This document shows, in pieces, positions 1 to 64,000 of a stretch of 64,000 bases of DNA (position 1 is the first letter of the stretch; every line of letters begins with the position of its first letter). The notes under the pieces were generated by a model that worked only from the letters and a program-made list of their open reading frames with translations, made no database searches and had not been told where the DNA came from. Origin of the DNA: Methylobacter tundripaludum SV96 (GTDB lineage Bacteria > Pseudomonadota > Gammaproteobacteria > Methylococcales > Methylomonadaceae); assembly GCF_000190755.2 (NCBI RefSeq), contig NZ_JH109154.1, positions 62,001 through 126,000 on the forward strand. The letters run 5' to 3'. The position numbers and the translations under genes are program-made.

Positions 1-3577
<3,577 letters not shown>

Positions 3578-3585
<8 letters not shown>

Positions 3586-3931
3586 CGCCGGTGCCCACGC
3601 GATGGAAAACATGCTCGCTGACTTCGGTGTCATTTTCCAGGTGTTCGCTGACGATGCGCTCCAGCACGGACTCGTCGGTACAGGAATACCAGACGCCTTC
3701 AGGGTAAACGACCAGGATCGGGCCGTTTTTGCAGACGGCAAAACAGTTTGAGCGTGTGCGTTTTACTTTAAGCTGAGGGCGGGCATCGATTTTTTGACCC
3801 AGCTGTTGAAACATGGCTTCGGCAACTGCTCCCTGCGTTGCTCTACCTCCTGCATCCATGCAGTCGTGTTCGTTGTTTCCAGAGCAGCGCGGGCCTGTAC
3901 ACATCAGTACGTGTTTGTTGTGGGTTCTCAT
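3578..3931 (-). CDS. (2Fe-2S) ferredoxin domain protein of the cobalamin operon
   Basis: Small thioredoxin-fold 2Fe-2S ferredoxin, 117 aa, probably an electron donor in cobalamin synthesis (for example cobalt reduction); that role is inferred from the operon. Cysteines seen: C11 and C16 (MCTGPRC), C63 and C67 (NCFAVCKNGP) and C84 (WYSC). ATG 3931 overlaps the cbtA stop (ATGA), so it is preferred over an upstream in-frame start. Residues 22-38 (HDCMDAGGRATQGAVAE) are the family A repeat, inserted between the first cysteine pair and an otherwise normal AMFQQLGQKIDARPQLKVKR stretch. The last codons overlap the first possible codons of cobN. Translational coupling along the operon is likely. Confidence 0.9.
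3819..3868 (-). repeat. ~50-bp peptide-coding repeat, copy 2 (family A), inside the ferredoxin gene
   Basis: Reads on the minus strand as the unit coding HDCMDAGGRATQGAVAE. It differs from the 19761 copy at two bases (ACG for ATG, GTT for ATT), so its internal start codon is lost here. The palindrome CTGCATGGATGCAG and GGAGGT are intact, and the host frame stays open. Confidence 0.9.
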
Positions 3932-4605
3932 AACTCTTTTTTGTAAAACTGCCCCATCAAGCCGCCAATCGCCAGCCAAAAGACAGCATTGGCAAAAACG
4001 GTGGCTGTTATAAAAGACTGCGCCAATTCGGCAGGCGCAGCGCTGCTGTGAACTTCCGGCTGCGGCGCACTGATTAAATGAGGCGCTGCGAGCAACACGA
4101 TGCCGAAAAACTGGTTGGTTCTGGTTTTAGCAAAAGCCAGCAGCGACAGACCGAAGCCGGTATCGAGCACCGTTATCAGCCACCAACTTTGCCGGTCCGC
4201 CAGTCTGGCAGCCTCGGTACCGGGAACTTCCGGCGGCAAGCCCAATGACGGTGCGACGAAAAAGGTCAGGTAACCGGCCAGTCCCCACAACAGCCCCATG
4301 CGCCAATTGCCTGGGCGACCGCGCAAGCACATGACCGCGCCGATCAGCAGGGCGAAACCCACGCCCAGGCTGATATTGGCTACCGCAGTAAAAAATGTCC
4401 GCTCCCAACCGTTTTCAGGCTGCCATTCATGGTGTTCGTGACTGTTTTCCGTGCTGGGAACGACCGCAGCTTCCTCGTACACTTCGGCCTTGAGCAGCGT
4501 CGGGATAACTTGGATTTGTTGAACGGCGGTTAATAACAAACCCGCCAGCAAGCCCGTCCAGAGAGCCGCAATAACCAGCTCTCTGAAGGTGGTCAGATTA
4601 AACAT
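3928..4605 (-). CDS. cbtA: CbtA-type cobalt transporter subunit
   Basis: Integral membrane subunit of the CbtAB cobalt importer, 225 aa. The N-terminal helix runs into LLAGLLLTAVQQIQVIPTLLKAEVYEE, the hallmark of the family, and further membrane segments follow through to the short basic tail (YKKEL). ATG 4605 overlaps the cbtB stop as TAATG and gives the usual CbtA N-terminus; GTG 4614 is a less likely start. It lies between cbtB and the ferredoxin with overlaps on both sides, downstream of a B12 riboswitch. This places cobalt uptake under cobalamin feedback. Confidence 0.92.
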   Translation of the reverse strand: MFNLTTFRELVIAALWTGLLAGLLLTAVQQIQVIPTLLKAEVYEEAAVVPSTENSHEHHEWQPENGWERTFFTAVANISLGVGFALLIGAVMCLRGRPGNWRMGLLWGLAGYLTFFVAPSLGLPPEVPGTEAARLADRQSWWLITVLDTGFGLSLLAFAKTRTNQFFGIVLLAAPHLISAPQPEVHSSAAPAELAQSFITATVFANAVFWLAIGGLMGQFYKKEL

Positions 4606-4802
4606 TAATGGCACGGAAAACTGGCAGAATGTCGTCCATCATGGGCAGCGTTATGCAGTTGTGCGGTTTCGGCGAAACCGGCGGCATACAGCAGTCCCAA
4701 GCCAAGCATACCGGCCAGCATAGCGGGCAGGATTCTATCTTTTAAGGCTTCAGAACGGGCTGGTGATTGGGCGTTATCGAGCAAAACAGGTGTTGATGAC
4801 AT
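4605..4802 (-). CDS. cbtB: CbtB cobalt transporter subunit
   Basis: A 65-aa, single-membrane-span protein. After a short cytoplasmic start (MSSTPVLLDN) comes one hydrophobic segment (ILPAMLAGMLGLGLLYAAGF) and a His-rich tail (HNAAHDGRHSASFPCH), the metal-binding signature of CbtB proteins. ATG 4802 is chosen because it follows a Shine-Dalgarno-like CAGGAGAAA and excludes riboswitch sequence from the gene. It is the first gene of the cobalt/cobalamin operon. Confidence 0.92.
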   Translation of the reverse strand: MSSTPVLLDNAQSPARSEALKDRILPAMLAGMLGLGLLYAAGFAETAQLHNAAHDGRHSASFPCH

Positions 4803-4939
4803 GTGTTTTCTCCTGGTTAAAGAGACAGCAAAGCCGGTAACGTTGCCGGCGGAAATAATCTGTACAGGGAGAAAATGCAGGACGGACGCGAAGGAGAGCA
4901 ATCCATCTGGGCGCCCTCCGCGCACAAATTCGATTATCG

Positions 4940-5115
4940 CTTCAGGCCGGTCTCCGGGCTCACGAGTTGAAAGCAATGCTTGAGCTTCCAAGGTTGGCGC
5001 CTTCCCATGCGTGACACAGTGGCGTTTGCAAACCTTTTACTTGTTTACCGTTGCGGGGGCAGCGTGGGCTTCGTGCGCTAAATTTAAGCGAACTCACCAA
5101 CTTCCCGTTTCAATT
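4940..5115 (-). promoter_or_regulatory. Cobalamin (B12) riboswitch
   Basis: On the minus strand, in 5' to 3' order, it reads AACGGGAAG, then GCTGCCCCCGCAACGGTAA, then the B12 box core GCCACTGTGTCACGCATGGG followed by AAGGCGCC, and finally GAGCCCGGAGACCGGCC. This is the ordered core of the AdoCbl riboswitch family. It lies about 140 bases upstream of cbtB and should switch off cbtB-cbtA-ferredoxin-cobN when adenosylcobalamin is plentiful. Confidence 0.95.
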
Positions 5116-5398
5116 CTGCGGACGATAGTCCATGAATACCTAAAGCAAGTTATACCGGGCTAGTATATTCACTCGATAAAAAACTAGCAAGCGTGAGTCA
5201 TTTCGGTATTCATACGTATTGTGCATTTAATTCGAAATCTTGTATTTTGAGGTTACGGTTGGGGGCAGTAATTTCTGATTGGGCAATGCATGAGTGTTTT
5301 GCGTCTTCATGATGATTCCGAACGATCAAACTAAGGCTACTTTTAGTAACGCCTAAAGGGACGTCAGGCTAGGATTGGTTGAGCCTGCAGACCTAATT
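5116..5398. other. Intergenic region between riboswitch and antiporter gene
   Basis: No credible ORF or RNA gene. It must hold the promoter of the riboswitch-controlled operon on the minus strand; a TATAAC-like -10 (minus strand, near 5152) is visible but no convincing -35. Nothing else was recognised. Confidence 0.5.
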
Positions 5399-7027
5399 CT
5401 ATGGCTTCTTGGAACGCCTCTCGGATGAGACCCGTAGCTCGCCGACCCCGATCCGTAGCGCCTCGACATCGAGCTCATGTTCAAGGCGATGCAGAATATC
5501 GTCGCTGATCACACCGTCGTCCCGAAGATCGATCACGGCTAATCGTTCAGCGGTCAGGGTCTCGTGCCGCAAACGCCGGAATGCCTCGGCTGCCACTTTC
5601 GTGCATTTCGTGTCTGGAGTTTCGATGTCGACATAGCGTTGCAGTCGATGAGCGTAGTGAACGCGTAACTGTTCGATGTGATCCGGAACCGACCAGTCTT
5701 CGGCGGCCACATCATCGAGCCGTGCCAGAGCCGCCATTGCCGCACGTTCCCTGGCGTGTCTTTCCTCATGCTCAATGTTACTGTCTTCATTCAAATCCAG
5801 GGAGCGGATCAGCAAAGGAAGCGACAAGCCTTGTAATACCAAGGTAACCAGAATCACCATGAAGGCAATCAGGATGATTTCCGCACGAAATGGAAAGGGA
5901 ATCCCGGCGGCAGTGGTCAGCGGTAAAGCCAATGCCGCAGCAAGTGAGACGATGCCGCGCATACCGGCCCAGCCGAGGATGAACAGGTTAGACCAGGGCG
6001 GCATCGGATCGCGTGCTCGCAACGAAGGACTCAGAAATCTCGGCACCCAGGCCGCTACAGGAACCCATATCAGACGCACGACGATGGCTGTTGCACTCAC
6101 CAGTAGGCCGTTCACAGTGAGCAAAGCCAACTCGCTGGACGGAATGGCGTCACGGAGGGTATCAAGTTGCAGGCCGATGAGGATGAAAATGATGCCGTTG
6201 AGGATAAACACGAGAAGATCCCAGACCGCCCGCGCCTGGATTCGAGTAATGGGTGCAACAATGGCGCTGAAGTGTTGGCGGATATAAAGCCCTCCGACCA
6301 CGCAGGCCAAAACAGCCGAGGCATGGGCTTGTTCGGCCAGGACCCAGGCAATGTAAGGGGCCAGCAGCGTGACGGCGATCTCGCTGAAACTATCTTCGGT
6401 CAGGCTTAAAGCCCAGCGGCTCACGATGCCGACGACGAACCCGACTGCAATGCCCATGGTTGCCGCAAGAAAGAAGTCCATGAGTGTGACATTTAACTCA
6501 AAAGTTCCACTGACGGCAGCGACAAGGGCTGTGCGGTAAAGCACCAGAGCGGTTGCATCGTTCACCAGACTTTCGCCTTCCAGTATGCTGATTCCGCGGC
6601 GAGGGAGGTGGAGTTGTTTCAAGATCGCGGTAGCGGAGACGGCATCGGGAGGAGAGACGATGGCTCCCAAAACAATGGCTCCGGCCCAGCCTAGACCGGG
6701 CAATACGGTATGGGCGACACACGCCACCGCTGCCGTCGTGACCAGCACCAAACCCACGGCCAATAGTGTGATCGGACGGGCGTTTGCGCGAAAATCCCGC
6801 CAAGAGGTGAAATAGGCGGCCGCCCAGAGCAGGGGCGGCAGGAAGACCAGGAAGATGAGATCAGGATCAAGGCGAATCGTGGGCAGGCCGGGTACAAAAC
6901 TTAAAATCAGGCCCCCGACCACCAGCAGAATCGGATAGGGAATGGCAAGCTTGCGTGCGACCGTCGTCAAAGCGAGTACGGCCGTCAACAGTAAAATGAT
7001 TATCTTGAGTTGGTAAAGATTGTTCAT
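5399..7027 (-). CDS. CPA1-family Na+/H+ antiporter
   Basis: A 542-aa inner-membrane cation/proton antiporter of the NhaP/NHE-like CPA1 type. About a dozen membrane segments fill the first 400 residues. Family motifs seen are FLPPLLWAAAYFTSWRDFRAN near the start, GAIVSPPDAVSATAI and LEGESLVNDATALVLY (the transport-site region), and GWAGMRGIVSLAAALALPL. The hydrophilic C-terminal ~130 residues are charged and helical (HEERHARERAAMAALARLDD) and probably regulate transport. ATG 7027 follows GGGAGGCTGT, a strong ribosome site, and is preferred over an in-frame start 30 bases upstream. The gene stands alone between divergent or unrelated neighbours. Confidence 0.93.
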   Translation of the reverse strand: MNNLYQLKIIILLLTAVLALTTVARKLAIPYPILLVVGGLILSFVPGLPTIRLDPDLIFLVFLPPLLWAAAYFTSWRDFRANARPITLLAVGLVLVTTAAVACVAHTVLPGLGWAGAIVLGAIVSPPDAVSATAILKQLHLPRRGISILEGESLVNDATALVLYRTALVAAVSGTFELNVTLMDFFLAATMGIAVGFVVGIVSRWALSLTEDSFSEIAVTLLAPYIAWVLAEQAHASAVLACVVGGLYIRQHFSAIVAPITRIQARAVWDLLVFILNGIIFILIGLQLDTLRDAIPSSELALLTVNGLLVSATAIVVRLIWVPVAAWVPRFLSPSLRARDPMPPWSNLFILGWAGMRGIVSLAAALALPLTTAAGIPFPFRAEIILIAFMVILVTLVLQGLSLPLLIRSLDLNEDSNIEHEERHARERAAMAALARLDDVAAEDWSVPDHIEQLRVHYAHRLQRYVDIETPDTKCTKVAAEAFRRLRHETLTAERLAVIDLRDDGVISDDILHRLEHELDVEALRIGVGELRVSSERRSKKP

Positions 7028-7305
7028 ACAGCCTCCCCATTTCGTCGCAAAATTCAAAAGCCTTGTTTGCAGACAAAATTATACAGCTAAAGCCGTAAAT
7101 TGCTTATAAGCGGGATTTGATACGATGTTGCCGAGTCATAAAACGGAAGTATCGACATTAAAAATTGCGTAAGCAACTTTTTAAGCTTGACCGGGCGAGT
7201 CGGTTTGCTCTATTAATCCGATTGAGTCACTAGGCAAACTTCATAGCACTGTCCCGTAACCCAAACGGTGCAGATACTCTCATCCTTGTTTGGTGGAGGA
7301 AGACC

Positions 7306-10014
7306 ATGAACAGCGAAACGTCCCCTAGAGCCGAAAGAGATCGATTGGATAAACAGCGCCTCGGTAAGGAAGACTGGTTCCTGTGGGGGCCGTATCTTGC
7401 CGAGCGTGCCTGGGGTACCGTACGCGAAGATTACAGCCCGGGCGGCGCTGCGTGGGAAGACTTCGATCATGAGCAGGCGCGTTCCCGCGCCTACCGTTGG
7501 AGCGAGGACGGACTGGGCGGGATTTGCGATTGCGAGCAGCGTCTGTGTTTCGCGCTGGCGCTGTGGAACGGACGGGACCCGATCTTGAAGGAGCGCGCTT
7601 TCGGCCTCACTGGGACTCAGGGGAATCACGGCGAAGACGTGAAGGAATATTACTTTTACCTGGACGCGACTCCGAGCCACAGCTATCTGCGCTATCTTTA
7701 CAAGTATCCGCAGACTGCCTACCCCTATGCTCGTCTGCTGGAAGAAAACCGCCGCCGTGGCCGTCACGAGCCGCCCTTCAGCTTGTGCGATACCGGTATC
7801 TTCGAAGACAGCCGCTATTTCGACGTAGAAGTCAGCTATGCCAAAGCGGGGCCAGCCGAGATCCATATCCGCATCTGGGCGAGTAACCGGGGTCCTGCGG
7901 CATCGCCATTGCATTTGCTGCCCACCCTTTGGTTTCGCAATACCTGGTCCTGGGAAGAACACTCAGGCGTCAAGGGCGAATTACGCCAAGCAGCCGTACC
8001 GGAAGGCGTGGCATGGGCCGTCGAGGCGGTTCATCCGAGCCTCGGCAGCTATTATCTCTACGGCTGCCAAGCGGCCGAACCTCTTTATACGGAAAACCAA
8101 AGCAACAACGAAAGGCTGTGGGGACGGCCGAATGCCACGCCCTTCGTGAAAGACGCGTTTCATCGCCGGGTGATTGCCGATGATCGTCAGGCGGTCAATC
8201 CCGATCATCGGGGAACCAAGTTCGCCGCCTGGTACTCACGGATGCTTGCCGCGGGGGAATCGACATCCATCGACCTGATATTGTCTACACAAATCCCGGC
8301 ACAACCGTTCGCGCAGAGTCAAGATGTGTTTGCTCTCCGCAGCAAGGAAGCCGACCTTTTTTATCGCGATTTGCTCGATGAAGCCGACGAGCAGGACGGG
8401 CGTATCCTTCGGCAAGCCTGCGCCGGAATGATCTGGACCAAGCAGTTCTACCACTACGAAGTGGAACGCTGGATCAAGGGCGACCAATCCCCTCCGCCCG
8501 CGGAGCGTCAACACGGGCGAAACAGCGGTTGGCTCCACTTCAGTGCCGCCCATGTACTCTCCATGCCCGATACATGGGAATACCCGTGGTTCGCCGCTTG
8601 GGATATGGCCTTTCATTGCGCGGTGTTGGCCCTGATCGATGTGGATTTCGCCAAGTCGCAGATCGAACTCCTGCTGAAGGAATACTATCTGCATCCCAAC
8701 GGCCAAATTCCAGCCTACGAATGGGGCTTCGGCGATGCGAATCCACCCGTTCACGCCCTGGGGGCGCTCAAGGTGTTTCGCGCCGAACGGGTGCAGCGGG
8801 GGACTGCGGACATCGACTTTCTTCGTCGCGTATTCAACAAGTTGCTGCTCAATTATTCCTGGTGGATTAACCGTAAGGATGCCGATGGCTACAATCTGTT
8901 CGAGGGCGGATTCATGGGCCTGGATAACATCTCGGTTTATGATCGCTCGAAGCCGTTGCCTACAGGTTTTCGGCTGAAACAGGCCGATTCGACCGGGTGG
9001 ATGGCGATGTTTTCGCTCAATATGACCATGATGGCGCTGGAGCTGGCTACGGAGGATTCCAGCTACGAGGATATCGCCATCCAGACTTTCGAGCAGTTTC
9101 TGGCTATCGCCAACACCGTGCGCGGCCGCTCCGAGCACGGTGTTTCCTTATGGGATCCGGATGACGGGTTCTTAAAAGACCTGGTATTGCGACCCGACGG
9201 ACAATATCAGCGGGTCAATATTTATTCGTTTGTCGGACTGATTCCCTTGTTCGCGACCGAGATCGTCGACCGCCGCCTCCTAGCCAACGTACCGCGTTTT
9301 GCCCGTGTACTGAAAAAACACGCCGGCGGTCTTTTTCGCGGAAACGCCATTTGCGCCTGCCCGGTGCATACCAATGACAGGGGCGAGCACATTCTGTCTT
9401 TGGTCGACGAGCAGATGCTGGTTCGCATTCTGACGCGGGTACTCAACGAAAAGGAGTTCCTATCGCCCTACGGGGTGCGCAGTATCAGCCGTATCCATGC
9501 CGAGTTGCACGCTATCGGTCATCTGGAAGGGATTGGCGAAGCGACCATAGACTATGTACCCGGCGAATCCACTTCGGGTATTTTCGGCGGCAATTCCAAC
9601 TGGCGAGGTCCCATTTGGATGCCCACCAACTACCTGTTGATTCAAGCGATTGAGAAATTCCACCGCTTTTTGGGCGATGGTTTCCAGATGGCGGTACCCT
9701 GTAAGGTCAATCGGGAGATGAACTTGAAGGAAATCGCAGCGCTTTTAACAGGAAGATTGATCGCCATCTACCGGCGCGATGCCAATGGCTTGATTCCCGC
9801 CTATCCTGCCGAAAGTCCCTTCCAGAAGGACCCGCATTGGAAAGACCTGATCCTGTTCCACGAATACTTCCATGGCGACACCGGGCTTGGACTTGGCGCC
9901 GCCCACCAAACCGGCTGGACCGGCCTTTTGGCCAATCTGGTGTTGCGCCGCTATCGTCAAAATATTCCCGAATATTGGCGCGACCAGCCCAAGACCGGCG
10001 GTCAGTGTGAATAA
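7306..10014 (+). CDS. GH63/MGH1-like glucosidase
   Basis: A 902-aa cytoplasmic protein of the large bacterial glucosidase family related to mannosyl-oligosaccharide glucosidase (GH63 clan). The N-terminal part (LGKEDWFLWGPYLAERAWGT, then EDGLGGICDCEQRLCFALALWNG) matches the family opening. The catalytic (alpha/alpha)6 region includes WEYPWFAAWDMAFHCAVLALID, GQIPAYEWGFGDANPPVHALG, the GPIWMPTNYLLIQAIEKFH segment and the closing EYFHGDTGLGLGAAHQTGW. GGAGGA sits seven bases upstream of ATG 7306. Substrate is unknown; such enzymes may act on glucosylglycerate or storage glucans, which I cannot tell from sequence. No operon partners. Confidence 0.88.
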   Translation: MNSETSPRAERDRLDKQRLGKEDWFLWGPYLAERAWGTVREDYSPGGAAWEDFDHEQARSRAYRWSEDGLGGICDCEQRLCFALALWNGRDPILKERAFGLTGTQGNHGEDVKEYYFYLDATPSHSYLRYLYKYPQTAYPYARLLEENRRRGRHEPPFSLCDTGIFEDSRYFDVEVSYAKAGPAEIHIRIWASNRGPAASPLHLLPTLWFRNTWSWEEHSGVKGELRQAAVPEGVAWAVEAVHPSLGSYYLYGCQAAEPLYTENQSNNERLWGRPNATPFVKDAFHRRVIADDRQAVNPDHRGTKFAAWYSRMLAAGESTSIDLILSTQIPAQPFAQSQDVFALRSKEADLFYRDLLDEADEQDGRILRQACAGMIWTKQFYHYEVERWIKGDQSPPPAERQHGRNSGWLHFSAAHVLSMPDTWEYPWFAAWDMAFHCAVLALIDVDFAKSQIELLLKEYYLHPNGQIPAYEWGFGDANPPVHALGALKVFRAERVQRGTADIDFLRRVFNKLLLNYSWWINRKDADGYNLFEGGFMGLDNISVYDRSKPLPTGFRLKQADSTGWMAMFSLNMTMMALELATEDSSYEDIAIQTFEQFLAIANTVRGRSEHGVSLWDPDDGFLKDLVLRPDGQYQRVNIYSFVGLIPLFATEIVDRRLLANVPRFARVLKKHAGGLFRGNAICACPVHTNDRGEHILSLVDEQMLVRILTRVLNEKEFLSPYGVRSISRIHAELHAIGHLEGIGEATIDYVPGESTSGIFGGNSNWRGPIWMPTNYLLIQAIEKFHRFLGDGFQMAVPCKVNREMNLKEIAALLTGRLIAIYRRDANGLIPAYPAESPFQKDPHWKDLILFHEYFHGDTGLGLGAAHQTGWTGLLANLVLRRYRQNIPEYWRDQPKTGGQCE

Positions 10015-10347
10015 CTGCGATGGCTTGAGGGTGCCGTTTTTCAGGGATACTGAAACAAAGCTATTATCCCTCGGACTTGAAAAGCCGGACGTGACACGGG
10101 GTATCGAAATCAGGCGATTCAGCATTACGCAAGTCCCGTATTCCGGCAGGGATCCCGGATTCAATTCGCACGATTATAGCGGTTAATCATGCGCTGGATC
10201 TGCAGCGTTTCAGGAGCAAAATAATCATTTTTGAACCGGACTAGGTGGTCATGACACTTTCAAGCCTGTAAAATACAAACTACTGCAAAAAATTAAAGGT
10301 AATTTTTGGCGCATTTTTTTAACAACAATTAAGTTACGGAATAATTT
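10015..10347. other. Intergenic region
   Basis: No gene or recognisable repeat. AT-rich just before the next start (GGCGCATTTTTTTAACAACA). Nothing else supported. Confidence 0.4.
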
Positions 10348-11067
10348 ATGTGTTTTAGTGCTGATATGTCTCTTGGCCTGGGTCTGGCTGGACTGGCCGC
10401 GTCTAGCGTTACTTTTCTTGATAAAAGCGAGCCGCTGTGGGTTCGGGTTGCCCGGTCTTACGCCATTTTTCATTTTTCCTTGATGGAATTTATTCAGTAT
10501 TTCGCTTATCCGGTTGCGGATCAGTGCGGTTACGGCACCAATCAATTGTTGAGTGAGCTGTCGGTTTACCATATCAGCTTGCAGGCGCTGGCGATTATGC
10601 CCGCGTTGGCGACTTATTCATCCGATAAAACCGCGCTGAAAAAAGCGACCATCATCGGCGTAATCCTCAGTTCGTCGTTCCTGTTTTTCAGCTTTTTACC
10701 CAAAGAATGGCAACTATCCGAAATTGCGCCGAATTTTATCGGCAATATGATCTCGTGCTTGTTTATGGGCAAGTACCATATCGGCTACCACATCTCCAGC
10801 GCGTATGGCTTACTGGTTACGTGGGGTTCGTTGTTTGCTCTGGCGGTCAGCGGTTTTGTCTGGAAGGATAACTGGCGCATTTCTAGCTACCATTTCGTCA
10901 TGGCGATTATGACCTTGTTTATGCCCCAGTGGATGTTCGGCGTGTCAACCGGCGAAGGCGCGGCGATGTACTGTTTTTATTCCATACCGATTACTGTCAG
11001 TTTTATGCCGCACTTTAAAAAAATCTTTACTGCTCAAGCCGCAATGGATCGGCGCGAATATGCCTAA
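10348..11067 (+). CDS. Multi-pass membrane protein of unknown function
   Basis: A 239-aa protein with about seven hydrophobic segments. The N-terminus MCFSADMSLGLGLAGLAAS resembles the MCFSA opening of the DUF6629-type membrane proteins, and the segment SYAIFHFSLMEFIQYFAYPV places aromatic and acidic residues inside a membrane helix. An internal KYHIGYHISSAYGLL and the C-terminal WMFGVSTGEGAAMYCFYSIPI are also membrane embedded. No catalytic motif is recognised. It stands alone, 97 bases upstream of the C1 cluster. Confidence 0.75.
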   Translation: MCFSADMSLGLGLAGLAASSVTFLDKSEPLWVRVARSYAIFHFSLMEFIQYFAYPVADQCGYGTNQLLSELSVYHISLQALAIMPALATYSSDKTALKKATIIGVILSSSFLFFSFLPKEWQLSEIAPNFIGNMISCLFMGKYHIGYHISSAYGLLVTWGSLFALAVSGFVWKDNWRISSYHFVMAIMTLFMPQWMFGVSTGEGAAMYCFYSIPITVSFMPHFKKIFTAQAAMDRREYA

Positions 11068-11164
11068 CAAGAGGGAGGGCGCGGTTTCTACCGCGCTTTG
11101 ACGGTCTGCTTGGATTTCATCTATCTTATGCTTGCGCTAAAAAATAGCCCTGCTCGTTTTTAAT

Positions 11165-12091
11165 ATGTTTTTTGCCAAGGATTTTATTGAAACCGCTGAG
11201 GGACTCATTTTTGCGGTAGTGGAACGGGGTCTGGAAGGCGGTAAGGCGCTGTGTTTTTTACGCTATGTGCTTACGCCTTCCGGCTGGAAAAAAGTCGCGA
11301 CTGAGCAAGCCAATCATCTTCTGCAACAACAGCATCCCGATTATCTGCATTACTCCCCGGTTTTGGATGCGCATCTGCATGCGGTCGCCGTAGACCGGGT
11401 CGTTAAACATCATCAGCCCAAACACCGATTGCAACAGCTCATGCAGGCAACCCGGCATGATGCTGTCGAGCGGGATTTGTTCAGGTTGTGCGAATTATTG
11501 GGTCAACACGGGCTGGATTTGGCGCAAACCGGCGTCACGGGTTCGATTCTGGTCGGCGTGCAAAATCCAAGTTCGGATATTGATTTGGTCTGTTACGGCA
11601 GGGAGATTTTTCACCAATGCAGGGCCATTACCCGCAAGCTTATCGAACAGGGACATTTGCAGGCTTTGAACGATCAGGATTGGCAGCAATCTTACGATCG
11701 CCGTTCGTGCGATTTGAGTTTCGATGACTATGTCTGGCATGAACGGCGTAAAAATAACAAGGCCGTGATTAACGGGCGAAAATTCGATTTGAATTTTATT
11801 GATCATCGTGCAAGTTCCGAGGCCGTTGTCTATCAAAAATGCGGGGCGATTACGTTGCAGTGCAGGGTGATTGATGATGCTCACGGGTTCGATTATCCTG
11901 CTGAATTCAAGATAGACCATCAGCAGGCTGGTTCTATCGTCAGCTTTACGGCGACCTATACGGGGCAGGCCGTCAGCGGCGAAAGGGTGGAAGTGTCAGG
12001 TATGCTGGAACAATCGGAGTTTGGCGTTAAGCGGATCGTGGTCGGCTCCAGCCGTGAAGCGTACGGGGAATATATCAAGGTTATTCAGTGA
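11165..12091 (+). CDS. Nucleotidyltransferase-fold protein of the C1 cluster
   Basis: A 308-aa protein with a DNA polymerase beta-type nucleotidyltransferase core: G126-S127 followed by S-S-D138-I-D140-L-V, the GS-x(n)-D-x-D metal-binding signature, with likely third acidic residues in SCDLSFDDYVW or KFDLNFIDHR. The C-terminus is a beta-rich domain (GSIVSFTATYTGQAVSGERVEVSGMLEQ). Similar proteins are mainly archaeal, which fits the archaeal-type cofactor genes downstream. It overlaps the next gene by four bases (GTGA), so the two are co-translated. A role in H4MPT or methylofuran synthesis is inference; the nucleotide and acceptor are unknown. Confidence 0.8.
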   Translation: MFFAKDFIETAEGLIFAVVERGLEGGKALCFLRYVLTPSGWKKVATEQANHLLQQQHPDYLHYSPVLDAHLHAVAVDRVVKHHQPKHRLQQLMQATRHDAVERDLFRLCELLGQHGLDLAQTGVTGSILVGVQNPSSDIDLVCYGREIFHQCRAITRKLIEQGHLQALNDQDWQQSYDRRSCDLSFDDYVWHERRKNNKAVINGRKFDLNFIDHRASSEAVVYQKCGAITLQCRVIDDAHGFDYPAEFKIDHQQAGSIVSFTATYTGQAVSGERVEVSGMLEQSEFGVKRIVVGSSREAYGEYIKVIQ

Positions 12092-12750
12092 TTAAGTTGG
12101 CTGATTTTTCGGCGGTTGTTTTCGATATGGACGGCCTGGTTTTGGATACCGAGAGTACCTACTTTATTGCCTGGCAACAGGCCGCAAATGCAATGGGTTA
12201 TGGGTTTTCCGATGATTTTTGCCTGTCGCTGTCGGGGCTGCATTATAACGATATAGAACCGAAACTGATCGAATATTGCGGGACTGAATTTAATCTGCAA
12301 ACCTTCAATCGGTTAAGCGGCGATTATTGGCGCGACCATGTTGATGTCCACGGCATAAGAATCAAACACGGCTTTAGCGAATTGCTGGAATTGCTGATCC
12401 GGCAAAAAATACCCTATTGTCTGGCGACTAACAGCCGGGCGGCAAATGCCCTGGAATGTCTTGAGCTGGCGGGAATAAAAGATGTTTTTTCAATCATCAT
12501 CGCTCGCGATCACGTTCAGCACGGCAAGCCGGAACCGGATGTTTTTTTAAAAGCTGCCGAGGTGCTGCAAGTGGACATCAGCCGGTGTCTGGTGATTGAA
12601 GATTCTCATGCCGGTATCGCAGCGGCATCCAGAGCGGGAGCTGTTTCGGTGTTTATACCGTCGGTAGCGCAAGCCGATCCGCTGACAGTTGAACTGTGCG
12701 ATTTGATGGTCAGCGATTTGGTGCAGTTAACCAATGCGTTCAGCCAATAA
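12088..12750 (+). CDS. HAD-superfamily phosphatase/phosphoglucomutase-like protein
   Basis: A 220-aa HAD hydrolase of the beta-phosphoglucomutase/phosphatase subgroup. Motif I is FDMDGLVLDTES (D13, D15), motif II is CLATNSRAANAL, the motif III lysine is in HGKPEPDVFLKAA and motif IV is VIEDSHAGIAAA. A helical cap follows motif I. GTG 12088 overlaps the upstream TGA. A housekeeping phosphatase cannot be excluded, but the overlap with the nucleotidyltransferase gene and the position just ahead of beta-RFAP synthase suggest a phosphate-removal step in C1-cofactor synthesis. Confidence 0.85.
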   Translation: MIKLADFSAVVFDMDGLVLDTESTYFIAWQQAANAMGYGFSDDFCLSLSGLHYNDIEPKLIEYCGTEFNLQTFNRLSGDYWRDHVDVHGIRIKHGFSELLELLIRQKIPYCLATNSRAANALECLELAGIKDVFSIIIARDHVQHGKPEPDVFLKAAEVLQVDISRCLVIEDSHAGIAAASRAGAVSVFIPSVAQADPLTVELCDLMVSDLVQLTNAFSQ

Positions 12751-12766
12751 ATTAACTGATTAATTC

Positions 12767-12837
12767 ACCACGAAGGCACGAAGAGCACGAAGTTTTTTAC
12801 TTTGGATTTTCTTCGTGAACTTCGTGTCTTCGTGGTG
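12767..12837. repeat. Palindromic interspersed repeat (CACGAAG family), copy 1
   Basis: The left arm (CACCACGAAGGCACGAAGA...) and right arm (...CTTCGTGTCTTCGTGGTG) form a long imperfect hairpin. It lies between the HAD gene and beta-RFAP synthase. Relatives are at 23258-23362 and 60884-60925. Confidence 0.85.
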
Positions 12838-12897
12838 ATATGCCGTGCAGATGGGTGTCAAGTTTCCACACCTTAGTTCGCAGCCGCTAGGCCGATC

Positions 12898-13905
12898 ATG
12901 TATACTTCCAGCAATTTTTGCAGCACAAACACAGCCATAACCTTGATAGTTCAACATTCTAAAGTCTCAGTCATTGCTCCCGCCAGGTTACACATGGGGT
13001 TTATTGATTTAAGCGGATCATTAGGCCGACATTTCGGCAGCATCGGTGTTGCGCTTAATGAAATCAGCACCTGTTTGTCGGTAACCGGCGCCGAGCAACT
13101 CACCATTACCGGTCCCGCCGCACAGCGGGCAAAAAAGTGTGTGTCCATGTTGTGCAAGACGCTGCACGTATCCGACAAGCTCAATATCACCATTGAAACG
13201 GCGATTCCCGAGCACGTAGGCTTGGGTTCGGGTACGCAAATGTCGCTGGCAATCGGCGCGGCGCTTAATGAATTTTACGGATTGGGGCTTAGCGTGCGCG
13301 AAATCGCCGCGGTGACCGACCGGGGTTTGCGTTCCGGCATCGGCATCGGCGTTTTTGAACAGGGCGGGCTGGTTGTCGATGGCGGTCGCGGCGAAAAAAC
13401 CATTACGCCGCCGGTGCTGGCGCATATGGATATACCAAACGACTGGCGGTTTATTCTGGTGTTCGATCAGCGAGGTCAGGGTTTGCACGGTCAGCAGGAA
13501 ATACAGGCTTTTAAAGAGCTGCCGCCTTTTCCGCAGCAGGAAGCCGCTCGGTTATGCTACTTATTATTGATGCAAGGGCTACCTGCGGTAGCCGAAAACG
13601 ACATTGTTAACTTCGGCGATGTGATCAGCCAGCTGCAACGCTCGGTTGGCGAGCATTTTTCCTCGGCGCAGGGCGGCGTTTTTACCAGTCCCGAAGTTGC
13701 CGCTGCCATGCAATGGCTGGAACAGCAAGGTGCGGTGGCTATCGGTCAGACCTCATGGGGGCCGACCGGGTTTTGCGCTATTGATGGAGTGGCATTGGCT
13801 GAATCAATCACTGATCAGGCCAGAAAGGCGTTTGCGCATTTCGATAAGTTGAGTTTTGTTGTTGCCAGTGCCAGGAATAGCGGGGGGGATGTTTTTGTTG
13901 GCTAG
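12898..13905 (+). CDS. mptG: Beta-ribofuranosylaminobenzene 5'-phosphate synthase (beta-RFAP synthase)
   Basis: Catalyses the first committed step of tetrahydromethanopterin synthesis, condensing 4-hydroxy/aminobenzoate with phosphoribosyl diphosphate. It is a GHMP-kinase-fold protein. APARLHMGFIDLSGSLGRHFGSIG is the family's N-terminal signature, followed by ETAIPEHVGLGSGTQMSLAIGAAL, the glycine-rich phosphate loop. GGRGEK and the C-terminal GQTSWGPTGFCAID are further conserved blocks. The first 26 residues are not conserved in appearance, so the true start may be internal. It begins the tightly spaced run mptG, ATP-grasp, mch, ATP-grasp, CitG-like, fae. Confidence 0.93.
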   Translation: MYTSSNFCSTNTAITLIVQHSKVSVIAPARLHMGFIDLSGSLGRHFGSIGVALNEISTCLSVTGAEQLTITGPAAQRAKKCVSMLCKTLHVSDKLNITIETAIPEHVGLGSGTQMSLAIGAALNEFYGLGLSVREIAAVTDRGLRSGIGIGVFEQGGLVVDGGRGEKTITPPVLAHMDIPNDWRFILVFDQRGQGLHGQQEIQAFKELPPFPQQEAARLCYLLLMQGLPAVAENDIVNFGDVISQLQRSVGEHFSSAQGGVFTSPEVAAAMQWLEQQGAVAIGQTSWGPTGFCAIDGVALAESITDQARKAFAHFDKLSFVVASARNSGGDVFVG

Positions 13906-13913
13906 GGCGTAGC

Positions 13914-15029
13914 GTGGAAACGATATTGATAGTCGCCGGCTCAGGACGCATGCTGGCGCAGGCTGCAAAACACGCGGGCTTAAAGCCTTTGGTCATTGAC
14001 CTGTTTGCCGATCTTGACATGCAAGGTTATGCGGAAGATTTCCGTCAGGTAAAGTCATTAGCCGAACAAGATTTAGCGCCTGCTGTAGATTATTTTATCG
14101 AACGTTATGCCGTAGCCCATGTCATTTACGGCAGCGGTTTTGAATGCTATCCGGAAAGCCTGTTTTACCTGAATAGTCGGTTGGTTATGCTGGGCAATGA
14201 TCCCGACGCCTTTGCAATGCAACTGGATAAACCGGCGTTTTTTTCAACGCTGAATGCGTTAAATATTCCGCATCCCGATGTTGTTTTTAGCGCACCTGGT
14301 TGTGCCGAGGGCTGGCTGATTAAGCCTATGCAAGGGCAGGGCGGTATCGGGATACAACGTTATGATGGCGGTGCTGTCGATAATTCGGTTTACTGGCAAA
14401 GATTTCAAGCCGGTGCATCCTACTCGGTGCTGTTTTTAGCTGACGGACAGCAGGTGCAAGTCGTCGGTTTTAACAGGCAATGGCCGGTTCGTTTAAGCCA
14501 AACTCAGGAGTTTGTTTTTTCAGGGGTAATCAATAACGCCGATCTGTCGGATGCGCAAAAAACGGTGCTAACGGACTGGTTAAAACAAATAGTTCCGGCG
14601 TTTGGGCTAAAGGGCTTAAATTCGCTGGATTTTATTCATGCGGACGGTTGCAGTTATATTCTGGAAATAAATCCCAGGCCTTCTGCCAGTATGCAGTTAT
14701 ATGATCAGGATTTGCTGAACAGGCATGTAGGGGCGACTTCAGTCGCCTTGTCACCAGAAGTTGGGCGACTGAAGTCGCCGCCACAAACCGGCTATCAAAT
14801 CATTTATGCCGAGCATGATTTAATTATTCCCGATCATTTCGAATGGCCGGATTGGTGCATGGATTTGCCAAAACCCGGCAATATGTGTCGCGCAGGACAG
14901 CCATTGTGCAGTATTATTGCGCACCAAAAAAACTCACGGTCAGTTGCAGAGCAGCTGCTGACTAAACAACAACTTATCATTAATAAACTAGAAGGTTTTG
15001 ATCCTCATGGAATATACAGCCAGCGTTAA
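13914..15029 (+). CDS. ATP-grasp ligase of the H4MPT cluster
   Basis: A 371-aa ATP-grasp carboligase-like protein, of the kind found next to mch in methylotrophs. Seen: an N-terminal Rossmann-like segment ([19 protein letters not shown]), the ATP-binding lysine region ([19 protein letters not shown]) and the metal-binding [19 protein letters not shown] 13914 starts eight bases after the mptG stop. Shortly after the metal-binding motif, residues about 271-292 ([20 protein letters not shown]) are coded by a palindromic repeat, where the family would be expected to run directly into [10 protein letters not shown]. The 3' end overlaps one possible mch start. The exact amino-acid ligation step is unknown. 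Confidence 0.85.
14731..14780 (+). repeat. Palindromic repeat inserted in frame in an ATP-grasp gene (family C)
   Basis: Two arms, GGGCGACTTCAGTCGCC at 14731-14747 and GGGCGACTGAAGTCGCC at 14763-14779, are inverted copies. Each is itself a palindrome with 7-bp arms (GGCGACT/AGTCGCC). The spacer is TTGTCACCAGAAGTT. The host ORF reads through, coding [17 protein letters not shown]. Confidence 0.85.
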
Positions 15030-15990
15030 TAAATTGACCCAGCCCTTGGTGCAGCATTTGCTCGATAATGCGGACAAATTGCGTTTAGGCGTGGAAAAGT
15101 TAGCCAATGGCTGCACCATCATCGACGCGGGTATTAAAGTGCCGGGCGGGATCGAGGCGGGGCGCATTATTGCTGAAATCTGCCTGGGCGGCATGGGCAC
15201 TGTAACCATCAGTCACAGCACTTATACCGATAACTGGCCATTGTCTGTCAATGTACACACAGGAAATCCGGTTCTGGGTTGTTTGGGTAGTCAATATGCA
15301 GGCTGGAGTTTGTCTCATGAGAAATATTACGCATTGGGTTCTGGACCTGCGCGCGCTATGGCTACCAAGCTGAAAGACGGCAAGCAGGAACCGGTTGAAG
15401 AGTTATACAAGGAACTGGAGTATCAGGACAGCAACGATTCCACTGTGTTAGTGATTGAAAATGATGCGGTGCCGCCGGTTGAAATCGTCGAAAAAGTCGC
15501 CGCCGCCTGCAAGGTCGATCCATCCAAACTGACCATCATCGTTACTCCGACCAGCAGTCTGGCTGGTGGCGTACAAGTGGTTGCGCGGGTGCTTGAAGTG
15601 GCTATGCATAAGGCTCACGCCTTGCACTTCCCATTGGAAAATATCATCGACGGTAGCGGTAGTGCGCCGATCTGCCCTCCGCACCCTAATTTTGTTAAAG
15701 CGATGGGCCGAACTAACGATGCGATTTTGTTTGCCGGTCAGGTGCATATCTTTGTAAAAGGCAGCGACGAAGAAGCTGAAAAACTGGCTAATGAACTGCC
15801 CAGTTCAACCTCTAAAGATTACGGCAAACCGTTTGCGGATATCTTCAAGCAGTATGAATACGACTTCTTTAAAATCGACGCGATGTTGTTCAGTCCGGCC
15901 AGCGTTATTGTGACTGCGGTGGAGTCAGGCAAAAGTTTCCGCGCAGGCAAGCTGGATAATGCCTTGCTGGATCAATCATTTGGGGCGTAG
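15007..15990 (+). CDS. mch: Methenyltetrahydromethanopterin cyclohydrolase
   Basis: Hydrolyses methenyl-H4MPT to 5-formyl-H4MPT in formaldehyde oxidation; cytoplasmic. The 327-aa product has the typical length and conserved blocks, including [27 protein letters not shown], the [18 protein letters not shown] segment, [11 protein letters not shown] and [15 protein letters not shown] 15007 ([10 protein letters not shown]) is preferred over an in-frame TTG nine bases upstream, because GAAGG at 14991-14995 is too close to that TTG. It partly overlaps the end of the upstream ATP-grasp gene. Function is well supported. Confidence 0.96.
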
Positions 15991-15999
15991 AGCGTAGGC

Positions 16000-16905
16000 G
16001 TGGGTCGAATAGCAATTTTTACCGATGATCCCGGCTGGCATGGCAAACAATTAAGCTTGGCCTTTGCCAGTCGCGGCTATAGCTGCGATTACGTTTCGCT
16101 GACAGAGTGCCGGTTTGCAATCGAACCCGGTAGGCAGCCAATCTTTATTCCAGGCTTTGAACACGCGCTTCCCGATGCGGCTTTTGTACGCGGCGTGCCC
16201 GGCGGTTCGCTTGAGGAAGTCGTGTTGTACCTGGATTTTCTGCATGCGTTAAAGGCTATGGGGATTCCTGTCTACAATGACGGACATGCGGTAGAGCGCA
16301 GTGTCGATAAGGCCATGACCAGTTTTTTACTGCACCATGCAGGGCTTCCGACGCCGATGACCTGGGTGTTGCGTGATCGTGACGAAGCGTTGAGGATTGC
16401 AGAAGCTGAATTAAAACAGGGTAATTTGCTGATCAGCAAGCCCTTGTTCGGTTCGCAGGGTGAAGGCATACGCCGTATTGAAAAAACGACGGACTTGTTT
16501 TGGCTGACCGGCAGTCACGGCGTTTATTATCTGCAACGTTTTGTTCATTGCGAAGGTGAGGGGTTTTCAGATAACCGCGTGTTTGTGATTAACGGTCGGG
16601 CGGTTGCCGCAATGCGCAGACGCGGAAAATTCTGGCTCAATAACGTTGCCCGTGGCGCGAGCTGCGAGCTGATTGATTTGGAGCCCGAAATGGTCGATTT
16701 GGCCGTTAAAGCGACGACTGCATTAGCCATGGATTATGCCGGCGTCGATATTATTCGGGATAGGGACGGACGTTGCACGATTATTGAAGTTAACAGCATA
16801 CCGGCATGGAAAGGCCTGGAAAGCGTTTGCGATATCAATATTGCCGGGCTGATGGCGGACGATTTAATCACCCGCAAGATGCACAAAAAAACTGTCGCCG
16901 CCTGA
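16000..16905 (+). CDS. RimK-like ATP-grasp ligase of the H4MPT cluster (methylotroph orf5 type)
   Basis: A 301-aa ATP-grasp protein of the RimK/MptN family, which attach amino acids, usually glutamate, to a carboxylate. Seen: SVDKAMTSFLLHHAGLPTP (lid/ATP region), LLISKPLFGSQGEGIRRIE (phosphate loop), YLQRFVHCEGEGFSDNRVFVI and the metal site CTIIEVNSIPAWKGLE. GTG 16000 begins nine bases after the mch stop, and the stop overlaps the next start (TGATG). By position it matches the ligase found after mch in Methylobacterium-type clusters. A glutamate ligase for a C1 cofactor is inferred. Confidence 0.88.
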   Translation: MGRIAIFTDDPGWHGKQLSLAFASRGYSCDYVSLTECRFAIEPGRQPIFIPGFEHALPDAAFVRGVPGGSLEEVVLYLDFLHALKAMGIPVYNDGHAVERSVDKAMTSFLLHHAGLPTPMTWVLRDRDEALRIAEAELKQGNLLISKPLFGSQGEGIRRIEKTTDLFWLTGSHGVYYLQRFVHCEGEGFSDNRVFVINGRAVAAMRRRGKFWLNNVARGASCELIDLEPEMVDLAVKATTALAMDYAGVDIIRDRDGRCTIIEVNSIPAWKGLESVCDINIAGLMADDLITRKMHKKTVAA

Positions 16906-17753
16906 TGGTTTCGCCAAAGCAGCTCAGCGAGCTCTATCGGCAAGCCTGCGAGGTTGACGTGCAGGCGTTTAAACCCGGCAATGTCAGTGTTTATGCAGAG
17001 GGTCATGATATGACCGTAGCTGATTTCAGAGCTAGCGCCGAGGTCAGTGCGGAGCCTCTTTGCAATCCCGATTACTCCTTGGGCGAGAAAATTTATTACG
17101 CCGTCAAAGCAACGCGTGAGGCAGTAGGATGCAACACCAATTTAGGTATTATTTTGCTTTGTGCGCCATTGATTCAGGCTATAAATCTCAAGGATCCAGA
17201 ATTAACCTTAAGACAAGCGGTCAGCAAGGTTATTTTCGATACAACGGTAGAAGATGCTGACTGGGTTTTTAAGGCCATAACACTAGCATCACCGGGCGGT
17301 TTGGGCAGCTCCGATCAACAGGATGTTAATGAAAAAGCCTCGGTTACATTGACTGAGGCGATGAAAATAGCCAGCACAAAAGATCGTATTGCGCTCCAAT
17401 ACACAACTGATTATCAAGATATTTTTAATTTCCTACTTTTAAGGTATAATGCCAGTCTTGATCGATGGGGTGACAGGAATTGGGCCGCGGTGTCAGCGTA
17501 TGCTGACATGCTGAGTCAATTTCCAGATAGTCATATCGAAAGGAAATACGGAGATCAGTACTCTGAGATGATAGCTACCAAAATGGCTCAGCTCAGTGAG
17601 GAGCTGTCTAAAACTGATAATCCTGAGCAAATAGAGCCATTGCTTTTTTGTCTGGATCAGGAGCTTAAGATTTATGGTATAAATCCGGGTACTACAGCCG
17701 ACATGATTGTGGCGACAGTATTAACGGCATTTTTAGAGGATCTTAATCAGTAA
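16905..17753 (+). CDS. CitG/MdcB-like triphosphoribosyl-dephospho-CoA synthase family protein (methylotroph orf7 type)
   Basis: A 282-aa all-helical protein of the triphosphoribosyl-dephospho-CoA synthase family. It keeps the KPGNVSVYAEGHDMTVADF opening and the NTNLGIILLCAPL and ASPGGLGSSDQQDVNE blocks, the last two being the family signatures. ATG 16905 overlaps the upstream stop; an in-frame start further upstream would overlap the ATP-grasp gene by 100 bases and is rejected. Homologues sit between the RimK-like gene and fae in other methylotrophs. Its substrate in C1 metabolism is unknown; citrate-lyase prosthetic-group synthesis is unlikely here. Confidence 0.87.
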   Translation: MVSPKQLSELYRQACEVDVQAFKPGNVSVYAEGHDMTVADFRASAEVSAEPLCNPDYSLGEKIYYAVKATREAVGCNTNLGIILLCAPLIQAINLKDPELTLRQAVSKVIFDTTVEDADWVFKAITLASPGGLGSSDQQDVNEKASVTLTEAMKIASTKDRIALQYTTDYQDIFNFLLLRYNASLDRWGDRNWAAVSAYADMLSQFPDSHIERKYGDQYSEMIATKMAQLSEELSKTDNPEQIEPLLFCLDQELKIYGINPGTTADMIVATVLTAFLEDLNQ

Positions 17754-17766
17754 CAATACTGTTACT
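17749..17766. promoter_or_regulatory. Perfect 7-bp inverted repeat ahead of fae (possible operator)
   Basis: AGTAACA, spacer ATAC, TGTTACT. It overlaps the stop codon of the CitG-like gene and lies about 50-120 bases ahead of the two fae starts. No U-run follows, so it is not a classic terminator. An operator role is inference. Confidence 0.4.
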
Positions 17767-17870
17767 AATAGGGCTTCAAAAGGAATTTGTTAAAAACAAA
17801 TAAGGGGACATTAACAATGTCGATAGTAGATTCAATTTTTTCATTTTTTTCTTCACAGGGGATAATAAGC

Positions 17871-18380
17871 ATGGCTAAGATTAATAAATTATGCGTTGGC
17901 GAATCTTTAGTTGGTGAAGGCAACGAAGTTGCTCACATCGATTTGATGGTTGGACCACGTGGTTCAGCTGCTGAAACAGCGTTTGCAAACTGCTTAACAA
18001 ACAACAAAGACGGCTTTTCTAGCTTGTTAGCTGTTGTTGCACCTAACTTGATGGTAAAACCTTCAACTGTTATGTTCAACAAAGTAACAATCAAAGGCGC
18101 AAAGCAAGCTGTTCAAATGTTTGGCCCAGCACAACGCGGTGTTGCTATGGCTGTTGCTGATTGTGTAGAAGACGGCACAATCCCTGCTGCTGAAGCTGAT
18201 GATTTATTCGTATCAGTTGGTGTATTCATTCACTGGGCTGCAGAAGACGATGCTAAAATCCAACAATACAACTACGAAGCTACTAAAGAAGCTCTGAAAC
18301 GTGCTGTTGCCGGTACTCCTACTGCTGCTGAAGTTGTTGCTGCTAAAGGTACTGCTGTACATCCATTTGCTGCTAACTAA
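17871..18380 (+). CDS. fae: Formaldehyde-activating enzyme
   Basis: Condenses formaldehyde with H4MPT to methylene-H4MPT, the entry step of the pathway. The 169-aa product from ATG 17871 matches the family from [25 protein letters not shown], with H22 in the active-site position, through [15 protein letters not shown] and [16 protein letters not shown] to HPFAAN. Codon choice (many GCT, GTT, AAC, CGT codons) differs from the neighbours and fits very high expression. An in-frame ATG at 17817, with a clear AAGGGG site, would add 18 residues ([18 protein letters not shown]). The conserved start favours 17871, but that leader is unusual. A terminator follows. Confidence 0.97.
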
Positions 18381-18405
18381 GTTTTATTTAGTTATCAAGA
18401 ATGGT

Positions 18406-18437
18406 AAAAATACCCCGGTTTAATGGGGTATTTTTTT
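18406..18437. terminator. Rho-independent terminator, bidirectional
   Basis: AAAAATACCCC (18406-18416) pairs with GGGGTATTTTT (18425-18435) around an eight-base loop, with seven T after the stem on the plus strand and an A-run on the other side. It ends fae on the plus strand and overlaps the 3' end of the convergent HisA-like gene. Confidence 0.88.
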
Positions 18438-19127
18438 GCCTGAAATTTCAGTAATCTCTTCAGATTTAATAGTGCGTGAGTGCAACGCACTGGCAACAAG
18501 CGCTTGATGAATTCCCGCCTTACTTAAAAGCACACAATCCTGTTTATTTCTTATACCGCCTGCGGCAATAAATTTTTTGTCCGGGTATTGCCTGCAAAAC
18601 TCAGTTAACTTCTCCAGATCGGGGCCATGGTTGCTGCCTACGCGCTCCAGCGTCATGATGATGATATTTTCCGGCCAAAAAGTGGGATCTGAAAAAAGAC
18701 TAGGCGCACCCAACGCATTTGCCTTCGAATAATCCAGCGAAAGAATAAAGTTGTTTTTATAGGCTTTGATTTCTGAAATGGTTTCATTTTGATAAGATTC
18801 ACTGCCCAAAACAGGCAGAGTGTTGCCGGGAAGCTGTGCGGCCTCGTCATATTTTTGATAACCCTTGTCTATCCAGAATGTTATTTGCGGGAAACGAGTC
18901 AGTACGTCAGTTATTAAATGATTATGGCTGCCTTGATGAGTAATCGCATTCAGGTCTGCAATATAGAAGGTATCAAACTCATAAACACCCAGGAATGCCT
19001 CAATAACCTGAAAAATATCAGATGATTTGCACAAGTCAGTGTTAATGGGTTGATAGTGCTCGCGATGGCCTTGTTTGGCGTGAACGACTACGCCGTCTTT
19101 TAAATCTATTACCGGGATTATTTTCAT
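18420..19127 (-). CDS. HisA-related TIM-barrel protein of the C1 cluster
   Basis: A 235-aa (beta/alpha)8 protein resembling phosphoribosyl-isomerase HisA (MKIIPVIDLKDGVVVHAKQG, FYIADLNAIT, FIAAGGIRNKQD). The last half keeps the phosphate-binding glycine turn, but it is not the histidine enzyme in context: no his genes are near, and such HisA-like proteins recur in methanogens and in methylotroph H4MPT/methylofuran clusters. It is convergent with fae and divergent from the MfnD-like gene. A role in C1-cofactor synthesis is inferred; the reaction is unknown. Confidence 0.82.
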   Translation of the reverse strand: MKIIPVIDLKDGVVVHAKQGHREHYQPINTDLCKSSDIFQVIEAFLGVYEFDTFYIADLNAITHQGSHNHLITDVLTRFPQITFWIDKGYQKYDEAAQLPGNTLPVLGSESYQNETISEIKAYKNNFILSLDYSKANALGAPSLFSDPTFWPENIIIMTLERVGSNHGPDLEKLTEFCRQYPDKKFIAAGGIRNKQDCVLLSKAGIHQALVASALHSRTIKSEEITEISGKKIPH

Positions 19128-19187
19128 GAAGCAGGATTTGCTGGTGATACAATATAACGTTTATTTTATAGCTGTTTATTGAATATT

Positions 19188-20285
19188 GTGAAAATTCTGG
19201 TGTTCGAGTATATCACTGGCGGCGGCTTTAATAAGCAGGCGTTGTCGGATTCATTGGCAGAGGAAGGGAGGTTGATGCGCAATGCATTGCTCGATAACCT
19301 GACCCGATTAAACCAAACCCGGTCAAACCGTCTCGAAATCACAGTCATGATGGATTGGCGACTTAACGATTCAGCAAGCATGACGGGCATAAATACCGTC
19401 ATCATCAGGCCTGAGCATGATGTTACAGAAGAATTTGCGCGACTGGTTAAGCAATGCGATCTGGTATGGCCGATAGCGCCGGAGTTTGACGGTATTTTAC
19501 AAAACCTGTGTCAAACGGTTGAATCATTAGGCAAGATATTACTGACGTCGCCTGCAACGGCCGTTGCTATTGCCGGTAACAAACTCAAGACTTATGAGCG
19601 GCTCAACCGTCATCATATAGCCGCCGTTCCTACCCGTATCTTTGATGATGATTACTCCCCCGGTGAATGGATGGTTAAACCGGTTGATGGCGTGGGTTGT
19701 GCAGACAGCTATGTCCTTACCACTCGGCAGGACTTTGAGCGGATGGCTACACAAAAAGGCCACGACTGCATGGATGCAGGAGGTAGAGCAATGCAGGGAG
19801 CAATTGCCGAATATGTCATGCAGCCGCATCTTCAAGGCGCAAAAACCAGTCTTTCGTGCTTATTCAAGCAAGGCCGCGGCTGGTTAGTGTGTGCCAATTT
19901 GCAGCGTTTTGAGTTCATCAAACAGCAATATCACTTGACAGACATCGTGGTGAATCACCATCCCGACCTTGGCCGGTATCAGCCATTGATTGATAAAATA
20001 GCCCGAGCCTTGCCTGAGTTGTGGGGTTATGTAGGTATCGATTTGATAGAAAGTGATCACGACTGCATGGATGCAGGAGGTAGAGCAATGCAGGGAGCAA
20101 TTGCCGAGACATGGGTGCTCGAAATAAATCCCCGCCTGACCACTTCGTTTGTCGGTATATACGATGCTTTAGGTATCAATATTGCCGAGGCTGTTTTGCA
20201 GTTAGTGCATGGCGAGCCGATACTCAACCAGGCTTACAACAGGCCCATTACCGTTCAAGCAAAACAGGAAACTCATGCAAGCTAA
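19188..20285 (+). CDS. ATP-grasp ligase (MfnD-like) carrying two repeat-encoded insertions
   Basis: ATP-grasp protein beginning MKILVFEYITGGGFNKQ, the opening of the family that includes archaeal MfnD, a tyramine-glutamate ligase of methanofuran synthesis. GTG 19188 gives this start; a TTG three codons upstream is possible. Seen: GEWMVKPVDGVGCADSYVL (ATP-binding), WGYVGIDLIESD and WVLEINPRLTTSF (metal site). The 17-residue unit HDCMDAGGRAMQGAIAE occurs twice, after MATQKG and between DLIESD and TWVLEINPR, where the family should run almost directly from one motif to the next. The frame is open. The gene overlaps the MfnF-like gene by 11 bases. A role in methylofuran synthesis is inferred. Confidence 0.85.
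   Translation: MKILVFEYITGGGFNKQALSDSLAEEGRLMRNALLDNLTRLNQTRSNRLEITVMMDWRLNDSASMTGINTVIIRPEHDVTEEFARLVKQCDLVWPIAPEFDGILQNLCQTVESLGKILLTSPATAVAIAGNKLKTYERLNRHHIAAVPTRIFDDDYSPGEWMVKPVDGVGCADSYVLTTRQDFERMATQKGHDCMDAGGRAMQGAIAEYVMQPHLQGAKTSLSCLFKQGRGWLVCANLQRFEFIKQQYHLTDIVVNHHPDLGRYQPLIDKIARALPELWGYVGIDLIESDHDCMDAGGRAMQGAIAETWVLEINPRLTTSFVGIYDALGINIAEAVLQLVHGEPILNQAYNRPITVQAKQETHAS
19761..19811 (+). repeat. ~50-bp peptide-coding repeat, copy 3 (family A)
   Basis: Codes HDCMDAGGRAMQGAIAE in the host frame. Contains CTGCATGGATGCAG (6-bp arms), GGAGGTAGAGCAATG and a direct repeat of GAGCAAT. Its first 50 bases are identical to those of copy 4, 297 bases downstream. Confidence 0.95.
20058..20108 (+). 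repeat. ~50-bp peptide-coding repeat, copy 4 (family A)
   Basis: Matches copy 3 over 50 bases and codes the same 17 residues, placed two codons before VLEINPR of the ATP-grasp metal site. Confidence 0.95.
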
Positions 20286-21333
20286 TATCATGGGCTGGGA
20301 CATAGGCGGCGCTCATGTCAAAGCGGCGGCAATCAATAGCGCCGGTGAGATCATCGCCGTTTATCAGCAACCGTGTCCGTTATGGAAGGGACTGGACCAA
20401 CTGCAACAGGCTGTAACCGCTATTATGCAGCAGCTACCCGACTCAAACCTTTGTCATGCTACAACCATGACTGGTGAGCTGGTTGATTTGTTTGATAATC
20501 GGGATGATGGCGTCAAGCAAATCATTCAAACCATGACCGATCTGTTGCCGGGATCGGAAATACTGGTTTTTGCGGGTCAGGAAGGCTTCCTGAAATCCAC
20601 GCAGGTTGAAGTCAGTCATTATGCGTCCATCGCTTCCGCCAACTGGCTGGCGAGTGCCTCATTTGCCGCGCAAAAGCTGGGCAACGGGCTTTTTGTCGAT
20701 AGCGGCAGCACTACTACGGATATACTCTTGCTCAATGACGGGCAAGTGCTGGCGGAAGGCTACACCGATTACCAGCGTTTAATATCTCAAGAGTTGATTT
20801 ATACCGGTATCGTCAGAACCGCCGTGATGGCCGTTACGCAAACAGCATTGGATCAAGGCAAAAAAATAGGCCTGATGGCCGAGTATTTCGCCACCATGGC
20901 CGATGTCTATCGGGTCACCGGCGAACTCAATGAGATACATGACCAAACCGATACGGCGGATGGCGCGGAAAAAACAGTTCTCGCCAGCGCCAGACGGTTA
21001 TCGCGGATGATAGGTTGCGATTTTTATCCCGAGGAACTACTGCGCTGGCAACAATTTGCCGAAAACATCCGTGGCCAGCAAATACAGCAAATACAACGCG
21101 GCTGCGAAACCCGGTTATCCCAACATGAGCTTTTGCAAGACAGCCCACTGATCGGCGCCGGAGTAGGGCGATTTCTGGTTGAACAGGTTGCATTGAACTT
21201 AGAGCGTCCTTACCTGGATTTTTCCGATTTATTTCCGGTAGCCGCAATTCAGTCAGGCATGACTACAGCGGATTGCGCTCCTGCCGCTGCTGTAGCTTAT
21301 TTAGCCGCAAAAATGAATTCCAAAGGCGGTTAA
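20275..21333 (+). CDS. H4MPT-linked C1-pathway protein, hydantoinase/oxoprolinase-like (MfnF-like)
   Basis: A 352-aa actin-like ATPase-fold protein of the family named as a putative H4MPT-linked C1 transfer pathway protein, related to archaeal MfnF of methanofuran synthesis. MGWDIGGAHVKAA is the phosphate-1 motif, FVDSGSTTTDILLLNDG is the second nucleotide motif, and DSPLIGAGVGRFL is a third glycine-rich block. ATG 20275 has CAGGAA four bases upstream and overlaps the previous stop; a longer frame from 20209 is rejected. Immediately downstream of the MfnD-like ligase, it supports a methylofuran sub-operon. Activity itself is inferred. Confidence 0.9.
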   Translation: MQANIMGWDIGGAHVKAAAINSAGEIIAVYQQPCPLWKGLDQLQQAVTAIMQQLPDSNLCHATTMTGELVDLFDNRDDGVKQIIQTMTDLLPGSEILVFAGQEGFLKSTQVEVSHYASIASANWLASASFAAQKLGNGLFVDSGSTTTDILLLNDGQVLAEGYTDYQRLISQELIYTGIVRTAVMAVTQTALDQGKKIGLMAEYFATMADVYRVTGELNEIHDQTDTADGAEKTVLASARRLSRMIGCDFYPEELLRWQQFAENIRGQQIQQIQRGCETRLSQHELLQDSPLIGAGVGRFLVEQVALNLERPYLDFSDLFPVAAIQSGMTTADCAPAAAVAYLAAKMNSKGG

Positions 21334-21422
21334 AAAATTTACTTAGCAATATCGATTCGATACTTAATTAATTGTGATAAAATAGCCTTTTTTGTCAACA
21401 TTAATAAATGTTTACAGGCTCT

Positions 21423-21977
21423 ATGGAAAAAGTTGATGTATTTGATCTGATCGAGCGGATGTCAGCGCTGATCCGGTCTGAAGAACGTAAAAAATGTACT
21501 GAACTAGGCTTGCAACCGGTCCATTTGCAGGTCATGGACTATTTGTCTCGCTGCAACCGTTATAGCGACACTCCGGCAGCGCTTACCAATTATTTGGGCA
21601 TGACCCGTGGTACCGTATCCCAAACTTTACAGTTGCTGGAAAAAAAGGGCTACATTAAAAAAACAGCTGATGTAAATGACCGGCGCATGGTGCATCTTAG
21701 CCTTTTGACGGAAGGCGATACCATCTTGAATAAAGCTCGTCCGGAAGATTTATACAGTCAAGCCTCGGCAATCTTTAACGAAAATGAAAGCCAGGAAAAC
21801 GTTTTTGTTAACGCACTGACCGCACTGCAAAAAGCCAACAAATCCCAATCATTCGGGCTTTGTAAAACGTGCAAATATTTCACCAGAACGTCGGATGGTT
21901 TTTTTTGCGGCTTGACCAAAGAACAGCTTAGCCAAAGCGATAGTGAGAAAATATGCCAGGAGCATACCGTTTGTTGA
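21423..21977 (+). CDS. MarR-family regulator with Cys-rich C-terminus
   Basis: A 184-aa regulator from ATG 21423 (AGG site six bases upstream); ATG 21408 is an alternative. A winged-helix domain (QPVHLQVMDYLSRC, then MTRGTVSQTLQLLEKKGYIKK and the wing DVNDRRMVHLSLLTEGD) gives the MarR assignment. The last ~40 residues hold CKTCKYFTR, FFCGLTKEQ and KICQEHTVC, five cysteines and a histidine arranged as a likely metal or Fe-S site. It lies just after the C1 cluster and could regulate it, but no operator was identified. Target and ligand unknown. Confidence 0.87.
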   Translation: MEKVDVFDLIERMSALIRSEERKKCTELGLQPVHLQVMDYLSRCNRYSDTPAALTNYLGMTRGTVSQTLQLLEKKGYIKKTADVNDRRMVHLSLLTEGDTILNKARPEDLYSQASAIFNENESQENVFVNALTALQKANKSQSFGLCKTCKYFTRTSDGFFCGLTKEQLSQSDSEKICQEHTVC

Positions 21978-22136
21978 TGGTTGTATCCATTGCCTGCGTG
22001 GATGTGGCTGAGCAACGGCATAAAAAATGAAGAGCAAAAAAATCTCAAGAATCTGTGTACTAGACACATGATTGACTGAATTTTTTTCAGGAAACTGCTA
22101 GGCTTACAGGGTTGCCTTAATTTTTCAGAGAATAAC

Positions 22137-23246
22137 GTGGAAGAAGATTTAACCACTGATTTAGTCGCGTTACAAAGCCATTTAGAAACCCTGTTTAAGC
22201 GTGTTCAGCAAAACAGCGCTACTTTACAGAAGTTTCGGGCGTTCGAAATAAGATTACTCAAGCTCAATTCCTTACCGGATACCATCGACCACCTGCTTGA
22301 AGAAGCTAAAAACTATTTTGATCTTGATATGATCAGCTTGTGCCTGATCGACGAAACAGGTGAAATAGCAAAAACGCTTATTGATAATGGTTACCCGTGC
22401 AACTCAAAAAACGGCTTAATGCTGCTGGATAGTGATACGTCTATAAAATCAACCGCCATTCAACCCTATATTGGCGTTTATGAAAATAGCCAATGCTCTG
22501 ACTTTTTCCCGCATATTGAAAAACAACCCGCCAGCGTTGCCATTACACCCTTAACTCGCCGGAGTAAATACCTGGGGACTTTAAATCTCGGCAGCTATCA
22601 GCTGGATAGATTCGCCGATAATATGGCTACGGATTTCATTGAACACCTCAGTTCTGTCATTAGCGTGTGCCTGGAAAATAATCTTCACGTCGAAGAGATA
22701 AAACGAATCAGTTATATCGACGTATTAACCGGGGTTAACAATAGACGGTTTTTGGAACAGCGCATCGGCGAAGAATTAAAGCGCAGTCAACGCAATGCAG
22801 AGCCGTTATCTTGCCAGTTTTTTGATATAGATTTCTTCAAGCCAGTCAATGATAAGCATGGTCATCAAGGTGGTGACCTGGTTTTGTCTCTGGTAGCCGC
22901 CACCATAAAACACCAATTAAGAGACAATGACGTGTTTGTCCGTTACGGCGGAGAAGAGTTTGTCGCGTTATTGTCGAATACCGATGAGGCCAAGGCCCTG
23001 GAAACTGCCGAACGGGTACGCAAAGCGATTCAGACGCTGGTGATTGCAGTTAATGATATTTCCGTTTCGGTTACCGTTTCTATCGGCGTGTCAACTTACG
23101 TGCCGGACGGTACATCTATTTCAATAGACGGTGAAATCGCTACCCGCTTGGTTAAATCGGCCGATTCCGCCTTGTACAGAGCCAAACATAATGGCCGGAA
23201 TCGTGTGGAAAATGGTGGGATTGTTACAGATAAACAAGTGTTATAA
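22137..23246 (+). CDS. Diguanylate cyclase with N-terminal DUF484/GAF-like domain
   Basis: A 369-aa cytoplasmic protein. Residues about 10-185 form a DUF484/GAF-like sensory domain (coiled coil LETLFKRVQQNSATLQKFR, then a GAF-like fold). The C-terminal GGDEF domain has DVLTGVNNRRFLEQ, the metal-binding FFDIDFFKPVNDKHGH and the active-site G271-G-E-E-F275. RDND (262-265), five residues before GGEEF, is an intact inhibitory c-di-GMP site. GTG 22137 is the start. No EAL domain. The ligand sensed is unknown. No operon partner. Confidence 0.9.
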   Translation: MEEDLTTDLVALQSHLETLFKRVQQNSATLQKFRAFEIRLLKLNSLPDTIDHLLEEAKNYFDLDMISLCLIDETGEIAKTLIDNGYPCNSKNGLMLLDSDTSIKSTAIQPYIGVYENSQCSDFFPHIEKQPASVAITPLTRRSKYLGTLNLGSYQLDRFADNMATDFIEHLSSVISVCLENNLHVEEIKRISYIDVLTGVNNRRFLEQRIGEELKRSQRNAEPLSCQFFDIDFFKPVNDKHGHQGGDLVLSLVAATIKHQLRDNDVFVRYGGEEFVALLSNTDEAKALETAERVRKAIQTLVIAVNDISVSVTVSIGVSTYVPDGTSISIDGEIATRLVKSADSALYRAKHNGRNRVENGGIVTDKQVL

Positions 23247-23257
23247 ATAAACGACTA

Positions 23258-23362
23258 ACCACGAAGACACGAAGACCACGAAGTTATTACATCGATTTTT
23301 CTTCGTGGTCTTCGTGGTCTTCGTGGTCTTCGTGGTCTTCGTGGTCTTCGTGTCTTCGTGGT
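23258..23362. repeat. CACGAAG-family palindromic repeat with 9-bp tandem expansion, copy 2
   Basis: The left arm starts ACCACGAAGACACGAAG at 23258. The right arm begins with five perfect tandem copies of CTTCGTGGT (23301-23345), then CTTCGTGT, then CTTCGTGGT. It fills the gap between the convergent GGDEF and pntB stops, where the hairpin could also act as a terminator. Confidence 0.9.
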
Positions 23363-23368
23363 GAATGC

Positions 23369-24763
23369 TTACCCCTTCAGCGCTTTCAATACCGCCTGCA
23401 TAGTCGCATTGGCATCGCCAAACAACATGCGGGTGTTTTCCAGAACGAATAGCGGATTACCCACACCGGCATAGCCTGACGCCATGCTGCGTTTAAGCAC
23501 GACGGTGGTTTCACCTTTCCAGCATTCCAGCACCGGCATACCGGCAATCGGGCTGTTTGGATCATCCAGCGCTGACGGATTGACAATGTCATTGGCGCCG
23601 ATCACGATGGATACGTCAACATGCGCCCAATCTTCATTGACTTCGTCCATTTCATAAACGATGTCGTAAGGTACTTTGGCTTCGGCTAACAGCACGTTCA
23701 TGTGACCGGGCATTCGTCCTGCAACCGGATGGATGCCGAAACCCACTTTCTTACCTTTATCGCGCAACAGTTTGGTAATTTCATTAACGGTGTGCTGAGC
23801 TTGCGCAACCGCCATACCGTATCCTGGAATGATCATGATGTTTTTTGCATCCAGCAATAATTGTGCGGTTTCTTCAGCGCTGATCGGTGTAACTTCACCT
23901 TCAACGACTGCGGCTTCGCCACCTGAACCGGTGCCGAAACCACCGGCAATAACGCTGATAAAGTTGCGATTCATCGCGCGGCACATGATGTAACTCAAGA
24001 TTGCGCCGCTGCTGCCGACCAATGCGCCGGTCACAATCAACAGATCGTTGCTTAACATAAAACCGGTTGCCGCCGCCGCCCAGCCTGAATAGCTGTTGAG
24101 CATGGACACCACCACCGGCATATCAGCGCCGCCGATAGCCATAACCATGTGTATGCCGAACACCAGCGCAATCCCCGTCATAATCCATAAAGGTAAAGAA
24201 CCGCCGCCGTTTTCCGTTTGTTGTAAAAACATCCAGCCCAGAACGATGGCTGCAACCAGTAAGCACAGGTTTAACCAATGACGACCCGGCAATAACAGCG
24301 GTTTGCCGCTGATACGTTCGCTGAGTTTGCAAAAAGCAATCACCGAACCTGAAAAAGTCACAGCCCCGATAAGAATACCGATGTAAATTTCTATTTCATG
24401 GATGTTTTTTTCTACACCGACCAGGCTGATAGAGCTGTCCATAAAATTGGCATAACCCACCAACACGGCAGCCATACCCACCAAGCTGTGCATGATGGCG
24501 ACCAGTTCCGGCATTTGCGTCATTTCGACTTTTAATGCGGCTCTAGCGCCAATAGCGCCGCCGATCAGCAAGGCAACCATTAAAATAGCGTACGAGGTAA
24601 CCGATGCGCTTAATGCCGTAGCGATGATGGCAATCGCCATGCCCAACATGCCGTAATAATTGCCCTTGCGGGCGGTTTCCTGGTTGCTTAACCCACTCAG
24701 GCTAAAAATGAACAGAATGGTGGCGACGATGTAAGACATCGTGACTAAACTATGGGACATCAT
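23369..24763 (-). CDS. pntB: NAD(P) transhydrogenase subunit beta
   Basis: Beta subunit of the proton-translocating transhydrogenase, which makes NADPH from NADH at the cost of the proton gradient; inner membrane. The 464-aa product begins with about nine membrane helices, and the C-terminal NADP(H)-binding domain shows [50 protein letters not shown] and [18 protein letters not shown], all diagnostic. It follows pntA by ten bases. In an organism oxidising formaldehyde this would balance NADH and NADPH. Confidence 0.97.
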
Positions 24764-24773
24764 ATTCTCCTTG

Positions 24774-26327
24774 TTATTTTCTGAACATTTCTAACATACG
24801 GCGAGTGACTAAAAAGCCACCGGCAATATTGATAGATGCAATGAGTATCGCCAATCCGGCAAGGATGCTGATATTCTGGTCCTGAGCGGAAACCTGTACC
24901 AGAGCGCCGATCACAATAATGCCGCTGATGGCGTTGGTTACACTCATAAGCGGGGTATGCAGCGATGCCGAGACATTCCATATCACCTGATAACCGATGA
25001 AACACGCCAGCACAAACACGGTAAAGTGCGTCATGAACGAAGCAGGAGCGACCGACCCGATGCCGAACAGAACCAATCCGGCGATAACTAACGGCATAAA
25101 CTGCTTAATCACGCTTGGTTTTTGCTGTTCTTGTGCCGCTGAATAAGCGGGTGCTTCGGTTTGCGGGGCAGGGGCTGCGGAGAGCTTGGGCGGTGGCGGC
25201 GGCCAAGTGATCTTGCCTTCCTTAATGACCGTGGTGCCGCGTATCACCTCGTCGTCCATATTGACGTTGATCGTGCCGTTCTTTTCGGGGCAAAGTTCGG
25301 TCAATAAATGCCTGAGATTGGTCGCATAAAGCTGGCTCGATTGGTTCGCCAAACGACTGGGTAAATTGCTGTAACCGATAATAGTTACGTCGTGTTTTAC
25401 CACCACCTGGTCTTTCTCGGTCAAGGCGCAGTTGCCGCCTTGTTCGGCAGCCAGGTCGACAATAATACTGCCCGGTTTCATAGATTTGACCATGCCTTCC
25501 GTAATCAGCTTGGGTGCCGGTTTGCCGGGAATCAGCGCCGTGGTGATGATGATGTCCACTTCCATCGCCTGTCTGGCGAACAAGGCCATTTCAGCTTCGA
25601 TGAATTCCTTGGACATGGTTTTGGCGTAACCGCCGGTGCCGGAGCCTTCTTCTTTAAAGTCCAGCATCAAAAACTCGGCATCCATGCTTTCAATTTGTTC
25701 TTTAACTTCGGGGCGGGTGTCGAAAGCCCTGACGATAGCGCCCATGCTCTTTGCCGTACCGATGGCGGCAAGACCGGCAACACCGGCACCGATAACCAAC
25801 ACCTTAGCCGGTGGAATTTTACCGGCGGCGGTAATCTGTCCGGTAAAAAACCGGCCGAAATGTTGCGCGGCTTCAATAACGGCGCGATAACCGGCAATAT
25901 TGGCCATAGAACTGAGCGCATCGAGTTTTTGCGCCCTGGACATGCGCGGCACGCTATCCATAGCCAGAACCGTGGCATTTTTGGCCGCCAGTTTCTGCAT
26001 TAATTCTTCATTTTGCGCAGGCCAGATAAAACTGATTAAACGGCCGCCTTCGGACAACATGTCAATTTCGTCCAGCGCCAACTCGGGATGCTGCTCTGGG
26101 GCGCGAACTTTCATGACAATGTCCGCTGATTTCCACAGCGTCTTGGCATTGTCAACGATTTCAACGCCCACTTCTTTGTAGGCTTCATCGGAAATATTCG
26201 CGGCAAGCCCCGCGCCGCTTTCGACCAGGACGGAAAAACCCAGTTTTATAATTTGTTCTGCGGCCTCAGGCGTAGTGGCCACACGTTTTTCACCTGGGTG
26301 GATCTCTTTAGGTATACCAATCTTCAT
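24774..26327 (-). CDS. pntA: NAD(P) transhydrogenase subunit alpha
   Basis: Alpha subunit with the NAD(H)-binding domain (517 aa). The N-terminus [26 protein letters not shown], the dinucleotide fold [22 protein letters not shown] followed by [16 protein letters not shown], and PGKPAPKLI are clear. A Pro/Ala-rich linker ([15 protein letters not shown]) joins it to a C-terminal membrane domain of about four helices, so it is the fused E. coli-like type and not the split alpha1/alpha2 form. A GGAGACTGT ribosome site precedes ATG 26327. Transcribed with pntB. Confidence 0.97.
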
Positions 26328-26941
26328 ACAGTCTCCAATGCGAGTAGTTTAGAGCATAGTGAGCAAGGGCTTTAACATCTGGTCAAAACCTCAGCGTGGA
26401 GAATAGGAGATTAAGCTATGTTTTTCAATAAAAAACATAATACGGGTGAGTGAATGTTGGTTTTTCAAGGGGTAGATGCTTTTTTATCTGTATGAAAGCC
26501 GCTACATCCAATTTGGATCATTGATAGCGCTAGGTTTACAAAAAATCAGTTTAAGCTTACAGAAAAATCAGCTTTGGCCGATATACAGCTGCAATTTTAT
26601 GGCCGACGATGACACCATCGCTTAACCCCCTCAATCATACCGGACTTTCTTGTCCGACATCCTGCGGTTGAGTGCATGTCATGGGTGCTCGGAGCATGAC
26701 CGCAATTGATGATGAGGGGGCGATGTACTTTGGGTATTCTTAAATTAAAGAACCGATAGGATTATCGTAGGAAAGCCTAAAACCTAGCATTGCTAGAACA
26801 TACTTTTAGCTGTTTTTATAAAATTGATAATTTATAAGAATGGCATGACATTTTTTATAGGTGATGATTTTATGATTGATGATGTTCTTTTCTTGTTATC
26901 TGATATGTCATGCGTTTACGCGGTAACAGGTGATTTTTCCC
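26328..26941. other. 600-bp intergenic region between pntA and the RHS gene
   Basis: Divergent promoters must lie here. Visible structures are a 9-bp AT hairpin (TATGTTTTT at 26417-26425 with AAAAACATA at 26431-26439) and the folded element at 26607-26725. No ORF of substance. Confidence 0.6.
26607..26725. other. Candidate structured RNA or palindromic element
   Basis: The pairing is explicit. The outer stem CCCCCTCA-A-TCAT (26626-26638) pairs with ATGATGAGGGGG (26709-26720), 12 bp with one bulge. It encloses hairpin 26641-26656 (CGGAC/GTCCG) and hairpin 26663-26704 (TGCGGT/ACCGCA), a three-way junction. CATCG (26616-26620) can pair either with CGATG 26607-26611 or with CGATG 26721-26725, so two exclusive folds exist. 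No known RNA family was recognised. Confidence 0.45.
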
Positions 26942-29900
26942 ATGCGTAAAATCTTATACTTATTACTGATATTGTCGTCAAACATTGCGAATGCAGGCGC
27001 TTTTCCGGCGGCTAACACTGGTCCAGCGCTCACTTTAACGGCCGAGTCGCAATGCACACAATCAGGGTTGTCAGCGTTATACGGGACGGCTTATACCTAT
27101 GGAATTGCGGGGTATAATCCATCGCAATGGAGCGGTCTAAAATGCAAGGCATTTTTAAACGGCGTTTGGACTCTCACAGTTTTTTTATTTCCTTATCAAT
27201 ATTGTCCCGCTGGTGGTTCTTATTACATTTATGAGGATATATGTGTTTATGCATCTGCATGTATAGCCCCCCAAAAAAGAAACGCAACAACCGGCATTTG
27301 TGAATTACCGTCTACCCCTGCCGTCATCCCCCTCAAAAACACCGGAAAGCCACCACTTTGTTCAAGCGGCGGCAACCCCATCAACATCGGCACCGGCAAC
27401 AAATACCAGCCTGAAACTGATTATCAGGGCGCTGGCGACTTCCCCCTGGTTTTCGAGCGCACCTACAACAGCGATGCCTCAACCGTTAGCGAACGCCTCG
27501 GAACCGGCAGCGGCTGGCGGCATAGCTACGAGCGCTCGATTACCAGCGCCGCCAACAGCAGCCTGGCGACCGCCTACCGCGCCGACGGCAGCGCTTACGA
27601 TTTTACCTTAACCGGCAATAGCTGGTCGTCGCCTGCCGATGTCAACCTGAAACTCAGCCGCAGCGCCTCACCCGATACCTGGCTGTTAACCACCGAAGAC
27701 GGCAGCGTCGAAACCTATAACGCCACCGGCCAACTGCAATCGATCAAAAGCCGCTCGGGCGCTAGCCAAACACTGACTTATGATGCCAATGGCCTGCTGA
27801 CCGCCGTCACCCATTCCAACGGACGCAGCCTGACCTTGAGCTACGACAGCAACCTTCGCGTTACCACCCTGCAAGATCCGGCAGACGGCCTTTATCGCTA
27901 CGGCTACAACAATGCCACCGGCAACCTTGAGACAGCGACTTACCCCGATCAAACCACACGCACCTACCTGTATAACGAATCCGCCAACGTCGGCGTCGAT
28001 ATGCCGCATGCCTTGACCGGTATCATCGACGAGAACAACCACCGCTTTGCAACCTTCCAATACGACAACCAAAAACGGGCCGTCTTGACCCAACACGCAG
28101 GCGGAGCCGAGCGCGTCAGCGTCGCCTACGGCAGCAATAGCAACGTCGTCACCGATGCGCTGGGCACCGCGCGTACCCACCGCTTTCAAACCCTGCAAGG
28201 CGTGGTCAAAAGCATCGGCAGCGACCAACCGGCGGGCGCAGGTTGCAGCGCCGCTGCCAGCGCCATCAGCTACGATGCCAACGGCAATACCGCCAGCCGC
28301 ACCGACTTCAACGGCAACCGAAGCTGCTATGCCTACGATCTGAGCCGCAACCTTGAAACCACCCGGATAGAAGGCCTAGCCCCCGGCTCAAGCTGCCCCG
28401 CCGATCTGGCGAGCTACACCCCCGCCAACAGCAGCGAACGCAAGACCAGCAGCCAATGGCATGCCAGTTACCGTCTGCCCAGCCAAATCGACCAAGCCGG
28501 GCAACGCACCACCTTCAGCTACGATGCCCAAGGCAACCTGCTGCAAAAGATCGTCAGCGCAGACGGCCAAACCAAAACCTGGACACTGACCTACAACACC
28601 AACGGCCAACCCTTAACCATCGACGGGCCGCGCAGCGACGTTAACGACGTCACACACTTTAGCTACGACGCCAAAGGCGACCTCAACACCGTTACCGATG
28701 CACTGGGCCATGTCACCACCATCACCAGTTATAACGCCAACGGCCAACCGTTAGCCCTTAAAGACCCCAACGGCCTAATCACCACCTTCCAATACGACCT
28801 GCGCGGAAAACCGGTTGCCTCAGGCGTCGGCACAGAAATCACCCGTTACAACTACGATGCCGCAGAGCAGCTGATCAACGTCACCTTGCCGGACGCCTCC
28901 ACCATTGCCTACAGCTACGACAACGCCCACCGGCTGGTGAGCATTGCCGATACACTGGGCAACCATATCGATTACACCCTGGATAAAATGGGCAACCGCC
29001 TCAGCAGCCAAGTCACCGATCCCGCCAACAACCTGACCCGTACCCGCGCCCAGGTTTTTGACAGCCTCAGCCGACTGGCGAAAACCATAGGCTCACAAAA
29101 CCAGACCGCCAACTACGGCTACGACGCCAACGGCAATGTCACCACCATCACCGACCCGCTGGGTAACAAAACAGCGTTCGCTTACGATCCGCTCAACCGC
29201 TTAATAAAAAGCATCGACCCCACCGGCAAAGTCACCCAAAGCAGCTACGACAGCCATGACCACCCGCTATCCATAACCGACCCCTTGGCGCACATCACCG
29301 ACTACAGCTATGACGGCTTCGGCAACCAGCTGAGCACCGACAGCCCCGATACCGGTCAAACGCAAGTCAGCTACGACGATGCCGGAAATCCCCAGAACAG
29401 AACCGATGCCCGGGGACAAACCGTCAACTACAGCTACGACGCCCTAAACCGCGTCAGCCAAGTCACTTATGCCGACAAACCGCCCATTACCTTTACTTAC
29501 GACCAGGGCAGCAACGGAACCGGCCACCTGACCCAGATGGTCGATGAGTCAGGCACCACCCGCTGGAGTTACAACCTACAGGGTAAAGTGACCAGCAAAA
29601 GCTTCAACACCGGTTCGCTGACCCTGGTAGCCAAATACGCCTACAACAGCAACGGCCAACTCACCGCGCTCACCTACCCATCCGGCAAAGTCGTACAGCT
29701 GACCTACAGCAACGGCCAAATAAGCGCAGTGGACGCCAACCGCTCATCGCTGCTCAGCAACATCCACTACCAACCCTTCGGCCCCGCCCAAGACTGGATG
29801 TTCGGCAACGGCGTCCAAACCAGCCGCAGCTTCGACCTGGATGGCCGCCTCATCGACTACGACCTGGGCGACCGGTCGCGGCAGTTGACCTACGATGCCG

Positions 29901-31330
29901 CAGGCCGCATCACCGGCTACAGAGACTCCGACCTCAACTACGACCAAAGTTTCAGTTACGACCCACTGGGAAGATTGATAAATTACACCGACCCTACCAG
30001 TCAAACCCGCTACAGCTACGATGCCAACGGCAACCGCACCGAACAGCAAGGTGGCGCACAGGGCAAAAGCTTTAACATCGAAGCCATCAGCAACCGCCTG
30101 CTGTCCATCACCGACAACCAGCTCCAGACCCTGAAAAGCTACAGCTACGATGCCGCAGGCCACATAACCGGCGACGGCTATCATCATTTTGCCTATGATG
30201 GCAGAGGCCGGATGGTGCAGGCCTCCAGCATCGGCCACGGCACTGAACAATACCGGGTCAACGGGCTGGGGCAACGCGTGGCGAAAATCCATGGACACGC
30301 ACATGAAAAGTCCAAAGATGACGATCATGACAGCAAGCAAACAGAGACCGACCACCATCGCAATGAGCAAGACAACCATCAAAACGATGTGCCAGCAGGC
30401 ATCTACTTCGTCTATGACCAAGCCGGGCACTTGCTGGGCGAATACAACCAACACGGCAAAGCAATACAGGAAACCGTCTGGCTAGGCGACATGCCGGTAG
30501 CCGTGCTGGCAAATAACCAGCATTACTTCGTCTATGCCGACCACCTCAACAGCCCACGGGCGATTACCGACCGCACCGGCAGAGTCGTCTGGCGTTGGGA
30601 CAGCGATCCTTTTGGCGCTACGGTCGAAAACGAAGATCATGACGACGACCATCATCACGCCTTCGGTAGCAAAAAAGCCGACGAAGACCCCGACCGGGAT
30701 GGGCAAAGATTTGTTTACAACCTGCGCTTTCCGGGGCAGTATTACGACAAGGAAACGGGGCTGAATTATAATGGATTTAGGGATTATGATTCGGAGGTGG
30801 GGCGGTATCGGCAGAGTGATCCGATTGGGCTAGCCGGAGGCATTAATACCTATGTATATGTGGGTGGGAATCCGGTTAACAGGATTGATCCGACAGGACA
30901 ATTTGCTCAAGTTATCATACCAGGGGTTGTCATCGGAACTGGCGTAGCTGCTATTCTTTGTGCGTCCAATCCTTCTTTATGCCAGAAAGCCATCAAAGGT
31001 TGCTTTGACGGCATCAACAAGATGTTTAATGAAGCTACTGACAAGCATCCGAGCACTCCAACAGGTCAACGTGGCTCACCAATGGATGTGCCTAAAGGTA
31101 CAAATGCTCCAACGACTATTGGTGATAGAGATTATGGCGGTCACGCTCTCGATCAGATGCAAGGCCGCGGTGTTCCTCCAAGCGCGGTCGAAGATGCCAT
31201 TGAGAACGGAAATTCAAGTCCGGACAAGAGCTACCCAGACTCACGCACCGAGAACACTAGTGCCGATGGTCGTGTTGTTGTTATTACAGATAATGACACG
31301 GGCCGTGTCATTACCGTTATCACTAAATGA
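26942..31330 (+). CDS. Exported RHS-repeat polymorphic toxin
   Basis: A 1462-aa protein with a Sec-type signal peptide (MRKILYLLLILSSNIANAG) and no PAAR domain. From about residue 145 a DUF6531-like opening (GNPINIGTGNKYQPETDYQG) leads into dozens of YD repeats (Y-D-x2-G-x2 units), ending in the conserved core end GLNYNGFRDYDSEVGRYRQS followed by DPIGLAGGINTYVYVGGNP. The variable C-terminus (about 150 aa) ends in a HALDQMQGRGVPPSAVEDAI domain resembling DUF4258-type RNase toxins. Two His/Asp-rich loops interrupt the late core. The core is GC-rich, the tip AT-richer, as usual for exchangeable toxin tips. GTG 26930 is an alternative start. The immunity candidate overlaps its stop. Confidence 0.9.
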   Translation: MRKILYLLLILSSNIANAGAFPAANTGPALTLTAESQCTQSGLSALYGTAYTYGIAGYNPSQWSGLKCKAFLNGVWTLTVFLFPYQYCPAGGSYYIYEDICVYASACIAPQKRNATTGICELPSTPAVIPLKNTGKPPLCSSGGNPINIGTGNKYQPETDYQGAGDFPLVFERTYNSDASTVSERLGTGSGWRHSYERSITSAANSSLATAYRADGSAYDFTLTGNSWSSPADVNLKLSRSASPDTWLLTTEDGSVETYNATGQLQSIKSRSGASQTLTYDANGLLTAVTHSNGRSLTLSYDSNLRVTTLQDPADGLYRYGYNNATGNLETATYPDQTTRTYLYNESANVGVDMPHALTGIIDENNHRFATFQYDNQKRAVLTQHAGGAERVSVAYGSNSNVVTDALGTARTHRFQTLQGVVKSIGSDQPAGAGCSAAASAISYDANGNTASRTDFNGNRSCYAYDLSRNLETTRIEGLAPGSSCPADLASYTPANSSERKTSSQWHASYRLPSQIDQAGQRTTFSYDAQGNLLQKIVSADGQTKTWTLTYNTNGQPLTIDGPRSDVNDVTHFSYDAKGDLNTVTDALGHVTTITSYNANGQPLALKDPNGLITTFQYDLRGKPVASGVGTEITRYNYDAAEQLINVTLPDASTIAYSYDNAHRLVSIADTLGNHIDYTLDKMGNRLSSQVTDPANNLTRTRAQVFDSLSRLAKTIGSQNQTANYGYDANGNVTTITDPLGNKTAFAYDPLNRLIKSIDPTGKVTQSSYDSHDHPLSITDPLAHITDYSYDGFGNQLSTDSPDTGQTQVSYDDAGNPQNRTDARGQTVNYSYDALNRVSQVTYADKPPITFTYDQGSNGTGHLTQMVDESGTTRWSYNLQGKVTSKSFNTGSLTLVAKYAYNSNGQLTALTYPSGKVVQLTYSNGQISAVDANRSSLLSNIHYQPFGPAQDWMFGNGVQTSRSFDLDGRLIDYDLGDRSRQLTYDAAGRITGYRDSDLNYDQSFSYDPLGRLINYTDPTSQTRYSYDANGNRTEQQGGAQGKSFNIEAISNRLLSITDNQLQTLKSYSYDAAGHITGDGYHHFAYDGRGRMVQASSIGHGTEQYRVNGLGQRVAKIHGHAHEKSKDDDHDSKQTETDHHRNEQDNHQNDVPAGIYFVYDQAGHLLGEYNQHGKAIQETVWLGDMPVAVLANNQHYFVYADHLNSPRAITDRTGRVVWRWDSDPFGATVENEDHDDDHHHAFGSKKADEDPDRDGQRFVYNLRFPGQYYDKETGLNYNGFRDYDSEVGRYRQSDPIGLAGGINTYVYVGGNPVNRIDPTGQFAQVIIPGVVIGTGVAAILCASNPSLCQKAIKGCFDGINKMFNEATDKHPSTPTGQRGSPMDVPKGTNAPTTIGDRDYGGHALDQMQGRGVPPSAVEDAIENGNSSPDKSYPDSRTENTSADGRVVVITDNDTGRVITVITK

Positions 31331-31641
31331 ACGAGGATTTGATGGACGAATTTTTAAGTCGACAATTGTCGCAAATTCGAATGGCAATAGCGGACTATCG
31401 AAAGGAAACACTCGGTTTGAATGCCCTAATTAATCGAATTGAAGCGGTTGGGAATATAATCGGGGGTGAGTTTTGGGAAGAACGACTGTTTCCACTCGTG
31501 CTAGATATGGAAAGAATTAATAGCGAGATTATCGATAAAAAACGAATGATGAATTCGGTTGAACGAGAACAAATCAATGTTACCTTAAACCTATTGGAAG
31601 CAATATTTGATAATTTGAGCGAAAGACGGGGTCAGTTCTAA
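31327..31641 (+). CDS. Candidate immunity protein for the RHS toxin
   Basis: A 104-aa acidic, helical protein (MNEDLMDEFLSRQLSQIRMA, then LVLDMERINSEIIDKKRMMN and LLEAIFDNLSERRG). No family recognised. The ATG overlaps the toxin stop (ATGA), the normal arrangement of polymorphic toxin and immunity genes, and base composition matches the toxin tip and not the RHS core. Function is inferred from position only. Confidence 0.65.
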   Translation: MNEDLMDEFLSRQLSQIRMAIADYRKETLGLNALINRIEAVGNIIGGEFWEERLFPLVLDMERINSEIIDKKRMMNSVEREQINVTLNLLEAIFDNLSERRGQF

Positions 31642-31693
31642 CATTCCAACATTTATGGCCGACATTTTGATGTTTAAATATAAAAACAGTGCA

Positions 31694-31770
31694 GTAGGCT
31701 GGGTTGAATGTAATGAAACCCAGCGTTGTTCGCATTAATTCTGGGTTACGCGTTGCTCTACCCAGCTTAC
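31694..31770. repeat. 77-bp interspersed repeat with inverted ends
   Basis: GTAGGCTGGGT at 31694-31704 and ACCCAGCTTAC at 31760-31770 are near-perfect inverted ends. The interior carries TGAAACCCAGC and TTCTGGGTTACGCG, also complementary. MITE-like; it abuts the transposase element. A related GTAGGGTGGGTT-type repeat is widespread in bacteria. Confidence 0.7.
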
Positions 31771-31820
31771 GGCACCGGAATTTCGGGCAACGAAAAACTG
31801 TCGCCCGACGTAAAAAAGCC

Positions 31821-32766
31821 GGGGTCAGGCCTTACATTTGACATATCTATCATGCTGCCTTACTATTTTGTCAGTTTAATTTCGTATCGGATATACAGAT
31901 GGCGAGGCCTTTAAGAATTGAGTTTGCGGGGGCGTTATATCATGTAACTGCGCGAGGTAATGCTCGGGAAGATATCTATCGAGATGATGCTAATCGTCAG
32001 CAGTTTTTGATGTTGCTACAGAATACGGTCAATCGCTATGACTGGTATTGTCACGCTTATTGTCTAATGGACAATCACTATCATTTGTTGATTGAAACCA
32101 ATACGCCAACCTTGTCCAAAGGCATGAAGTTTCTCAATGGCACTTACACGCAATATTTCAATCGTCAACATCAACGTGTAGGCCATGTATTTCAAGGCCG
32201 ATTCAAAGCCATACTGGTGCAAAAAGATTCCCACTTGCTGGAATTGGCACGTTACATCGCTTTGAATCCGGTGCGTGCTCAAATGGTGCATAATGCAGCA
32301 GAGTGGCGGTGGAGCAGCTATCGTGCAACGGCTGGATACGATGACAACGACGCCTGTTTAACCACCGAATGGATACTCGCCGGATTTGCCGAAACAAAAA
32401 TCGTCGCACAGCAACGCTATCGCGAGTTTGTTCAAGAAGGCAAAGGACAGTCTTCACCTTGGCAACAGTTGAAAAATCAGATTTTTCTGGGTGACGATGG
32501 TTTTGTAAACAACATGCAATGCAAGCTTAACCCAGAGCAATCGCTTAAAGATATACCCAAAAAGCAAAAACAAGCTCCTGTAAAACCATTGAGTTATTAT
32601 GCTGAGCGATATAAAACCCGCGACGAATGTATGACCCAAGCGTATTGGAGTGGACACTATACACTTGCCCAAGTGGGCGAATATTTTGGCGTGAGTTACG
32701 CCACCGTGAGTCGGGCGGTGAAACAGGCTGAAAAGAGGGGGAGTGTCAAATGTAAGGCCTGACCCC
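31821..32766 (+). mobile_element. REP-associated transposase element with 23-bp inverted ends
   Basis: 31821-31843 and 32744-32766 are perfect 23-bp inverted repeats (left end starts GGGGTCAGGCCTTACATTTG). They bracket one transposase ORF, whose stop codon lies inside the right end. Just outside the right end, CCCCTGACTCATTTGACCCC repeats similar words, suggesting nested ends. No IS-type target duplication was seen. Confidence 0.8.
31899..32762 (+). CDS. REP-associated tyrosine transposase (RAYT/TnpA-REP, IS200-like)
   Basis: A 287-aa HUH-type transposase: MARPLRIEFAGALYHVTARG opening, the metal-binding H60-Y-H62 in CLMDNHYHLLIE, and the catalytic-tyrosine region ELARYIALNPVRA followed by WRWSSYRA. 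It also has a C-terminal helix-turn-helix-like segment (YTLAQVGEYFGVSYATVSRAVK), found in some members. The last residues (SVKCKA) and stop are encoded by the right inverted end. It cleaves and joins single strands at REP-like hairpins in known cases. The gene appears intact. Confidence 0.93.
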   Translation: MARPLRIEFAGALYHVTARGNAREDIYRDDANRQQFLMLLQNTVNRYDWYCHAYCLMDNHYHLLIETNTPTLSKGMKFLNGTYTQYFNRQHQRVGHVFQGRFKAILVQKDSHLLELARYIALNPVRAQMVHNAAEWRWSSYRATAGYDDNDACLTTEWILAGFAETKIVAQQRYREFVQEGKGQSSPWQQLKNQIFLGDDGFVNNMQCKLNPEQSLKDIPKKQKQAPVKPLSYYAERYKTRDECMTQAYWSGHYTLAQVGEYFGVSYATVSRAVKQAEKRGSVKCKA

Positions 32767-32914
32767 CTGACTCATTTGACCCCCTGGCTCATTTTGGCGA
32801 TGCCTCAGAATCTGCCTGCCTTTTCCGTGAATTCACTGGATTCTTTTATGGTTTGCGTACTTGCTGCGAACAGTCCATCATCAGGCACCCGTTTTCTCAA
32901 ATTAAGATTCGCTG

Positions 32915-34189
32915 ATGAATAGCTTAACTAATACATGCAGTAATATCGTGATTGTGGATGATCTGCCGAATAACCTTCGTGTTTTGAGCGAGATTCTGCA
33001 ATCGGGAGGTTACAATGTACGTCCGGCGATAAATGGAGAAGTAGCTTTAAAATCAATTGCATATAACCTACCCGATCTTATCTTGCTGGATATTCGCATG
33101 CCGGGTATGGATGGATACGAAATTTGCCGGCAGCTCAAGAACGACCCCATGACACGGGAAATTCCGGTTATTTTCATTAGCGCTTTAAACGACATTGAAG
33201 ATAAATTGGCCGCTTTTAATGTCGGCGGCGCCGATTTCATATGCAAACCTTTCCAGACGGAAGAGGTGTTGGCGCGGGTCGCCACACATACGGCTTTATT
33301 TAAGTCTCGGCAGGCAATTAAAGCGCGCGAAGAATGTCTCCAACGCAGTCTTCAAGACCTGGAAGCGGCACACTTACGCTTGAAAGAGATGAGCGGCCAG
33401 CTGCTGCAATCCGAAAAATTGGCATCTATAGGGCTTTTGGCCGCCGGGGTTGCTCACGAAATTAATAATCCTATCGGATTTATCAGCTCAAATCTCAATA
33501 TCCTAAAAAGTTACGTCGGCTCCTTACTGCGCTTGATAGACGAATATGCCTTACTAGAAACCAATGCGCCGGCTGATACGCTAAAACGGATAGACGAAAC
33601 CAAGCAGGAAATCGATTTACTGTTTTTGCGTCAAGACGTGCTGGAATTGATAGGAGAGTCAATCGATGGGAGTGGGAGAGTTCGCAAAATTGTCCAGGAT
33701 TTGCGCGATTTTTCGCATCCCGGAGACTCCGAATGGCAGCAAGTCAATCTGAATACGGCATTGGATAGCTCGTTAAACCTGGCCTGGAACGAGATTAAGT
33801 ACAAAGCGGAAGTCATCAAGGATTACGATGATGTGCCGATGGTTGAATGCCTATACCATCAAATTAACCAAGTATTGCTTAACCTGTTGGTTAATGCCGC
33901 GCAAGCAATAGGCGAAAAAGGGCAGATTATTTTACGGACGCGTCGGCAAAATGACTGGGTTACTATCTCGGTTATCGATAACGGCTACGGAATACCGCCT
34001 GAAAATATCGAAAAAATATTCGATCCCTTCTTTACCACTAAACCGGTCGGCAAGGGCACCGGCTTAGGGCTATCGACGGCCTACGGCATTATTGCCAAAC
34101 ATGGAGGTAGGGTTGTTGTAGACAGCACGCTAGGTAAAGGAGCGGCGTTTACAATTTGGCTGCCTATTAAGCGTAACGATTCAGCATAA
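32915..34189 (+). CDS. Response-regulator receiver / histidine kinase fusion
   Basis: A 424-aa cytoplasmic protein with an N-terminal receiver domain (phosphoacceptor D59 in LLDIRMPGMDGYE, K111 in CKPF), a coiled coil (about 120-165), a HisKA domain with H181 in GVAHEINNPIGF, and a HATPase domain (NLLVNAAQAIGE, VIDNGYGIPPENIEKIFDPF, GTGLGLSTAYGII). The receiver-first order means the kinase is probably controlled by phosphotransfer from another kinase. There is no membrane segment and no adjacent partner gene. Output unknown. Confidence 0.92.
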   Translation: MNSLTNTCSNIVIVDDLPNNLRVLSEILQSGGYNVRPAINGEVALKSIAYNLPDLILLDIRMPGMDGYEICRQLKNDPMTREIPVIFISALNDIEDKLAAFNVGGADFICKPFQTEEVLARVATHTALFKSRQAIKAREECLQRSLQDLEAAHLRLKEMSGQLLQSEKLASIGLLAAGVAHEINNPIGFISSNLNILKSYVGSLLRLIDEYALLETNAPADTLKRIDETKQEIDLLFLRQDVLELIGESIDGSGRVRKIVQDLRDFSHPGDSEWQQVNLNTALDSSLNLAWNEIKYKAEVIKDYDDVPMVECLYHQINQVLLNLLVNAAQAIGEKGQIILRTRRQNDWVTISVIDNGYGIPPENIEKIFDPFFTTKPVGKGTGLGLSTAYGIIAKHGGRVVVDSTLGKGAAFTIWLPIKRNDSA

Positions 34190-34283
34190 CTATAATCAAC
34201 TCCTTACTGTCAACCGCGCCAGAGTATGTTGATGAAGCCAGGCAATGCTACCATCCGCCGGGATTGTTCAACGGAGAAAATGG

Positions 34284-34375
34284 GAGAAAATGGGGACGGA
34301 GCCCGAAAAATTTGGCCTTAGTTTGAGGGGAAAATGAGTGTGATGATGAACATCGGGCTCCGTTCTCATTTTCTC
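34284..34375. repeat. 92-bp MITE-like repeat with 23-bp inverted ends
   Basis: Ends 34284-34306 (GAGAAAATGGGGACGGAGCC...) and 34353-34375 (...GCTCCGTTCTCATTTTCTC) are complementary at 21 of 23 positions. A short AT-rich centre lies between. No coding capacity. The ends differ from those of the nearby transposase element. Confidence 0.8.
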
Positions 34376-34440
34376 AATAGAATCAATGCGGTCGGTGGCG
34401 TTGATTTTTAACCCCATTGATTCCTCACAAACAATTTACC

Positions 34441-35628
34441 TCAATGAAGCGCAACCTTTTGTATACTCTTGGTTTTACCGGCCACCTTAATATCGGTTTT
34501 GGGTTTATAAAAGTTTTTGCTTTTAGCCGGGAGCTTGCTGACAGGTTTTATACTGGCTTGGGCCTGTTTGATAACTTTAGGCGGAAGCTTGCTCTTGTTA
34601 ATGGGTTTAATGCTAGTCTTGACCCTAGTGATAGTTTTAGGTCGAACCGTGTTAACGCCTCTAATGTTGGTTTTGATTCGACTGATATTTTTGTGCTTAG
34701 GCGTATAGCTGACCTGATTAGAGGTTGGTATTGAATGCGTAGCGGCTCCATTGCCGCAATCAAGTTGGTAGGGCGGGGTGCCGGCTGAGCTTGTAGGCAT
34801 GGTGTTGATGTTTCTTGCAGAATCGACGTTGGTTAAATTAGCGAAACTGGCATCCATTTTTTGCATCATTAACTGATAGCGTTCTTTGCTGGTCATACCG
34901 CCCATCACCACGCCGATCAGGTGTTTGCCGTTTTGATGCGCCGCGCCGATCAGGTTGAAACCGGAACCGCAGGTAAATCCTGTTTTCATACCTTCGGCAC
35001 CGGGATAGCTGGCTGTAAACTTGTTGATGCCTCGCAGCTCTGTCCCTTTGTAATTAAAGCTGTGCGCAGAAAAGTAATGATAATACTCGGGAAAATTGCG
35101 CTGTGCTTTCCATGCCAGAACGGCCATATCTCTGGGCGTAGTCACTTGCCAGTTGTTGGGAAGGCCGGTCGCGTTCATGAAATGGGTGTTATACATGCCC
35201 AATGAATCCGCTTTTTCCGTCATATTAACGGCAAAATTCTCTTCCGTGTCACCCAGATGTTCCGCAAGAACAACAGAGGCATCATTCGCAGAACGGGTAA
35301 TAATGGCTAAAATAGCGTCTTCGACGGTTAAATGTTCGCCGCGTCTCAAACCCAGTTTGCTGTTGGGTTGCTGTGACGCGCGAGTTGATGCGGTTAAGGT
35401 GTCGTGCAGATGAATTTGACCCGCTTTCAACGCGTCGAATGTCATGTACAGTGTCATCAGTTTTGTGAGCGAGGCGGGATACCATGACTGAGTTGCTTCT
35501 ACTTCATGTAAAACGTTGCCGTTATCTGCGTCGATAATGATGGCGGCATGGCGACCATAACTGACTTCGGACACTGCAAACAACCATACGGCATTTAAAA
35601 TAAGTAGCGTTAGTTTAACTTTAGTCAT
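34441..35628 (-). CDS. D-alanyl-D-alanine carboxypeptidase (PBP5/6-type) with basic repeat tail
   Basis: Periplasmic serine peptidase that trims pentapeptide stems. A signal peptide (LTLLILNAVWLFAVSEVSYG) precedes the three catalytic motifs S53-L-T-K56, S113-A-N115 and K215-T-G217. After about residue 265 the usual PBP5 C-terminal beta domain and amphipathic anchor are replaced by a ~130-residue Lys/Thr/Pro-rich tail with loose repeats (KTNIRGVN, KTITRVKTSIKPIN, QASIKPVSKLP, KTDIKVAGKTK). A charged wall-binding or linker role is inferred. It stands alone. Confidence 0.92.
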   Translation of the reverse strand: MTKVKLTLLILNAVWLFAVSEVSYGRHAAIIIDADNGNVLHEVEATQSWYPASLTKLMTLYMTFDALKAGQIHLHDTLTASTRASQQPNSKLGLRRGEHLTVEDAILAIITRSANDASVVLAEHLGDTEENFAVNMTEKADSLGMYNTHFMNATGLPNNWQVTTPRDMAVLAWKAQRNFPEYYHYFSAHSFNYKGTELRGINKFTASYPGAEGMKTGFTCGSGFNLIGAAHQNGKHLIGVVMGGMTSKERYQLMMQKMDASFANLTNVDSARNINTMPTSSAGTPPYQLDCGNGAATHSIPTSNQVSYTPKHKNISRIKTNIRGVNTVRPKTITRVKTSIKPINKSKLPPKVIKQAQASIKPVSKLPAKSKNFYKPKTDIKVAGKTKSIQKVALH

Positions 35629-35924
35629 GTAAAACTGTTCTCAAAAAAATCGATAATCAAAAGCACGAGTGCCGGTTTCATTCGCTTAACCCTGATTGTC
35701 CGAGCGCCAAAAAATAGGCGCTTTCGGCGACACGGTCACGCTACGTATCATTTAGTGCCGCGCTCTGTGCTTAACAGATCCTGCGTACTGTAAATTTCAA
35801 AAAGCGGCGATTATAAACCCCGTTGTTTGTAATGCGTAATCATATTTTATGGGCTGTGGGATGTGCCAAAGAACCAGGCGTATGACTAAGTGGTGTGCTT
35901 AGCTTGGTCGGCTCATCCTGCGCA
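35629..35924. other. Intergenic region
   Basis: No gene seen. A small hairpin AGCGCC (35703-35708) / GGCGCT (35717-35722) around an A-rich loop is present, without a T-run. Nothing else recognised. Confidence 0.4.
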
Positions 35925-36905
35925 CTAAAACCTTAAGCAAGTATAAGGCGGCTCTCCCTGGCAAACTCCCCAGAAATTGCCGAAGTCGCCTTCTTCGCCA
36001 GGTTTCCAGTTTTCTGAAAACGCTTCAAATACTACGCCCGACCAGCCCTTTTCGGCTAGTTTTTTGAAGGTCGATTTAACGACCAAGGCTTGATTCTTCT
36101 TGCCGGCAACGCCGCAACGCTGCTGGGTGAACTTATTGGTTTCAATGCCGCCTTCGGGGCCGTTCGGCCAGCCGAATTCGGTCAGGATTATTTCTTTACC
36201 GGGATAAGTCCGGCGCAGTTGTTCAATTCGCGCAATATGAAAATCAGCCGCCTTGTTTGCCGGAGTGCAGGGAAGAACGTCGGAATGCTTGTTTTCCCAC
36301 CACGGGAAAACATTGATGCCTATCCAATCGACTTGCGCGCCGAAATTGGTTATGTGACAGGGTGATACGCGGTTGCACCACTCCCACCAGGTATCGATTG
36401 TGGTGATCGGCTGGACTACGCCTGCTTCGCGCAGGGCGCTTATGCAACGGCTGATTTCGCCGTCAAAGGCATAGTTGTGACGGGTTCTGACTTCGGAGCC
36501 GCAGCTTAGCTTTATGATGGTTTTGGGATAGGCTTTGGCGACCTCAATGCCTGCAGTTATGGATCGCGAATTGACGGCGATGTCGTTATCCAGCCAAATG
36601 ATTGCAATGACTTTAAGATGTCGGGCTTCGGCGGCGGCAAAGGTGTATTCCAGGCCATTCATGACCCCATAGGTCATGATGCAGCGGAACGGGGTTTCTT
36701 TGATTAATTTGTCCAATAGTTGATCAATTAACTCTTTGGACGGATGTGCGCCGTAATCGGGGTTGAGCTTGCCCACGTAGGGACTAAAAGCGGCACACTG
36801 CAATGCGCTGGGCTTAACCGATTTTGTTGCTTTTTCTCGTGCTGATGCGTTTTGGCAAACAACTAACATCATGGAAATTACGATGAATGATAATAACTGT
36901 TTCAT
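35925..36905 (-). CDS. GH17-like secreted glycoside hydrolase
   Basis: A 326-aa exported protein (signal peptide MKQLLSFIVISMMLVVCQNASA). It folds as a GH17-type TIM barrel, as suggested by CAAFSPYVGKLNPDYGAHPS (strand 1), VDWIGINVFPWWENK and the nucleophile strand EIILTEFGWPNGPEGG. GH17 enzymes are beta-1,3-glucanases or glucosyltransferases. ATG 36905 is chosen because upstream codons lack signal character. It could act on an exported glucan, but no glucan-synthesis gene is near. Substrate inferred only from the family. Confidence 0.8.
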   Translation of the reverse strand: MKQLLSFIVISMMLVVCQNASAREKATKSVKPSALQCAAFSPYVGKLNPDYGAHPSKELIDQLLDKLIKETPFRCIMTYGVMNGLEYTFAAAEARHLKVIAIIWLDNDIAVNSRSITAGIEVAKAYPKTIIKLSCGSEVRTRHNYAFDGEISRCISALREAGVVQPITTIDTWWEWCNRVSPCHITNFGAQVDWIGINVFPWWENKHSDVLPCTPANKAADFHIARIEQLRRTYPGKEIILTEFGWPNGPEGGIETNKFTQQRCGVAGKKNQALVVKSTFKKLAEKGWSGVVFEAFSENWKPGEEGDFGNFWGVCQGEPPYTCLRF

Positions 36906-37022
36906 AAAACCCTCGACAGCAATGATTAGGTGGAGCGGAAAGTAGGGCGTGTCGTACGCGCCAAAGGATTGGAAAATTATTTCGGCAGCGGAAAAAGCGC
37001 GCACGGCACGCCCTGGCTATTC

Positions 37023-37679
37023 TTACCGTTTATTTCTTATAACAAAAAACGGAATAACGCAGCCTATCAACGCACAAACAATCAACACCGCCCAAGCCGT
37101 TTGATTCCAATCTACCGGATAAATATCGGCTTTGACCGGCTTGCTGATGCCGGGAATGCTGGGTAAATCGCCATCGCCGCCATCGACTTTTAATTGCGCC
37201 TTCATGCCTTTTTCCATGTGTTGCGCCAACTCGCAATGAACAAGATAGGTTTTTTTCTGGCTGGGCACAATCAATGAGGCCTTTAATTCGCCTTGTCCGT
37301 AGAGTTCCAGATGAAACATGCCTTGAGGGTATATATAGCCCGGTAAGCCGTGAATCATTAACTGATGACGGATCTGGTCATCATTGATGAAGGTGATGTT
37401 GATTCGGGAGCAGGGCTTGACATCCCATTCCTGATTGTCAAAAGCAAACATTTTACCGGGGAATTTCAGCGCGTGTTTCTGACCGGCGTGGATGGTGATG
37501 TTGACGTCGCCGGAAATCTTCGGGCAGTCCTTGGGAAGATTGTCGCTGTTGGCATTCATGATCATGCCTTTTTCGTCCATCATCATGCTGCCGTGATGCA
37601 TCATTGCCATGGTCTCATCCCCAAGTGCCGCGTGGGAATGCAGGCCCAGCATTATCAGGAGTGTCACTAAACATTTCAT
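37023..37679 (-). CDS. Membrane-anchored cupredoxin-domain protein
   Basis: A 218-aa protein with a signal peptide, a Met/His-rich segment (MAMMHHGSMMMDEKGMIM), a cupredoxin domain with type-1 copper ligands (H105 or H110 in IRHQLMIHG, C149, H154 and M159 in VHCELAQHMEKGM) and a C-terminal membrane anchor (WAVLIVCALIGCVIPFFVI). It overlaps the multicopper oxidase stop (ATGA), so the two are co-translated. Likely an electron donor or copper partner of the oxidase in the periplasm. The stretch LHSHAALGDE near the signal cleavage site resembles the end of the family B repeat. Confidence 0.88.
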   Translation of the reverse strand: MKCLVTLLIMLGLHSHAALGDETMAMMHHGSMMMDEKGMIMNANSDNLPKDCPKISGDVNITIHAGQKHALKFPGKMFAFDNQEWDVKPCSRINITFINDDQIRHQLMIHGLPGYIYPQGMFHLELYGQGELKASLIVPSQKKTYLVHCELAQHMEKGMKAQLKVDGGDGDLPSIPGISKPVKADIYPVDWNQTAWAVLIVCALIGCVIPFFVIRNKR

Positions 37680-39340
37680 AGCTTTTGTTTCCGTTTATAA
37701 ACCAGCGCCACAAGAATGATCAGCCCTATGGCTAATCCGGCTGCCAAGCCAAAAACGACGATGCGAACATAGTCGGGTGCAATTAATCCGGCTTCGCCCA
37801 GTAACGGCGCAAAGTCACCTTCTCCCCAAACCGCCTGTTTTTTGGCATAGTAATCTTTGTTGAATACCTGGTCGAGCAGGGCATCATGCATTTTCGGCAT
37901 GCCTTGCTCGTCAAGCAATGGCTTGTAGGCGAGGATGGCCATGTTGCCGCCCGGTTCCATGCCGTCGGTGGTGGTGCCGGTCGGTACATGATCATGAAAC
38001 ATCCACAGGCCGGGACCGTAGCTGTCCAAGCCGTTGTTTTGGGTGCGCAGACGCAAATCAAGCCGTTGCGCCGGAGCGATATCGAATACGTCCCGCGTGA
38101 TCTGCGACCCGGCTGGCTGTTCAACGCCGTCATAAGCGGTGATGGTGGCCTTATGGCCGTGGATATGCAGCGCTACCAAAGAGCGTTGGGCGTTGGCGAC
38201 ATGCAGTTTTATATCTTCATTGTCATTGGCGACGATCACCGCGTCCCGTAGCGTGTAGGGGAAGGAATGGCCGTTCAGCATGAAGTAGTTTTCAAACGAT
38301 TCGGTCATGTTGTATTCGCGGCTCATCCGGTGCGCGATAAGCCTTGGATCATTGGCATTTTGTATGATTTTCGCCAGCTTTTTATCGACGGACTGATAAT
38401 ACAAATCGTATTCCTGGCTGTAGGATTTTTGCACTGCAACCGAAGGATGACGCACTTGCCCCGCACCGATATTAAAGGTCTGTACCCAATTATTCGGCTG
38501 ATTTTCTTCGACGATGAACATGCCGTTCAAGCCCATCATGTAATGCTGGGCGGTTTGGACGTGGCAATGATAAAACATGGTTCCGGCATGCCGGGGCTGG
38601 ATTTCATAGGTGTGGCTTTTGCCGGGGAACACCGGGTGTTCTTCCATGCCGTCATTATCGTCACCGGCAGCGGTTACCCAGGAATGATCAACACCATGAA
38701 GATGGATGGTGTGCGGTAAATAATGGGTGTTTTCCAGCGTGATATAAACCTTGTCGCCTTGTTCAACCCGAATCACCGGCGATGGCGCACGCAGCAGCGG
38801 ATTGGCGACCAGCGAGTTGAAGTTCTTAAGCGCCATGCCGCTGGATTTGGGTGTAAAAACCCAAAGTCCCGGCTGGATGCTGGGAGCAATGTCGTAAGTG
38901 TTAATCAGGAAATCGCCGTCGGGACTCGCACCATTTAGCTCCGCGACTTCCAGTTTGATACGGATAACGTCGGGATCGCCATCGCCGTCCAGGTCATCGG
39001 TCATGGTCAAGGCGTCCTGGGCCAGATGCGTCTGCATCAAGGTCTGCATCGACACGTTGTTGGCGCCTTTGACGGCAACGGCAATGTCGTAAGGATTGTC
39101 CGGTTCGCATGACGGCGCTTCATTAATTTTCACACCATCGATAACTTGCGCCTGCCGCCATTCGGGATGTTCGTTAGAGCAAGGCTTTTCTACGGCGACG
39201 GTTTCTCCAGATCGGTTATAAACGGTCGCAGGCGGCGTAATATCGGCTTTCTGCAACATGGTCGGTGCAAAATAAACGGCAACGGCGACTAATGCAGCGA
39301 TGATAAAGAGCATTAATAAAAGGAGGGATTTTTTGGACAT
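37676..39340 (-). CDS. Membrane-anchored multicopper oxidase
   Basis: A 554-aa periplasmic oxidase with an N-terminal anchor (residues 4-25) and a second hydrophobic segment at the C-terminus (GLAAGLAIGLIILVALVY). Copper motifs are H213-L-H215, H258-C-H260 with H266 and M268/M269, H392-I-H-G-H396, and H449-D-H451. The type-1 copper cysteine is therefore in the first cupredoxin half and absent from the C-terminal motif, unlike laccase or CueO and as in 'type C' two-domain oxidases. A DLDGDGDPD loop (117-125) looks calcium binding. Substrate unknown. First gene of a two-gene operon with the cupredoxin. Confidence 0.9.
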   Translation of the reverse strand: MSKKSLLLLMLFIIAALVAVAVYFAPTMLQKADITPPATVYNRSGETVAVEKPCSNEHPEWRQAQVIDGVKINEAPSCEPDNPYDIAVAVKGANNVSMQTLMQTHLAQDALTMTDDLDGDGDPDVIRIKLEVAELNGASPDGDFLINTYDIAPSIQPGLWVFTPKSSGMALKNFNSLVANPLLRAPSPVIRVEQGDKVYITLENTHYLPHTIHLHGVDHSWVTAAGDDNDGMEEHPVFPGKSHTYEIQPRHAGTMFYHCHVQTAQHYMMGLNGMFIVEENQPNNWVQTFNIGAGQVRHPSVAVQKSYSQEYDLYYQSVDKKLAKIIQNANDPRLIAHRMSREYNMTESFENYFMLNGHSFPYTLRDAVIVANDNEDIKLHVANAQRSLVALHIHGHKATITAYDGVEQPAGSQITRDVFDIAPAQRLDLRLRTQNNGLDSYGPGLWMFHDHVPTGTTTDGMEPGGNMAILAYKPLLDEQGMPKMHDALLDQVFNKDYYAKKQAVWGEGDFAPLLGEAGLIAPDYVRIVVFGLAAGLAIGLIILVALVYKRKQKL

Positions 39341-39643
39341 ATAACGACAGAGAATTTCTACAAAGTAGAGCTATTGTAAATGGCTGCCAAGTTAAAACCT
39401 AGGTGCATTTTTAAATGCTTTTATTATGCGAAGGCCGACGATGAATGAGGTAAACATAACGAGGTATCCGTATGCTTCATCCTACTCTGAACCTTGGCTG
39501 TTATTTAAATAACACCGCCAGACAGTATACTTGCTATAATTCGGCCAAATTTTAATGGTTATCAAGGTGGCTGTTCCTCGTTAAGCTAGAGCGCCAAACC
39601 TTTTCGATCTTTACCTATACAAATCTTTACTTGGTATTAAAGC
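39341..39643. other. Intergenic region with candidate promoter
   Basis: An extended -10 box TGCTATAAT (39532-39540) lies about 105 bases ahead of the next gene. The -35 is weak. Nothing else seen. Confidence 0.45.
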
Positions 39644-40183
39644 ATGTCTAATTCGAACTCGTACAACCCCGATCTTGATTGGACTCAGGTAAGGGAAACG
39701 TCAAAAATGCTCATTTTATCGGCTATTCAAGTAGAAGATATGCTGAATGAAGCGGATTTGTCGGTCAATACGCTGACAGAATCGTTTACTTCCATCGTTG
39801 AACATATGCAGGCTATTAATACGCATTTGCTTGCCCTTGATTCTTGTAAAGTTAGGGACGAGGCAATCGTTTGCTGTTCGGAAACAACCGACAAAATTCA
39901 GGCGTCTATTATCGCATTCCAGTTTTATGATCGGATGCAGCAATGTTTGCAGCATGTCACTTCAAATCTAAAGGGCTTATCCGAACTGGTGGAAAGTCCT
40001 AATCGACTTTATAATCCGGACGAATGGCGGCAATTTCAGAGTCAAATCCGCTCCCGGTATACGATGGAGTCTGAAAAACTGATGTTCGATGCCATTGTAC
40101 AAGGTAAGTCTGTAAATCAAGCGCTTGCAATAAAAAATGCGCATCAAGAAGAAGACCAGTCCGACAATATAGAGCTTTTTTAA
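39644..40183 (+). CDS. Helical protein with CheZ-like FQFxDR motif
   Basis: A 179-aa, all-helical, soluble protein. IIAFQFYDRMQQCLQHVTSNL resembles the helix of CheZ-type phosphatases and related proteins (F-Q-x-x-D-R-x-x-Q). Conserved acidic and glutamine residues there could act on a phospho-aspartate. It is followed after six bases by the lipoprotein gene, so they are probably co-transcribed. No chemotaxis gene is near. Function not established. Confidence 0.65.
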   Translation: MSNSNSYNPDLDWTQVRETSKMLILSAIQVEDMLNEADLSVNTLTESFTSIVEHMQAINTHLLALDSCKVRDEAIVCCSETTDKIQASIIAFQFYDRMQQCLQHVTSNLKGLSELVESPNRLYNPDEWRQFQSQIRSRYTMESEKLMFDAIVQGKSVNQALAIKNAHQEEDQSDNIELF

Positions 40184-40189
40184 TACACG

Positions 40190-40873
40190 ATGTCACTCAA
40201 ACGATTAGTTATAATTTGCACACTGCCGTCTTTTCTTGCCGGTTGCGCCGAGTTCTACGGTTCACAGCCTCCTGCTCCGGTGTACGGCGGCCAACCGAAG
40301 AGTCAAAAGCCTTCAGTCGGCTCACAAAAAAAAGCCAGGCCGCCTAGCGCTGCATCTAAAGAAATTGTTAAAACGCAGCCGCTTAAAGACTTCTCGGCAA
40401 TAAAGTCCGAACCATTGGCTCCCCCGCCGCTGCCGCCCTCAGAGCCGACACCTACGGAGCCTGTTACGTTAGAAGCGCTGGAACCGTCATCGCCCCCCCC
40501 TCCGCCTCCTTCGGAATTAACGCCGTTTCAACCGATAGAGGCTACCGTTCCGTTGTCGCCCGTCGTAGGCGCTCTAGTTTCAGCGGCCAATCAAAACAGT
40601 AAAGCCGGAGATCTCGATTCGGCGGCGGCTTCCATTGAACGTGCCATCAGAATTGAGCCAAGAAATGCGACTTTGTTTTATAAGTTGGCGTTATTAAGGC
40701 TGCAACAGTCAAAGCCCCGTTTGGCGGAAGATCTGGCAAAAAAATCCGCGTTACTGGCTTCTACAGACAATACGTTGAAAAAACACTGCTGGTTATTGAT
40801 AGCCCACGCCAGGGAAATGCAACAGGATTTTCCCGGAGCAAAGGAAGCGCGAGCAAAGGCTGATAGTTTTTAG
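40190..40873 (+). CDS. Proline-rich TPR lipoprotein
   Basis: A 227-aa exported lipoprotein. Signal peptide ends in the lipobox LAGC (C19). Residues about 25-125 are Pro-rich with runs (SPPPPPPSELTP) that would span the periplasm. The C-terminus contains tetratricopeptide-like helices (AGDLDSAAASIERAIRIEPRN, then FYKLALLRLQQSKPRLAEDLAKK). A YbgF/Pal-like organiser role is possible but not shown. It follows the CheZ-like gene. Confidence 0.8.
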   Translation: MSLKRLVIICTLPSFLAGCAEFYGSQPPAPVYGGQPKSQKPSVGSQKKARPPSAASKEIVKTQPLKDFSAIKSEPLAPPPLPPSEPTPTEPVTLEALEPSSPPPPPPSELTPFQPIEATVPLSPVVGALVSAANQNSKAGDLDSAAASIERAIRIEPRNATLFYKLALLRLQQSKPRLAEDLAKKSALLASTDNTLKKHCWLLIAHAREMQQDFPGAKEARAKADSF

Positions 40874-41286
40874 TGGTTTTTTGCTATAAACAGCGTTTTG
40901 GTTTTTTCCTGAACTGCACGAATAATTTTTACATTCAAAGAAAAACTATTTTTCGATAGGGTAGGGGCAGTATCAGCACACCCGCGATCAAGAGCGACTT
41001 GCCGGAAAGCTCCGCCGACCCGTTAATTGCCAAGCCGGGTTCATGCTGTGCCAATGATCCTCTTTGGTGGACTACTCTAACGTTATCCGCCAATATATTT
41101 CTGTTCAATGATGACGACTGAAGTTGGTTACGGCTAATTAAAGACATTCTTGATAGCAGGCCGCTGGCTGTTCGCAGGGCCATAGCTATTCAAAAAAGCC
41201 TCGGCGGATATAAACTTATCCTGTTGATTCAACCTTAAACGCATTGAGAATTCATCGTCAGCCAGGTGTCGAGTTATTAACGCTCA
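40874..41286. other. Intergenic region between convergent genes
   Basis: Contains only a weak minus-strand ORF (40935-41183) with no recognisable similarity, not accepted as a gene. No hairpin terminator with a clear T-run was found. Confidence 0.4.
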
Positions 41287-43959
41287 TCAGACTTTCTCTG
41301 TGGGTAAAGTGAAATAAAAAGTGGTACCTTTTCCGGCTTTGCTATTGAAATTCAAAGTACCTTCATGGGCTTCGACAAGTGAGCGAGTGATGGAGAGCCC
41401 CATGCCCATACCGTCTGCCTTGGTGGTATAAAAAGGCGTCAATATTTTTTGTTTTTGGTCTTCATCAATTCCCGCGCCATTGTCCTTTACCTTGACCTGT
41501 ATGTCATTATTGAGTGTCAATCGACTAGAGATGGTTAATTGGCGTTGCTGTTTTTCCGGTAAGTTTTTTAAGGCATCAACACTGTTTCGGATCAGGTTGA
41601 TGATGACCTGTTCAATTTGTATCTGATCGACATGAACAGGCGGCAGATTATTTTTCAGTTCAAATGTTAGCTTTATGTTGTTTTGTTTAAGCTCACCAAC
41701 ACACAGACCGGCACATTCATGAATCAAATTATTAACGTCGGCGACTGAGCGCTTTTGTGCATGAGATTTGACAAATTCCCTCATACGATGAATTATCCGT
41801 CCTGCTCTTAAAGCCTGTTGCTGTGTTTTGTCTAAGATCTCGGTGAGCCTTGCCAGATCAGGGGGTTCAATGTTAATAAGGTTCAAACTGACTTGCGTAT
41901 AGCTGGAAATCGCGGACAGCGGCTGGTTGACTTCATGAGCGATACCTGATGCCATTTCCCCCATCAGTCCAAGACGAGTAACATGGGCGAGTTCGTTCAG
42001 ATGTTTCTTGTCTTTCTGTTCCCGTTGCTTGCGCGAACTCACATCACGCACAATATGGGTAAAATAATGTTCATTATCGATTGAATACTCCGCTGTGGAC
42101 AGGTCTAAAGACACCAAAGAACCATTTTTGTGAATGCCATCAATCTCCTGAATTTGACTGACAGGTTGTGCAGCATGGAGCAAGCTACAACAAATCGTTT
42201 CTCTTGGTGATGATTGTATGAGTTTGTTAATGCTGCAACCCATGAGTTCTTCCGGTTTATAGCCAAAAATAGCGTCTACTGCGGCATTAGCGGATATGAT
42301 GATGTTGAACATATCAATGGTGATAATACCTTCCACTGACGCATTAAAAATTGAGTTGAGCTTGGCCTCCCGTTCCATTAATTGGTGCTTGGAGCGGCGG
42401 AGTTCTTCAATTTTCCTCATTAAGCTCAGATTACTTGCAGTCAGTTCGTTGGTTTGTCTGTGAACTTTTTTCTTCAGTTTTTCATTAAGACAAGTGATGG
42501 TTTCTTCTGCCTGCTTGCGTTCAGTAATATCCTGAATGGTACCTACCAGTTGCACGGGATTGTCGACTTTGTCGTATTCGATGTAGCCATGAGCGATCAC
42601 CCAGCGTGTTTTGTCATCGTTTGGGTGGGTAATGACATACTCCATCGAAAACCGTTCGTGGTTACGAATGACGTCCTGATAGTGATCAAGCACACGTTGG
42701 CGGTGTTCGGGATGAATCAATGTTGCCCAATTGGGAATATCCCGATCAAAGTTCGCGTCGATGCCGAAAATCTGATCGAGCAGGGGCGAGCTTTCCCAGA
42801 GACCGGTCGCCAGATCAATCGCGTAGTAGCCTATTCCTGCCGTCTCATGCGCCAAGCGTAAAAGTTTTTCGTTACGACTGGCTTTTTTATTTTTTCGTTT
42901 TAGCGCTCTATAGGACGCCAATAGCGTTAAGGTACTAATGCCGGTTAACAGGGTAATGGTTACGGCAATTCTGATATATTTGAGCAGCTTTTCCTTATCG
43001 GCTTTGGGGTCGGGATCGTAGCTGAAATTTTGCAAAAACTTATCGTTTTCAACCATGCCCGTCTTGATGAAGGTCTCTGCCATGTGCCGCCAGCGCCAGG
43101 GATTCATGTGTCCCAGATCAATCACATCCGGTACTATTAATGGGCGTATTGCGTCGGCTTCAAAGTTAAGATGGTCTCTGGACTTGGTAACTTTGTATTT
43201 GTTAAGCAATAAGTCAATGATTTCTTGCGGGTGATCCATTGCGTAATACCAGCCTTCAAGACTGGCTTGACGGAATGCTTTGACGCGTTCGGGATGCTGT
43301 TTAAGTTCATCCTCCGTTGTAAACAGAATATCGCTGTAGAAGTCGACACCGTAGTTGCGCGGGTTAAGTACGTTGAACTCAATACCTTGCTGCTTGAGAA
43401 AATAAGGCTCGTTGCTCAGATATGAATTAAATGCGTCCGCTTTGCCGTCAATCAAATCACGAATTTCATAACTGCTGGGGATGATATGAAGACGGTTGAT
43501 GTCTATGCCTTCATTATTGAACATGGCGACAAAATCAGCATCGACAGTCTGATTTAACAACATGATTTTTTTTCCGACTAAACCGTCAGGTGAAGAAATC
43601 TCGGCATCTTTGCGGGCGATTAACACGGAAGGTGAATGCTGGTATATCGCAGCCAAGGCGACCAGCGGCGCGCCGCGCAACCGTTCCAGCAGTAATTCGC
43701 TGTTGGCCTCGCCGTATTGGGCATGACCTTGAAGGACTTCCTGCACCGGTTTTTTTTCCGGCGTGCCTTCGTGGATGATTACGTCGAGCCCCGCATCTTT
43801 GTAATAACCTTTTTCTAACGCCGCATAATAGCCGGCAAATTGAAACTGATGATGCCAGCGTAACTGGAGATGGATAGGTTCAGCCGACACCCAAAAGCAT
43901 TGGCATATTAATACTATAAAAAGCATAGCACGGACTTGTATCATATTGAGGCGATCCAT
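41287..43959 (-). CDS. Sensor histidine kinase with NMT1/THI5-type periplasmic domain
   Basis: An 890-aa inner-membrane sensor. After a signal/anchor segment, an NMT1/THI5-like substrate-binding domain (about 25-300; IHLQLRWHHQFQFAGYYAAL, ALEKGYYKDAGLDVIIHEG) faces the periplasm. Then come one membrane helix (about 333-352), a PAS domain (GIGYYAIDLATGLWESS), a coiled coil, a second PAS domain (SIFNASVEGIITIDMFN), a HisKA domain with the histidine in ASGIAHEVNQPLSAISSY and a HATPase domain (NLIRNSVDALKNLPE, VKDNGAGIDEDQKQKILTPF, GMGMGLSITRSLVEAHEG). No receiver domain and no partner regulator adjacent. Related domains bind pyrimidine- or thiamine-like molecules; the ligand here is unknown. Confidence 0.92.
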   Translation of the reverse strand: MDRLNMIQVRAMLFIVLICQCFWVSAEPIHLQLRWHHQFQFAGYYAALEKGYYKDAGLDVIIHEGTPEKKPVQEVLQGHAQYGEANSELLLERLRGAPLVALAAIYQHSPSVLIARKDAEISSPDGLVGKKIMLLNQTVDADFVAMFNNEGIDINRLHIIPSSYEIRDLIDGKADAFNSYLSNEPYFLKQQGIEFNVLNPRNYGVDFYSDILFTTEDELKQHPERVKAFRQASLEGWYYAMDHPQEIIDLLLNKYKVTKSRDHLNFEADAIRPLIVPDVIDLGHMNPWRWRHMAETFIKTGMVENDKFLQNFSYDPDPKADKEKLLKYIRIAVTITLLTGISTLTLLASYRALKRKNKKASRNEKLLRLAHETAGIGYYAIDLATGLWESSPLLDQIFGIDANFDRDIPNWATLIHPEHRQRVLDHYQDVIRNHERFSMEYVITHPNDDKTRWVIAHGYIEYDKVDNPVQLVGTIQDITERKQAEETITCLNEKLKKKVHRQTNELTASNLSLMRKIEELRRSKHQLMEREAKLNSIFNASVEGIITIDMFNIIISANAAVDAIFGYKPEELMGCSINKLIQSSPRETICCSLLHAAQPVSQIQEIDGIHKNGSLVSLDLSTAEYSIDNEHYFTHIVRDVSSRKQREQKDKKHLNELAHVTRLGLMGEMASGIAHEVNQPLSAISSYTQVSLNLINIEPPDLARLTEILDKTQQQALRAGRIIHRMREFVKSHAQKRSVADVNNLIHECAGLCVGELKQNNIKLTFELKNNLPPVHVDQIQIEQVIINLIRNSVDALKNLPEKQQRQLTISSRLTLNNDIQVKVKDNGAGIDEDQKQKILTPFYTTKADGMGMGLSITRSLVEAHEGTLNFNSKAGKGTTFYFTLPTEKV

Positions 43960-44396
43960 TTTCTATGCTTGATTATGTGCTGTTACACAAAAAACCGCAG
44001 AATAGAGCGCCCAACTTCTTTAATCAATACGCATTATTACCTATCAGTGAACTTACTATTGAGCTGCCTTACATAAAGTGGCACAGCCTTCCACGATGCC
44101 ACGTTGGGTAACCGGTTATGTCGTACATCAACCGTTAGCTTTGGGTTGGAAATACGCAGTCCTTGTCACCGAGCTGACAGTGAGTCTGTTGTAATCAACT
44201 GGTTTTTGATCAAGAATTAGCGGAGAAATATAGCTATTGTTCCAAATCGGTATGGGTGCATGATACTGCCATTGGCTTGTTGGCCGATAAACCGGCGTTT
44301 CCGATTATAATTTTCGACCCATTACTCATCGTTAGGTATTAAAGAAGGCCTGCACGCTGGCGCCGGTATCTTTTCAAATAGGACAGGAGAAAATCC
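43960..44396. other. Intergenic region
   Basis: No ORF, tRNA-like fold or repeat recognised. A Shine-Dalgarno GGACAGGAGAAA ends it, ahead of the next gene. Confidence 0.4.
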
Positions 44397-44975
44397 ATGA
44401 GCAAAATAGACGACATCAATATTGAAATACAACATATACAGCAACAAATGCAGGAATATTTGCAAATACATTGGCGGCTGTTTCTGGCGGAAGGTATTTT
44501 ATTCATTTTCCTTGGGCTTTGCGCGATTGTGGTGCCGCAGTTTTTTACGGTGGCGATAGTCGTGTTTTTAGGCTGGATTTTGCTGTTCGGCGGGATAGTT
44601 CATGTTAGTCGGGCCTTTGTTTTTGCCAATATGCCCGGCTTTGGTTGGTGGTTATTCATGGGTGTCTTGCAGGTTATCGTCGGCTATTTGTTTATCACCA
44701 AACCGGTTGCCGGCGCACTGACCTTAACGATGTTGATGACGGTGTTTTTTGCTCTGGAAGGCGTTGCCAAAATTTCCCTGGCATTGATGATGCGACCCTT
44801 GGCTAACTGGGGATTTATTCTGTTCAGTGGCATTACAGCTTTGGTTTTTGCGCTGATTATCTGGATTAGTTGGTCTGAATCGGCGCAGTGGCTGCTGGGT
44901 TTGTTTTTAGGTATTAACATGATTTTTCTGGGTTGGTCGCTGGTTAAAATAAGCTTGCACCATAAAGCGCAATAA
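44397..44975 (+). CDS. HdeD-family membrane protein
   Basis: A 192-aa protein with six membrane helices arranged as three two-helix repeats (LFLAEGILFIFLGLCAIVVP, WWLFMGVLQVIVGYLFITKP, WGFILFSGITALVFALIIW), the HdeD/DUF308 pattern. A charged amphipathic start (SKIDDINIEIQHIQQQMQEY) precedes them. E. coli HdeD is tied to acid resistance; here the role is unknown. It is followed after 20 bases by another small membrane protein. Confidence 0.88.
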   Translation: MSKIDDINIEIQHIQQQMQEYLQIHWRLFLAEGILFIFLGLCAIVVPQFFTVAIVVFLGWILLFGGIVHVSRAFVFANMPGFGWWLFMGVLQVIVGYLFITKPVAGALTLTMLMTVFFALEGVAKISLALMMRPLANWGFILFSGITALVFALIIWISWSESAQWLLGLFLGINMIFLGWSLVKISLHHKAQ

Positions 44976-44995
44976 CTTCTGAAAGGTAGTTGTTT

Positions 44996-45355
44996 ATGCA
45001 GCAAAAACGTAATAAAAAACTGATCGTAAAAGTGCTGATAGTCGGCGCAGTCATCGCCATTCTCAGCTATTTGTTTCATCCCGGCGTTGGGCAGCTCAGC
45101 GTTATGCTCAACGGCGAACCTGTTGCAGAACCGCTGGTTCGCTTTGCCGCCGTGCCGACATTTTTGTTGATCATGATTGTCACCGGCGTATTGATGGTGC
45201 TGCTGTTTTTAGGCGTCGGCGTGTTTATGTTTCTGTTCGCCATGTGCGTTGCATTGGTGGGAATTTTTATCATGGCGCCTTATTTCTGGCCGGTGCTGGT
45301 CATTATCTTATTGATGACAACGCTGATGACTGTGGGTAACGGCAATGGAGACTGA
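44996..45355 (+). CDS. Small membrane protein, unknown
   Basis: A 119-aa protein with about four hydrophobic segments and a basic N-terminus (MQQKRNKKLIVKVLIVGAVI). ATG 44996 has a GAAAGG site and is preferred to an upstream TTG. No family recognised. Likely co-transcribed with the HdeD-like gene. Confidence 0.7.
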   Translation: MQQKRNKKLIVKVLIVGAVIAILSYLFHPGVGQLSVMLNGEPVAEPLVRFAAVPTFLLIMIVTGVLMVLLFLGVGVFMFLFAMCVALVGIFIMAPYFWPVLVIILLMTTLMTVGNGNGD

Positions 45356-45442
45356 ATAGTTGATCTGCCCATTTGCCTGCCCAAGCGTTACAATATGCAC
45401 CATCACGGTTAACTTATCAGTCTTATTCAATCAGGCATGGCT

Positions 45443-45937
45443 ATGGAAAAAATAAAGGTTCTTTTCGTTTGTTTGGGCAATATCTGCCGGTCGCCCACGG
45501 CTGAAGGCGTGTTTACAAAGCTGGTCAAGGATCATAACCTGGAAGCGCATTTTACTATCGATTCAGCCGGTACTCATGCTTATCATGTCGGCAATGCGCC
45601 TGACTTGCGCTCGCAAGCGGCAGCTCTTGAGCGGGGCATTGATTTATCTAATTTGCGGGGCAGAAAAGTCATTAACGGGGATTTCGAGGATTTCGATTTT
45701 TTGCTGGCAATGGATGATGAAAATTATTCAATACTGATTAGCGCCTGTCCCGAGCAATATAAAACCAAAATCAAATATTTTCTCGATTACGCACCACACC
45801 TGAACGAACGTCAGGTGCCCGATCCTTATTATGGCGGCGCATACGGTTTTGAGAGAGTGCTGGATATGATAGAAGAGGCTTCCGCCGGTTTTTTAAAAGC
45901 CTTACAGGAATCAGGCAGCATTAAACGGAGAGGATAA
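45443..45937 (+). CDS. Low-molecular-weight protein-tyrosine phosphatase
   Basis: A 164-aa cytoplasmic phosphatase. The C-x5-R loop is C10-LGNIC-R16 (VCLGNICRSPTAEG), and the general acid lies in VPDPYYGG. The full fold is present. ATG 45443 has AGG seven bases upstream; ATG 45437 is equally in frame. It ends four bases before the dienelactone hydrolase gene, so both are probably on one transcript. No kinase or polysaccharide genes are adjacent, so the target is unknown. Confidence 0.92.
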   Translation: MEKIKVLFVCLGNICRSPTAEGVFTKLVKDHNLEAHFTIDSAGTHAYHVGNAPDLRSQAAALERGIDLSNLRGRKVINGDFEDFDFLLAMDDENYSILISACPEQYKTKIKYFLDYAPHLNERQVPDPYYGGAYGFERVLDMIEEASAGFLKALQESGSIKRRG

Positions 45938-45941
45938 GGTC

Positions 45942-46661
45942 ATGGCAATAGTATCGAATACCGTGATTTATCTGGATGGCGATGTGGTGCTGGAAGCTTT
46001 CTTTGCATTTGATGATGCGCTTTCAAGTCGCAGGCCGACGGTTTTAATCAATCATACCTGGGCCGGTCGGGATGATTTTGTTGCCGAAAAAGCCAAAAAA
46101 CTCGCCGCCTTGGGCTATGTCGGCTTTGCGGTTGATATGTATGGCAAAGGCGTTTTGGGCTCGGACCCGGAAGAAAACATGAAACTCATGCAGCCTTTTA
46201 TGGCTGATCGGGCAATGCTGCAAAAGCGCATGAAAGCGGCTTTGTCCGCTGTGAAGTTGATGCCGTGGGTTGACGATAGCAAAATCGCCGCAATCGGTTT
46301 TTGTTTTGGCGGTTTGTGCTCGCTTGACCTTGCCAGAACGGGCGTTGACATTAAAGGCGTGGTCAGTTTTCATGGCCTGCTGAATGCACCGGATAATCCG
46401 CAGGGTACCGCCATCAAGGCAAAAATCCTGGCTTTGTGTGGCAGGGATGATCCGTTGGTTCCGACTGAGCAAGTGCTTGCCTTCGAGCAGGAAATGACCG
46501 AAGCCGGTGCAGACTGGCAATTGCATACTTACGGCCACACCCTGCATGGATTCACCAATCCGCTCGCCAATAACCCGGCATTCGGCACTGTCTACCAACC
46601 CGCCGCAGACCGACGTTCATGGCTAGCGATGCAAAACTTTTTGACGGAAATGTTCGCCTGA
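45942..46661 (+). CDS. Dienelactone hydrolase family protein
   Basis: A 239-aa alpha/beta hydrolase. The nucleophile elbow GFCFGG has C121, as in dienelactone hydrolase; the acid is in CGRDDPLVPTEQ and the histidine in YGHTLHGFTNP. The N-terminal strands (RPTVLINHTWAGRDDFVAEKA) fit. Many members are general carboxyl-ester hydrolases, so chloroaromatic degradation should not be assumed. Last gene before gyrA. Confidence 0.9.
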   Translation: MAIVSNTVIYLDGDVVLEAFFAFDDALSSRRPTVLINHTWAGRDDFVAEKAKKLAALGYVGFAVDMYGKGVLGSDPEENMKLMQPFMADRAMLQKRMKAALSAVKLMPWVDDSKIAAIGFCFGGLCSLDLARTGVDIKGVVSFHGLLNAPDNPQGTAIKAKILALCGRDDPLVPTEQVLAFEQEMTEAGADWQLHTYGHTLHGFTNPLANNPAFGTVYQPAADRRSWLAMQNFLTEMFA

Positions 46662-46749
46662 CAATAAGCGCTGGAAGAACGGAATCTTAAAGCCTGCAAA
46701 TGCGGACTGCGCCCACCTATTAGTTGCCTCGATATAAAATACTATCCGC

Positions 46750-46779
46750 TTCGACACTATTGAGACAATTTGCTATAAT
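46750..46779 (+). promoter_or_regulatory. Sigma-70-type promoter upstream of gyrA
   Basis: -35 TTCGAC (46750-46755), 18-base spacer and -10 TATAAT (46774-46779) with an extended TGC ahead of it. The transcript would have about a 115-base leader before gyrA. Confidence 0.6.
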
Positions 46780-46901
46780 CTCAGGCTTATTTCATGTCAT
46801 GTAGTCACACTTAAACAGAAAAAATCAAGGAAAGTGTGTTTGTACTTAGTCACGAAACCATGCCGGTATCTATTAACGGCACACAGTGTATATAGGGATC
46901 A

Positions 46902-49535
46902 ATGTCAAACTTCGCTAAAGAAATAATACCTGTTAATCTCGAAGATGAGATGAAACAGTCCTATCTCGATTACGCCATGAGCGTTATCGTCGGTCGAGCC
47001 CTTCCAGATGTCAGAGACGGCCTTAAACCGGTTCATCGCCGTGTGCTGTATGCGATGAGCGAGTTAGGCAATGACTGGAACAAACCTTATAAGAAATCAG
47101 CGCGTGTAGTCGGTGACGTGATCGGTAAATACCATCCTCATGGCGATACCGCGGTTTACGACACCATGGTGCGGATGGCGCAGAATTTCTCAATGCGTTA
47201 TATGCTGATCGACGGGCAGGGCAATTTCGGTTCGGTCGACGGCGATTCGCCTGCGGCGATGCGTTATACCGAAGTGCGCATGTCGAAGATTGCTCATGAA
47301 TTGCTGGCCGATCTGGACAAGGAAACCGTCGATTTTGCGCCCAACTATGACGAGTCGGAGTCCGAGCCCAAGGTACTGCCAACACGGGTGCCGACTTTAC
47401 TGATTAACGGCTCGTCCGGTATCGCAGTGGGCATGGCCACTAATATTCCGCCGCATAATTTGTCTGAAGTGATCAGCGCTTGTTTGGCGATGATCGATCA
47501 GCCGGATCTGACCGTGCATGATTTGATGGCTCATATTCCAGGGCCCGATTTTCCTACGGCAGCCATTATCAACGGCGCTTCCGGTATTTACAACGCTTAC
47601 ACTACCGGTCGCGGCAAAATCTATCTACGCGCACGTTGCCATTTTGAAGACATCGGCGACAGCAGCCGTCAGGCGATTATCACTACCGAATTACCCTATC
47701 AGGTCAACAAGGCCAGATTGCTGGAGAAAATTGCCGAGCTGGTTAAGGAAGGCAAGCTTGAAGGTATTTCCGGCCTGCGCGACGAGTCGGATAAAGACGG
47801 CATGCGTATGGTGATTGAACTGCGTCGAGGCGAAATGCCCGAAGTGGTGTTAAATAATCTGTACAAGCAGACCCAATTCCAGACCGTGTTCGGCATCAAT
47901 ATGGTTGCCCTGCTGGATGGCCGTCCGCATTGCATGAATCTCAGAGAGATTATCAGCGCCTTTATCAATCACCGGCGGGAAATTGTTACCCGCAGAACGA
48001 TTTATAATCTGCGTAAAGCCAGGGAAAGAGCCCATATTTTAGAAGGGCTTGCGATTGCTTTAGCCAATATCGACGAGATGATTGCGCTGATTAAGGCGGC
48101 TGCCACACCGGCCGACGCTAAAGTCGGTTTGTTGGAGAAAAACTGGGATGCAGGGCTGGTTGCAGCGCTGTTGGATCGTGCCGATGCGGATCGTTCAAGA
48201 CCGGATGATTTACCGGTGGAATTTGGCATTCATGCCGGAATTTACCGCCTGTCTGAAACCCAGGCTCAGGCCATTCTTGAGTTGCGTCTGCATCGTTTGA
48301 CCGGTCTGGAGCAGGACAAGATAGTCAATGAATACAAGCAGCTGCTGGAACAGATTGACGAGTATCTGTTTATTCTGGGCAGCGATGTTCGCCTGATGGA
48401 AATCATCAGGGAAGAGTTGGTGGCTATCAAGGAGCAGTATTCCGATGAGCGGCGCACCGAAATCCTGCAAAACCATTCGGATTTGTCCGATGAAGACCTG
48501 ATTACCGAAGAAGATATGGTGGTGACCATGTCGCACGAAGGCTATGTCAAGTCTCAGCCGTTGAGCGATTACAAGGCGCAACGGCGCGGCGGTCGCGGCA
48601 AATCGGCAACGGCCACTAAAGAGCTGGATTATGTCGATAAACTCATTGTAGCCAATACCCACGACACTATCTTGTGCTTCTCCTCGCGGGGCAAGGTTTA
48701 CTGGCTAAAGGTCTATCAATTGCCGGTTGCCAGCCGTGCAGCGAGGGGTAAGCCTTTCGTCAATCTGCTGCCGCTGGAAGAAGGCGAAAAAATCAATGCG
48801 ATATTGCCGATTCGCGAATTTACCGACAGTAAGTTCATCTTTATGGCCACAACGGCGGGTACCGTTAAAAAGACTCCGCTAAAAGAATTCGAGAACCAAC
48901 GCGCTAACGGCAAAATCGCGATCGATTTAAGGGAAGACGATACGCTGGTCGGCGTTGCGGTGACCGACGGACAGCAAAACGTGCTGTTGTTTAGCAGCAC
49001 CGGCAAAGCAGTCTGCTTCAACGAAGCGGATGTGCGTTCCATGGGCAGAACAGCGTCCGGGGTGCGCGGAATTCGTTTGCAGGAAGGACAAAAAGTCATT
49101 TCCCTGATTATCGCAACCGAAGGCACGGTGCTGAATATCACCGAGAACGGCTACGGCAAGCGCACCAAGCTGGAAGAGTTTACCTGTCATAAACGTGGCG
49201 GCCAGGGTTTGATTGCGATACAAACGTCCGCGCGTAACGGCGCTGTGGTTGGTGCGGTGCTGGTCAACGACAATGACGAAATTATGCTGATTACCGATGG
49301 CGGCACGTTGGTGCGGACACCGGTTGACGGCATTTCGGTGGTTGGACGGAACACCCAGGGCGTGACCATTATCAAGCTGGGTAAGAATGAAAAAGTGATC
49401 GGCGTTGACCGTATCGAAGGCTTGGCAGGGGTGGATGATGCCGATGAAGACGATCTTTTGGAAGGTGCCGAATCAGAGCTGGGCGCATCGGAAGAAACAA
49501 CCAATGACGATAGTGAACCAGGTGAGGAATCGTAA
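46902..49535 (+). CDS. gyrA: DNA gyrase subunit A
   Basis: Breakage-reunion subunit of gyrase, 877 aa. Catalytic Y122 lies in [12 protein letters not shown]; the quinolone region is [13 protein letters not shown] with T83 and D87 (E. coli has S83). The C-terminal beta-pinwheel shows the GyrA box QRRGGRGKS. The protein ends in an acidic tail ([20 protein letters not shown]). It heads the supraoperon and its stop overlaps serC by one base (TAATG). No truncation. Confidence 0.98.
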
Positions 49536-50614
49536 TGTCCAGAGTTTATAATTTTAGCGCAGGCCCGTCTGCATTCCCTGAATCGGTATTGCAGCAAGCG
49601 CAGCAAGAAATGCTGGAATGGCGCGATAGCGGCATGTCGGTCATGGAAATGAGCCATCGCGGCAAGCATTTCTCGATTATTGCCGAAGAGCTGGAAAGCG
49701 ATTTAAGAGCGCTGCTGGCCGTTCCTGAAAACTATAAAGTTTTGTTCCTGCAAGGCGGTGCATCGGCGCAGTTTTCGCTGATACCGCAGAATATCCTGAA
49801 CGGCAAAAGCAAAGCCTGTTACTTGAAAACCGGCGCCTGGTCGGAAAAAGCCATCAAGGATGCCGGCGCTTATTGCGATGTAGTGGTCAGCGCCAGCTCG
49901 GAAAGTACAAAATTTACTACGATTCCCGATGCTGCAAGCTGGGCAATCGATAGTGAAGCGGCTTATCTGCACTATACCTCCAATGAAACCATTCATGGCG
50001 TGGAGTTCCAGTCTTGCCCAGACAGCAAGGGCTTGCCGCTGGTGTCGGATATGTCATCGAATATTTTATCGCGCAAGATCGATGTCAGTCAGTACGGTTT
50101 GATTTATGCCGGTACGCAGAAAAACATGGGACCGGCAGGCGTCACCGTAGTGATAGTCAGGGACGACTTGGTCGGTCATGCGCCTAAAACCGTGCCTTCA
50201 GTTTTTAACTATGCCGAGCAGGCAAAAAACCAATCCATGCTGAATACACCGGCAACCTACAGCTGGTACCTGACCGGCTTGGTGCTTAAGTGGTTAAAAG
50301 GGCAGGGCGGCGTTGAGGGTATCGAGCAACGCAATATCGCTAAAGCGGCGAAACTGTATCAGTCCATCGACCAGTCGGCTTTGTATGCCAATCCGGTAGA
50401 AATCGCGTCCCGTTCGCGGATGAATGTGCCGTTTATTCTGTCCGACGAAAGCCTGGATAAGCCGTTTTTGGCGGCTGCGGAAGCCAATGGCTTGCTTGAG
50501 CTGAAAGGTCATCGCTCAGTCGGCGGCATGCGGGCCAGTATTTATAATGCGATGCCGGAGGCCGGTGTGCAGGCTTTGATTGATTTCATGGCTGAGTTTG
50601 AACGCACCCATTAA
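49535..50614 (+). CDS. serC: Phosphoserine aminotransferase
   Basis: PLP enzyme of serine and pyridoxal synthesis, 359 aa. Opening VYNFSAGPSAFPESVL, PLP lysine K196 in IYAGTQKNMGPAG, phosphate-binding HYTSNETIHGVEF and the C-terminal GHRSVGGMRASIYNAMP are all conserved. Start ATG 49535 overlaps the gyrA stop. In a serine-cycle or ribulose-monophosphate methylotroph it also feeds serine; only the family role is certain. Confidence 0.98.
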   Translation: MSRVYNFSAGPSAFPESVLQQAQQEMLEWRDSGMSVMEMSHRGKHFSIIAEELESDLRALLAVPENYKVLFLQGGASAQFSLIPQNILNGKSKACYLKTGAWSEKAIKDAGAYCDVVVSASSESTKFTTIPDAASWAIDSEAAYLHYTSNETIHGVEFQSCPDSKGLPLVSDMSSNILSRKIDVSQYGLIYAGTQKNMGPAGVTVVIVRDDLVGHAPKTVPSVFNYAEQAKNQSMLNTPATYSWYLTGLVLKWLKGQGGVEGIEQRNIAKAAKLYQSIDQSALYANPVEIASRSRMNVPFILSDESLDKPFLAAAEANGLLELKGHRSVGGMRASIYNAMPEAGVQALIDFMAEFERTH

Positions 50615-50647
50615 TCGAAAACCGTAACTACTCAGTCGTTTAATACA

Positions 50648-50741
50648 ATGGAACGCAGATGGCGCAGATGAATATGATAAACACGGATAACTCAAGAAAA
50701 ATCTTATTTAATCTTAACTATCAGCGTCATCAGCGTTCCAT
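50648..50741. repeat. Interspersed palindromic repeat (family D), copy 1
   Basis: The left end ATGGAACGCAGATGGCGCAG and right end CAGCGTCATCAGCGTTCCAT are imperfect inverted repeats. A second copy lies at 61208-61293. Between serC and pheA, without disrupting either. Confidence 0.85.
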
Positions 50742-50790
50742 TTTGCTAATTAGTGAATAGTTACCGAAAACCTAATAATTTAAGGCCGCC

Positions 50791-51876
50791 ATGTCATCCG
50801 TTACACCCCTTTCAGAATTAAGAGACAAAATTGATGCAATCGATAAGCAGATTCTGCTATTGATTAATCAGCGTGCGTCTTGCGCAATGGAAGTTGCCAA
50901 GACCAAGAGTGCGCAGGGTGAACAAGGGTCGTTTTACCGCCCGGATCGCGAGTCATTGGTATTGCGGCGCATCAAAGACATGAATCAGGGGCCTTTATCC
51001 GATGATACGACTGCCCATTTTTTCAGGGAATTGATGTCCGCGTGTTTGGCGCTGGAAAAACCGCTGGACGTGGCGTATTTAGGTCCCGAGGGCACTTTTA
51101 CCCAGCAAGCCGCAATTAAGCATTTCGGCTCTGCGGTTAAAACCGTACCGGCTGCAACCATTAACGATATTTTTAATGCGGTGGAGAACGGCAACTGCCA
51201 GTTCGGTGTCGTGCCGGTCGAGAACTCTACCGAGGGCGTCATCAGCCATACGCTGGACCGGTTTTTGAATTCGCCGCTAAAAATATGCGGCGAAGTTGAA
51301 ATCAGGGTGCATCAAAACTTGTTGGGACTGGTGGATAGCCTGGATGAAGTGACCGAGGTGTTTTCGCATCAGCAATCCCTGGCGCAGTGTCGGCAATGGC
51401 TGGATAATCATCTGCCGAATGCCAAGCGAACCGCGGTTAACAGCAACACCGAGGCCGCAAGGTTAGCATCAACCCATAAACAGGCGGTTGCGATAGCGGG
51501 TATTGTTGCCGCTGAAATTTATCAGTTGAATGTCATCAAAAAAAATATCGAAGACGAATCCAACAATACCACCCGTTTTATCATTATCGGACAGCAAATA
51601 TCGTCTTCCACGGGTAACGATAAAACCTCGCTGGTTGTGTCCACAGGCAATCAACCCGGTGCGTTATACCGGATACTGGAGCCTTTCGCGAGATTTAACA
51701 TCGGCATGGTGCATATCGAATCCAGGCCGTCACGCCAGGGGTTATGGGACTATGTGTTTTTTATCGATATTGAAGGCCATAGCGAAGATGACGATGTTGC
51801 CCAAGCTCTGGCACTATTGGATGACAACGTCAATATGCTCAAGCTTTTGGGTTCTTATCCCAAGGCCGTACTCTAA
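50791..51876 (+). CDS. pheA: Chorismate mutase / prephenate dehydratase (P-protein)
   Basis: Bifunctional 361-aa enzyme of phenylalanine synthesis. Residues about 1-90 are an AroQ-type chorismate mutase (LRDKIDAIDKQILLLINQRA). Then comes the dehydratase domain (VAYLGPEGTFTQQAAIKHFG, VVPVENSTEGVISHTLD, the catalytic threonine in NNTTRFIII) and a C-terminal ACT domain (FARFNIGMVHIESRPSRQGL) for feedback by phenylalanine. Family D repeats separate it from serC. Complete. Confidence 0.97.
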   Translation: MSSVTPLSELRDKIDAIDKQILLLINQRASCAMEVAKTKSAQGEQGSFYRPDRESLVLRRIKDMNQGPLSDDTTAHFFRELMSACLALEKPLDVAYLGPEGTFTQQAAIKHFGSAVKTVPAATINDIFNAVENGNCQFGVVPVENSTEGVISHTLDRFLNSPLKICGEVEIRVHQNLLGLVDSLDEVTEVFSHQQSLAQCRQWLDNHLPNAKRTAVNSNTEAARLASTHKQAVAIAGIVAAEIYQLNVIKKNIEDESNNTTRFIIIGQQISSSTGNDKTSLVVSTGNQPGALYRILEPFARFNIGMVHIESRPSRQGLWDYVFFIDIEGHSEDDDVAQALALLDDNVNMLKLLGSYPKAVL

Positions 51877-51927
51877 AATTTCTTTCTCATCCTTCAGATG
51901 AGTATTAAACGATCTCAAACAAACTCC

Positions 51928-53088
51928 ATGAACAACACTGATAAAATCTATAATCTTGCCGTGTCCGGCGTGCAAAAGCTGATTCCTTATACGCCCGGCA
52001 AACCGATTGAAGAACTTGAGCGCGAGCTGGGGCTTTCCAATATCATAAAGCTTGCATCCAATGAAAACCCTTTAGGGCCCGGAAAAAAAGCCTTGGCTGC
52101 GATACAGGCGACTTTGAAGGATTTGGCCTTATACCCGGATGGCAATGGTTTTAATTTAAAGTCCGCGCTAGCTGAAAAGTACGCTGTCGATATGAGCCAG
52201 ATTACGTTGGGCAATGGCTCCAACGAGATTCTGGAGCTGGTCGCCAGGGCATTTTTAACGCCGGGACTTGAAGTGGTTTTCTCGCAGCATGCTTTTGCCG
52301 TGTATCCTATAGTAACCCAAGCAGTCGGCGCTACGGCGGTTGTGGCTCCCGCGTTGAATTACGGTCACGATCTGGATGCCATGCTGCAACGAGTGACCGA
52401 CAAAACGCGGTTGGTGTTTATAGCGAACCCCAATAATCCTACCGGCACATTGCTGAACCACGCCGACTTGGAAGCGTTTATTGGAGCGCTGCCGGATACT
52501 TGCGTGTGTGTGCTCGATGAAGCCTATTGTGAATTTGTTGGCGGACAAAGCGAGGACAATTCAATCGCCTGGCTGAAGAAATACCCTAACTTATTAATTA
52601 CGCGCACCTTTTCAAAGGCCTACGGTCTGGCCGGACTGCGCATCGGATATGGCTTGTCCAGTCCGCAGCTGGCCGACATCCTGAATCGGGTGCGGCAGCC
52701 CTTCAATAATAATATGCTGGCCTTGGCCGCCGCCGAAGCGGCGTTGACCGATGTCGAGCATTTGCAAAACACCATTACCGTTAATGCCCAAGGCATGCAG
52801 TTTATCACCGAAGGGTTTAAAAACTTGGGACTGGGGTGGATTCCATCGGCAGGTAATTTCGTGTTGGTTGACCTGAAACAGCCTGCAATGCCGACTTATG
52901 AGGCATTGCTGCGCAAAGGGGTTATCGTCAGGCCGGTTGGTGTGTATGAATTACCCAATCATCTGCGTATTACCATCGGCACACAGGCGGAAAACCAGCT
53001 GTTTCTACAGGCATTAACTGAAGTTTTAGGTCGCATCGGTTCCCTGCCGATTGCGACACTTCCGCCATCCCTGGCAGTCGCAGGTTAA
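51928..53088 (+). CDS. hisC: Histidinol-phosphate aminotransferase
   Basis: PLP aminotransferase of fold type I, 386 aa, which in the supraoperon can also serve aromatic amino acids. SNENPLGPGKKAL, ANPNNPTGTLL, DEAYCEF and the PLP lysine K230 in TRTFSKAYGLAGLRIGYG are conserved. ATG 51928 begins MNNTDKIYNLAVSGVQ; ATG 51898 would add ten residues without a better ribosome site. Overlaps tyrA (TAATG). Confidence 0.95.
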   Translation: MNNTDKIYNLAVSGVQKLIPYTPGKPIEELERELGLSNIIKLASNENPLGPGKKALAAIQATLKDLALYPDGNGFNLKSALAEKYAVDMSQITLGNGSNEILELVARAFLTPGLEVVFSQHAFAVYPIVTQAVGATAVVAPALNYGHDLDAMLQRVTDKTRLVFIANPNNPTGTLLNHADLEAFIGALPDTCVCVLDEAYCEFVGGQSEDNSIAWLKKYPNLLITRTFSKAYGLAGLRIGYGLSSPQLADILNRVRQPFNNNMLALAAAEAALTDVEHLQNTITVNAQGMQFITEGFKNLGLGWIPSAGNFVLVDLKQPAMPTYEALLRKGVIVRPVGVYELPNHLRITIGTQAENQLFLQALTEVLGRIGSLPIATLPPSLAVAG

Positions 53089-53966
53089 TGTTTAACCGGA
53101 TTTGCATTATCGGCGTCGGCCTGATCGGCGGCTCTATCGCCCGCGCAGCACGGCAGCAGGGTTTGAGCAATACCATAGTCGGGTACGGTCGTCAGCAGGA
53201 TGAGCAAAATCTGCAAACGGCAAAACAGTTGGGTGTTATTGACGACTATATGCTGGATCTGGCGGAAGCTGTTCAAGGCGCTGATTGCGTTGTGATTGCG
53301 ACGCCGGTTGCGAGTATCGAAAGCATTTTTGTTCTGCTCAAACCGTTATGGTCGGATAGTGCGATTTATACCGATGTCGGCAGCACCAAGGGCAGCGTTA
53401 TCGCCGCAGCAGAGCGGGTTTTTGGTGTTGTACCGGATAATCTGGTTCCCGCCCACCCGATTGCCGGAGCAGAACAAAGCGGCGTGACCGCATCAGTCAA
53501 TGACTTGTTTTTGAATAAACGCCTGATTATCACGCCGGTCGGCAATACCAAGCCGGAAGCGGTGCAAAAAATTCAAGGTTTTTGGGAACGGCTGGGATCG
53601 CTGGTGTCGGTGATGGATGTGCAGCATCATGACGGGGTATTGGCCGCAACCAGTCATTTGCCGCATATCCTGGCCTTTGCTTTGGTCGATATGCTCGGTC
53701 ATAAAGACGAGCAGAGCGAGATATTTCAATACGCGGCCGGCGGCTTCAAAGACTTTACCCGGATTGCTTCCAGCGATCCGACGATGTGGAAGGACATTTG
53801 CGCCGCCAATAAAGACGAAATCATTCCTTTAATTGAGCAGTTAAAGGGAGAATTGGATAAAATACAACGCTTGCTGGAAACGAATGATACCCGGCAGCTT
53901 TTTGAAACCTTTACGTATGCCAGAAATGCACGGCAACGCTTTCTTGACCAGTTCGATAATAATTAA
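53088..53966 (+). CDS. tyrA: Prephenate/arogenate dehydrogenase
   Basis: NAD(P)-dependent enzyme of tyrosine synthesis, 292 aa, monofunctional without a mutase domain. ICIIGVGLIGGSIARAARQQG is the dinucleotide motif; DVGSTKGSVIAAAERVF, PAHPIAGAEQSG and HHDGVLAATSHLPHILAFAL are the catalytic blocks. Starts at the hisC stop and ends one base before the aroA start codon. Cofactor and substrate preference cannot be read here. Confidence 0.96.
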   Translation: MFNRICIIGVGLIGGSIARAARQQGLSNTIVGYGRQQDEQNLQTAKQLGVIDDYMLDLAEAVQGADCVVIATPVASIESIFVLLKPLWSDSAIYTDVGSTKGSVIAAAERVFGVVPDNLVPAHPIAGAEQSGVTASVNDLFLNKRLIITPVGNTKPEAVQKIQGFWERLGSLVSVMDVQHHDGVLAATSHLPHILAFALVDMLGHKDEQSEIFQYAAGGFKDFTRIASSDPTMWKDICAANKDEIIPLIEQLKGELDKIQRLLETNDTRQLFETFTYARNARQRFLDQFDNN

Positions 53967-53967
53967 T

Positions 53968-55287
53968 ATGTCAAAATCAATAACATTTCAGGTTCAACCA
54001 GGCGGTAAATTACAAGGCGAGGCACGTGTGCCCGGCGATAAATCCATGTCACATCGTTCAATCATGCTGGGTTCGCTGGCCGAAGGCGTTACTCATGTCA
54101 AAGGCTTTCTCGAAGCGGAAGATGCACTGGCGACCTTGCAGGCTTTTCGCGACATGGGCGTTGAAATTGAAGGTCCGGTCAATGGCGAATTGACTATACA
54201 CGGCGTCGGCAAGCACGGCTTGAAAGCGCCAACAAACGATTTGTATCTGGGAAACTCAGGCACATCCATGCGGTTGCTGAGCGGTTTATTGGCGGGTCAG
54301 GCATTCAACTCGGTATTAACCGGCGATAAATCATTGTCCGGCAGGCCGATGAAACGGGTCACCGAGCCGTTGGCAGCTATGGGTGCCGACATAAAAACCA
54401 CTGAGAAAGGCACGGCTCCATTGCACATTACCGGCAGGGCCGGGCAGTTGACCGGCATTGATTACGCGATGCCAATCGCCAGCGCTCAGGTCAAATCCTG
54501 CTTGTTATTGGCAGGCATGTACGCGCAGGGTGTCACCAGCGTTACCGAACCTGCGCCTACCCGTGACCATACCGAGCGCATGCTGAGCGGTTTTAATTAT
54601 CCGGTGAAGCAAGAAGGCAATAAAGTCAGCATTACCGCCGAAGGCAGTTTAACGGCAACCGATATTGATGTGCCCAGCGATATTTCATCGGCGGCATTTT
54701 TTCTGGTCGGGGCATCGATTGCACCGGGTTCCGATCTGCTGTTGAAACATGTGGGCGTTAATCCTACGCGTATCGGCGTCATCGACATCCTGAGATTAAT
54801 GGGTGCCAACATTGAAGTCCTTAACGAGCGCACGGTTGGCGGCGAGCCGGTAGCCGATCTGCACGTTGTTTACAGCGCTCTTAAAGGCATAGATATTCCC
54901 GAGCATCTGGTGCCGCTGGCTATTGACGAGTTCCCGGTGTTGTTTGTCGCCGCAGCCTGTGCGGAAGGCCAAACACGGTTAACCGGCGCGGAAGAGCTGA
55001 GGGTTAAAGAATCGGATCGCATTCAAGTGATGGCGGACGGCTTGCAAATCCTGGGCGTAGATGCGCAATCTACCGAGGACGGCATGATCATTCAAGGCGG
55101 ATCGATTGGCGGTGGCGAAGTCATATCCCATGGCGACCACCGAATTGCGATGTCGTTTTCAATTGCCGGTTTGCGCGCTAATGCGCCGATTACCATCTAT
55201 GATTGTGAAAACGTGAATACCTCGTTCCCTGAATTTAGAGACTTGGCCAAGCGCTTAGGTCTTGATCTGGTTTGCAGGGAAGCATAG
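53968..55287 (+). CDS. aroA: 5-Enolpyruvylshikimate-3-phosphate synthase
   Basis: Shikimate-pathway enzyme, 439 aa. ATG 53968 gives MSKSITFQVQPGGKLQGEARV. Motifs: GDKSMSHRSIMLGSLAEG, LGNSGTSMRLLSGLLAG, SGRPMKRVTEPLAAMGA, PTRDHTERML, ELRVKESDRIQVMADG and HGDHRIAMSFSIAG. A longer frame from 53884 overlaps tyrA and is rejected. The LGNSGTSMRL and SGRPMKRV forms match the class II (Bacillus-like) variety more than the E. coli form, an inference. Overlaps the cmk start by one base. Confidence 0.97.
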   Translation: MSKSITFQVQPGGKLQGEARVPGDKSMSHRSIMLGSLAEGVTHVKGFLEAEDALATLQAFRDMGVEIEGPVNGELTIHGVGKHGLKAPTNDLYLGNSGTSMRLLSGLLAGQAFNSVLTGDKSLSGRPMKRVTEPLAAMGADIKTTEKGTAPLHITGRAGQLTGIDYAMPIASAQVKSCLLLAGMYAQGVTSVTEPAPTRDHTERMLSGFNYPVKQEGNKVSITAEGSLTATDIDVPSDISSAAFFLVGASIAPGSDLLLKHVGVNPTRIGVIDILRLMGANIEVLNERTVGGEPVADLHVVYSALKGIDIPEHLVPLAIDEFPVLFVAAACAEGQTRLTGAEELRVKESDRIQVMADGLQILGVDAQSTEDGMIIQGGSIGGGEVISHGDHRIAMSFSIAGLRANAPITIYDCENVNTSFPEFRDLAKRLGLDLVCREA

Positions 55288-55943
55288 TGAGTATTCCGGT
55301 ATTGACTATTGATGGCCCTAGCGGTGCCGGAAAAGGCACGGTCAGCCGGGCGGTAGCGAAAAGACTGGGTTGGAACTATTTGGATAGCGGCTCTATCTAC
55401 CGTTCATTGGCAATTGCAGTGTTAAAACAAGCTGTTGACCTAAAAGATGAAGCTGCCATTGTCAATGTGGCCCAGACAATGGCGCTGGAATTTGATTGTA
55501 ATGACGAATTGGTTGTCAGGCTGGACGGTGAAGACATTACCGCACAGTTAGGCCTTGAAAGCACGGGTAATACAGCTTCCATCGTTGCGGTGCTCCCTGA
55601 AGTCAGACATGTTTTATTACAAAAACAAAAGGATTTTAAACAATCGCCAGGTCTGGTTGCAGACGGACGAGACATGGGCACAGTGGTTTTTCCTGAAGCT
55701 GAAAACAAGGTATTTTTAACCGCCAGCGCAGCCGAGAGAGCCAGAAGGCGATATAAACAGTTGATAGAAAAAGGGAATGGTGCTAATCTAGCGCAGATAA
55801 CAAACGAGATAGAAGAGCGAGATCGTCGGGATATGGAGCGTAAGACTGCTCCATTAGCTATGGCTAATGACGCGCTTTATATCGATTCTTCGGATATGAC
55901 ACTGGAATCTGTTATTGAAGAAGTACTGAATTTAATCCGTTAA
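55287..55943 (+). CDS. cmk: Cytidylate kinase
   Basis: Phosphorylates CMP and dCMP, 218 aa. The P-loop is G10-PSGAGKGT, with DSGSIYRSLAIAVL and DGRDMGTVVFP in the NMP-binding domain, and the lid region ARRRYKQLIEKGN. GTG 55287 overlaps the aroA stop TAG and gives the normal N-terminus; an upstream in-frame TTG lies inside aroA and is rejected. Followed by rpsA after 100 bases. Confidence 0.97.
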   Translation: MSIPVLTIDGPSGAGKGTVSRAVAKRLGWNYLDSGSIYRSLAIAVLKQAVDLKDEAAIVNVAQTMALEFDCNDELVVRLDGEDITAQLGLESTGNTASIVAVLPEVRHVLLQKQKDFKQSPGLVADGRDMGTVVFPEAENKVFLTASAAERARRRYKQLIEKGNGANLAQITNEIEERDRRDMERKTAPLAMANDALYIDSSDMTLESVIEEVLNLIR

Positions 55944-56043
55944 GGATTTTTTACGTGGTCACATCAAATTGTTTGCGTGTGATTTTTTTTAACTTTGATA
56001 AAGAAAAGGCTTGTTCGTGTTTCGACAGGCTTGGGAATGGAAA

Positions 56044-57705
56044 ATGAGCGAAAGCTTTGCTGAATTATTTGAAGAAAGTTTAATCAAGACGGAAATGCGT
56101 CCTGGTGCCATGTTAATGGGTACAGTTGTTGATATCGAAAACGATATGATCATCGTCAGCACCCATTCAAAATCAGAAGGTGTCATTCCAAAATGGCAGT
56201 TTCTAAATAACGATGGCGAATTAGAAGTTGCCATAGGCGACGAAGTCGAGGTTGCCCTTGATTTATTTGAAGACGGCCTGGGTGCTACACTTCTTTCTCG
56301 TGATAAAGCGAAGAAAAACAAAGCTTGGTCCGAACTTGAAAATGCTTTTGAAAAAGAAGCAACCATTATCGGTCGTATTACCGGTAAAGTTCGCGGTGGT
56401 TTCACCGTGGCCGTTGGTGCATTACGTGCTTTCTTGCCTGGCTCATTGGTTGATGTTCGCCCAATCAGAGACACGACTTTCCTGGAAAATCGTGATCTGG
56501 AATTCAAAGTCATAAAAATCGATCAAAAACGCAATAACGTTGTTCTGTCTCGCCGTGCTGTTGTAGAAAAAGAATACAGCGCAGAAAGAGAAGAATTGCT
56601 GAAAACGCTGGAAGAAGGCGCAGTGGTTACCGGTGTGGTCAAGAACCTGACCGATTACGGCGCGTTTATCGATCTTGGCGGTATTGACGGTCTGTTGCAC
56701 ATTACCGATATGGCATGGAGACGCGTGCGTCATCCGTCCGAGTGTGTAGAAATCGGTCAAGAAATTAAAGTTAAAGTCCTTAAATACGACAAAGATAAAA
56801 ACCGTGTTTCATTAGGCATGAAGCAAATGGGTGAAGATCCTTGGCAAAACATCGCCCGTCGCTACCCAGCCGGCACACGCGTATTCGGTAAAGTCAACAA
56901 CCTGACCGATTACGGTTGCTTTGTTGAAATCGAAGAAGGCGTAGAAGGTTTGGTTCACGTTTCTGAAATGGACTGGACTAACAAAAACGTCAACCCTTCC
57001 AAACTTGTTCAGTTGGGTGATGAAGTCGAAGTGATGGTTCTGGAAATTGACGAAGAACGTCGTCGTATTTCTTTAGGTATGAAACAGTGCAAAACCAATC
57101 CTTGGGATGAATTTGCAGCAACGCATAACAAAGGCGACAAAATCTCAGGAAAAATCAAATCAATTACTGATTTTGGTATTTTCATCGGTCTGGATGGCGG
57201 TATCGACGGTCTGGTTCACATGTCCGATATTTCCTGGGCAGATGAAGGCGAAGCTTCGGTTCGTGATTTCAAGAAAGGCGATGAGCTGGAAACTGTTATT
57301 TTAGCGGTTGATTCTGAGCGCGAGCGTATCTCTTTAGGTATCAAGCAACTTGAACAAGATCCATTCCAAAACTTCCTGGCTACTCATGAAAAAGGCAGTT
57401 TGGTAAAAGGAACTGTTAAAGAAGTTGACGCTAAGGGTGCAGTTATCACTTTAGCTGATAATGTTGAAGGCTACTTACGCGCTTCTGAAATTCAACGCGA
57501 TCGCGTTGAAGATGCCAGAACCTTGTTAAAAGAAGGCGACGAACTTGAAGCTAAGTTCATCGGCGTCGACAAGAAAAGTAAATCAATTTCTTTATCTATT
57601 AAAGCTAAAGATTCTGATGAAGAGTCTCATTCGATTAAAGATCATTCCCAGCAATCAATTGGCGCACCAACTTTCGCCGATATCTTTAAACAGATGGAAA
57701 AATAA
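56044..57705 (+). CDS. rpsA: 30S ribosomal protein S1
   Basis: mRNA-binding ribosomal protein, 553 aa with six S1 domains. Repeated blocks are visible, for example [60 protein letters not shown] and [23 protein letters not shown] 56044 gives [13 protein letters not shown], the E. coli-like start. Codon use (many CGT, GTT, AAC) fits strong expression. An in-frame start 33 bases upstream is rejected. The gene is complete and ends in a hairpin terminator. Confidence 0.98.
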
Positions 57706-57714
57706 AACTCATGA

Positions 57715-57745
57715 GGGGGTATGCATTCGTGCATACCCCCTGTGT
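57715..57745 (+). terminator. Hairpin terminator after rpsA
   Basis: GGGGGTATGCA and its exact 11-base complement TGCATACCCCC (57715-57740) enclose a TTCG loop. TGTGTTTATTTG follows. Since ihfB follows after 30 bases, it may attenuate rather than end transcription fully. Confidence 0.8.
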
Positions 57746-57769
57746 TTATTTGTTTTCGCAGGATAGAAT

Positions 57770-58075
57770 GTGACAAAATCAGAATTAATTGAAGCACTTG
57801 CCAAACATCAGCCGCATCTGGCACAGAAAGATGTAGAGATAGCGGTAAAATGCATCATTGAACAAATGAATCAGGCGTTATCTTCCGGTGAAAGGATCGA
57901 GATTAGGGGTTTTGGTAGTTTTTCGCTACATCTACGTCCTCCTCGTATGGGGCGTAACCCTAAAACAGGTGAATCTGTAGCATTATCAAAAAAACATGTA
58001 CCGCATTTTAAGCCTGGTAAGGAACTACGTGATCGAGTAGATGCTTCGCGGGAAAAATGCAAGATAGTTGACTAA
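57770..58075 (+). CDS. ihfB: Integration host factor subunit beta
   Basis: DNA-bending HU/IHF-family protein, 101 aa. Starts at GTG 57770 ([17 protein letters not shown]). The DNA-contacting arm [21 protein letters not shown], including the intercalating proline, and [14 protein letters not shown] are conserved. Last gene of the supraoperon, in its usual place after rpsA. A weak hairpin follows. Confidence 0.97.
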
Positions 58076-58089
58076 TAGTTAGTGCGTTG

Positions 58090-58120
58090 AAGCTCTGTAA
58101 GAATTATGCAGAGCTTTAAT
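58090..58120 (+). terminator. Weak hairpin after ihfB
   Basis: AAGCTCTG (58090-58097) and CAGAGCTT (58109-58116) form an 8-bp stem with an 11-base loop, followed by only TAATGTT. Terminator function is plausible for ihfB. Confidence 0.55.
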
Positions 58121-58164
58121 GTTACCGATATTGAGTAAAAAACGTTACGCTTTACCCCTTCTTT

Positions 58165-58761
58165 TTATCCCCATTCCAATTTAAGTTTTTGCCTGTTCAA
58201 TGCCAGCCATTGAATCGCAATAATGGGTATTGCCGATTCTATCTCGCCATTTTCCAGCATCAAATACGCCTCATCAAAATCAACGGCACGTACCAATATA
58301 TCTTCGTCCTCATGGTCTAAGCCATGAATGCCGCCCACTTGAGTACTATCCACTTTACCGCAAAACAGGGTGATCCATTCTGAGAAAGCGCCCGGCGTGG
58401 TATAAAACTCATTAATAACCATTAATTGCTGAATTTCACAACCTGCTTCCTCCAGAGATTCCCGATAAGCAACTTCCTCAGCGGTCTCACCTTCTTCAAT
58501 TGCTCCCGCAACAATCTCTACGAGCCAAGCTCTATCAGGGTTTAGAATTGCGCCCGTCCTGAATTGTTCGATCAACACCACCTTATCGGCATGAGGATCA
58601 TATAACAAAACCGCGACGCAACTGCCACGCATGAATAACTCACGCGTTATTTCGGAACTCCATCCCCCGCCAAACATCGTATGTTTAAGACGATATTTTT
58701 CCACTCGGAAAAAACCTTGATAAACGATTTCTGTGCTTAAAATTTCAAATTGTTTATCCAT
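58165..58761 (-). CDS. nudF: NUDIX hydrolase, ADP-ribose pyrophosphatase type
   Basis: A 198-aa cytoplasmic hydrolase with the Nudix box starting GAIEEGETAEEVAYRESLEE and closing AG, matching G-x5-E-x7-R-E-x-x-E-E. The N-terminal beta strands (VYQGFFRVEKYRLKH) and loop LIEQFRTGAILNPDRAWLVEIVAG match the ADP-ribose pyrophosphatase subfamily. ATG 58761 is chosen; an upstream frame lies inside the next gene. Overlaps the sorbosone-dehydrogenase-like gene by eight bases. Confidence 0.92.
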   Translation of the reverse strand: MDKQFEILSTEIVYQGFFRVEKYRLKHTMFGGGWSSEITRELFMRGSCVAVLLYDPHADKVVLIEQFRTGAILNPDRAWLVEIVAGAIEEGETAEEVAYRESLEEAGCEIQQLMVINEFYTTPGAFSEWITLFCGKVDSTQVGGIHGLDHEDEDILVRAVDFDEAYLMLENGEIESAIPIIAIQWLALNRQKLKLEWG

Positions 58762-59878
58762 GATTACCTTTGTACTCAACTCTATAAATGACTCCGAGTT
58801 TATCATCGCTAATCAACAAACTGCCATCCGGCATTTCCAGAATATCGACGGGACGTCCAAGCACCTTATCGTCTTTGGTTAACCAGCCGTCGATAAAAAC
58901 CTGTTCCGAAACGGGTTTGCCTTGCTTGAATTTTACCAAGGCAACGCGATAACCTTGCGGTTCAGACCGATTCCATGAACCGTGTTCCGCAACAAATAAC
59001 TGATTTTTATATTCGACAGAAAATTGCTTGCCCCGATAAAAACGCAGTCCCAACGGCGCCATATGCGCCTTAAACTTCCACACCGGTGCGGTAAATTGTC
59101 GACATTTCTTATCTGCGCTAAATTCCGGATCAGGAATGTCACCGCCGTGGCAATAAGGAAAACCAAAATGTTCTCCGGTAGTTGTCCACTGATTAAGCTC
59201 ATCGGGCGGCAGATCATCGCCTAAATAATCGCGGCCATTATCGGTAAAAAACAAGCTATTGGTTTCCGGTTGCCAGTCAAAACCAACCGAACTTCTGATG
59301 CCTCTGGCAAGTATCTCAAAACCGCTGCCGTCTGCATTTAACCTGACTAGCGACGAATAGATCGGTTTTTCAGGTTCGCAAATATTACACGGCGCTCCGA
59401 CTGAGGTGTACAGCTTGTTATCGGGGCCAAAGCGCAGATACTTCCAGCCGTGATGCTGCTCTGATGGAAACTGATCGTAAACCACAACGGGTTTAGGCGG
59501 ATTCGCCAACTGCTGCGTGATGCGGTCGAACCGAATAATGCGATTAACTTCGGCCACGTACAGTGAATCGTCCCTGTAAGCAACGCCGTTGGGCATATAT
59601 AAATGACTGGCGATAACATATGACTTATCCGCTACGCCATCGCTATTGCTGTCCTGTACGGCATAAACCGACCCTTCAGATCCTGTACCCACAAACACCG
59701 TACCGTTATCGCCCAAGGCCAAACTACGGGCATTGGGCAGATTATCGGCAAAAATAGACAGAGTGAAACCTGCGGGTACATGCAGTTGCTTTATAATATT
59801 CTGATGACTGTTTTGTAGCGCAACAGCTAAACAAGGATTAATTAAAAATAAAGCCAGCAGTATTGTTTTAATATGCAT
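58754..59878 (-). CDS. PQQ-type sorbosone/glucose dehydrogenase-like beta-propeller protein
   Basis: A 374-aa exported protein, signal peptide MHIKTILLALFLINPCLAVA. Six-bladed propeller of the sorbosone dehydrogenase family: LPNARSLALGDNGTVFVGTG, MPNGVAYRDDSLYVAE, HHGWKYLRFGPDNKLYTSVGAP, SSVGFDWQPETNSLFFTDNG and LRFYRGKQFSVEYKNQLFVAEHG with SWNRSEP. The first strongly resembles the PQQ-binding sites, but no PQQ-synthesis gene is near, so the cofactor is inferred. GGAGGG precedes ATG 59878. It overlaps the NUDIX gene and is co-transcribed with it. Confidence 0.87.
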   Translation of the reverse strand: MHIKTILLALFLINPCLAVALQNSHQNIIKQLHVPAGFTLSIFADNLPNARSLALGDNGTVFVGTGSEGSVYAVQDSNSDGVADKSYVIASHLYMPNGVAYRDDSLYVAEVNRIIRFDRITQQLANPPKPVVVYDQFPSEQHHGWKYLRFGPDNKLYTSVGAPCNICEPEKPIYSSLVRLNADGSGFEILARGIRSSVGFDWQPETNSLFFTDNGRDYLGDDLPPDELNQWTTTGEHFGFPYCHGGDIPDPEFSADKKCRQFTAPVWKFKAHMAPLGLRFYRGKQFSVEYKNQLFVAEHGSWNRSEPQGYRVALVKFKQGKPVSEQVFIDGWLTKDDKVLGRPVDILEMPDGSLLISDDKLGVIYRVEYKGNHG

Positions 59879-59990
59879 GAGAATACCCTCCATCAATAAA
59901 CTTAAGCTATGTTAGCACCCTGAAAACGGATTGAATTTATTTATTCAATCCCCATATAGATTAAACCTTAACTTATCAAAAGGCTCAAAC

Positions 59991-60866
59991 ATGATGCGTA
60001 TTTTTCTTTTTCTGGCGACTAATGCGGCCATATTGGTTGTGGTCAGTATTATTTTTAATGTTTTAGGTTTAAGCGGCACTCTGGATGCTCAAGGCATCGA
60101 CCTTAACCTGAATGCACTTTTAGTCATGTCTGCCATCATCGGCATGACCGGTTCCGTTATTTCCTTGGCGATGTCTAAATGGTCGGCAAAAAGAGCGATG
60201 GGTGTACACGTTATCGAACGCCCCCAAAATCAAACCGAGCAATGGCTGATCGACATCGTGGCAAGACAAGCCAGACAAGCGGGAATCGGTATGCCGGAAG
60301 TCGGCATATTCCAGACTCCCGAGTCCAATGCCTTTGCTACCGGCATGAGCAAAAACAGTGCGTTGGTAGCGGTCAGTACCGGTTTGCTGCAAAACATGAA
60401 CGCCGATGAAGTTGAAGCCGTTGTCGGTCATGAAATCAGCCATGTTGCCAACGGCGATATGGTGACGATGGCCTTAATGCAGGGCGTGGTAAATACCTTT
60501 GTTTACTTTTTTGCGACCATCATCGGTCATCTTGTCGACCGGGTTGTGTTTAAAACCGAACGCGGTTACGGCCCGGCCTATTACATCACCCAGATGGCGG
60601 CTCAAGTCGTTTTGGGGATTTTAGCTTCTATGCTGGTCATGTGGTTCTCCCGTTACCGGGAATTCAAGGCGGATGCCGGTGGCGCAAACTTGGCAGGACG
60701 GGAAAAAATGATCGGCGCTCTGCGTGCATTGCAGCGCGGTCATGAAGCGGAAGACCTGCCGGGACAACTGGCGGCATTCGGCATTAACGGCGATGGCGTG
60801 AGCAAGTTGTTTATGAGCCATCCTCCATTGGAAGAGCGTATCGCAGCGTTACAAAACAACCGTTAA
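59991..60866 (+). CDS. htpX: Membrane protease HtpX
   Basis: Zinc metalloprotease of the inner membrane that removes misfolded membrane proteins, 291 aa. Starts MMRIFLFLATNAAIL like E. coli HtpX. Four membrane segments; the zinc motif H147-E148-I-S-H151 in VVGHEISHVANGD and the third ligand region SRYREFKADAGGA. An upstream frame extension (59931) is rejected. Complete. Confidence 0.96.
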   Translation: MMRIFLFLATNAAILVVVSIIFNVLGLSGTLDAQGIDLNLNALLVMSAIIGMTGSVISLAMSKWSAKRAMGVHVIERPQNQTEQWLIDIVARQARQAGIGMPEVGIFQTPESNAFATGMSKNSALVAVSTGLLQNMNADEVEAVVGHEISHVANGDMVTMALMQGVVNTFVYFFATIIGHLVDRVVFKTERGYGPAYYITQMAAQVVLGILASMLVMWFSRYREFKADAGGANLAGREKMIGALRALQRGHEAEDLPGQLAAFGINGDGVSKLFMSHPPLEERIAALQNNR

Positions 60867-60883
60867 TTAACTATAAGTATAAA

Positions 60884-60925
60884 ACCACGAAGACACGAAG
60901 AAATGAAGCTTCGTGTCTTCGTGGT
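60884..60925. repeat. CACGAAG-family palindromic repeat, copy 3 (short)
   Basis: Perfect 17-bp inverted repeat: ACCACGAAGACACGAAG at 60884-60900 and its exact complement at 60909-60925, loop of eight. It follows htpX and may serve as its terminator. Confidence 0.9.
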
Positions 60926-60962
60926 GAATCATTTTTATGCTTAAGTTGATGCTGATATTATC

Positions 60963-61190
60963 ATGACCCAACACCAATACATCCGCTTTGCGCTAAAACT
61001 GTCATACGACCAGTACCTTAAGGTCTATCAAGGCATTGCCAAAAATGTTTCCGTTATCGCCGATGATGGCAGAAGAGTCGCTTTTCCGGCGGGCAGGATT
61101 CAATCTTTTTTGACCAAACAAGGTATCAACGGTTATTTTGAAATGGAATTAACGCCTGAAAACAAATTCGTCAGTATCAAAAAACTGTAA
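60963..61190 (+). CDS. DUF2835 family protein
   Basis: A 75-aa cytoplasmic protein matching DUF2835, a family mostly of gammaproteobacteria (LSYDQYLKVYQGIAKNVSVI, DGRRVAFPAGRIQSFLTKQG, ELTPENKFVSIKKL). Function unknown; a small PilZ-like beta barrel is one possibility. Complete, no obvious operon partner. Confidence 0.85.
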   Translation: MTQHQYIRFALKLSYDQYLKVYQGIAKNVSVIADDGRRVAFPAGRIQSFLTKQGINGYFEMELTPENKFVSIKKL

Positions 61191-61207
61191 CAATTTCAGT
61201 AACCAAA

Positions 61208-61293
61208 AATGGAACGCAGATGACGCCGATACTTATGATCAACACAGATAATTCAATAAAATCATAAATTATCAGCGCCATCTGCGTTCAATT
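61208..61293. repeat. Interspersed palindromic repeat (family D), copy 2
   Basis: Left end ATGGAACGCAGATGACGCCG and right end CAGCGCCATCTGCGTTC are imperfect inverted repeats. Same family as 50648-50741, lying between DUF2835 and lpdA. Confidence 0.85.
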
Positions 61294-61377
61294 GGTTTTG
61301 ATGGCATTGAATAGTCATACCAATAAAGGGGCATGGTTATCTGCCTTTTAGATACCAATAAATTCTTAACACTCTAA

Positions 61378-62799
61378 TTGATTGAAGGTGTGCAATTGAA
61401 AACAGAAGTTCTGGTGCTGGGCGGTGGTCCTGGAGGCTACACAGCGGCATTTCGTGTGGCCGATTTAGGGAAACAAGTTACTTTGGTTGAGCGTTATCCG
61501 GTTTTGGGCGGGGTTTGTTTAAATGTCGGCTGCATTCCGTCAAAAACCTTGTTGCATGTGGCGGCGGTGCTCAATGAAGCCAAAGAGATTAATTCGGCCG
61601 GGATCGGTTTTGCAGAACCCGACATTGATCTGGATAAACTGAGAGGCTGGAAAAACACCATCAGTTCCCAGTTAACTACGGGCTTGGCGGCGTTGGCAAA
61701 GCAGCGCAACGTAACGGTTGTTAAAGGCATCGGGCGTTTTATTTCCGACGCGCAGGTGTTGGTTGAAGACGGTGACGACACCCAGACCCTAGAGTTTGCA
61801 CAGGCCATTATCGCGGTCGGCTCCCAGCCGGTAAAAATACCGTCGTTTCCCAATGACGATCCCAGGCTGATGGATTCCACCGATGCGCTCAAGCTTGAGA
61901 GTATCCCGAAAAAACTGTTGATTATCGGCGGCGGCATCATCGGCCTGGAAATGGCAACCGTTTATAATGCGCTGGGCAGCAAAATCACCGTGGTTGAAAT
62001 GCAGGATCAGATTATCCCCGGTTGCGACAAGGATCTGGTCAGGCCGTTAATGCAGCGGATCAAAAAGCAATACGACAATATTTTTCTGGAAACCCAAGTA
62101 ACAAATATTGAAGCGTTGCCGGAAGGCTTGAAAGTCAGCTTCAACGGTAAAGACGCTCCAGAAACCGATGTATTCAATAAAGTGCTGGTCGCAGTGGGCA
62201 GACGGCCCAACGGTCATTTAATCGATGCCGACAAAGCCGGGGTTAATGTCGATGAGCGCGGCTTTATCAGCGTCGATAAACAACAGCGCAGTAACGTAAA
62301 ACATATCTTTGCGATCGGCGATGTGGTGGGCAACCCGATGCTGGCACATAAAGCGTCGCATGAAGGTAAAATAGCGGCCGAAGTGATTGCCGGTATGGCG
62401 ACCGAGTGGCGGGCCTTGACCATTCCTTCCGTCGCGTATACCGATCCTGAAATAGCCTGGATGGGCTTGACTGAGAATGCCGCTAAAGCGCAGGACATCG
62501 CTTATGAAAAAGCGGCCTTCCCCTGGGCGGCCAGCGGTCGGTCATTAAGCATCGGGCGCAAGGAAGGCGTAACTAAATTGCTTAGCGACAAACAAACCGG
62601 ACGCATTCTTGGCGCCGGTATCGTCGGCACTCATGCCGGTGAATTGATTGCGGAAGCCGTATTGGCGTTGGAGATGGGCGCGGGTGTTGAAGATTTGGCC
62701 TTAACGGTTCATGCGCATCCTACCTTGGCCGAAACCCTGGGCTTTTCAGCAGAAATGATGGAAGGCACTATTACTGATTTATTTATTAAGAGACGATGA
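61378..62799 (+). CDS. lpdA: Dihydrolipoyl dehydrogenase
   Basis: Flavoprotein E3 of 2-oxo-acid dehydrogenases, 473 aa. FAD motif VLVLGGGPGGYTAAFR, redox-active pair C47 and C52 in GGVCLNVGCIPSKTLLH, NAD motif LLIIGGGIIGLEMATVYNALG and the His-Glu pair in VHAHPTLAETLGFS. TTG 61378 gives MIEGVQLKTEVLVLG, similar in length to E. coli; TTG 61396 is an alternative with a GAAGG site. The E1/E2 genes are not in the window. Overlaps the DUF445 gene. Confidence 0.95.
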   Translation: MIEGVQLKTEVLVLGGGPGGYTAAFRVADLGKQVTLVERYPVLGGVCLNVGCIPSKTLLHVAAVLNEAKEINSAGIGFAEPDIDLDKLRGWKNTISSQLTTGLAALAKQRNVTVVKGIGRFISDAQVLVEDGDDTQTLEFAQAIIAVGSQPVKIPSFPNDDPRLMDSTDALKLESIPKKLLIIGGGIIGLEMATVYNALGSKITVVEMQDQIIPGCDKDLVRPLMQRIKKQYDNIFLETQVTNIEALPEGLKVSFNGKDAPETDVFNKVLVAVGRRPNGHLIDADKAGVNVDERGFISVDKQQRSNVKHIFAIGDVVGNPMLAHKASHEGKIAAEVIAGMATEWRALTIPSVAYTDPEIAWMGLTENAAKAQDIAYEKAAFPWAASGRSLSIGRKEGVTKLLSDKQTGRILGAGIVGTHAGELIAEAVLALEMGAGVEDLALTVHAHPTLAETLGFSAEMMEGTITDLFIKRR

Positions 62800-63521
62800 A
62801 AGAACAATTATTGAACAAAAGCTTTATGACCAATTTCCTATCGGTTGCCGTCATCGGTGTCGGCTATGTGAGTCCTGTGCAACCGGAGTTGATCAAATCC
62901 ATCGGCTTTTTCGCCCTTTCCGGAGCCATTACCAATTGGCTGGCCATTTACATGCTGTTTGAAAAAGTGCCTTATTTATACGGTTCCGGCGTGATACCGG
63001 CCCGGTTTGAAGAGTTTAAACTGTCCATTAAGCAGTTGATGATGGTGCAGTTTTTTACCGCAAACAACATCGAACAGTTTATTGAAAACGAGGAACAACA
63101 AGGCAAAAACCTGCTGAATCTGGAACCTTTGCTGAATGCAGTCGATTATGACAAGGTTTACGAAGGCTTGGTGTCTTCGATTATGGGCTCTTCTTTTGGC
63201 GGTATGTTGATGATGATGGGCGGCGAAGAAGCGCTGGTACCGTTAAAAGAACCGTTTACCGAAAAAATGAAAATCACCTTGACCGAAATGGTCGAGTCCG
63301 ACCGCTTTAAATCCGCATTGAAGCAAGGTCTGGATGCCCACAAAATCGGCGGCGACATTGTCGGTAAAATCGAATCAGTGATCGACAAGCGCCTGAATGA
63401 ATTAACCCCGCAGCTGGTCAAGGAAATGGTTCAGGCTATCATCCGTCAGCATCTGGGTTGGCTGGTTGTTTGGGGTGGTATTTTCGGCGGCTTGATGGGC
63501 GCATTATTCGATTTTGCCTGA
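62796..63521 (+). CDS. DUF445 family membrane protein
   Basis: A 241-aa inner-membrane protein of the DUF445 family. An N-terminal helix, the family signature GAITNWLAIYMLFEKVPYLYGSG followed by VIPARFEEFK, a long helical middle and a C-terminal membrane hairpin (WLVVWGGIFGGLMGALFDF). ATG 62796 overlaps the lpdA stop by four bases (ATGA). Function unknown. Confidence 0.9.
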   Translation: MKEQLLNKSFMTNFLSVAVIGVGYVSPVQPELIKSIGFFALSGAITNWLAIYMLFEKVPYLYGSGVIPARFEEFKLSIKQLMMVQFFTANNIEQFIENEEQQGKNLLNLEPLLNAVDYDKVYEGLVSSIMGSSFGGMLMMMGGEEALVPLKEPFTEKMKITLTEMVESDRFKSALKQGLDAHKIGGDIVGKIESVIDKRLNELTPQLVKEMVQAIIRQHLGWLVVWGGIFGGLMGALFDFA

Positions 63522-64000
63522 TGGAAACCATGGAACTGGCTTTTGAGGAATTCGGCGACCCGGATAATAGCCCGCTGATTATCCTGCATGGCTTTTTTGC
63601 CTCGTCGCGTAACTGGCGGCAGATAGCTCAAAGACTGTCTGCCCGGTTTCATGTTTATGTGCCGGACATGCGCAATCATGGGGTATCATCGCATCATCCG
63701 TTAATGGATTATCCGTCCATGGCCGCTGATTTGTTGCGGTTTATTGATGACCGCGGCTTGGAAACAGTCAGCTTGCTGGGGCACAGCATGGGCGGCAAGG
63801 TAGCCATGTGGTTTGCGCTTACAGCTCCGGACAGGGTCAATAAGCTGATTGTGGCTGATATTGCCCCGGTCAGCTACAAACACAGCTTTGATAACACCGT
63901 CCTGGCGTTAAAAACGCTGCCGCTGGCTGAAATCAATAACCGTAAACAGGCCGAAACACTGCTTGCGTCGCGCATACCCGAACTCAGTTATCGCCAATTT
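63521..64000 (+). CDS. Alpha/beta hydrolase, YbfF-like esterase (partial, C-terminus beyond window)
   Basis: Frame open from ATG 63521 to the window edge (160 codons). The oxyanion region IILHGFFASSRNWRQIAQRL, VPDMRNHGVSSHHP and the nucleophile elbow LLGHSMGGKVAMWFALTAP are the YbfF/epoxide-hydrolase-like signature. It overlaps the DUF445 stop by one base, suggesting an lpdA-DUF445-hydrolase transcript. The acid and histidine lie beyond the edge. Confidence 0.88.
   Translation, partial: METMELAFEEFGDPDNSPLIILHGFFASSRNWRQIAQRLSARFHVYVPDMRNHGVSSHHPLMDYPSMAADLLRFIDDRGLETVSLLGHSMGGKVAMWFALTAPDRVNKLIVADIAPVSYKHSFDNTVLALKTLPLAEINNRKQAETLLASRIPELSYRQF

Follow-up and report, generated by a model that had tools for sequence, protein, structure and literature searches.

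A small double-hairpin repeat with features of a mobile element, between and within genes of Methylobacter tundripaludum and other gammaproteobacteria

Rickettsia and scattered REPs provide most of the known palindromic repeats that are read as part of a protein. A very small repeat of cyanobacteria, SDR5, was reportedly found by Elhai in 2008 to be inserted precisely inside another repeat, HIP1. SDR5 is also among the very small mobile repeats of cyanobacteria cited in the consulted part of PMC4390886. The palindromic elements of Rickettsia (RPE), as the available portion of PMC2229807 describes them, measure 105-146 bp and form one long stem-loop with 12-bp terminal inverted repeats. For REPs, the sections of PMC3733652 at hand report some copies that are intragenic and in frame in genes, and others that are nested in palindromes.

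The repeat described here forms one compact family in many free-living gammaproteobacteria, with numerous copies dispersed in methane oxidisers and in some others. It was encountered in a stretch of 64,000 nucleotides (hereafter, the window), positions 62,001 to 126,000 of contig NZ_JH109154.1, from the 4.85-Mb genome of Methylobacter tundripaludum SV96. The original prediction of four copies of about 50 bp is borne out: each is an exact unit of 48 bp running CGAC...CCGA, and chance alone would give 0.00 copies. The prediction also took all four to be coding; three lie within genes and one between genes.

Two units lie in a forward-strand gene (19179..20285) for an MfnD-like ATP-grasp protein, which matches preATP-grasp_3 and ATP-grasp_3 (PF18301, PF02655) and scores 91 bits against NF040722, under the cut-off of 400 of that model. 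Insertion 1 (19763..19810, plus strand) supplies residues 195-211, and insertion 2 (20060..20107, plus strand) residues 294-310. A third unit (3819..3866, minus strand), with the C/G variant of the second hairpin, lies within a ferredoxin-like ORF (3578..3979, minus strand); the 2Fe-2S ferredoxin model NF041612 covers this insert (E-value 2.8e-15, under its curated cut-off). The intergenic unit (3530..3577, minus strand) abuts the ferredoxin stop codon (TGA, 3580-3578) and reaches the start of a CobN-domain gene (PF02514; ATG at 3528-3526). It fills the gap between the two genes, reads on in the CobN frame and has an ATG of its own in that frame; the same layout recurs in record L290. Another unit at a gene 5' edge (L058, 1493-1540) precedes a DegT-type aminotransferase, and there, as at 3530-3577, the unit places AGGAGG and an in-frame ATG ahead of the gene. 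These 5'-edge units are possible donated translation starts.

Elsewhere, the window contains a 1466-aa ORF (26930-31330, plus strand) with many degenerate repeats of type GCTACGATGCCAACGGCAAT, which from its letters we take to be a YD/Rhs-like repeat protein. A low-complexity stretch rich in CATGATGATCGTGATC (1266-1560) is probably a His/Asp-rich coding segment.

Two hairpin modules and their distribution

The unit is composed of two hairpin modules. HP1 consists of CGAC, a short arm, the loop A-N-GGA-T, the second arm and GAGGTA, while HP2 reads GAGCAAY-GC, loop A(N)GGA, GC-N-RTTGCCGA. Units measure 47 bp when the N of the HP2 loop is missing and 48 bp when it is present. In insertion 1, HP1 (19763..19785, plus strand; stem CTGC/GCAG, loop ATGGAT) is supported by covariation and by loop and stem counts, and HP2 (19786..19810, plus strand; stem GCAATGC/GC-A-ATTGC, loop AGGGA) by covariation; the exact unit of insertion 2 divides into HP1 (20060..20082) and HP2 (20083..20107), both on the plus strand. 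Where a palindrome with 6-bp arms had been proposed, there are two hairpins, and the second of them includes part of the proposed direct GAGCAAT repeat. As for the proposed Shine-Dalgarno sequence plus ATG, the ATG is missing from the commoner C variant (GCAACGC).

Both hairpins covary, with compensatory changes in the stems and near-constant loops. Among 81 distinct 48-bp units, the 12 pairs hold in 97.1% of cells against 90.8% after shuffling, doubly changed cells number 60 against 17.1, and the covariation score is 0.186, as compared with at most 0.051 for slid structures. For example, HP2 pair 30-41 among 226 units is C-G in 136, T-A in 85 and another combination in 5. In a named set of 99 units among the matches listed, whose HP1 letters, except the last, lay outside the query and so were not selected for, the HP1 loop reads A-N-GGA-X in 91 (over the set, N is T in 43, G in 27, A in 17 and C in 12), and the stems, of five different kinds, are fully paired in 83. 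Position A8 is invariant and its partner, column 13, is unpaired in 14 of the 81 distinct units, so that the HP1 loop is best taken as a hexaloop. The A(N)GGA loop is present in 38 of 57 HP2 modules that follow an HP1, and tandem arrays and mixed arrays of modules also occur. A search of Rfam 15 with 551 bases spanning two copies (E up to 10) gave no family match to the unit; the sole match, to a snoRNA, was under the gathering score and lay on the opposite strand, between the units.

The HP1 pattern occurs at 123 places in the genome of the window, on both strands (59/64), against 0 for the reversed control; 100 of the 123 were listed and read. The HP2 pattern occurs 53 times (control, 1). 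Full units among the matches listed number 76, 42 of 47 bp and 34 of 48 bp. Matches were found in 50 of 101 genomes and in 23 of 23 of the genus, the own genome included in both counts. Exact 30-mers fall in at least 116 stretches of named gammaproteobacteria, and seven plasmid records match in part; the hosts among the matches listed include Sedimenticola, Thiohalomonas, Endozoicomonas, Thalassotalea and Paraglaciecola; M. tundripaludum OWC-G53F is a named carrier strain. The named set was retrieved by a 48-bp pattern and is uninformative on unit length. The phage collection held no match to the unit, and one viral contig had a match.

A variant unit with a different second hairpin occupies an in-frame position in pglX, a BREX gene, of a Salmonella plasmid (NZ_CP133280.1; L345, 2501-2548), sense and in the first frame, outside the strand count given below; a Moellerella plasmid pglX also has a match. 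A sub-family in L329, L338 and L339 (around position 1500; at the start in L339) retains HP1 and has an HP2 ending in CAAAGCCGA, as in the pglX copy. In L070, L080 and L083, 47-bp units end a transposase-like ORF in similar contexts, with HTH_Tnp_1 in the first two and an IS3-type orfA by sequence likeness alone in L083. The IS may carry the 47-bp unit along as it is copied.

Copies within genes

Twelve of the 76 full units of the genome (among the matches listed) lie in the interior of a gene with family-model support, and all twelve are 48 bp long and sense. Of the remaining 64, 42 measure 47 bp and 22 measure 48 bp (Fisher p=1.8e-5). The contrast arises partly by construction: an insertion of 47 bp shifts the frame and so never appears in an intact ORF. 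Likewise, the sense frame with a TAG cannot appear as an open one; the earlier reading of the other frames was correct in this respect, two sense and three antisense frames being open. When broken genes were sought, two of the 42 47-bp copies (L087, L125) were flanked on either side by 60 or more open codons in the frames that were expected. In the other genomes, where 38 of 45 ORF rows were scanned for family models, 13 sense and 4 antisense interior insertions were supported (p=0.05, against 12:0 in the own genome). The total is thus 25 sense to 4 antisense (p=1e-4), with the antisense copies in L197, L212, L221 and L222. Hosts include LeuRS, MurF, oligopeptidase A, FlgJ, HypF, Mfd and squalene-hopene cyclase, and a 47-type unit within TatD has gained one extra base to become 48.

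The original prediction held that copies are always sense and always in one frame. The first survives as a bias with four exceptions. The second does not hold: the 29 insertions use two sense frames, D-C-M-D-A-G-G in 18 and T-A-W-M-Q-E-V-E in 7 (p=0.04), and two antisense frames in the other 4, and the genome census shows several frames, with most copies read lying outside genes. The predicted bias in coding copies stands for strand, and a contrast in length stands beside it.

Other copies were set aside from the 25:4 count on several grounds. Units near the C-terminus or past the domain are sense in L050, L137 (GlmU, 47 bp), L138 and L286 (both FliH) and L292, and antisense in L052 and L117. 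Family support was not present on both sides for L044 (antisense, in a 556-aa ORF with no match) or for L037, L076, L091, L128, L187, L193, L230, L236, L249, L259, L291, L306 and L319. The unit lies upstream of the domain or start in the 3530 copy of the window and in L290, L058, L038, L182, L190, L200, L209, L216, L217, L261, L010, L289, L025, L026, L020 and L087. Doubtful rows (L186, L224, L098, L116), the 47-bp IS3-type orfA ends (L070, L080, L083) and rows sharing a site with a counted one (L270, L280, L231, L009, L153, and L024, which is probably the L192 site) were also left out.

Aligned with solved structures, the inserts of LeuRS and squalene-hopene cyclase stand out as a clean gap of 16 residues; the alignment of oligopeptidase A is loose at its insert. 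In LeuRS and other enzymes, the unit provides naturally occurring insertions of 16 residues. A model of the ATP-grasp protein of the window, from 26 rows, has a mean pLDDT of 85.9, with most of the core above 90 and the inserts in blocks of 48-64. In the model, insert 195-211 lies between helix 183-196 and strand 212-216, insert 294-310 lies between strands 283-292 and 310-317, and in neither insert is a helix or a long strand predicted. The two sense frames give unrelated peptides, both hydrophilic (GRAVY -0.29 and -1.16), while the antisense peptides are hydrophobic (+1.03, +0.31 and +0.96), a difference that would explain the strand bias at the level of the protein.

Insertion sites and movement

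Site 1 of the ATP-grasp gene (19763..19810) is empty in 23 orthologous rows, most of which lack exactly the 48 columns, and the other 25 rows of the protein alignment have a 16-residue gap there. At site 2, one of 23 other rows (L153) has a longer in-frame array and the rest are without the unit, row L170 being poorly aligned at this site. Comparison of hosts with their relatives, proposed with the original prediction, has thus yielded empty sites and no target duplication. An A|G junction is seen in 117 copies out of the 170 isolated ones; the background is 4.9%. Of 38 copies preceded by a base other than A, 34 nevertheless have A as the last base of the unit, which rules against a one-base duplication of the target; target-site duplication, a feature of MITEs, was found neither in the orthologous empty sites nor in this check of the preceding base. 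Many copies are nested within other repeats, and this nesting, together with the A|G junction, agrees with the targeted insertion suggested earlier. Discrete ends, presence and absence among orthologues, insertion mostly between A and G and nesting speak for a mobile repeat.

A preference for hairpin loops, apparent by eye, is unsupported by loop counts: the junction lies within the loop of a hairpin of at least 5 bp in 30% of 141 non-coding copies, as compared with 23% of 705 control A|G sites and 26% of shuffled flanks. A CTTCGTGGTCTTCGTGTCTTCGTGGTGA repeat, of the kind that is interrupted by these units elsewhere in the genome, occurs in the window at 12810-12838, 23298-23364 and 60899-60927.

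Judging from sequence comparison, the unit is probably a non-autonomous mobile double hairpin that is translated within genes, its surviving copies filtered for frame and for a tolerable peptide. Made of two modules (HP1 plus HP2), it inserts mostly between A and G. A copy that lands in a gene would be translated and would persist in the protein as a 16-residue insert in a tolerant loop, whereas selection would have purged copies of 47 bp, those in the stop frame and most of those in antisense, whose peptides are hydrophobic.

For the movement itself, the tentatively favoured mechanism would work through single-strand hairpins, with an HUH/Y1 transposase of the IS200/RAYT kind acting in trans; slippage or template switching at hairpins is the alternative. 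The own genome has 11 Y1 matches; no full unit lies within 1.5 kb on either side of these loci, so that linkage to a RAYT was not found there, and the L063 locus has one HP1-like module at 2 mismatches. A Y1 match is absent from one of nine carrier genomes searched. In a set of 61 genomes, the four without Y1 are also without the element, and most element-free genomes have Y1. The contexts of copies that were read show no larger autonomous element with HP1 and HP2 at its ends. Within the window, a 287-aa ORF (31899-32762, plus strand) matches Y1_Tnp (IS200/RAYT-type, E 3e-13), and a GTAG-tagged palindrome (GTAGGCTGGGTTGAATG...AACCCAGC) lies at 31694-31723, about 200 bases upstream of it.

Competing readings and relation to known repeats

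Several other readings bear on how the unit moves and why its coding copies are biased. It could belong to the GTAG REP superfamily and be moved by RAYT, with the GTAG before HP2 as its tag. GGTAG does stand immediately 5' of the HP2 stem, the 11 Y1 matches and the four Y1-less, element-free genomes fit, and both in-frame intragenic REPs and REPs nested in palindromes appear in the consulted sections of PMC3733652. However, this GTAG is internal, spanning the module junction, and the ends are CGAC and CCGA; there are two hairpins rather than one, the Y1 genes of the own genome have no adjoining full unit, and Y1 is also common where the element is absent, which makes membership doubtful. Removal of the inserts from RNA or protein (by an intron, translational bypass or protein splicing) would render them cost-free and suit their presence in essential enzymes such as LeuRS. 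It would also lift the rule of three and allow 47-bp copies in genes, whereas the own-genome interior copies among the matches listed are 48 bp in 12 of 12 cases, broken-gene surroundings were found for just 2 of 42 47-bp copies, and an extra base made up the length of the TatD copy. Both this copy and the rule on length speak against removal, which is extremely improbable. Selection of the peptide itself for a function in its hosts could draw on the mild excess of one sense frame (18:7), but the peptides in use include two unrelated ones from the sense strand as well as ones from the antisense strand, and the hosts are functionally unrelated, making such selection highly improbable.

The loops also raise the question of CsrA. 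CsrA/RsmE binds with high affinity to a stem capped by the hexaloop ANGGAX, in which N and X may vary; without N the affinity falls (PMC4005645, in the part consulted). The unit could be a dispersed, predicted CsrA/RsmA-binding RNA module, with its transcripts acting as decoys or regulated leaders, and a function of the sense-strand RNA would explain the strand bias; both proposals are considered unlikely. In their favour, the unit combines the HP1 hexaloop, a single-stranded AGGAGG linker and the A(N)GGA loop of HP2. The unselected HP1 loops sit directly on a stem in 91 of 99 listed units, the five kinds of stem are mostly intact, and A8 is kept even where column 13 is unpaired. Further, copies at most 100 nt from a gene 3' end are 41 sense to 20 antisense (p=0.01, with rough gene calls), and, of the 34 carriers among the 61 genomes, 32 have a CsrA match. 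CsrA is near-universal here, however, so that its presence says little, and the two carriers without a match (G067, 99% complete; G073, 87%) argue against CsrA being required: all four copies read in them retain the A-N-GGA-T loop of HP1, and one of the four has the consensus pairing in HP2. The orientation between tandem genes is 53:37 (p=0.11), and the loops could also be fixed by common descent or by a DNA-binding enzyme. In the boldest reading, the unit might act as a mobile CsrA-binding cassette, a selfish double hairpin whose loops are A(N)GGAX and whose linker resembles a Shine-Dalgarno sequence, spreading candidate CsrA sites sense-wise into many mRNAs; this is quite improbable. Were it true, the cassette would titrate CsrA, and Csr could come to control a gene downstream, for instance cobN.

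As units come naturally in two lengths, 47 and 48 bp, selection on insertions in genes can be counted through length modulo three, strand and peptide. Since named carrier strains exist, mobility, peptide retention and CsrA binding are directly testable.

The double-hairpin family is undescribed in the open-licence literature searched, where the strings MDAGGRAMQGAIAE and GGAGGTAGAGCAA had no match. The claim of an undescribed system holds for the family in that literature and not for the kind, in-frame palindromic repeats being known. Among the systems compared, RsmZ-type RNAs share A(N)GGAX loops on stems and further GGA in the linker (PMC4005645, as far as the consulted part goes), but here the sequence is a DNA repeat within and between genes and a candidate site only. 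SDR5, as reported, is likewise a very small repeat with precise insertion within another repeat, and is set apart by its host phylum and by insertion within HIP1. GTAG/CGTC REPs, in the sections of PMC3733652 consulted, resemble the unit as short hairpin repeats, mostly intergenic and some in frame, with Y1 transposases in many hosts. In contrast, the unit has two modules, a 47/48-bp pair, no terminal GTAG or CGTC tag and, at the own-genome Y1 loci, no linked transposase. The CGTC features given in those sections (CGTC at one end, a CCA tail) are absent from both of its strands, and it lacks the GTAG arrangement of a terminal GTAG followed by one stem-loop.

The likeness to RPE that had been predicted is borne out by the 29 supported in-frame insertions in protein genes. 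Both are palindromic repeats found between and within genes, in frame in conserved proteins (PMC2229807, in the portion available). The present unit differs in its 47-48 bp, its two short hairpins and its gammaproteobacterial hosts, and departs from the size and terminal repeats of RPE as that portion gives them. On the best reading, the unit works like the palindromic elements of Rickettsia and like intragenic REPs, yet stands apart from both in the features that define them.
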